Below are positions 1-34,142 of a DNA stretch of 34,142 nucleotides, one piece after another. The DNA comes from Candidatus Cryptobacteroides equifaecalis (lineage in GTDB: Bacteria; Bacteroidota; Bacteroidia; Bacteroidales; UBA932). The stretch is taken from NCBI GenBank assembly GCA_018064625.1, contig JAGHUW010000058.1, positions 1 through 34,142 on the forward strand, in the 5' to 3' direction. A program made the translations under genes and the position numbers. Under the pieces are notes generated by a model, which worked only from the letters and a program-made list of their open reading frames with translations, searched no databases and had not been told where the DNA came from. How positions within the stretch are numbered: the first letter of the stretch is position 1; each line of letters starts with the position of its first letter.

Positions 1-342
1 CCTTCCGGAGATGAATGTATTTATCCTGGGGACAAGCTTCTTGCAGTCGGAACAAAGGATCAGATTGCATCTTTCAAGGAAATCATGAAAGAGCATGAGG
101 ATATCATTGAGGAAGGTGGCGCTGATGTAGAGTTCTCTGTCGATTGGGTGACATTGAATGACAAGTCTTATCTTACTGGCAAACTTCTCAGGGAAACATC
201 CATGCGTCATTCCGGATGCATGGTCATCTCTGTGCTCCGTGGGGAAAAGATAATCACCAACCCTAAGCCTGATTTCCGCTTTGAGGTCGGTGATTCCGTA
301 TGCCTTGCAGGTGAGAAAAGTTCTCTTTCCTGGTTCGTCTAA
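1..342 (+). CDS. C-terminal fragment of a cation:proton antiporter / TrkA-C (RCK_C) domain protein (5' truncated by window edge)
   Basis: Frame 1 is open from base 1 ([25 protein letters not shown]...[23 protein letters not shown]). Two successive 'GD.l.l.G....' RCK_C-type motifs. Confidence 0.6.
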
Positions 343-1160
343 AGTTTTTCAATCATACCTGCAAACAGGGCTGTCATTTTTGTGGCAGCCTTGTCTGCTT
401 GTATGACAACGTCATTTCCGTCATTGAGGAATGTTTCCATGTTGAAGGCATTTGCTATGTTGGTGGAAACAGACATGCCGAAAACCCTCAGGCCGCAATG
501 TCTTGCCACGATGACTTCCGGAACAGTAGACATTCCAAGAAGGTCTGCTCCTATTGTCTTGAAATACCGCACCTCGGCAGGGGTCTCGTAGCTTGGGCCC
601 GAACTGGCAAGGTAAACACCATGCTTGACCTGTATGCCAAGTTCCGTAGCAACTTTCTGGGCAAGTATCTGAAGGTCAAGGTCGTATGTGCAGGTCATAT
701 CTACAAAACGTGGCCCGAATTCCTCCATGTTCGTCCCTATCAGAGGATTTGGAAGCAGGTTGATGTGGTCAGTTATGATGACCAGGTCTCCAACTCCAAA
801 GCCTTCGCTGCAACCGCCGGCTGCATTGGAAACGAATAGATATTCTATTCCCAGCAGCTTCATCACCCTTACCGGAAGAGTGACCATGTCCATGCTGTAC
901 CCTTCATAATAATGAAAACGTCCCTGCATGGCAAGTACTTTCTTCCCTCCAAGGATACCATAGATGAAATTTCCTTTATGCCCTATTGCTGTGGAAACAG
1001 GGAATCCGGGAATTTCCTTATATGGAATGACAGTCGGGTTTTCAATCAGGTCTGCCAGTTTACCCAGACCACTGCCAAGAATGATTCCTGCCAGAGGTTT
1101 CTCCTCCCCGATCCTTTCCGAAATAAATGCTGCAGCCGCCTGAATGATCTTGATATCCAT
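339..1160 (-). CDS. Purine nucleoside phosphorylase (PNP/MTAP family)
   Basis: [65 protein letters not shown] motifs. ATG at 1160 ([12 protein letters not shown]) preferred over the longer ORF start. Confidence 0.93.
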
Positions 1161-1162
1161 GT

Positions 1163-1471
1163 TTATTCGTCTTGAGGTATTTCTCCGTCGAAGCAATTGT
1201 TCTTGATGTAATCTATGACTTCAGCAAGACCTTCGCTAAACTTGATGAAGTCTTCCTTGTACAGAAATATCTTGTGTTTGTCAAAAGCAATGGACCCGTC
1301 AGAATTGGTTTTCCTGCGACTCTCGGTAATCGTGAGATAGAAATCATTCTGCCCACGGGTTGATTTGACGTCAAAAAAATAGGTCCGTTTACCTGCTCTT
1401 ACGGGCTTGGAGTAAACATCCTCAGCGTCACGGCTTTCAAAATGGCCGTAATCTTTGTCTTCTCTGTACAT
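1163..1471 (-). CDS. DUF3276 / PUR-alpha-like nucleic-acid-binding domain protein
   Basis: 102 aa; '[26 protein letters not shown]...[16 protein letters not shown]' resembles the Bacteroidetes DUF3276 (PUR) family. Confidence 0.8.
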
Positions 1472-1530
1472 AGTTTGCGTTTTTTATAGTCTTGTATCCA
1501 CAAAAATAGAATAATTTCTGGATTCCTTGC

Positions 1531-1538
1531 TATATTTG
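1531..1538 (+). promoter_or_regulatory. Bacteroidetes-type -7 box (TATATTTG) upstream of nusB
   Basis: Match to TAnnTTTG 21 nt upstream of ATG 1560. No clear -33 TTTG. Confidence 0.5.
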
Positions 1539-1559
1539 CATATAATTTTGTTTGAAAGT

Positions 1560-2480
1560 ATGTTAAACCGAAGAATTCTCCGTATCAAGGTCTTCAAGGC
1601 CATATACACTTACGCGGAAAATCCCGGTATGTCTCTCAAGGAACTGGAGTCTCTGCTCGAGCTTTCCTGTGAGTCCACCAGAGATCTCTATCTCTTTATG
1701 CTCTCTGTCACAAAGCCTTTGACAGATGAGGCTCTCTCGCGTATAGAGTCCGCACGAAATAAATTCAACCCTACGGATGAGGAAAGGAACCCTAATATGA
1801 AGTTCGTCAGGAACAGGATTCCTGCGATTCTTTCTTCCGATCCGGATTTCACAAAGATTGTATCCAAGAAGAAACTGAGCTGGGCCCAGTATGACATTCT
1901 CCTGAGGAAGCTGTATGATTCAATAAAGGTTTCTCCTTATTTCAAGACATACATGGAAGATCCTTCGGACAGTCTCAAAAAGGATGCAGCTCTCTGGCGC
2001 AAGATTTTCGAAAATGAGTTCGAGGACCTTGATTCTCTTGCAGAGGTGCTTGAGGATATGTCAATTTATTGGAATGATGACCTTGCCTATGCACTCACAT
2101 GGTGCTGCAGAACCATGGATTCACTCGGCAAGGGAGAGACATGGAATCTTCTCCCTCTGTATCAGAGTGATATGGATACATCAGAGGCCAAACAGAGTGA
2201 CAAGGTCTTTGCTGTGAAGCTCCTCAGGGCGGCATATACCGGTTTCAGCCGTTATTACGACCTCCTGGCAGAGAATACTCCCAAGTGGGACAAGAACAGG
2301 ATATGTGCCACCGACGTCGCTCTCATAGTATGCGGACTTGCTGAGTCCGAGGCCTTTGACATACCGTCAAAGATCGTGATCAACGAATATGTCGAGATAT
2401 CGAAGTATTACAGTACTCCGGAAAGTCGATCTTTCGTCAACGGAGTCCTTGACAGATTGATAAAAGCAAAACAGGAATAA
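1560..2480 (+). CDS. nusB: Transcription antitermination protein NusB (long Bacteroidetes form)
   Basis: MLNRRILRIKVFKAIYTY N-terminus and C-terminal 'DVALIVCGLAESEAFDIPSKIVINEYVEISKYYSTPESRSFVNGVLDRL' typical of NusB. Followed by yajC. Confidence 0.92.
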   Translation: MLNRRILRIKVFKAIYTYAENPGMSLKELESLLELSCESTRDLYLFMLSVTKPLTDEALSRIESARNKFNPTDEERNPNMKFVRNRIPAILSSDPDFTKIVSKKKLSWAQYDILLRKLYDSIKVSPYFKTYMEDPSDSLKKDAALWRKIFENEFEDLDSLAEVLEDMSIYWNDDLAYALTWCCRTMDSLGKGETWNLLPLYQSDMDTSEAKQSDKVFAVKLLRAAYTGFSRYYDLLAENTPKWDKNRICATDVALIVCGLAESEAFDIPSKIVINEYVEISKYYSTPESRSFVNGVLDRLIKAKQE

Positions 2481-2482
2481 TT

Positions 2483-2803
2483 ATGTTTACAATTTTACAG
2501 GCAGCTCCAGCTGGAGCACAGGGTTCCCAGCTTAGTTTCTGGGTGATGATGGCACTCATCTTCGTAGTAATGTGGTTCTTCATGATACGTCCTCAGCGCA
2601 AGCAGCAGAAGGAAATGGAGAAATTCCGCAATGAACTCAAGAAAGGTGACAAGGTGGTTACAGCCGGTGGTATATATGGTACCATCGCTGAGGTTCAGGA
2701 ACGCACCGTTCTTCTCAAGGTTGACGGAGATGTAAAGCTCAGGGTGGACAAGACCTCTCTCCAGAAGGATTTCTCTGAAGCAGCTGCCCCTCAGCAGAAA
2801 TAG
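2483..2803 (+). CDS. yajC: Preprotein translocase subunit YajC
   Basis: Single N-terminal TM plus 'MIRPQRKQQKEMEKFRNELKKGDKVVTAGGIYGTI'. Confidence 0.95.
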   Translation: MFTILQAAPAGAQGSQLSFWVMMALIFVVMWFFMIRPQRKQQKEMEKFRNELKKGDKVVTAGGIYGTIAEVQERTVLLKVDGDVKLRVDKTSLQKDFSEAAAPQQK

Positions 2804-3735
2804 TGAAAAACTGGGCGTCTTTCATAGTTTGCACACTCCTGTCCGCAGGGGTGTGGTTTGTGTACAATATGTCACAGCAGTACTCTGGCGTAGTGTACCG
2901 TACTTTGATTGCGTCCAGCGAACTGGATGGCCGCGCCACCATATCCTATTCCGAGGCTACAGTAACGGCCCGGGTCAGGGCATCCGGCTTCAAGCTCGCC
3001 AGACTCCAGATGTCTGGAAGGAAGGCTTCCACCATTGCATTCAACGCGGAAGATATGAATTTTTCCGATGGGGATGCCTACGTTATCCAGGCCTCGAGGC
3101 TTAATCGGTATATGCCGGCCATTTTCGGCGAAGATGTTATCGTCGAGTCCGTTATTTCTGATTTCCTTACATTCCACTTTGCGTCTCAGAGCTTCAAGAA
3201 GGTACCGGTGATGCCTGTTTCAAGCATTACCTACAAGAAGCAATACACGTCTTCCGAAGGGGTTGTGATAAAACCTGATTCCCTTCTGGTATATGGAGAG
3301 ACCTCTTTGCTTGAGAACGTGAATGCGATTTATACGAAGCCTCTGAACAGGCATGATGTGGAAAGGTCCATTCACGGCAACCTCAAGCTGGAGATTCCGC
3401 GAAATATACGCACTCAGAAGGACTTTGTGGAGTATTCGGTTGATGTTGTGCGCTATGTCGAGATGGAAAGGACTGTGAGACTTGATCTTAGAAATGCTCC
3501 GGCTGAAGTGGAATATTCCATACTGCCTTCCACTGTGAACGTGAAATTCCAGTGTAGGTTCCCAGGCGTGGGAAGCGTGGCCGATGAAGTGAATTTCTTT
3601 GTCGATTACAAGGAATTCATCCATTCCAAATCCGGGAAATGCATGGTCAGGGCGGACGGTGTCTCAGATGGTATCATACGCATGAATATCTCACCGGAAG
3701 TGGTGGATTGTTTTGTGGAGGAGAAAAGGAAATGA
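2803..3735 (+). CDS. YbbR-like domain protein
   Basis: GTG start overlapping the yajC stop (TAGTG). N-terminal TM, repeated YbbR-like beta segments, position yajC-ybbR-coaE. Confidence 0.75.
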   Translation: MKNWASFIVCTLLSAGVWFVYNMSQQYSGVVYRTLIASSELDGRATISYSEATVTARVRASGFKLARLQMSGRKASTIAFNAEDMNFSDGDAYVIQASRLNRYMPAIFGEDVIVESVISDFLTFHFASQSFKKVPVMPVSSITYKKQYTSSEGVVIKPDSLLVYGETSLLENVNAIYTKPLNRHDVERSIHGNLKLEIPRNIRTQKDFVEYSVDVVRYVEMERTVRLDLRNAPAEVEYSILPSTVNVKFQCRFPGVGSVADEVNFFVDYKEFIHSKSGKCMVRADGVSDGIIRMNISPEVVDCFVEEKRK

Positions 3736-4244
3736 AACGGACAATCCTTGTTACAGGTCCCATAGGCAGTGGGAAATCCTCTGCCTGCAGATATCTGGAG
3801 GGGAAAGGTTTTCCTGTGTATGACACAGACTCCAGGACTAAGGCCCTTTACCATAAGGTCCCAGGGCTGATTGCAAGGATAGAGGAAAGATTAGGTCTTG
3901 AATTCTCTCAGCTCCGGCAGATCTTCTCTGACAGTAAGAAACGGCAGATGCTGGAGGATATGGTTTACCCCATACTTCTGGATGATATAAAGGCGTGGCG
4001 GGATGCTCAGAATTGCGATACGGTGTTCATCGAGTCTGCCATCATGCTTGAAAAAAGAATCTTCGACGGCCTGTATGACGAGGTATGGCTTGTGGAGGCG
4101 CCTCTGCAGATAAGGGAAAAAAGGAACCCTGAAGCCTTCAGGCGCGATTCCCTGCAGCATTTCGGGGATAAAGATGAAAGAATAACAAAAAGAATCATCA
4201 ATGACGCGGGTCTTGATGATCTTTATAAACAATTGGATATATGA
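3732..4244 (+). CDS. coaE: Dephospho-CoA kinase
   Basis: P-loop 'ITVTGPIGSGKSS'-type motif (ILVTGPIGSGKSSACRYLEGKGFPVYDTDS). ATGA overlap with the preceding gene. Confidence 0.9.
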   Translation: MKRTILVTGPIGSGKSSACRYLEGKGFPVYDTDSRTKALYHKVPGLIARIEERLGLEFSQLRQIFSDSKKRQMLEDMVYPILLDDIKAWRDAQNCDTVFIESAIMLEKRIFDGLYDEVWLVEAPLQIREKRNPEAFRRDSLQHFGDKDERITKRIINDAGLDDLYKQLDI

Positions 4245-4684
4245 ATAAGACAGATTTGGCAAAAATCCTCTCTGTTTCAGGACAGCCGGGATTGTATGAG
4301 TATGTAGCACAGGCAAGAAACGGAGCCATCGCTGAAAAGCTTGACAACAAGAAGCGTGTGGCATTCGGCAGCAATGCCAAAATAACCACACTCGAGGATA
4401 TAGCTATCTATACCAGCGAGGGCGAACTGAGACTTGCAGAAGTTTTCAATGCTCTTCACGCCACCTTGGGTGAGGAGGACGCGCCTGGCGCAAAGGCAGA
4501 CAGCAAGACCCTCGAGGCATTGTTCTCAAAGGCTATTCCGAATTACGACGCAGACAGATTCTATGTTTCTCACATGAAGAAGGTCGTTACCTGGTACAAT
4601 GAGCTCAAGCAGCATGCGAGCCTTGACTTCATGACACAGGAAGAGAGGGAGGCTGCGTACAAGGCTGAGAATGAAGAGGCTTAA
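4241..4684 (+). CDS. DUF5606 family protein (Bacteroidetes conserved, unknown function)
   Basis: 147 aa; 'LAKILSVSGQPGLYEYVAQARNGAIAEKL' N-terminus. ATGA overlap with coaE, 14-bp overlap with rimO. Confidence 0.75.
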   Translation: MNKTDLAKILSVSGQPGLYEYVAQARNGAIAEKLDNKKRVAFGSNAKITTLEDIAIYTSEGELRLAEVFNALHATLGEEDAPGAKADSKTLEALFSKAIPNYDADRFYVSHMKKVVTWYNELKQHASLDFMTQEEREAAYKAENEEA

Positions 4685-5966
4685 GGTACTGACTCTTGGC
4701 TGTTCCAAGAACGGCGTTGATACGGAACATCTGCTGGCACAACTGCCTGTGGATGATTTCCGTATTCTGGAGGATGATGAAAATCCGGACAAGGAGCACC
4801 CTCTGGATTATCTGCTTCTCAATACCTGCGGTTTTATAGGTGATGCCAAGGAGGAGTCGATAGAGGCCATTTTGGAAGCAGTTCAGTTGAAAAACGAGGG
4901 TCTGGTCAAGGAGGTAGTCGTATTTGGCTGCCTGTCCCAGAGATATTCGGAAGAACTTCCTTCGGAGATACCCGAAGTGGATGCGTGGTTCGGGGCAAGG
5001 GATTTCGACCCTATCCTCAGATATCTTGGGGTAGAGCCTCGTATCTGTACGGATAGATATTTGCCTGTGCATAAGGGATATGCATATCTCAAGATTTCGG
5101 AGGGATGCGACAGGCGATGCTCGTACTGCGCCATTCCTTTCATAAGGGGGGCACATAAATCCGTGCCGATGGAACAGCTTGTGGAAGAGGCTGAAAAGCT
5201 CGCGCAAAGAGGCGTCAAGGAGCTGATCCTCATTGCTCAGGATACAACTTTTTATGGCCTTGACCTGTATCACCGGCGTGCCCTTGCCGATCTTATCCGC
5301 AAGCTTTCCGCAATCGAAGGCATTGAATGGATACGTATACATTATTCCTATCCTGCCGACTTCCCGGATGATGTCCTCAAGGAGATGGCGGAGAATCCCA
5401 AAGTATGCAAGTACCTTGACATTCCTCTTCAGCATATCTCGGACCTTGTCCTTGACCGCATGCACAGGCATGTCGATGGGGCTTGGACGCGAAATCTCAT
5501 TTCAAGACTTCGCAACGAGGTTCCGGGCGTCGTGCTGAGGACCACCATGATAGTGGGTTTTCCGGGAGAGGGGGAGAATGAGTTCGATGAACTCGTTTCC
5601 TTTATCAGGGATGCACATTTCGAAAGGCTCGGAGCCTTTACCTATTCCGAGGAGGAAGGTACCTATGGCGCAGAGCATTTTGCCGATGATATCAGCCAGG
5701 AAGAGAAGGACGCCCGTCTTGATGCTCTGATGAGCCTTCAGAAAGAGATTTCCCTGTCCTTCAACCAATCCAGGGTAGGAACGGTGGAACGGGTTATGGT
5801 GGATGGTGTCTCAGATGGATATCTGGTATGTCGCAGCCAGTATGAAAGCCCTGATGTTGACGGGGAAATCATAGTGAAAGGGGAGGCGGAGCCTGGCTCT
5901 TTCATTGATGTGAGGATTACTGCTGCTGATGAATACGATCTCAGTGCGGAAATAATTGAAAAATAA
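4671..5966 (+). CDS. rimO: Ribosomal protein S12 methylthiotransferase RimO
   Basis: UPF0004 N-terminus (TLGCSKNGVDTEHL), radical-SAM CxxxCxxC (SEGCDRRCSYCAIP), C-terminal TRAM-like domain. Confidence 0.95.
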   Translation: MKRLKVLTLGCSKNGVDTEHLLAQLPVDDFRILEDDENPDKEHPLDYLLLNTCGFIGDAKEESIEAILEAVQLKNEGLVKEVVVFGCLSQRYSEELPSEIPEVDAWFGARDFDPILRYLGVEPRICTDRYLPVHKGYAYLKISEGCDRRCSYCAIPFIRGAHKSVPMEQLVEEAEKLAQRGVKELILIAQDTTFYGLDLYHRRALADLIRKLSAIEGIEWIRIHYSYPADFPDDVLKEMAENPKVCKYLDIPLQHISDLVLDRMHRHVDGAWTRNLISRLRNEVPGVVLRTTMIVGFPGEGENEFDELVSFIRDAHFERLGAFTYSEEEGTYGAEHFADDISQEEKDARLDALMSLQKEISLSFNQSRVGTVERVMVDGVSDGYLVCRSQYESPDVDGEIIVKGEAEPGSFIDVRITAADEYDLSAEIIEK

Positions 5967-5970
5967 TTCG

Positions 5971-5978
5971 TAAGTTTG
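5971..5978 (+). promoter_or_regulatory. Possible -7 box (TAAGTTTG) upstream of the acyltransferase pair
   Basis: Match to TAnnTTTG, 15 nt before ATG 5994. No properly spaced -33. Confidence 0.3.
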
Positions 5979-5993
5979 TCAAAACTTGTTTTT

Positions 5994-6800
5994 ATGGCAC
6001 AAAGACCTGACATGACCATTGATTTGGATGCAATCCTGGACAAGAAAGGATTCAAACTGCCCGGATTCGTGAAGAACTGGCTCAAGAAACTGCTTCATGT
6101 GGATTTTCTCAACGCTTTCTTCATCCAAGGATACGAGGGCGTGGAATTCTGCACAAAAGCGCTTGATTATGTGGACGTGAAGCTGGAGGTGTCCGGCCTT
6201 GAGAAAGTCCCTGCGGACGGAACCCTCTATACCTTTGTATCCAATCATCCGTTGGGAGGTATAGACGGTGTTGCGATGGGCTCTATCGTTGGGGAGAAGT
6301 TCAGCGGCAAGGTGAAGTATCTTATCAATGATATCCTCATGAATGTGAAGGGGCTTCAGTCGATAGGTGTGCCTATAAACAAGACAGGTGGACAGTCGAG
6401 GAACCTTCCTCAGCTTATCAACGACGCTTTCAACTCGGATAATCAGATGGTTATGTTTCCTGCAGGCCTGTGTTCAAGGAAGATAGATGGAAAGATTCAG
6501 GACCTTCCCTGGGGGAAGGCATTCGTGGTCAAGAGCAAACAGACAGGAAGATACGTTGTTCCGGTACATTTCATCGCAGAGAATTCCCCAAGATTTTATC
6601 GTGTTGCCAATCTGTGTGGCTTGCTCAAGATGAAATTCAATCTTGCCATGGTTCTTCTGCCTGATGAGATGTACAGAAACATGCACTCGACATTCAGGGT
6701 CATAATAGGAAAACCTATTGCTCCGGAGTTCTTTGACAACAGCAAGACTCCATACGAATGGGCCCAGTGGGTGAGGGAAGAGGTATATAAACTGAATTAG
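5994..6800 (+). CDS. Lysophospholipid/amino-lipid O-acyltransferase, GlsA-like
   Basis: PlsC-like NHPLGGIDG and 'FPAGLCSRK' motifs. Adjacent to a GlsB-like N-acyltransferase. Confidence 0.75.
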   Translation: MAQRPDMTIDLDAILDKKGFKLPGFVKNWLKKLLHVDFLNAFFIQGYEGVEFCTKALDYVDVKLEVSGLEKVPADGTLYTFVSNHPLGGIDGVAMGSIVGEKFSGKVKYLINDILMNVKGLQSIGVPINKTGGQSRNLPQLINDAFNSDNQMVMFPAGLCSRKIDGKIQDLPWGKAFVVKSKQTGRYVVPVHFIAENSPRFYRVANLCGLLKMKFNLAMVLLPDEMYRNMHSTFRVIIGKPIAPEFFDNSKTPYEWAQWVREEVYKLN

Positions 6801-6806
6801 ATATAT

Positions 6807-7847
6807 ATGGAAAAGATCATCGATCCGGTTGATGTGAATCTCCTGAAGGCTGAGCTGACGGAGGACAGGTTGCTTTGCAAGACAAACAAAGCAGGGAATC
6901 TGATCTACGTGGTGGATTGCCATAATGCTCCCAATGTTCTGAGGGAAGTTGGCAGACTCAGGGAAATCAGCTTCAGGGAAGCAGGGGGAAGTTCAGGCCT
7001 TTCGATGGATATCGACGAGTTCGATACCATGGAGAAACCGTACAGTCAGATAGTCGTATGGGATCCTGACGCGGAAAGGATTATCGGAGGTTACAGATAT
7101 ATATTGGGTACTGATGTTGTCCTTGAGGAAAACGGTCAGCCTCATCTTGCAACTGCCCACATGTTCCGCTTCTCTGAGAAGTTCATGCAGAAGTATCTGG
7201 CGCATACCATTGAACTGGGACGCTCGTTCGTCACCCCGGACTATCAGAGTTCGAAGATGGGAGCCAAAAGCATCTTCTCACTTGACAATCTCTGGGATGG
7301 TATAATTGCAATAGTTCTCAAACATCCGGACATACACTACATCTTTGGAAAATTCACCATGTATCCTTCATATTCTCCTGCAGCCAAGGATCTTATACTC
7401 AGATTCTACTGGAAGCATTTCGAGGATAAGGAGAAACTTGTGGAGCCATATGTTCCTATGATGCCTGTCAGCAGACCGGAGATACTTGACCTCATTCTAC
7501 ATTCGGATGAATTCAAGGAAGATTACCGTCTTCTGAAGGAGGCGGTGAGAAAGCTCGGGACAAACATACCTCCTCTCGTGAACTCATATATGAACATTTC
7601 CCTCGGGGTGAAAATGTTCGGTACGGCAATCAATGACGAATTCTCCAACGTGGATGAGACCGGAATACTCGTGGATTTCTCAGATATCAACGTGGATAAG
7701 ATTGACAGGCATGTAAATGCACTGCTCAATACAACCATAGAGAAGGCAAAACGACGCTTCCCTGGATTGAAACCTGAGTTTGGGGAGAAGTTGAGACTTC
7801 GCTGGTTCGAGAGAAAGAACAAGCGCCATAAAATCCTGGAGAAATAG
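6807..7847 (+). CDS. GNAT-like N-acyltransferase ('hemolysin' family), GlsB/OlsB-like
   Basis: 'REISFREAGGSSGLSMDIDEFD', 'IIGGYRY', 'ELGRSFVTPDYQ' motifs of the OlsB/GlsB-type family. Confidence 0.78.
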   Translation: MEKIIDPVDVNLLKAELTEDRLLCKTNKAGNLIYVVDCHNAPNVLREVGRLREISFREAGGSSGLSMDIDEFDTMEKPYSQIVVWDPDAERIIGGYRYILGTDVVLEENGQPHLATAHMFRFSEKFMQKYLAHTIELGRSFVTPDYQSSKMGAKSIFSLDNLWDGIIAIVLKHPDIHYIFGKFTMYPSYSPAAKDLILRFYWKHFEDKEKLVEPYVPMMPVSRPEILDLILHSDEFKEDYRLLKEAVRKLGTNIPPLVNSYMNISLGVKMFGTAINDEFSNVDETGILVDFSDINVDKIDRHVNALLNTTIEKAKRRFPGLKPEFGEKLRLRWFERKNKRHKILEK

Positions 7848-7849
7848 AA

Positions 7850-7890
7850 ATAAAACAAAAGTGTTATCAGTGATAACACTTTTGTTTTAT
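7850..7890. terminator. Bidirectional intrinsic terminator between the GlsB-like CDS and rnpB
   Basis: Perfect 20-bp inverted repeat ATAAAACAAAAGTGTTATCA-G-TGATAACACTTTTGTTTTAT, A/T tracts on both sides, between convergent genes. Confidence 0.9.
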
Positions 7891-7893
7891 AGT

Positions 7894-8200
7894 TAAGGTG
7901 GGGCCGTAAGCCGGTTTCTGTTTTTAAATCTGTCATTTATCTTCGCAACCTACCCCCTGACATCGGACGGGCCGTCCTCATCTGTCAGTATATTTGGTTT
8001 TGCAGGTCCCGGTGCCGTACCTGCCCTGCATCGCTGCAGGACATCGTGAGCTCTTGCCTCGCGTTTTCACCCTTGGCCTTTCGGCCGGTTGTTTTCTGTT
8101 ACGGTTTTCGTAAAGTTACCTCCACCTGCGCTTTCCGCAGCGGGATGCCCTTTCCTGTCCGGACTTTCCTCTCATATGAGCGACAGATCGTCCCACCTGT
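7894..8200 (-). ncRNA. rnpB: RNase P RNA, bacterial class A
   Basis: Minus strand carries GAGGAAAGTCCGGACA, GGGTGAAAACGCGAGGCAAGAGCUCACG and 3' ACAGAAACCGGCTTACGGCCCC. P1 pairing AGGTGGG/CCCACCT closes the ends. Confidence 0.95.
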
Positions 8201-8213
8201 TTGTTTTCCGCTG

Positions 8214-8221
8214 CAAATATA
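8214..8221 (-). promoter_or_regulatory. -7 box (TATATTTG) of rnpB
   Basis: Match to TAnnTTTG on the minus strand 13 nt upstream of the predicted 5' end of rnpB. Confidence 0.5.
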
Positions 8222-8233
8222 TACATAAATTGC

Positions 8234-8241
8234 TAAATTTG
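8234..8241 (+). promoter_or_regulatory. -7 box (TAAATTTG) directly before ATG 8246
   Basis: Match to TAnnTTTG with only 4 nt (CAGT) before the ATG. Confidence 0.5.
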
Positions 8242-8245
8242 CAGT

Positions 8246-8995
8246 ATGAAAAAGTTGATCTCGATAGCATTGTTGCTGAGCCTTGCATTCGTATCATGCG
8301 ATGCTGGAATCAGACAATATAAGGTAAAGGTGGTCCGTGAATACAGCCACGATACAGGGGCATATACCCAGGGTCTGTTCTTTCATGACGGAAAGATGTA
8401 TGAAAGTACCGGTCAGTACGGCAGTAGCTCCTTCAGGCAGGTTGATTACGCTACGGGCAATGTCTTGAAAAAGATAAAATTCGGGAAAAAGTATTTCGGC
8501 GAGGGTTCCGTCATGCTGGATGGCAAGCTTTTCATCCTTACCTGGCTCAACAAGGTCATATTTGTGTATGATGCTGAAACCCTGGAGTACAGACAGAGTT
8601 ATTCCTACCAGAGAGAGGGCTGGGGAGCGACCACGGATGGAAAGTACCTTTATTTGTCCGATGGGTCCTCCAAAATATATGTTATGGACAGCAATCTTCG
8701 TCAGATACGAACGATCAACGTTTCCGGCAACGGAAAATCCTTGCGTTACCTGAATGAACTCGAGTGGATAGACGGGAAGATATGGGCTAACATATATACG
8801 ACTGACCTTATCGCAATAATCAATCCGGAGAACGGTAATGTTGAAGGTATGATAGATTGCAGCGGTCTGCTTCCTGATAAACTCAGAACGGCCGATACCG
8901 ATGTTCTCAACGGTATAGCATATAATCCTGACACGAAGCAGATATTCATTACCGGCAAGAATTGGCCGCGTCTCTATGAAATAAGCCTGAAATAA
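8246..8995 (+). CDS. Glutaminyl-peptide cyclotransferase (glutamine cyclotransferase), lipoprotein
   Basis: Lipobox-like signal (LLLSLAFVSC). 'YTQGLFF..GKMYESTGQYG', 'LTWLNKVIFVYD', 'LNELEWIDGKIWANIY', 'LNGIAYNPDTKQIFITGKNWPRLYEI'. Confidence 0.9.
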   Translation: MKKLISIALLLSLAFVSCDAGIRQYKVKVVREYSHDTGAYTQGLFFHDGKMYESTGQYGSSSFRQVDYATGNVLKKIKFGKKYFGEGSVMLDGKLFILTWLNKVIFVYDAETLEYRQSYSYQREGWGATTDGKYLYLSDGSSKIYVMDSNLRQIRTINVSGNGKSLRYLNELEWIDGKIWANIYTTDLIAIINPENGNVEGMIDCSGLLPDKLRTADTDVLNGIAYNPDTKQIFITGKNWPRLYEISLK

Positions 8996-9010
8996 TAACT
9001 GAAGCCATAT

Positions 9011-9135
9011 AAAAAGAACAACTCGCTGTCCCAGCGAGTTGTTTTCGGTTAGTTAGTAGTGTATACCTCTTAGAAGGTTATTATTGTTGGTTAGAAGTCT
9101 CCGGTATTGCCCGGAGTAGAGTTGTTTCATTTCCG
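9011..9135 (-). ncRNA. Candidate small RNA (~124 nt) with own promoter and terminator
   Basis: Minus strand: TTTG(9169-9166)-N18-TATCTTTG(9147-9140) promoter, internal stem CTCCGG-GCAATA-CCGGAG, terminal hairpin AACAACTCGCTG-GGA-CAGCGAGTTGTT followed by CTTTTT. No supporting ORF. Confidence 0.6.
9017..9043. terminator. Intrinsic terminator hairpin
   Basis: 12-bp arms AACAACTCGCTG/CAGCGAGTTGTT with a 3-nt loop. The U-tract is stronger on the minus strand (CTTTTTATA) than on the plus strand (TTCGG). Confidence 0.85.
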
Positions 9136-9139
9136 AGAA

Positions 9140-9169
9140 CAAAGATACGTCATTTTTTTTAATTGCAAA
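9140..9169 (-). promoter_or_regulatory. Bacteroidetes-type promoter (TTTG-N18-TATCTTTG) driving the candidate sRNA
   Basis: Both -33 and -7 elements present on the minus strand. Confidence 0.65.
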
Positions 9170-9214
9170 ACTTTTTATGAAAAAAATGCAAAAAAATTAA
9201 TACAATTATTAAAA

Positions 9215-9892
9215 TTATTTATTAAGTAACTCTGGTCTCAGAAGTTTTGTCCTTTCCATGGCCTGTGCATCCTGCCATTCCCTTATTTTCTTCGGGTCTC
9301 CGCAGAGCAGCACATCGGGAACTCTCCAGCCGTTGAATTCAACCGGCCTCGTGTATACAGGTGGGGAGAGAAGATTGTCCTGGAATGAATCACTCAATGC
9401 TGATGTTTCGTCGGTCAGGGCGCCTGGGATCAATCTTATTATGGAATCTGCAAGCAGGGCTGCGGGAATCTCTCCTCCGCTTACCACGTAGTTGCCAACG
9501 GAAATCTCCCTTGTGATGAGATGCTCCCTGATTCTATGGTCTATCCCTTTGTAATGTCCGCAGAGTATTATGATGTTTTCCAACATAGACAGCTGGTTGG
9601 AAATGCCCTGATCAAGGATCTCACCGTCGGGTGACATATATATCACTTCGTCGTAATCCCTTTCGGCTTTGAGCTTTTCAATCATTCTGAATACGGGCTC
9701 AACCATCATGACCATCCCGGCATCTCCTCCATATGAATAATCGTCGACGTTCTTTCTGGAACCTATGCCGAATTCGCGAAGGTTGTGAATGTGTATTTCA
9801 ACCAGTCCTTTTGCTACCGCCCGGCCCACGATGGAGTGGGAAAGAGGGCTTTCCAGCAGTTCTGGTACAACAGTTAATATGTCAATTCTCAT
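9215..9892 (-). CDS. trmD: tRNA (guanine-N1-)-methyltransferase TrmD
   Basis: [59 protein letters not shown] motifs. Confidence 0.96.
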
Positions 9893-9899
9893 AATATCG

Positions 9900-9907
9900 C
9901 AAATTTA
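9900..9907 (-). promoter_or_regulatory. -7 box (TAAATTTG) of trmD
   Basis: TAnnTTTG on the minus strand, 7 nt before the ATG at 9892. Confidence 0.5.
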
Positions 9908-9919
9908 CGATAATTTTAT

Positions 9920-9927
9920 TATATTTG
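9920..9927 (+). promoter_or_regulatory. -7 box (TATATTTG) of the DUF349 gene
   Basis: TAnnTTTG on the plus strand, 32 nt before ATG 9960. Divergent with the trmD -7 box. Confidence 0.5.
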
Positions 9928-9959
9928 TGTGTTATAACATTATCTAACTCTTAATTAAG

Positions 9960-11687
9960 ATGAGCGAATTGAACATTCCTGAAGAGATCCGTCAGATCTC
10001 GTCAGACGTAGAAGAAAAGGCCCAGGAAGTGGTCGCAGAGACTGTCAATCTTGCAGACAAGACTCTTGCAGAACTTTCGGATTTGTTTCAGAATCTCAAG
10101 GATAGCGCAGACAGCATGGCCCGTTCCAAGGAAGCAGAGTCCATCAAGTCTGCCTTCTACAAACTTCTTCTGAAGTTGAAAGGGGAGAGCGGCAGCGAAA
10201 CAGCAGACGGTGGACAGAATCCTTTCGAGGTGGTCGAGCAGAACTTCAAGGCTATTTATGCCGATTACAAGAAGGAGCGCGCTGAGTTCAACAGGCAGCA
10301 GGAAGCTGTCCGTGAGGAGAATCTGAAGAAAAAACAGACTATAATCGACGAATTGAAGGCTATTGTGGAAGGTCAGGATGACGTGAGCGCCATGTTCCCT
10401 GCTTTCCGCGAACTCCAGAACAGATGGAGGGATGCCGGCCCTGTTCCAGCTACCGCATACAGGGATGTCAATGATACATATCAGTTCTTTGTGGAGAAGT
10501 TCTATGACATGGTCAAGATAAACCGCGATTTGCGTGACCTGGACTTCAAGAAGAACCTCGCAGCCAAGGAGGCTTTCTGTGAGGCTGCGGAAAAACTTGC
10601 AGAAAATGAAAATGTGGTGAATGCCTTCATGGAGCTCCAGAAGCTTCATGAGCAGTGGAAGGAGTTCGGACCTGTTGCAAAGGAGTACAGGGATGACATC
10701 TGGAACCGCTTCAAGGCAGCTACCGCAGTCATAAACAAGAGATATCAGGCTCACTTCGAGGAGATGAAGGGCAAGCAGGAGGAGAATCTTGCTGCCAAGA
10801 CTGCTCTTTGCGAGAAGCTTGAGGAGATAGTCGCAAAGGAGGTCAAGTCTTCAGGCGAATGGAATACCCTTTCAAAGGAGATCGAGGACCTTCAGGCCGA
10901 GTGGAGGAAGATAGGCTTTGCCACAAAGAAGGAGAATCAGAAGATTTATGACCGCTTCCGTGCAGCCTGCGATACCTTCTTCGCCAAGAAGCGCGAGTAC
11001 TACACCGAGTTCAAGGATAATATGAACGAGAACCTCGAGAAGAAGCTTTCGCTCATTGAGCAGGCAGAGGCTCTCAAGCTCAGCACTGATTGGAAAAAGG
11101 CTACAGATCAGTTCATAGCCCTCCAGAAACAGTGGAAGGAGATTGGCGCGGTGCCAAGAAAGAAGTCCGAGGCTCTCTGGAAGAAGTTCCGTGGTGCATG
11201 TGATGAGTTCTTTGCTTCAAGGGACGCCAATGCAGCTCCGGAGAATGACTTCTATGGAAACCTGAAGGCCAAGAAGAAGCTTGTGGAAGAGATTCTTGCA
11301 TTTGCTGTGACCGACGAGAATGCAGCAGAGGCGATGAAAGGCTTTGCAGACCGCTGGCAGGCTATCGGACATGTTCCATTCAAGGAGAAGGACAACATCA
11401 CAAAGGCCTACAGGGATGCAATGAAGGAGAAGTTCCCATCATTCGGTCATAGGACGGGTTCACGTCTCGGAGGAAAGCCAGCCCGCAGCCCTAAGGATCT
11501 CCTGATAGACAGGTATCACGCCCTTCAGCAGGATATCACCACATACGAGAACAATATAGGTTTCTTCTCTGCTTCAAAGAGCAGCGCGCCTCTGATCAAG
11601 CAGATGCAGGAGCGCATAGAGAGTGCAAAGGCTGAACTCAAGGAGCTTGAGGCCAAGATTCGTCAAACTGAGGAGGAAGAGGCATAA
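9960..11687 (+). CDS. DUF349 domain-containing protein with about five repeats
   Basis: Repeated segments: RWRDAGPVPATAYRDVNDTY, QWKEFGPVAKEYRDDIWNRFKAA, EWRKIGFATKKENQKIYDRFRAACDTFF, QWKEIGAVPRKKSEALWKKFRGACDEFF, RWQAIGHVPFKEKDNITKAYRDAM. Confidence 0.9.
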   Translation: MSELNIPEEIRQISSDVEEKAQEVVAETVNLADKTLAELSDLFQNLKDSADSMARSKEAESIKSAFYKLLLKLKGESGSETADGGQNPFEVVEQNFKAIYADYKKERAEFNRQQEAVREENLKKKQTIIDELKAIVEGQDDVSAMFPAFRELQNRWRDAGPVPATAYRDVNDTYQFFVEKFYDMVKINRDLRDLDFKKNLAAKEAFCEAAEKLAENENVVNAFMELQKLHEQWKEFGPVAKEYRDDIWNRFKAATAVINKRYQAHFEEMKGKQEENLAAKTALCEKLEEIVAKEVKSSGEWNTLSKEIEDLQAEWRKIGFATKKENQKIYDRFRAACDTFFAKKREYYTEFKDNMNENLEKKLSLIEQAEALKLSTDWKKATDQFIALQKQWKEIGAVPRKKSEALWKKFRGACDEFFASRDANAAPENDFYGNLKAKKKLVEEILAFAVTDENAAEAMKGFADRWQAIGHVPFKEKDNITKAYRDAMKEKFPSFGHRTGSRLGGKPARSPKDLLIDRYHALQQDITTYENNIGFFSASKSSAPLIKQMQERIESAKAELKELEAKIRQTEEEEA

Positions 11688-13525
11688 TGGATAAGAATTC
11701 GATTACCGGTTTCATTCTCATTGCCGCAATCCTTTTCGGATTTACATTCTTCCAGCAGAGACAGTCCAGGAAGATCATGGAGGAGCAGGCTGCGATAGCT
11801 GACTCACTTGCCATGCTTAGCCCTGCGGACACATCATCTTATGCCGTTGCGGAACCTGTAGACAGTCAGAATGTTGCTGCAGCTCAGGCTATATTCAAGG
11901 ATGCTTGTCTTGATTCTGCGTACAGGGCAGAATCACATATAATAAGCATTGAGAATGATAAGCTCAGACTTGAGATTGACACCAAGGGTGCTCAGCCTCA
12001 TTCAGCATGGGTGAAGGGTTACTTCAACCATGATGGCAGCGACCTCTACCTTTTCAAGGGTGATGGCTTCGAATACAATATAAATGTATATACCGGAGAG
12101 TACATCTCTACGAAAGACTTTAACTTCGAGGTCGCATATCTTGATGGAAAGACAGCTGTACTCAGACTTCCTTTCTCAAATGGAGCATACATAGAGCAGA
12201 GGTACGAACTCCAGGACGGTGCATACAACGTTGCAAACAAGCTTTCTTTCGTTGGTATGGGTTCTGTCATCCCAAGGAACGTGAACGCATTTGACGTCGA
12301 CTTCAACATGACGGTTCCGAGGATGGAGAAGGGATATAAGAATGAATCCCAGTATTCAAAGCTTGACTATTATTTTGATGGAGACAAGAAGCCTTCTGAG
12401 ATCGGAAGGGGACGCAGCGGCTCCAAGCGCATAGACTCGAAGCTCAGCTGGTTTGCATTCCAGCAGCAGTTCTTCTCTGCTATCGTGGAAGCTCCGGACT
12501 CATTTGCTTCGGGTGAACTTGCTGTGAACTTCCTGTCACAGGATGACCCTGAGCACAATCTCATGGATTGTTCAGCTAAGATGAGGATGGATTTCAAGGG
12601 TGGAGAGAAAGTGGAGGTTCCTTTCAACTTCTATTTCGGTCCAAACCATTTTCAGACACTCAAGGCATACGACAAGAAGTATGAGAAGATAATCCCTCTT
12701 GGTGGCTGGCTTGTTGGCTGGTTCACAAGGTATGTGATCATTCCTCTGTTCAACTTCCTGCACCGTTTCATTGACAACTTCGGTATCATCATCCTTCTTA
12801 TGACACTCGTCATCAAGATTGTGGTCATGCCGTTCACGAACAAGTCCTTCATCTCCTCGGCAAGGATGGCGGCTCTAAGGCCGGAGATTGAGAAGATCAA
12901 TGCAAAGTATCCTAAGCCGGATGATGCTATGAAGAAGCAGCAGGCAACGATGAACCTGTATAAACGGGCCGGGGTAAGCCCTATGGGTGGATGTCTTCCT
13001 ACATTGTTCACATTCCCTATACTTTGGGCGATGTTCCGCTTCTTCCCTGCTTCCATAGAGTTGAGACAGCAGTCATTCCTGTGGTGTCATGACCTTTCAG
13101 CATACGATTCCATACTTGACTACGGCATGCGCATCCCGATTCTTGGCGACCACCTTTCTCTCTTCGCCCTGCTCATGGCTGTGACCATGTGGCTGTATTC
13201 GAAGATGACCATGGCCGGCCAGCCTACTGCGAATGACCCTAATGCAGCATCTATGAGGTTCATGTCAATGTGGATGATGCCTATCATGATGTTCTTCATC
13301 TGCAACAACCTCTCGGCTGCATTGAGCTACTACTACCTTCTTTCACAGTTGTTCAGTATCGCTCAGAATTTCATCATCAAGAAATTCTTTGTCAATCCGG
13401 ATGAGATTCTGGCCAAGGTGAGAGCTTCCGAGGGCAAGCCTATGCCTAAGAGCAAATGGCAGCTCAGATTGGAAGAGGCTCAGAAAATACAGGAGGCTCA
13501 ACGCAAACAGCAAGGCCGTAGATAA
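11687..13525 (+). CDS. yidC: Membrane protein insertase YidC
   Basis: N-terminal TM, periplasmic domain, 'FLHRFIDNFGIIILLMTLVIKIVVMPFTNKSFISSARMAALRPEIEKINAKY' and 'NLYKRAGVSPMGGCLPTLFTFPILWAMFRFFP'. Confidence 0.96.
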   Translation: MDKNSITGFILIAAILFGFTFFQQRQSRKIMEEQAAIADSLAMLSPADTSSYAVAEPVDSQNVAAAQAIFKDACLDSAYRAESHIISIENDKLRLEIDTKGAQPHSAWVKGYFNHDGSDLYLFKGDGFEYNINVYTGEYISTKDFNFEVAYLDGKTAVLRLPFSNGAYIEQRYELQDGAYNVANKLSFVGMGSVIPRNVNAFDVDFNMTVPRMEKGYKNESQYSKLDYYFDGDKKPSEIGRGRSGSKRIDSKLSWFAFQQQFFSAIVEAPDSFASGELAVNFLSQDDPEHNLMDCSAKMRMDFKGGEKVEVPFNFYFGPNHFQTLKAYDKKYEKIIPLGGWLVGWFTRYVIIPLFNFLHRFIDNFGIIILLMTLVIKIVVMPFTNKSFISSARMAALRPEIEKINAKYPKPDDAMKKQQATMNLYKRAGVSPMGGCLPTLFTFPILWAMFRFFPASIELRQQSFLWCHDLSAYDSILDYGMRIPILGDHLSLFALLMAVTMWLYSKMTMAGQPTANDPNAASMRFMSMWMMPIMMFFICNNLSAALSYYYLLSQLFSIAQNFIIKKFFVNPDEILAKVRASEGKPMPKSKWQLRLEEAQKIQEAQRKQQGRR

Positions 13526-13528
13526 AAG

Positions 13529-14188
13529 ATGATATCAGAAAGTATCAAAGCTATATTGAAGAGACTGCCATCCGATGTCAAATTGGTGGCAGTCTCGAAG
13601 TATCACCCCGAAGAGGCCATAATGGAAGCTTACGGATGCGGGCAGAGATGCTTTGCTGAATCCAGGCCACAGGAGTTCCAGAAGAAGTATCAGGATCTTC
13701 ATCTGGATGGTGTGGAATGGCATTTCATCGGCCATCTGCAGACAAACAAACTTAAGATGGTCCTTCCTTACGCGGACCTCGTGCAATCTGTGGATTCATT
13801 GCATCTTCTTCAGGAAATAGACAAGTGGGGGAGAACGAACGGCAAGACCATCAAGGTTCTTCTCGAGATGCATGTGGCTGCCGAGGAGACCAAGCAGGGA
13901 TTCACTGAGGAGGAGCTGCTTGATATTCTGTTCAATGCAGAAAAATATAAGAATATAGAATTCTGCGGACTTATGGGTATGGCTACAAATACAGACAACG
14001 AGGAGGATATCCGTGCTGATTTCTCCAGGATAAGTCATTGGTTCTCATACCTGAAAGACCTGTTTCCTGAACTCGTCAGTTTCCGGGAGCTTTCCATAGG
14101 AATGTCCGGTGACTGGCCCATAGCATTGGAATACGGTGCCACTATGGTTAGGGTGGGTACTTCGATATTCGGTGAACGACAGTATTGA
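13529..14188 (+). CDS. YggS/ProY-family PLP-binding protein (pyridoxal phosphate homeostasis)
   Basis: 'VKLVAVSKYHPEEAI', 'FAESRPQEFQKKY', 'EWHFIGHLQTNKLK', 'LSIGMSGDWPIALEYGATMVRVGTSIFG'. Confidence 0.93.
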   Translation: MISESIKAILKRLPSDVKLVAVSKYHPEEAIMEAYGCGQRCFAESRPQEFQKKYQDLHLDGVEWHFIGHLQTNKLKMVLPYADLVQSVDSLHLLQEIDKWGRTNGKTIKVLLEMHVAAEETKQGFTEEELLDILFNAEKYKNIEFCGLMGMATNTDNEEDIRADFSRISHWFSYLKDLFPELVSFRELSIGMSGDWPIALEYGATMVRVGTSIFGERQY

Positions 14189-14210
14189 TTATTTAATATA
14201 TATTGAATTA

Positions 14211-16142
14211 ATGAAGCATTTTTCATTACCGAAGGAGGGGGGACTCCTTGAGTATAAAGTTCCTAAGGGTATACTTCACAGTTATGAGAAGATCTATACT
14301 GAGATCAGGGATCTGTCTGAGACTGCATGTGCGGATGTTGCTGAAGTCATCATCAACGCCATCAACGATTTTGACTGTGACAGGGAGGGTCGCAAGTTCA
14401 AACTCGGACTCACCACGGGAAGAACACCGCTTTCTCTTTACAAAATTCTGGTAAATGCATACGAATCGGGTAAAGTGTCTTTCAAGAATGTCGAAGCCTT
14501 TACCATTGATGAGTATTATCCTATAGCAAAGACTGAGCCTCAAAGCCGTAACTATCGCTTGCACAAGGAGTTTATTGACAAGGTTGATTTTGAAATTGAT
14601 GCTTTCCACGTTCCGGACAGTACTGCGTCCACCTCTGAAGTGTCAGAAACAAATGCGGCCTTCGACAAGATTGCCAGCAATCTTGACCTGCTGGTGATAG
14701 GAATGGGTGAGAATGGCCAGGTTGGCTTCAACGAGGCTGGAACCACTCTCCATAGCCGTACACGTACAGTTCTCATGTCTTATAATTCAAGGAAAAGGCA
14801 GAGCGAGAATTTCGCAGGCTCGATCGAGGATACTCCTACCATGGCACTCACCATGGGACTTGGCACCATGATGAGTGCCAAACAGGTAATTCTCATGGCT
14901 TTTGGTGAAAATAAGGCTAAGGTTGTAAAGAATATTGTAGAGGGCGAGGTCAGCACATCATGCCCGGCATCCATGTTCCAGAACCATAATAACGTGAGCC
15001 TGTATGTGGATGAAACCGCAGCGGAAAATCTTACCCGTGTGGTCGCTCCATGGTGTGTGGGTAGTTGCGACTGGACACCCAAGTTCCGTCGCAAGGCTGT
15101 CGTATGGCTGTGCCAGAAGGTTGGTAAGCCAATTCTCAAGCTTGATAATCAGGATTATCTTGATAATGGCCTCGGAGAGCTTATCCATTTCTACGGTCCT
15201 TACCAGAAGATCAACATCGAGGTGTTCAACGACCTTCAGCATACCATCACCGGCTGGCCGGGAGGAAAGCCGAATGCAGACGATTCCACTCGTCCAGTAA
15301 GTTCCAACCCATATCCTAAGAAGGTTTTGATTTTCTCACCACATCCTGATGATGATGTCATCTCGATGGGCGGTACTTTCATACGCCTTGTCCATCAGGG
15401 ACATGACGTGCATGTGGCATACGAAACATCCGGAAATATAGCAGTTCACGATGACGTCGTCATCCAGCACATGGATGCGGCCTACGAGCTTGGCCTCGGA
15501 GACAGGCGCAAGGAAGTGGCCGATCTTGTTGCCGGAAAGATGAGGGGAGCGGCTGAACCTGCGGAGCTTCTTAAGATCAAAGGCGCAATACGTCGTTCAG
15601 AGGCGAAGGGGGCGGTTCGTAGCTTCGGGCTGAAGGAAGAGAACGTACATTTCCTCAATCTACCTTTCTATGAGTCTGGTGCAACAGTGAAACTTCCTCG
15701 TACCCAGGCAGATGTTGATATCATCAAGAAGCTTATGAACGAGATCCAGCCGGATCAGATATATATGGCGGGAGACCTTGCAGACCCTCACGGAACCCAT
15801 CGCGTCTGCACGGAAGCTGCACTTGAAGCACTTGAGCAGTTGCGCGAAGAGGGGCAGCCATGGGTGGAGAATACTCACGTATGGCTTTACCGCGGAGCCT
15901 GGATGGAATGGGAACTCGGACGTGTTGACATGGCAGTTCCTCTCAGTCCTGATGAGGTTGTTGAGAAACGCTATGCGATTTACCACCATCTTTCACAGAA
16001 GGATATAGTTCCTTTCCCTGGAGATGACCCACGCGAGTTCTGGCAGCGTGCGGAAGACCGTACCCAGAACACCGCAAGGCTTTATGATCAGCTTGGAATG
16101 GCTGAATATCAGGCTATTGAGGTATTCCTCAGGCTTTTCTAA
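14211..16142 (+). CDS. Fusion protein: NagB-like sugar-6-phosphate isomerase/deaminase domain + PIG-L family deacetylase domain
   Basis: N-terminal LTTGRTPLSLYK, FTIDEYYPI, IGMGENGQVGFNEAG. C-terminal 'VLIFSPHPDDDVISMGGT' (HPDDD) and 'DPHGTHRVC'. ATG 14211 preferred. Confidence 0.88.
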   Translation: MKHFSLPKEGGLLEYKVPKGILHSYEKIYTEIRDLSETACADVAEVIINAINDFDCDREGRKFKLGLTTGRTPLSLYKILVNAYESGKVSFKNVEAFTIDEYYPIAKTEPQSRNYRLHKEFIDKVDFEIDAFHVPDSTASTSEVSETNAAFDKIASNLDLLVIGMGENGQVGFNEAGTTLHSRTRTVLMSYNSRKRQSENFAGSIEDTPTMALTMGLGTMMSAKQVILMAFGENKAKVVKNIVEGEVSTSCPASMFQNHNNVSLYVDETAAENLTRVVAPWCVGSCDWTPKFRRKAVVWLCQKVGKPILKLDNQDYLDNGLGELIHFYGPYQKINIEVFNDLQHTITGWPGGKPNADDSTRPVSSNPYPKKVLIFSPHPDDDVISMGGTFIRLVHQGHDVHVAYETSGNIAVHDDVVIQHMDAAYELGLGDRRKEVADLVAGKMRGAAEPAELLKIKGAIRRSEAKGAVRSFGLKEENVHFLNLPFYESGATVKLPRTQADVDIIKKLMNEIQPDQIYMAGDLADPHGTHRVCTEAALEALEQLREEGQPWVENTHVWLYRGAWMEWELGRVDMAVPLSPDEVVEKRYAIYHHLSQKDIVPFPGDDPREFWQRAEDRTQNTARLYDQLGMAEYQAIEVFLRLF

Positions 16143-17250
16143 GCTCTTCCACCATCGCCTTTGCGACTTCGAAAGATGCGCCGCTGCCACCCAGGCTGCG
16201 GCGTATTTCTTTATAGTCGTCAAGCATTGTCTGCCTGTAGGCCCTGTCATCGCAGAGTCGCTTTACCTCTTCGGTTACGGCATCTGCGTTGAAATCATCC
16301 TGTATGAGCTCGCGGAAAGCAGCCTTGTCTATGCAGAGGTTGCCCAGAGATATGTATTTTATGTGATCGAGCACCCTGAGGATGTATTTTCCCGCGAAGT
16401 ACGTAGCCTTGGATGTGCTCCAGCAAACCACCTGGGGCGTTCCTATCAGAGCCGCTTCAAGCGATGCTGTTCCGGAATTGATGATTGCAGCGTCCGCATA
16501 CTTAAGGATGCCGTATGTGCAGTTGAAGATGAGTGAAACGTTTTTACGTCCTTGAATATAAGGTAGATAGTCTTCTTCGGTTCTTGATGGCGCACCGGCT
16601 ACAACCACATTGCACCCAAGTCTGTCCGCCACTTCCATGCACACAGGCATCATCCTGTTTATCTCAGACTTGCGCGATCCCGGGAGCACGGCAATGTAAG
16701 CTTTGTCTAAAGGTCTCCTGTACTCATGGGAATCTACGGCGTCAATGAGGGGATTGCCCTTGTAGATGAACGGTATGCCTTTCTGGGTGAAATAAGGTAT
16801 CTCGAATGGAAAGACGATGAACAGTCTGTCTACGTATTTTTTCAATTGCCTGTTCCTTCCTTCCCTGGATGCCCAGGTCTTGGGGGCTATGTAGTAGAAA
16901 ACCTTGATTCCGTTCTCGTGGCAGAACCTGGCTATCTTCATGTTGAATCCCGGGTAGTCCACAAGGATCACAACGTCCGGGGATGATTCAATGATATCTT
17001 CCTTGCAGGATTCCAGATTCCCGAGAAGCTTGCCGGCTTTTGCGAGTACCTCGGTCAAACCCATGACCGCTCCTTCCTTGTAATGATGGACGAGCATCTG
17101 GTACGAGTCTGTATCCGGGCAGGCTGCAAGCATCATGTCGCCACCCCAGAAACGGATGCGGGCCTCAGGGTCCTCCCTGAACAGCCCCCGCATCAGGTTA
17201 GAGGCATGGAGATCTCCGGATGCCTCTCCTGCGATTATATAGTATCTCAT
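16129..17250 (-). CDS. lpxB: Lipid-A-disaccharide synthase
   Basis: MRYYIIAGEASGDLHASNLMRGL, 'GAVMGLTEVL', 'VDYPGFNMKIARF', 'YYIAPKTWASREGR', 'LPGSRKSEI', 'NSGTASLEAALIGTPQVV'. Confidence 0.96.
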   Translation of the reverse strand: MRYYIIAGEASGDLHASNLMRGLFREDPEARIRFWGGDMMLAACPDTDSYQMLVHHYKEGAVMGLTEVLAKAGKLLGNLESCKEDIIESSPDVVILVDYPGFNMKIARFCHENGIKVFYYIAPKTWASREGRNRQLKKYVDRLFIVFPFEIPYFTQKGIPFIYKGNPLIDAVDSHEYRRPLDKAYIAVLPGSRKSEINRMMPVCMEVADRLGCNVVVAGAPSRTEEDYLPYIQGRKNVSLIFNCTYGILKYADAAIINSGTASLEAALIGTPQVVCWSTSKATYFAGKYILRVLDHIKYISLGNLCIDKAAFRELIQDDFNADAVTEEVKRLCDDRAYRQTMLDDYKEIRRSLGGSGASFEVAKAMVEELRKA

Positions 17251-18092
17251 TTGAAGTTCTTGTTTATTTCAAGTGATTCAAGCCTCTTATACTCACGCAT
17301 ATCAGTCATATTGATATTGTGGGGTACAATGGTAATCCAACCATTTGCAAGATTGCGATGATCGCTCTTCTCCGTATTGTTGGCATTCTCTACAACATGA
17401 CCGGTCATCATGTAAATGCTTTCACCTTCCTCTATCTCCGGGATGAAACGTATTCCGTTGTCTATAGGCTGAAGCCCGATCTTGTTGAAGATATCGTAGT
17501 CATAGGGTTCGTATTCGTCTTCCCAGTGAACGGTACCCTGATGGCAGAGTTTCACGCCTTTGACATCCTCCACCTTGATTGCTGGGAAATTGATGTTGTA
17601 GAATACCCCGAACGATTTCGATGGGGATGACATGATTTTCTCGAAAATTGCCGGAAAATATTTCCTGACTACGCTGAAATCTGCTTTACGTCTGAAATCG
17701 TCAAGAGAGAGGGCGAAAGAGGGGATTCCTGCAAGGGCACCCTCCTGCGCTCCGCCTATGGTTGCCGAGTATAGCATCGCGGATGCGGCGTTGGACCCAT
17801 GGTTGATGCCACTTATCACGACGTCTGGCTTGGAGTCAAGGAATATGTTATCTATTCCGTACTTGACGCAGGCCGATGGAGTGCTGTCCACATACCACCA
17901 TCTTTCTCCGGAGTTCTCTCGTATTTTCTTGACAGCGATGGGCTTGTATCCAAGGTCAACCGCCATGCTTGTTCCTGACTGGTGGTATTTTGGTGCTATC
18001 ACCGTAAGTTCTCCGTAGGGTCTCATGATTTCCACAAGCTCTGAGATGCCCTGTGCGGTATATGAATCGTCGTTGGTTATCAGTATCCTCAT
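17247..18092 (-). CDS. surE: 5'/3'-nucleotidase SurE
   Basis: MRILITNDDSYTAQGI, 'VIAPKYHQSGTSMAV', 'PDVVISGINHGSN', 'LYSATIGGAQEGALAGIPSFALSL'. Confidence 0.95.
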   Translation of the reverse strand: MRILITNDDSYTAQGISELVEIMRPYGELTVIAPKYHQSGTSMAVDLGYKPIAVKKIRENSGERWWYVDSTPSACVKYGIDNIFLDSKPDVVISGINHGSNAASAMLYSATIGGAQEGALAGIPSFALSLDDFRRKADFSVVRKYFPAIFEKIMSSPSKSFGVFYNINFPAIKVEDVKGVKLCHQGTVHWEDEYEPYDYDIFNKIGLQPIDNGIRFIPEIEEGESIYMMTGHVVENANNTEKSDHRNLANGWITIVPHNINMTDMREYKRLESLEINKNFK

Positions 18093-18116
18093 GTTCTAAA
18101 TTTTATACAAATATAA

Positions 18117-18147
18117 TTGATTTTCATCGTTATTTTAATTAAATTTG
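18117..18147 (+). promoter_or_regulatory. Bacteroidetes-type promoter (TTG-N20-TAAATTTG) of gap
   Basis: -33 TTG 18117-18119 and -7 TAAATTTG 18140-18147, about 55-60 nt of 5' leader before ATG 18209. Confidence 0.6.
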
Positions 18148-18175
18148 CGTGCCCAAAAGAAAAGGGTCTGTTTGA

Positions 18176-19207
<1,032 letters not shown>

Positions 19208-19234
19208 TTTTAAGCTGAATCAAAGATATCTTAA

Positions 19235-19256
19235 GGGATGGCAGTTTTGCCATCCC
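19235..19256 (+). terminator. Intrinsic terminator of gap
   Basis: GGGATGGCA-GTTT-TGCCATCCC followed by TGTTTTTTTATT. Confidence 0.92.
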
Positions 19257-19275
19257 TGTTTTTTTATTAAATTTG
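19246..19275 (+). promoter_or_regulatory. Promoter (TTTG-N18-TAAATTTG) of the hydrolase gene, overlapping the gap terminator
   Basis: -33 TTTG 19246-19249 lies in the terminator loop/stem; -7 TAAATTTG 19268-19275; ATG 19296. Confidence 0.5.
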
Positions 19276-19295
19276 ACCGGAAAACTTTTATCATC

Positions 19296-20249
19296 ATGAA
19301 ACGTACTTCAATCCTTATCGCCATCGCCCTTCTCATAGGCAGCACCCTCAATGCATCGGACAGGTTCAAGCCGACAAAGACCCTTAAATTCGCGACCAGG
19401 GACAGCATCGATCTCTATCTTGACATCTACGAACCTGCTGGATCCACAACTCTCAACGGAAAGAATAAACCTACGATACTCTTCGTGTTCGGTGGTGGCT
19501 TCATTACTGGAACGAGGAACGACCGTTCTCATGACTGGTGGTTCAAGCATCTTGTAAACAATGGATACAGGGTAGTGGCCAACGATTACCGCCTTGGTCT
19601 CAAGGGAATGAAAAAGATGGGAGTTGCCCAGGCAAAATATCTTGGTATAGCCGTGGATATGGCTGTGGAAGATCTTTTCAGCGCTACAGCCTATCTCTGT
19701 GAGAATGCAGAGGAATTGGGTATTGATCCATCCAATATAGTTGTAAGCGGCAGTTCAGCCGGTGCAATCACCTCTCTTCAGGCGGAGTGGTACATCTGCA
19801 ACTCTCATCCTCTTTGCAGCATTTTGCCTGAGGGCTTCAATTATAGCGGGCTCATGTCTTTTGCCGGAGCCATCTACTCTGACAAGGGTGGGATACGTTA
19901 CAAGAAGGAACCATGCCCGATGCTTCTGTTCCATGGAAAGGATGACAGGATTGTGAACTATAATCAGATCTGGTTTTTCAATCTGAGGTTCGCCGGCAGC
20001 AACGTCATTTCAAGGACACTGAAGAGGGAGGAGAGGAACTATCAGATATTCCGCTTCGATGGTTACGGACATGAGATCGCAGGCGTGATGAACAGGGAAT
20101 TCCTCAAGGAAATTGATTTTCTCCAGAACAATGTGATGCAGAAAAAGAAGATTGTCATAGATGCCAGCGTTAAAGATGATGGAATTGTACACTATAAAGA
20201 CTTCTCCAAGCTGTCTGACCTCTATGGAAACCCTGAAAATCACAAATAA
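19296..20249 (+). CDS. Secreted alpha/beta hydrolase (esterase/lipase-like, HSL-type motifs)
   Basis: Signal peptide MKRTSILIAIALLIGSTLNA, oxyanion FVFGGGF, nucleophile elbow GSSAG, acid GKDDRI, His YGHE. Confidence 0.82.
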   Translation: MKRTSILIAIALLIGSTLNASDRFKPTKTLKFATRDSIDLYLDIYEPAGSTTLNGKNKPTILFVFGGGFITGTRNDRSHDWWFKHLVNNGYRVVANDYRLGLKGMKKMGVAQAKYLGIAVDMAVEDLFSATAYLCENAEELGIDPSNIVVSGSSAGAITSLQAEWYICNSHPLCSILPEGFNYSGLMSFAGAIYSDKGGIRYKKEPCPMLLFHGKDDRIVNYNQIWFFNLRFAGSNVISRTLKREERNYQIFRFDGYGHEIAGVMNREFLKEIDFLQNNVMQKKKIVIDASVKDDGIVHYKDFSKLSDLYGNPENHK

Positions 20250-20274
20250 AGCATAACCTTACATAAATTTGCTT

Positions 20275-22110
20275 TTACAGGCATATTGTTATCCCTGCAA
20301 GCGCCCATAATCCCGGCATCTGCAGTCCGGTGAAATCATAATACCGGGTGTTTGTGAGGTTGTCCGCATCGATGTATATTTTCAATGCGCCGACGGTGTA
20401 TGAGAGCTTTGCGTTGAGCAGGAAATACGGATCGTATGTGCCAGCTCTGTCATAGAAGCCAGCGTTTGCATTGAGCGCCCAGTGCTTCCCGAAGCGAAGG
20501 GATGCGAGTGCACATGCCTTGGACCTTATGTTGTCCATGACATATTTTGAGATGAATACTCCAGAATTCTTCCCGCAGTCTGTGTATCCTCCCATGAGCG
20601 CCAGTTTCTGTAGAATGCCATGCTCCGGGGTAAGGGACAAGCTCAGCTCCGCCCCAAGGGTGTTCATCCTGGTCACCTGCATGGACATCCAGTCAGCATC
20701 TTCGTTTTCCCTTATCCAGTCAATTATGTTCCGTCCGTGCCTGTAGTACGCCGTGAATTCTGCATTCCATATTCCCTTTGAGAAGGCAGCTCTTCCAAGT
20801 ACCATGGTAGCCGTTTCCGGTACAAGGTTCGGATTTGAGATGTAGCCTGTGGCTGTATAGTAAAGGTCGGTGTAGGTTGGGAGGCGGTGGGTTCTGGCTC
20901 CGGTCAACTCCAGCAGCCAGGCATCCGTCGGCCTGTAATTCACGCGTGCGTTCCATATAGGCGTGAACCCGTATGGGGAGAGATTGCCCTCCAGAGCTGC
21001 GTTGACTTCTACTTTGTCCCACTGTTTTGCATGCCTCAGGACCAGGTTCAGCGTGTGCCTTGCCTTGTGCTTCGTATATTTGCCGACGGCTTCCGGAAGA
21101 GGGTCTCCAAGTACGCTGCTGTAGATGCCTCCGAATCTGTATTCGGCGCTGACAAGGCTTCGGCCCGCAGCCCAAGGGAGGGACGCGGAAGCGTATGCGG
21201 CGAAGTTGTCTGTGAGGTGGTGGTTGAACGGCACCTTGTCTTCGCTGCCCTTGATCAGCTCGAATCTGTCTGTGTTGCGCCTGTAGGATATGTAGCTGTC
21301 AATATCGAATGCCTCCTTGTTCAGGGTCCAGCGCAGCGAGCCAAGGAAAGTGGCTGTCTGCTCGTATTGCTCGGGGAATTTCAGGGAGTAGAATCCGTTG
21401 GCCCCGAATGCCCTGTTCTGATAGCCTGCCTGTGCGTCGAATCGGCCGGAGTTTTTGCCGTTGTACTGGAAGCGGGTGTAGAAATTGTAGTTGTCGAAGT
21501 CGGTATTGTGTATGTAGCCGTCGCTGCGTTTGAAGGAGGCTGAATTGAACAGTTGCATCACATTGCCGTCTTTGAGGCGTGTGACGTTGCCGCTGAGGTT
21601 TGCATACGTGTATCCGTACATGCCTCCGGAAAGGTTCAGGCGCAGGTAGTTTTCTGCCAGCGGTGCTATCATGAGGTTTACCGCACCTGTAAGACCTCGG
21701 TTCGAGCCGTCTATCAGCCTGATCTGGGAGATGATGTCGGAATCTACGGGAAGGCTGTGGCTCTGGTGGCCTGTCCTGATGTCCGTAAAGTCTACGCCAT
21801 TAAGAAGTATGGCAGTCTGATCCGAGTTTCCTCCGCGTACGGCTATGTCTGCCTGGACGCTTTTACCTCCTCTTTCGCGCACATCTACGGACGGAAGGAG
21901 TTTTAAAGCCTCCTCGTACGGGATATTTTCACTAAGTTCGGTGGAGCGCAGATTGATAAGGCTTAGTCCGAAAGGGGAGAGTTTGTCATCGTATGGGTGC
22001 GTTGCACTGACCATTGCACTGTCCAGTCTCGTTGCAGAATTCTTGATACTGTCACTTGGAGTGATTATTGAGATAGCTGTGCATAATATATTGATTGATA
22101 AATGGTACAT
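20275..22110 (-). CDS. TonB-dependent outer membrane receptor
   Basis: Plug-like 'ALKLLPSVDVRERGGKSVQADIAVRGGNSDQTAILLNGVDFTDIRTGHQS' and C-terminal beta-barrel 'LKIYIDADNLTNTRYYDFTGLQMPGLWALAGITICL'. No SusD-like neighbour. Confidence 0.85.
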   Translation of the reverse strand: MYHLSINILCTAISIITPSDSIKNSATRLDSAMVSATHPYDDKLSPFGLSLINLRSTELSENIPYEEALKLLPSVDVRERGGKSVQADIAVRGGNSDQTAILLNGVDFTDIRTGHQSHSLPVDSDIISQIRLIDGSNRGLTGAVNLMIAPLAENYLRLNLSGGMYGYTYANLSGNVTRLKDGNVMQLFNSASFKRSDGYIHNTDFDNYNFYTRFQYNGKNSGRFDAQAGYQNRAFGANGFYSLKFPEQYEQTATFLGSLRWTLNKEAFDIDSYISYRRNTDRFELIKGSEDKVPFNHHLTDNFAAYASASLPWAAGRSLVSAEYRFGGIYSSVLGDPLPEAVGKYTKHKARHTLNLVLRHAKQWDKVEVNAALEGNLSPYGFTPIWNARVNYRPTDAWLLELTGARTHRLPTYTDLYYTATGYISNPNLVPETATMVLGRAAFSKGIWNAEFTAYYRHGRNIIDWIRENEDADWMSMQVTRMNTLGAELSLSLTPEHGILQKLALMGGYTDCGKNSGVFISKYVMDNIRSKACALASLRFGKHWALNANAGFYDRAGTYDPYFLLNAKLSYTVGALKIYIDADNLTNTRYYDFTGLQMPGLWALAGITICL

Positions 22111-22122
22111 TTTGATTACTGA

Positions 22123-23355
22123 TTATTTAAATTTCATGGTTTCCCCGTTGATGGGGTGCCTGAATTCCAGTGTTGCAGCACGCAGGTGCAGCCTTCCTCC
22201 ATTGGAATCTCCGTATAGTCTGTCTCCTTTGATTGGACGCCCAAGGCCTTTTTCGTGGGCTGCATGCACGCGCAGCTGATGTGTCCGGCCAGTAATCGGG
22301 CTAAATTCGACCTCTATTTCGCCGTTCGGCAGTACCTCAAGCACTTCATAGCAGCTTATAGCCTTCTTTCCGTTCTCGAAGTCCACCATCTGCCTTGGTC
22401 TGTCGTAGTAGTCCAGGCTCAGTGGCAGGGCAATGGTGCCCTTGCGTGCGTGTCTGAAGGGGGAGTTGCCGGAGACGAGCCTTGCCCTGTAGGTCTTATG
22501 CACCTCGCGCTCGGCGAATTGACGTTCCATCGCCGTCTTGGCTTCGAGACTGCGTGCGAAGACCATCAGCCCGGAGGTGTCCATGTCCAGGCGGTGGCAT
22601 GAATGGACCTCGCCGTAGCGCTGCTGAAGCCATTCCAGAAGGGACTTGGCTTCTGTCTTCCCGGGAACGGAGAGCATTCCGGCTGGCTTGTCGACCACTA
22701 TGATGGCCTCGTCGGCATAAATGACTCGAGGCTCTGCGCCATAGTCGAAACCCTTGTCCAGGGGATTGGGCTCCACGTCAAGTCCTTGCATCATCCAGGT
22801 CAGCAGCGGCCCGCATTTACCGGTGCAGGAAGGGTAGAAGCTGCCCTGCGTGCGTACCTCTGCGCCTTTGGCCTGGCCGTACCAGAATTCTCCCATGGCA
22901 AGAGGTGTCAGCCCATTGCGGTACGCGTGTTCCAGCAGTTTGGGGCCGGCGCAGTCGCCAGTTCCTCCGGGAGGAACCAGACCCCTGAGGGCAAAGATCT
23001 CTTCCACACTTGCTTCCTGGCCGAGTGCGTTGTGTACGCGGTAGAGCCTGAACAGATCTCCCTGTATGCGGCGGGAGTCTTCCGCGGAAACGGCAGGGGT
23101 GAGTCCCTGGGTGTCGTAAATGGGCGGGACGAAGCCGGGAAGCTGCGAGCGTCCCTTTGCCAGGCCGGAAAAGGCGTTGAGTATCAGCTCTTTCCCATCC
23201 TGGTCAAGGCAAAGCATGACCCCGAGCATCTTGCCTTCGGAGAAAATGTCCCGAAGCTGCCCGTCTGAATCTATATGGCTGATGAGCTCCCTCGCTGCCG
23301 CCAGAACCTTGGGGTGCGGGACGTAGCAGAAAGGGTAGGTGAAGCGATTAAGCAC
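22123..23355 (-). CDS. RluA-family pseudouridine synthase with long N-terminal extension
   Basis: Catalytic 'HRLDMDTSGLMVFA' and 'PITGRTHQLRVHAAH'. GTG start at 23355 (VLNRFTYPFCYVPHP) overlapping the maf stop is preferred over 23448. Confidence 0.85.
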   Translation of the reverse strand: MLNRFTYPFCYVPHPKVLAAARELISHIDSDGQLRDIFSEGKMLGVMLCLDQDGKELILNAFSGLAKGRSQLPGFVPPIYDTQGLTPAVSAEDSRRIQGDLFRLYRVHNALGQEASVEEIFALRGLVPPGGTGDCAGPKLLEHAYRNGLTPLAMGEFWYGQAKGAEVRTQGSFYPSCTGKCGPLLTWMMQGLDVEPNPLDKGFDYGAEPRVIYADEAIIVVDKPAGMLSVPGKTEAKSLLEWLQQRYGEVHSCHRLDMDTSGLMVFARSLEAKTAMERQFAEREVHKTYRARLVSGNSPFRHARKGTIALPLSLDYYDRPRQMVDFENGKKAISCYEVLEVLPNGEIEVEFSPITGRTHQLRVHAAHEKGLGRPIKGDRLYGDSNGGRLHLRAATLEFRHPINGETMKFK

Positions 23356-23932
23356 GCTGCAGGAAAATTTGCAGTTCCTTCCAGACGCGGTTGACAGGGA
23401 ATCCCATAACGTTGTAGAAGGAACCGTTGATCCCGGTGATGGCGGCAAAGCCTATCCATTCCTGGATGCCGTAGGCTCCGGCCTTGTCAAAAGGCTTGTA
23501 ACGGTCTATGTAATAGTCTATTGTCTCGCGGCTCATCACGTCGAAGGTGACACTGGTGCTGTCCGCGAAACTGGCCTCGCTGTCATAATCCCTGATCGTT
23601 ACGCCAGTAACGACCTCGTGGGTGCGTCCGGAGAGCATTTCCAGCATCTGAACGGCCTCTTCCCTTGAATGAGGTTTGCCGAGTACTTTGCCGTCAACTA
23701 TTACGACGGTGTCTGCGGTGATGAGAATTTCATCCATCTCCAGCAGGCGGTGGAATCCACGGGATTTCCCTTGTGAGAGTACGAGTGGTACTATTCTGGC
23801 TGGAATCCCATCTTCAACCTTTTCTTCGAAGTTGTTTCCGGTATCTACGGTGAACTCGAGATCCAGTCCGGCAAGGAGTTCCCTGCGTCTTGGGGAATTG
23901 CTTCCCAAAATGATTTTCTTAGAAGATTTCAT
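23348..23932 (-). CDS. maf: Maf-family nucleoside triphosphate pyrophosphatase
   Basis: 'KIILGSNSPRRRELLAGL', 'ADTVVIVDGKVLGKP', 'GRTHEVVTGV', 'DKAGAYGIQEWIG', 'GSFYNVMGFPV'. ATG 23932 preferred. Confidence 0.93.
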   Translation of the reverse strand: MKSSKKIILGSNSPRRRELLAGLDLEFTVDTGNNFEEKVEDGIPARIVPLVLSQGKSRGFHRLLEMDEILITADTVVIVDGKVLGKPHSREEAVQMLEMLSGRTHEVVTGVTIRDYDSEASFADSTSVTFDVMSRETIDYYIDRYKPFDKAGAYGIQEWIGFAAITGINGSFYNVMGFPVNRVWKELQIFLQRA

Positions 23933-24455
23933 CGAATTTGTCAGGGTCAAAAACCCATAATCCTTTATGTTTCATAAGTCTTTCAACTTCAGCACGAACG
24001 CAGCCTTTCCCTCCAGGCTTGCTTGAGATTATGTCGGCGGCTTCCTTTGCCTCTTCAACGGCATCGGACGGCACTACTCCCACTCCGCAGGCTCTGAGTA
24101 CCTGGGTGTCCGGGATATCGTCTCCGAAGTACATCACTTCCTCAGGAGCGAGGGAGTTCTGTTCGCAGAAGAACCTGAACAGCGCCATCTTGCCGCGTGC
24201 GCCGAGGAAAATGTTCTCAGGTCTGATGCCTACGTGCAGGCAGCGCTGCTCCAGTGCGAAGGTCTTGCCTCCGGAGATGATGCCTACTATGAGGCCTTTC
24301 CTTCCGGCTGCCCTGATGGCGAAGGAGTCCTTTGCGTCAACTATGCGAAGCAGGTCCCCGTCGGCCAGAGGAATCATGCGGCCGTCTGTGAGAACTCCGT
24401 CGATGTCGAATACGACTGCTTTGATCCGGCTGAGTTTTTCGTCCAATCCGTCCAT
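23919..24455 (-). CDS. KDO-8-phosphate phosphatase, HAD-IIIA (KdsC-like)
   Basis: 'IKAVVFDIDGVLTDG', 'GLIVGIISGG', 'MYFGDDIPDTQVLRACGVGVVPSDA'. Confidence 0.88.
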   Translation of the reverse strand: MDGLDEKLSRIKAVVFDIDGVLTDGRMIPLADGDLLRIVDAKDSFAIRAAGRKGLIVGIISGGKTFALEQRCLHVGIRPENIFLGARGKMALFRFFCEQNSLAPEEVMYFGDDIPDTQVLRACGVGVVPSDAVEEAKEAADIISSKPGGKGCVRAEVERLMKHKGLWVFDPDKFDEIF

Positions 24456-24775
24456 TATGATTTCTTCCCGTTCTGGTTGAAGTCTGCGATGTTGAATGTG
24501 CCCTGAGGCTGCGGCATGCCAGGCAGTTCGATCCGTCCGAAATTAGCCTCGTACTTGCTTATATTGTCTATAAGGGCGTGCATGAGACGCTTTGCGTGCT
24601 CCGGAATCATGACTATGCGGTTGGTGACCTCCGGCTTGTTCATCCCCGGGAGGATGGTTGCGAAATCCAGGATGAATTCATTCTTTGAATGGCTGATGAT
24701 GGCCAGATTCGAGTAGGTGCCCTTGGCTACTTCAGGGCGAATCTCGATGTTGACTTGATTTTTCTCGTTTTCCAT
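24455..24775 (-). CDS. DUF3467 family protein
   Basis: 'EVAKGTYSNLAIISHSKNEFILDFATILPGMNKPEVTNRIVMIPEHAKRLMHALIDNISKYEANFG'. Confidence 0.85.
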   Translation of the reverse strand: MENEKNQVNIEIRPEVAKGTYSNLAIISHSKNEFILDFATILPGMNKPEVTNRIVMIPEHAKRLMHALIDNISKYEANFGRIELPGMPQPQGTFNIADFNQNGKKS

Positions 24776-24810
24776 ACCGCGAATTTAGGAATAATTTCCC
24801 GATAAATGAC

Positions 24811-24818
24811 TATCTTTG
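24811..24818 (+). promoter_or_regulatory. -7 box (TATCTTTG) of valS
   Basis: TAnnTTTG, only 6 nt before ATG 24825. Confidence 0.5.
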
Positions 24819-24824
24819 TGGGCT

Positions 24825-27518
24825 ATGGAATTGAATACAAAATACAATCCTTCCGAAGTGGAGGACAAATGGTACGCCTATTGGCTTAAGAATAAGTTCT
24901 TTCATTCAGAACCGGACTCACGTGAGCCTTACACCATCGTGATTCCGCCACCAAATGTGACCGGAATACTTCACATGGGTCATGTGCTCAACAACACCAT
25001 CCAGGATGTGCTCATACGCAAGGCACGCATGGATGGCAAGAATGCATGCTGGGTACCGGGAACGGACCACGCATCCATTGCCACTGAGGCAAAGGTTGTG
25101 AACAAGCTGGCTTCCATGGGCATCAAGAAGAGGGACCTCACTCGCGAGGAGTTCCTTAAGTATGCCTGGGAATGGAAGGAGGAGCACGGTGGGATTATCC
25201 TGGAGCAGCTCAAGAAGCTTGGCTCTTCTTGTGATTGGGACCGTACAGCCTTCACAATGGATGAGGAGCGCAGTGAGTCTGTGATGCGCGTATTCGTTGA
25301 CCTATATAATAAAGGACTCATCTACCGCGGCCTGCGTATGGTGAACTGGGACCCTAAGGCCCAGACCGTACTCAGTACCGAGGAAGTAATATACAGGGAC
25401 GAGAAATCAAAACTCTATTATCTCCGCTATTATGTGGCCGACGCAGACGTCAACCCAGTAGTGGAGACAGGCTGCGAGGGCGAGGTCGTGCACAAGGATG
25501 CCGACGGGCGCTACTATGCGGTGGTTGCCACAACCCGTCCGGAGACCATCATGGGCGATACCGCCATGTGCGTCAACCCTAAGGATCCGAAGAACCAGTG
25601 GCTCCGTGGTCACAAGGTCATAGTTCCACTCGTCGGGAGGGTGATTCCTGTGATTGAGGACTGGTACGTGGATGTGGAGTTCGGTACAGGCTGTCTCAAG
25701 GTGACACCTGCCCATGACGTAAACGACTACAACCTTGGAAAGACCCACAATCTTGACACCATAGACATCTTCAACCCTGACGGAACCATTTCAGAGGCTG
25801 CCGGTATGTATGTGGGACAGGACCGTATGGATGTGCGCAGGCAGATTGCCATCGACCTCGAAGCGGCTTCTCTCATGGAGAAGGTGGAGGACTACGATAA
25901 CAAGGTGGGATATTCCGAGAGAAACAGGGATACTGCAGTGGAGCCTCGTCTTTGCAAGCAGTGGTTCCTCAGCATGAAGCACTTCGCGGATATTGCCCTG
26001 CCACCTGTGCTTGAGGGAAAGATTACCTTCCATCCTGCAAAATATGTAACCACCTACCGTAACTGGCTTGAAGGCATCCAAGATTGGTGCATCAGCCGTC
26101 AGCTCTGGTGGGGCCACCGCATCCCTGCATGGTTCCTTCCTGTAGAAGAGGGCGCAGAGGAGCAGTTCGTGGTTGCCCTCAGCGCGGAGGAGGCCCTGGA
26201 GAAGGCTCGCGCAATCAAGGGATATGAGAATATCACTGCCGACCAGCTCACAAGGGATGAGGATGCACTTGATACATGGTTCTCAAGCTGGCTCTGGCCT
26301 ATAAGCCTCTTCAATGGCATAAACAAGCCGGGTAACGAGGAAATCAAGTACTATTATCCTACGAATGACCTTGTTACAGGACCGGATATCATTTTCTTCT
26401 GGGTTGCCAGAATGATCATGGCCGGCGAGGAGTATCTTGGAGACGTGCCATTCAGCAACGTTTACTTCACAGGTATTGTCAGGGACAAGCAGGGCCGCAA
26501 GATGAGCAAGCAGCTTGGAAACTCCCCGGACCCTCTCGTTCTCATTGAGAAATACGGTGCGGATGCAGTGCGCCTCGGAATGCTCCTTTGCTCATCTGCA
26601 GGAAATGACATCCTTTATGATGAGAGTCAGATCGAGCAGGGACGCAATTTCTGCGGAAAGATATGGAATTCATGGAGACTGGTGAGCGGTTGGAACGTAG
26701 ATCGCGCTGCTGCTCAGCCTGAGGCTGCCGCAGTGGCTGTCAAGTGGTTCGACAACCTTCTTTCCCAGACGATAGAGACTGTGAATGACCATTATGAGAA
26801 ATTCCGCATCTCGGATGCACTCATGTCTGTATACAAACTTTTCTGGGATGACTATTGCAGCTGGTATCTTGAACTCGTGAAGCCTGCATACGGCACGGCT
26901 ATCGATGGAGCTACCTATGATGCAACAGTAGCTTTCTTCGAGAAACTCCTCAAGCTTATTCATCCTGTCATGCCTTTCATTACGGAGGAACTTTGGCAGG
27001 CCATGGCTGAGCGCAAGGATGGAGAGACTATCGTGAACCAGCTTAGCCCTAAGGCCGGGTCATACGACAAGCTTTTCCTTGAGGCATTCGATACCGCACG
27101 TGAGGCAATTATCTCAATCCGCGGAATCAGAGCACAAAAGCAGATTTCACCTAAAGAAACACTTGAGCTTTACGTAGATGGTTCTCTCTCAGAGGATATG
27201 AAGGTTATTATCAAGAAATCTGCAAATATCTCCGATATCCACAGCGGATCTGCCGAAGGTACTGCAGTTTCCTTCATAGTCGGAACCATCAAGTTCAGCA
27301 TTCCTCTCGGAGGCTTTGTGAACGCTGATGAGGAGAAGGCCAAGCTTTCTGAGGAGCTTGAGCGTCAGAAGAAATTCCTCGCCGGAGTCCGTGCCAAACT
27401 CAGCAATTCCAAGTTTGTGGATCATGCCCCTGAGGCTGTGGTTGCCACGGAAAGGAAGAAGGAGGCTGATGCTCTTGCACGCATCGAGGCTCTTGAGGCT
27501 TCGTTGGCATCAATGTAA
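24825..27518 (+). CDS. valS: Valyl-tRNA synthetase
   Basis: '[21 protein letters not shown]' (HIGH-type), '[14 protein letters not shown]' (KMSKS-type), coiled-coil C-terminus. ATG 24825 ([17 protein letters not shown]). Confidence 0.97.
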
Positions 27519-27541
27519 TCTGATCAATAAAGACTTATACT

Positions 27542-27949
27542 ATGTACAGTTATTCATTTCCAGTCCGTTACTATGAGGCTGACCCAATGGGCATAGTCCA
27601 TCATAGTGAATATGTAAGATATTTCGAGTGCTGCCGTAACAACTGGCTTGATGATTGCGGATACGGTGTGGCCGAATGTGCTGCCGACAACATCGTCTTT
27701 CCGGTTGCGAAGCTTGACATGCGCTACAAATACTCTGCACGTTTCGGAGACGTGGTCACGGTTACCACGGAAATCGAGGAGTTTACCGGTGCAAGGATCA
27801 CCATGCACCAGCAGGTACTCAATGCGGAAGGGAAGCTGTGTGTTGACGGCCATATCACCCTTGGATTCATGAATTCCAAGACCGGCATGGTGATGCGCTG
27901 CCCGGAAAAACTTGCTGCAATTATCGAGAAGGAACTTAACAAACAATAA
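27542..27949 (+). CDS. Acyl-CoA thioesterase, hotdog fold (YbgC/4HBT family)
   Basis: '[31 protein letters not shown]' motif. Confidence 0.88.
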
Positions 27950-27956
27950 ATTTTTT

Positions 27957-28142
27957 ATGCTTATTATTCCATTATTTATCGGAGGTTGGGAACTCGTTGC
28001 CATTGTGGCGGTTATCGTACTTCTCTTCGGAGGCAAGAAAATCCCTGAGCTCATGAAGGGAGTCGGCAAGGGTGTGAAGAGTTTCAAAGACGGCATGAAC
28101 GAGATAGAGGAGCAGGTCAATCAGTCAGATGACAAAAAATAA
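27957..28142 (+). CDS. tatA: Sec-independent protein translocase TatA
   Basis: '[41 protein letters not shown]'. ATG 27957 preferred. Confidence 0.92.
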
Positions 28143-28887
28143 GGAAGGCGAAATGTCCTTCTGGGACCACATTGATGAGCTGAGGGAAACTTTGATTCAC
28201 TCAGCTCTTGCAATTGTGGCCTTCTCCGTCCTTGGCTTCATCTTCAAGAACGCGCTGTTCGACGGTTTCGTTCTGGCTCCGACCCGGTCTGATTTCTGTA
28301 TATACAGGCTTTTGGGCTGGGACTTTTCCATGAAACTCATCAATGTGGACGTGAGCGCCCAGTTCTTCGCACACATGAAGGCTGCGATAGGCGTGGGTTT
28401 CGTGCTTGCGTTTCCGATCATAGTCTATGAGCTGTGGAAATTCATTGCTCCGGCTTTGTACGAAAAGGAAAAGAAGGCTGTGAAATCAGCTTTCGGCCTT
28501 GCATCCGGGCTTTTTTATCTTGGAGTCGTCGTGGGCTACTTTGTGGTTCTGCCCGTGTGCCTCCGTTTCTTTTTGTCTTATACTGTGAGTGATACTGTGG
28601 AGAACAGTATCACCCTCGCTTCGTATATGTCCCTCTTTACCTCGATGGTGCTTCTGATCGGAGTCGCCTTCGAGTTCCCTACGGTCATCCTTGCCCTTTC
28701 GAGGCTTGGTGTGGTCAGTAGGGATACATTGCGGAAGGGTAGAAGCTACGCCTGCGTTGCCGTGATGGTATTTGCGGCCCTCATAACACCTTCCGACCCG
28801 TTTTCCATGTTCGTACTTGCAATTCCGCTTTACGGACTGTATGAGATTTCAATTTTGATGTGCCCTAGAAAGAATGATATCGCTTGA
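28129..28887 (+). CDS. tatC: Sec-independent protein translocase TatC
   Basis: '[17 protein letters not shown]', '[17 protein letters not shown]', '[28 protein letters not shown]'. Confidence 0.95.
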
Positions 28888-30787
28888 TGATGTAACAGTC
28901 GCATACGGAGGATTCGTACTCCTGGACAAGATAAATTTTCATATTTCGGAAACCGACAAGATAGGTCTCGTCGGAAAGAACGGAGCGGGAAAGTCCACCA
29001 TCATGAAAATGATCTGCGGACTTCAGAACCCTACGTCCGGTCAGATAGACAAACCGTCCCATCTTACCATAGGGTACCTCCCTCAGATCATGGAGCATCA
29101 CAGGGGAAGAACCGTACTTGAAGAGACTATCACAGCCTTTGATGAATCCAATGAACTGGAGAGGGAAGTCGAAGATATTACTAATCAGCTTGCATCAAGA
29201 ACTGATTACGAATCAGAGGATTACTATGCTCTTATTGAACGATTGAATGAGGTAAATGACCGCCTTGCTGTGAGCCATTCCGAACCGCCAGAGGTTCAGG
29301 CACGCAAGACTCTGAAAGGGCTTGGATTCAAAGAGGAGGAACTCTTCCGCAATACCGAGACCTTCTCTCAAGGTTGGAACATGCGCATTGAACTTGCGAA
29401 GATCCTTCTCAAACAGCCGGACCTTCTGATGCTGGATGAGCCAACAAACCACCTTGATATAGAGTCCATCGAATGGCTGGAGGAATATCTCAAGAACCGA
29501 AGGGCATCTCTGCTTCTGGTATCCCACGACAGAAAATTCCTTGATACGGTCACGAACCGTACCGTGGAAGTTATGCTCGGCCATATCCATGATTATAAGG
29601 TACCTTATTCCAAGTATCTGGAATTGAGGGCTGAGCGCCTTCAGCAGCAGACTGCCGCTTACGAGAACCAGCAAAAGATGATTCAGAAGACCGAGGAGTT
29701 CATCCAGGCCTTCCGTTACAAGCCAACCAAGTCCAATCAGGTACAATCCCGTATCAAGGCCCTTGAGAAGCTCGACAGGCTTGAGATAGATGAGACGGAC
29801 AGCGCTGTGCTTACTGTGAAGTTCCCCCCTGCACAGAGGGCCGGAGACGTGGTCTACAAGGCTGTGGATCTGAGCGTAGGCTATCCTCAGAAGGTGGTTT
29901 TTACCGGTGCCGATGTGGAGATCAAAAGAGGGGAGAAGGTAGCCTTTGTAGGGCGTAACGGTGAGGGAAAGACCACTTTGATGAGAGTCATATGCGGGGA
30001 ACTGGACCCTATCTCCGGTGAGTCAAGGCTGGGGCACAATGTGGACATAGGCTATTTTGCCCAGAATCAGGAGGATGTATTGGACAAATCGGAAACAGTA
30101 TTCTCCACCCTGGACAGGATTGCCGTTGGGGACATAAGGACAAAACTCCGCGACATCCTCGCCCAGTTCCTTTTCCGCGGGGAAGATATAGACAAGAGGG
30201 TGAGCATACTTTCCGGAGGGGAGAGAGCCCGTCTTGGAATGGCAAAGCTCATGCTCCAGAGTCATAACCTGCTTGCTCTCGATGAGCCTACAAACCACAT
30301 GGACATCAAGTCCAAGGAGATATTGAAACAGGCTCTGAAGGCTTTTGACGGTACTCTGGTAATAGTTTCCCATGACAGAGACTTCCTTGACGGACTTGTG
30401 GACAAGCTTTACGAGTTCCGTGACGGAAAGGTCAAGGAACATCTTGGGGGAGTCAGGGAATTCCTTGAAAGGCGCAAACTGGAGAATCTCCAGGAGCTGG
30501 AAAGGAACAAGCCCCAGCCAAGTGCCGCAGAACGCCAGCAGGCTGCAGCCAAGGAGCAGAAGAATGAGGCTGCCCGCCAGCAGACAAAGGTTGACAGAAA
30601 GAAGAAGAACCGCATTTCCTATCTGGAATGCGAGATAGCCAAGCTGGAGGAGAAGATAGCTTCGATGGAGGCTGTTCTGGCCTCTCCAGGGCCCGATGTG
30701 GATATAATGGACGTTACCAGGGAGTACATGGAATGCAAGCGCGACCTGGATGCAAAGACCGAGGAGTGGGGTACGCTCATAGACTGA
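28874..30787 (+). CDS. ABC-F family ATPase
   Basis: Two ATPase domains (GKNGAGKST, GRNGEGKTT; LLMLDEPTNHLD, LLALDEPTNHMD), inter-domain linker, charged coiled-coil C-terminus, no TM segments. Confidence 0.94.
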   Translation: MISLDDVTVAYGGFVLLDKINFHISETDKIGLVGKNGAGKSTIMKMICGLQNPTSGQIDKPSHLTIGYLPQIMEHHRGRTVLEETITAFDESNELEREVEDITNQLASRTDYESEDYYALIERLNEVNDRLAVSHSEPPEVQARKTLKGLGFKEEELFRNTETFSQGWNMRIELAKILLKQPDLLMLDEPTNHLDIESIEWLEEYLKNRRASLLLVSHDRKFLDTVTNRTVEVMLGHIHDYKVPYSKYLELRAERLQQQTAAYENQQKMIQKTEEFIQAFRYKPTKSNQVQSRIKALEKLDRLEIDETDSAVLTVKFPPAQRAGDVVYKAVDLSVGYPQKVVFTGADVEIKRGEKVAFVGRNGEGKTTLMRVICGELDPISGESRLGHNVDIGYFAQNQEDVLDKSETVFSTLDRIAVGDIRTKLRDILAQFLFRGEDIDKRVSILSGGERARLGMAKLMLQSHNLLALDEPTNHMDIKSKEILKQALKAFDGTLVIVSHDRDFLDGLVDKLYEFRDGKVKEHLGGVREFLERRKLENLQELERNKPQPSAAERQQAAAKEQKNEAARQQTKVDRKKKNRISYLECEIAKLEEKIASMEAVLASPGPDVDIMDVTREYMECKRDLDAKTEEWGTLID

Positions 30788-30791
30788 CATC

Positions 30792-31844
30792 ATGATACTT
30801 GACGCTCACTGCGACGCCCCTTCCCAGATGCTGCGGCTCAGGGATTACGCTCTGGACAATGACCATGCCCAGGTGGACTTCCCAAAGATGCGCCGAGGGG
30901 GAGTGGATGCTTCTTTCTTTGCTCTCTATATTCCTGCTTCGCTGAAAGGCAACGATGCCACAGCCTATGCCAGAAAGCTGCTCTCCGTGCTCAAGGCACA
31001 GCTGGCTGCCAGTTCAGATGAGGCGGCTCTCGCCACCTCGGCGGCAGAAGTCCTGAAAAATAAGGAAGAGGGCCGACTTTCGGTTCTTGTAGGCATGGAG
31101 AATGCCTCCGCCATTCAGGAAGATTTCTCCCTTCTGGAGGAGTTCTACAAAGAAGGCGTGAGGTATGTCACGCTCACGCACAGCGCCGACAATCAGGTAG
31201 GGGACAGCTGTACCGGTTCTGGCCTATGGGGAGGTCTCAGCCCTTTCGGAAAGAAGCTGGTGCGCGAGATGGATTCCATGGGAATGCTGGTCGATCTTGC
31301 CCACGCGTCCGAGGATACTATGAGGGATGTGCTGGACATCAGCGTCCGTCCTGTACTTGACACCCATTGCTGCTGCAAGGCGCTATGCAAGCACCGCCGC
31401 AACATCAGCGACGAGCTTCTTCGCGGAATTGCCGAGGGTGGCGGGGTAGTGGGAATGAGCATATATCCCCTCTTCCTTTCAGACTCTTTTGCCACCATTT
31501 ACAAAGCCAGTGGACTGTCTTCAGAATCCTGGATTGAGGATGAATTCATAGCCGATCCTTCGGACCCGGAAAGACGCTTGTCATGGTATGGTCTGCTTGA
31601 CAGACTCTCTGCCTTGAAGCGTCCGGGAGTTGATGTTGTGGCCGATCATGTCATGCATGCAATAGAGGTAGCAGGGGAAGATCATGTGGGCTTCGGGACA
31701 GATTATGATGGTATAGAATTCACTGCTTCAGGCATGGAGACCATAGCGGATTTTCATGTCCTTCTTGATGAATTGAAGGCGAGAGGAATGGGGGAGAAGA
31801 GCTTGAAAAAGCTATCTTGGGAGAATTTTCTCAGATTGTTGTAA
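30792..31844 (+). CDS. Membrane dipeptidase (peptidase M19, renal dipeptidase-like)
   Basis: 'ILDAHCDAPSQML', 'LVGMENASAI', 'VRYVTLTHSADNQ', 'DTHCCCKALCKHRRNISDELLRGIAEGGGVVGM', 'HVGFGTDYDGIE'. Confidence 0.93.
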   Translation: MILDAHCDAPSQMLRLRDYALDNDHAQVDFPKMRRGGVDASFFALYIPASLKGNDATAYARKLLSVLKAQLAASSDEAALATSAAEVLKNKEEGRLSVLVGMENASAIQEDFSLLEEFYKEGVRYVTLTHSADNQVGDSCTGSGLWGGLSPFGKKLVREMDSMGMLVDLAHASEDTMRDVLDISVRPVLDTHCCCKALCKHRRNISDELLRGIAEGGGVVGMSIYPLFLSDSFATIYKASGLSSESWIEDEFIADPSDPERRLSWYGLLDRLSALKRPGVDVVADHVMHAIEVAGEDHVGFGTDYDGIEFTASGMETIADFHVLLDELKARGMGEKSLKKLSWENFLRLL

Positions 31845-31873
31845 CCAATTGACTAACAATGTGCTATAATGTA

Positions 31874-31914
31874 AAATAACAAGATTGTTTCCCGAGGTAA
31901 CAATCTTGTTATTT
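31874..31914. terminator. Bidirectional intrinsic terminator between the convergent dipeptidase and cinA genes
   Basis: 16-bp arms AAATAACAAGATTGTT / AACAATCTTGTTATTT with a 9-nt loop. Confidence 0.88.
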
Positions 31915-31946
31915 GTATTTATTTACAAGTATTTACTTGTATATGC

Positions 31947-32423
31947 CTATTGTTTACAAATGTATTCCTCAAGAGCCTTGAGAGCAGCATTTGCGAAGGA
32001 TCGGATGTTTCCCTTCCTGTCTTTTGAGGCCTGGAAAATCTTTGTCTCCGTACCATTTGGACCGCTGACAGCTATCCATACTGTACCCTCCGGATAATGC
32101 TCGTCCCCTCCTTCGGCAAGGCCTGTGGTGGAGACTGAATAGGTGCTTCCCGTAAGCTTTCTCACGCCCTCTGCCATGGCAGCCGCAACCTGGGAACTGA
32201 CCACTCCGTTGTCTTTGATCACGGCATCCGGTACTCCTAGAACACTTTCCTTTACGGCTATTGCGTACGAAACTACGGAGCCTAGAAAGTATGATGATGA
32301 GCCGGAAACGGTGGTTATCAGATGGGCTATTCTTCCGCCTGTGCAGGACTCTGCCGTACTGAGAGTCTCGCCTCTGGATTTAAGCGCTTTTCCTATTCTT
32401 TCTTCTGTTGTTGTTCTTCGCAT
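31947..32423 (-). CDS. CinA C-terminal domain protein (nicotinamide-nucleotide amidohydrolase PncC-like)
   Basis: 'TLSTAESCTGGRIAHLITTVSGSSSYFLGSVVSYA', 'VSSQVAAAMAEGVRKL', 'STTGLAEGGDEHYPEGTVWIAV'. ATG 32423 preferred. Confidence 0.9.
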   Translation of the reverse strand: MRRTTTEERIGKALKSRGETLSTAESCTGGRIAHLITTVSGSSSYFLGSVVSYAIAVKESVLGVPDAVIKDNGVVSSQVAAAMAEGVRKLTGSTYSVSTTGLAEGGDEHYPEGTVWIAVSGPNGTETKIFQASKDRKGNIRSFANAALKALEEYICKQ

Positions 32424-33201
32424 TTTCCTGGAGATAATTAAGAATTCTATTAACGAGAGAAGGCCCTTCGTATGCAAAACCGGACCTGAGTTCTATGAGG
32501 TCTGCTCCGGCTTCAAGAAGTTCCGCCGCTTCCTGGGGTGTCTTGATATGACAGTTTGCGATTATGGGAAGTCTTCCAAGGGAACGTGTGCGGATGCGCT
32601 CGACCTGTTCTTTGCTTCTGGCCTGAATGCAGTCTATGCTGTTCATGCGGCAAAAATCCGTCAACACATCAAGCTCGGCACCGGAGATATTATCCGGGAG
32701 TTTTATGACTATGGGCTTATAGCTTTCCTGGCTTATTCTGGCATCCAGTACAGGACCAAGAATACTTGTGGACAGCTTGGTGGAGAAATCGATCACAAAG
32801 AAATCGAAGAAGTCGTATGCAAGGGTAAAGGAGTTGAGAAACTCCTTGTTTATGCATACTCCCAGTATGTCATCCTGGGGATCTGACTGAAGTGAGGCAA
32901 TTGCTTTCCTTACACCGTCTGCCCCCATTGGACCTATCTCAGAGAAACTGAATCCGAGGTCATTGAGATCGTTATAGAGGTCACCCTCCGTGTCTAGTCC
33001 TGCTCCAAGCCCCAGGGGATTGTAGAATTGCAGTCCCATTACCTCTCTTTCGAGACCTTCGGCTCTGTTGTTGTGAACCCAGCGGTTGATGAGTCTGCCG
33101 CCCGGAATCATGCCGAGTATCTTGAAATATGTCAAGGCTACCCTGGATGCCCTGTCGGGATCCATATTCTTGACAAAAGGCTTTATCAGAAAATTGTACA
33201 T
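32380..33201 (-). CDS. Dihydroorotate dehydrogenase-like (PyrD-related) protein, divergent
   Basis: 'FLIKPFVKNMDPDRASRVAL', 'MGLQFYNPLGLGAGLDTEGDLYNDLNDLGFSFSEIG', 'ELRSGFAYEGPSLVNRIL'. Several catalytic/FMN motifs not recognisable (see finding). Confidence 0.75.
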   Translation of the reverse strand: MYNFLIKPFVKNMDPDRASRVALTYFKILGMIPGGRLINRWVHNNRAEGLEREVMGLQFYNPLGLGAGLDTEGDLYNDLNDLGFSFSEIGPMGADGVRKAIASLQSDPQDDILGVCINKEFLNSFTLAYDFFDFFVIDFSTKLSTSILGPVLDARISQESYKPIVIKLPDNISGAELDVLTDFCRMNSIDCIQARSKEQVERIRTRSLGRLPIIANCHIKTPQEAAELLEAGADLIELRSGFAYEGPSLVNRILNYLQENAKNNNRRKNRKSA

Positions 33202-33226
33202 AGAGTACAAATATAGGCAAATTTCC

Positions 33227-33808
33227 CTATTCCTTGCCCACAAGTTCCTGATAAGTGCCGTCAGAGAAGAGCACAATCATCTTCCTGATTGTGTTTTTGA
33301 CACCCGCAGAGGCCTGGGTAATGACTGCTGCAGTTTCAGCCGCAGGCTCTGCTCCAGTATTCCGTAGAGGCTGTGGTTCTACGGAAGGGCGGCTTTCCGG
33401 GATCTGTGGCTTTTCCTCGTAAAATGGCTCTTCTACCGTATCTTCCGGCAGATCTTCCTCCACCGTATCCGGTAAAACAGTTGCGACAGGGGGAGTCTGG
33501 GGGTTAGAAACAGGGGCCGGAGCATTTTGCGATACTTCAACAGCTGCAGGAGGGTTAACGGCTGCCGGTTCTGAGAAAAGAGAATAGGACTCGTCATCAG
33601 ATTTATACATGCGCCCTTTGCCTGTGATAAGCCATTCAAGATTCAGGCTGGGATAGCGTCTTGCCATATTCTCTATGAAATCGAAGCCCGGCTTGTTCCT
33701 TCCGGCAATTATGTGGGACACACTGGCCCTGGCAACATTGATGCTGTCTGCGAACTGGGATTGAGTGATGTTTTCCGCAGCGAGAAACTGCTGTATTCTC
33801 TTGTTCAT
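33227..33808 (-). CDS. XRE-family HTH transcriptional regulator with Pro/Glu-rich linker and conserved short C-terminal tail
   Basis: 'NITQSQFADSINVARASVSHIIAGRNKPGFDFIENMARRYPSLNLEWLITGKG' HTH. C-terminal 'IRKMIVLFSDGTYQEL'. Confidence 0.88.
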   Translation of the reverse strand: MNKRIQQFLAAENITQSQFADSINVARASVSHIIAGRNKPGFDFIENMARRYPSLNLEWLITGKGRMYKSDDESYSLFSEPAAVNPPAAVEVSQNAPAPVSNPQTPPVATVLPDTVEEDLPEDTVEEPFYEEKPQIPESRPSVEPQPLRNTGAEPAAETAAVITQASAGVKNTIRKMIVLFSDGTYQELVGKE

Positions 33809-33829
33809 ATAAATAAATAGCTTGTTTTA

Positions 33830-33861
33830 CAAAAATAAACAATTTCAGGTAGATTTACAAA
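33830..33861 (-). promoter_or_regulatory. Bacteroidetes-type promoter (TTTG-N20-TATTTTTG) of the XRE gene
   Basis: -33 TTTG 33861-33858 and -7 TATTTTTG 33837-33830 on the minus strand; ATG at 33808. Confidence 0.55.
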
Positions 33862-33872
33862 TGTTACAAATG
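33855..33872. repeat. Tandem 9-bp direct repeat TTACAAATG x2
   Basis: TTACAAATG TTACAAATG (33855-33863, 33864-33872), overlapping the -33 element of the XRE gene. Confidence 0.8.
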
Positions 33873-34142
33873 TGAATCCAGCATACTTTGAATATAGTTG
33901 TGAGCAGAGCATAGACATAATACAATGAATTAAGATAAAGCTATAATAAAGGTATAGATATATAACTATTTGACATATAGTTTAATGAGATATTTAAATT
34001 GGTGATATAAATAATTCGACAGACCACCGTTACATTATTTAGTCGTACTACATATAATAATAGCTTTAGTTAGAGTATTTTAACTAACTGAAATACAAAG
34101 ATATAGACATATAATATATTTCTGATAAATATTTCTTATGTT

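Follow-up and report, generated by a model that had tools for sequence, protein, structure and literature searches.

To our knowledge, targets are known for only a few small RNAs (sRNAs) of the Bacteroidota, and the best-described of these, GibS and FopS, function largely in the use of sugars and polysaccharides. Translation initiation in this phylum proceeds largely without Shine–Dalgarno signals. In Bacteroides thetaiotaomicron, pairing of FopS and GibS around start regions has been shown experimentally, and the FopS family, which comprises 12–15 copies per genome, carries a 5' seed, acts on polysaccharide targets of the susC type and is bound by the RRM protein RbpB (PMC11697453, PMC7366714). 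In enteric bacteria, the GcvB sRNA affects both the uptake and the biosynthesis of amino acids, and its pairing site can lie immediately 5' of a Shine–Dalgarno motif (PMC11878033, PMC3879156).

The sRNA gene analysed here lies next to trmD in Candidatus Cryptobacteroides equifaecalis, within a stretch of 34,142 nt that was analysed as a whole (the window). The encoded RNA resembles FopS and GibS in its single-stranded seed, intrinsic terminator and predicted start-codon pairing (PMC11697453, PMC7366714), and it shares with FopS the canonical Bacteroides promoter type. Unlike FopS, the trmD-side sRNA is present in a single copy, its seed adjoins the terminator and its targets are predicted to be amino-acid genes. 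The RNA is unlikely to have a partner of the RbpB type, since an RRM_1 protein was found in none of 13 genus genomes by a search whose control was positive in Bacteroides. With respect to its inferred role, the RNA is similar to GcvB, in which a single sRNA serves several amino-acid genes by pairing 5' of their start codons, although the seed described here is rich in CUAAC and the predicted targets function largely in biosynthesis. The Rfam models of FopS and GibS and the GcvB covariance model did not match the sRNA. Based on these and the following observations, we consider it probable (roughly 0.78) that the locus encodes a trans-acting base-pairing sRNA for amino-acid metabolism, transcribed from its own housekeeping-type promoter.

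The earlier note on this DNA had left open identity with a catalogued Bacteroidales RNA, which the database searches do not support. When the sRNA was compared with all Rfam families, only chance-level matches were obtained at E<=10, and a catalogued Rfam RNA was rejected on these grounds. BTnc060 (RF04184), which is also a Bacteroides sRNA, gave only a weak chance-level alignment (17 bits versus a gathering score of 228.9, E = 2). Bacteroidales-1 (RF01693) and Bacteroides 6S RNA are likewise non-coding RNAs of Bacteroidales but differ in architecture and gave no Rfam match; Bacteroidales-1 was not found in the window's genome, while the control search was positive in Bacteroides. Nothing relevant was found in the literature on the sequence or on sRNAs of Cryptobacteroides. 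The sRNA next to trmD thus appears to be previously uncatalogued. The sole family found in an Rfam scan of the whole window was RNase P; this RNA, of bacterial class A, occupies positions 7891–8199 of the minus strand, on the far side of the glutaminyl cyclotransferase gene.

Organization and conservation of the sRNA gene

The locus comprises the following features (window coordinates):

9215–9892, minus strand: trmD (PF01746), conserved neighbour upstream of the sRNA and in the same orientation
9140–9170, minus strand: promoter of the Bacteroidota primary sigma type, with TTTTG at 9170–9166, an 18-nt spacer and TATCTTTG at 9147–9140
9011–9134, minus strand: the sRNA, approximately 124–125 nt, with a 5' end inferred near 9134–9132
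9119–9126, minus strand: 5' segment AACAACUC, conserved, in contrast to its pairing with the terminator arm
9099–9116, minus strand: 5' hairpin CUCCGG...CCGGAG, variable and missing from some relatives
9080–9097, minus strand: first conserved single strand CUUCUAACCAACAAUAAU, containing CUAACC
9066–9077, minus strand: small central hairpin CCUUCUAAGAGG, in place of which divergent members have other hairpins
9046–9062, minus strand: invariant single strand, directly before the terminator (ACACUACUAACUAACC at 9062–9047)
9059–9046, minus strand: putative seed CUACUAACUAACCG, inside the invariant single strand
9011–9043, minus strand: intrinsic terminator, with a 12-bp stem (9043–9032 / 9028–9017) followed by CUUUUU at 9016–9011
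8246–8995, plus strand: glutaminyl cyclotransferase gene (PF05096), the convergent neighbour of the sRNA

Promoters with TTTG / TAnnTTTG elements are of the Bacteroidota primary sigma type. Of 124 distinct loci, 122 carried the corresponding pattern (TTG-N16-21-TAnnTTTG) upstream of the core, compared with 3 of 124 on the opposite strand and 2 downstream. The terminator pairs covary, with 95 % of cells paired and 50 double-change cells versus 11 in shuffles. The conserved promoter together with the covarying terminator argues that the sRNA gene is more than a chance arrangement, and these sequence signals point to an independent transcription unit. The ATG-led frame of the window ends at differing places or is missing in relatives, and the RNA therefore contains no supporting ORF. 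The predicted fold was more stable than all 200 shuffles (z -6.1), mostly because of the terminator; the seed is unpaired in this fold, save for its last CCG. Such a conserved, accessible seed is a hallmark of trans-acting base-pairing sRNAs. The promoter, the approximately 124 nt without an ORF, the 12-bp hairpin with CTTTTT and a stem-poor centre with repeated motifs had all been described in the earlier note and are borne out here, the repeated motifs being of the form CUAAC. Among the elements for which the note raised conservation in relatives, promoter and terminator are conserved; the CTCCGG stem is variable, and the alternative pairing considered below is not conserved.

The distribution of the RNA appears to be restricted to one genus. 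BLASTn matched the region in 61 of 101 genus genomes, the weakest matches being partial in coverage, while a covariance model detected the sRNA in 33 of 40 high-quality genus genomes, in a single copy each. With the covariance model R1, 8 of 150 genomes of a family sample and 2 of 295 of an order sample were matched, all of them from the same genus, under stricter filters and with few candidates scored per genome, such that weak relatives may be missed. No such RNA was observed downstream of trmD in the loci of 25 other genera of the family, two of which ended before the stretch became readable, and viral contigs yielded four chance matches to the core that lacked the remainder of the RNA.

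The relatives' alignment displays a variable 5' part, the small central hairpin, the near-invariant sequence ACACUACUAACUAAYC and then the terminator with paired changes in its arms; one of the locus sets behind this core conservation was picked by the core pattern, whereas the BLASTn and covariance-model loci were not. In the divergent members G123 and G052 the core reads GACUAACC, and one locus (L037) is a natural short form consisting only of the promoter, approximately 23 nt, the core and the terminator. In most genomes the sRNA adjoins the trmD 3' end, and the two genes usually share one orientation. At L010, L018 and similar loci, which represent one group within the genus, the sRNA is instead inverted in the intergenic region, facing trmD and downstream of a TonB-receptor-like gene, the identity of which was read from the sequence alone. 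TPP riboswitches flank three sRNA loci (L035, L057 and L147), in a stretch that also holds a TonB-receptor-like gene.

Antisense words at start codons and predicted targets

The antisense of the core (GTTAGTTAGTAGT) was found outside the sRNA gene in a few genomes. Exact 13-mer antisense matches were located shortly before an ATG in five of six readable places, and the genes that follow, named by eye from their sequences, are nhaA-like (in the RNA's own genome), proB-like, proC-like, phenylacetate-CoA-ligase-like and MATE-like; the reversed-pattern control gave 3 matches in 41 genomes.

Word statistics were obtained from one relative (G097) that was read whole, with expected counts derived from an order-2 background trained on its 1021 intergenic leaders. 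Apart from promoter words, GTTAGTT, TTAGTTA and AGTTAGT showed the highest over-representation in the interval -40..-3 relative to start codons. GTTAGTT was seen 13 times versus 0.7 expected, being exceeded only by promoter words, and AACTAAC 6 times versus 1.5 expected. The antisense words favoured the antisense orientation; their reverse complements were also mildly enriched near starts, as coding DNA seldom contains words that include a stop codon. Sites matching GTTAGTT peaked at -20..-1 and were absent from the first 200 nt of coding sequence, and none of 3776 abundance-matched 7-mers exceeded this word in its start-proximal fraction (-30..-3). When every 7-mer of the RNA was scanned, the strongest clustered antisense signal within the transcript coincided with positions 82–95, the invariant core. 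Words from the extreme 3' end, past the terminator stem, scored as well and resemble general A-rich leaders. The first conserved strand, with CUAACC, showed no antisense enrichment at start codons in the same scan and was consequently rejected as a second seed. A duplex-energy count over all raw ORFs, a set with many spurious frames, was not above shuffled seeds. Only one chance-like site occurred in approximately 119 loci around trmD, which indicates that GTTAGTT is not a general feature of leaders. Complementary sites are present in several distant mRNAs, as is the case for trans-acting sRNAs.

The antisense words mark 24 called genes in G097, at least two of which are probably spurious. Family searches identified among them aspartate kinase/homoserine dehydrogenase (thrA), IlvD, HisG, DapA, P-II (glnK), glutamine synthetase III (glnA), O-acetylhomoserine sulfhydrylase, indolepyruvate oxidoreductase, an aminotransferase, a Na+-dependent transporter and a beta-eliminating-lyase-fold enzyme, read here as a threonine aldolase. 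Amino-acid or nitrogen genes accounted for 11 of the 24 antisense-word genes versus 3 of 33 genes marked by control words of the same make-up (Fisher p 0.002), the functional classes being assigned by hand and not blind. The predicted targets also include fusA, pckA, phosphofructokinase and phosphoglycerate mutase, which lie outside amino-acid metabolism.

The thrA leader carries the site in G097, G058, G065 and G081 according to a strict motif, and in G069 with one mismatch; the glnA leader carries it in 8 of 30 genus genomes. Several leaders possess a second half-site, AGTGTA, matching UACACU of the RNA, and in closer relatives the site persists while the neighbouring sequence diverges. The site is missing from the majority of thrA and glnA leaders in more distantly related members of the genus, in which many thrA copies are located inside operons. 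Outside the genus, the site was found in none of 28 thrA-type leaders. One genome (G058) has both the thrA and glnA sites while the RNA was not found in its incomplete assembly.

These observations suggest a mechanism in which the exposed core would pair with target mRNAs between about -30 and +1, masking the region of ribosome initiation, and would reduce the translation of a set of genes for amino-acid and nitrogen metabolism, with repression deduced from the position of the sites. The candidate regulon would comprise thrA, ilvD, dapA, hisG, glnA, glnK and the genes for O-acetylhomoserine sulfhydrylase, the threonine-aldolase-like enzyme, the aminotransferase, indolepyruvate oxidoreductase and the Na+-dependent transporter, as well as proB and proC in relatives. 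Genome-wide word statistics and ortholog conservation are the strongest support for this proposal, and the regulatory sign is its weakest part. The balance of evidence leans towards a broader role, in which the RNA may govern amino-acid and nitrogen metabolism throughout the genus as a master sRNA, in a Bacteroidota group that yielded no RRM_1 protein, directing one invariant seed to the start regions of first-step enzymes such as thrA, dapA, hisG, proB and glnA. The sRNA would provide a candidate regulon, together with its mapped seed, in a genus that is rich in species and known here mostly from rumen and gut metagenomes. Such a regulon allows the control of translation by pairing to be tested directly in a phylum that largely initiates without Shine–Dalgarno signals.

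Alternative explanations

An unlikely alternative is that GUUAGUU serves as a leader element recognized by a protein or by the ribosome, with the RNA being a decoy or unrelated. This would be consistent with an invariant core that exceeds the minimal length of a seed and with the conservation of the CUAACC strand, which has no antisense signal, so that part of the RNA may bind a protein. However, an RNA-level decoy would share the sense of the leaders, whereas the sRNA carries the complement, and several leaders contain AGTGTA as well as GTTAGTT, thereby matching the 20-nt core in two separate halves. The earlier suggestion of a regulatory or protein-titrating sRNA is therefore retained in its first part, as a stand-alone regulatory RNA; protein titration becomes the less favoured possibility, given that the conserved single strand is antisense to a word located close to start codons.

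The preferred reading, a base-pairing sRNA, also has to be distinguished from a 3' untranslated region that merely terminates the trmD transcript. In most genomes the RNA follows trmD directly and in the same orientation, which would fit such a role, but the nearly universal promoter and the group in which the RNA faces trmD make it very improbable.

We see next to no likelihood in a two-state RNA that controls its own termination through competition of the 5' AACAACUC with the terminator arm, as two mutually exclusive folds in the earlier note had implied. The underlying repeat is real, as AACAACTC at 9126–9119 exactly duplicates the 5' arm of the terminator in the window, and the 5' AACAACUC is itself conserved in many relatives. 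However, in 28 relatives the 5'–3' closing pairing was equal to that of shuffled columns, with respect to both paired positions (67.3 % versus 66.5 %) and covariation (0.059 versus 0.058), and at least seven contiguous complementary bases were available in only 7 of 130 RNAs; the alternative helix was rejected on this basis. Moreover, the next downstream gene in the window points the opposite way. The exact duplication thus appears to be a property of the window's own sequence.

A 6S-like RNA that traps RNA polymerase is scarcely credible, since the predicted fold is mostly single-stranded, with no long rod-like helix with a central bubble, and no 6S family was matched, although the apparent lack of Bacteroidales-1 in this genome would leave that role vacant.

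Elsewhere in the window, an inverted repeat, CAGTTAGTTAAAATACTCTAACTAAAG, occupies positions 34063–34092, at the start of an approximately 290-nt leader on the minus strand that precedes a gene encoding a small helix-turn-helix-like protein.
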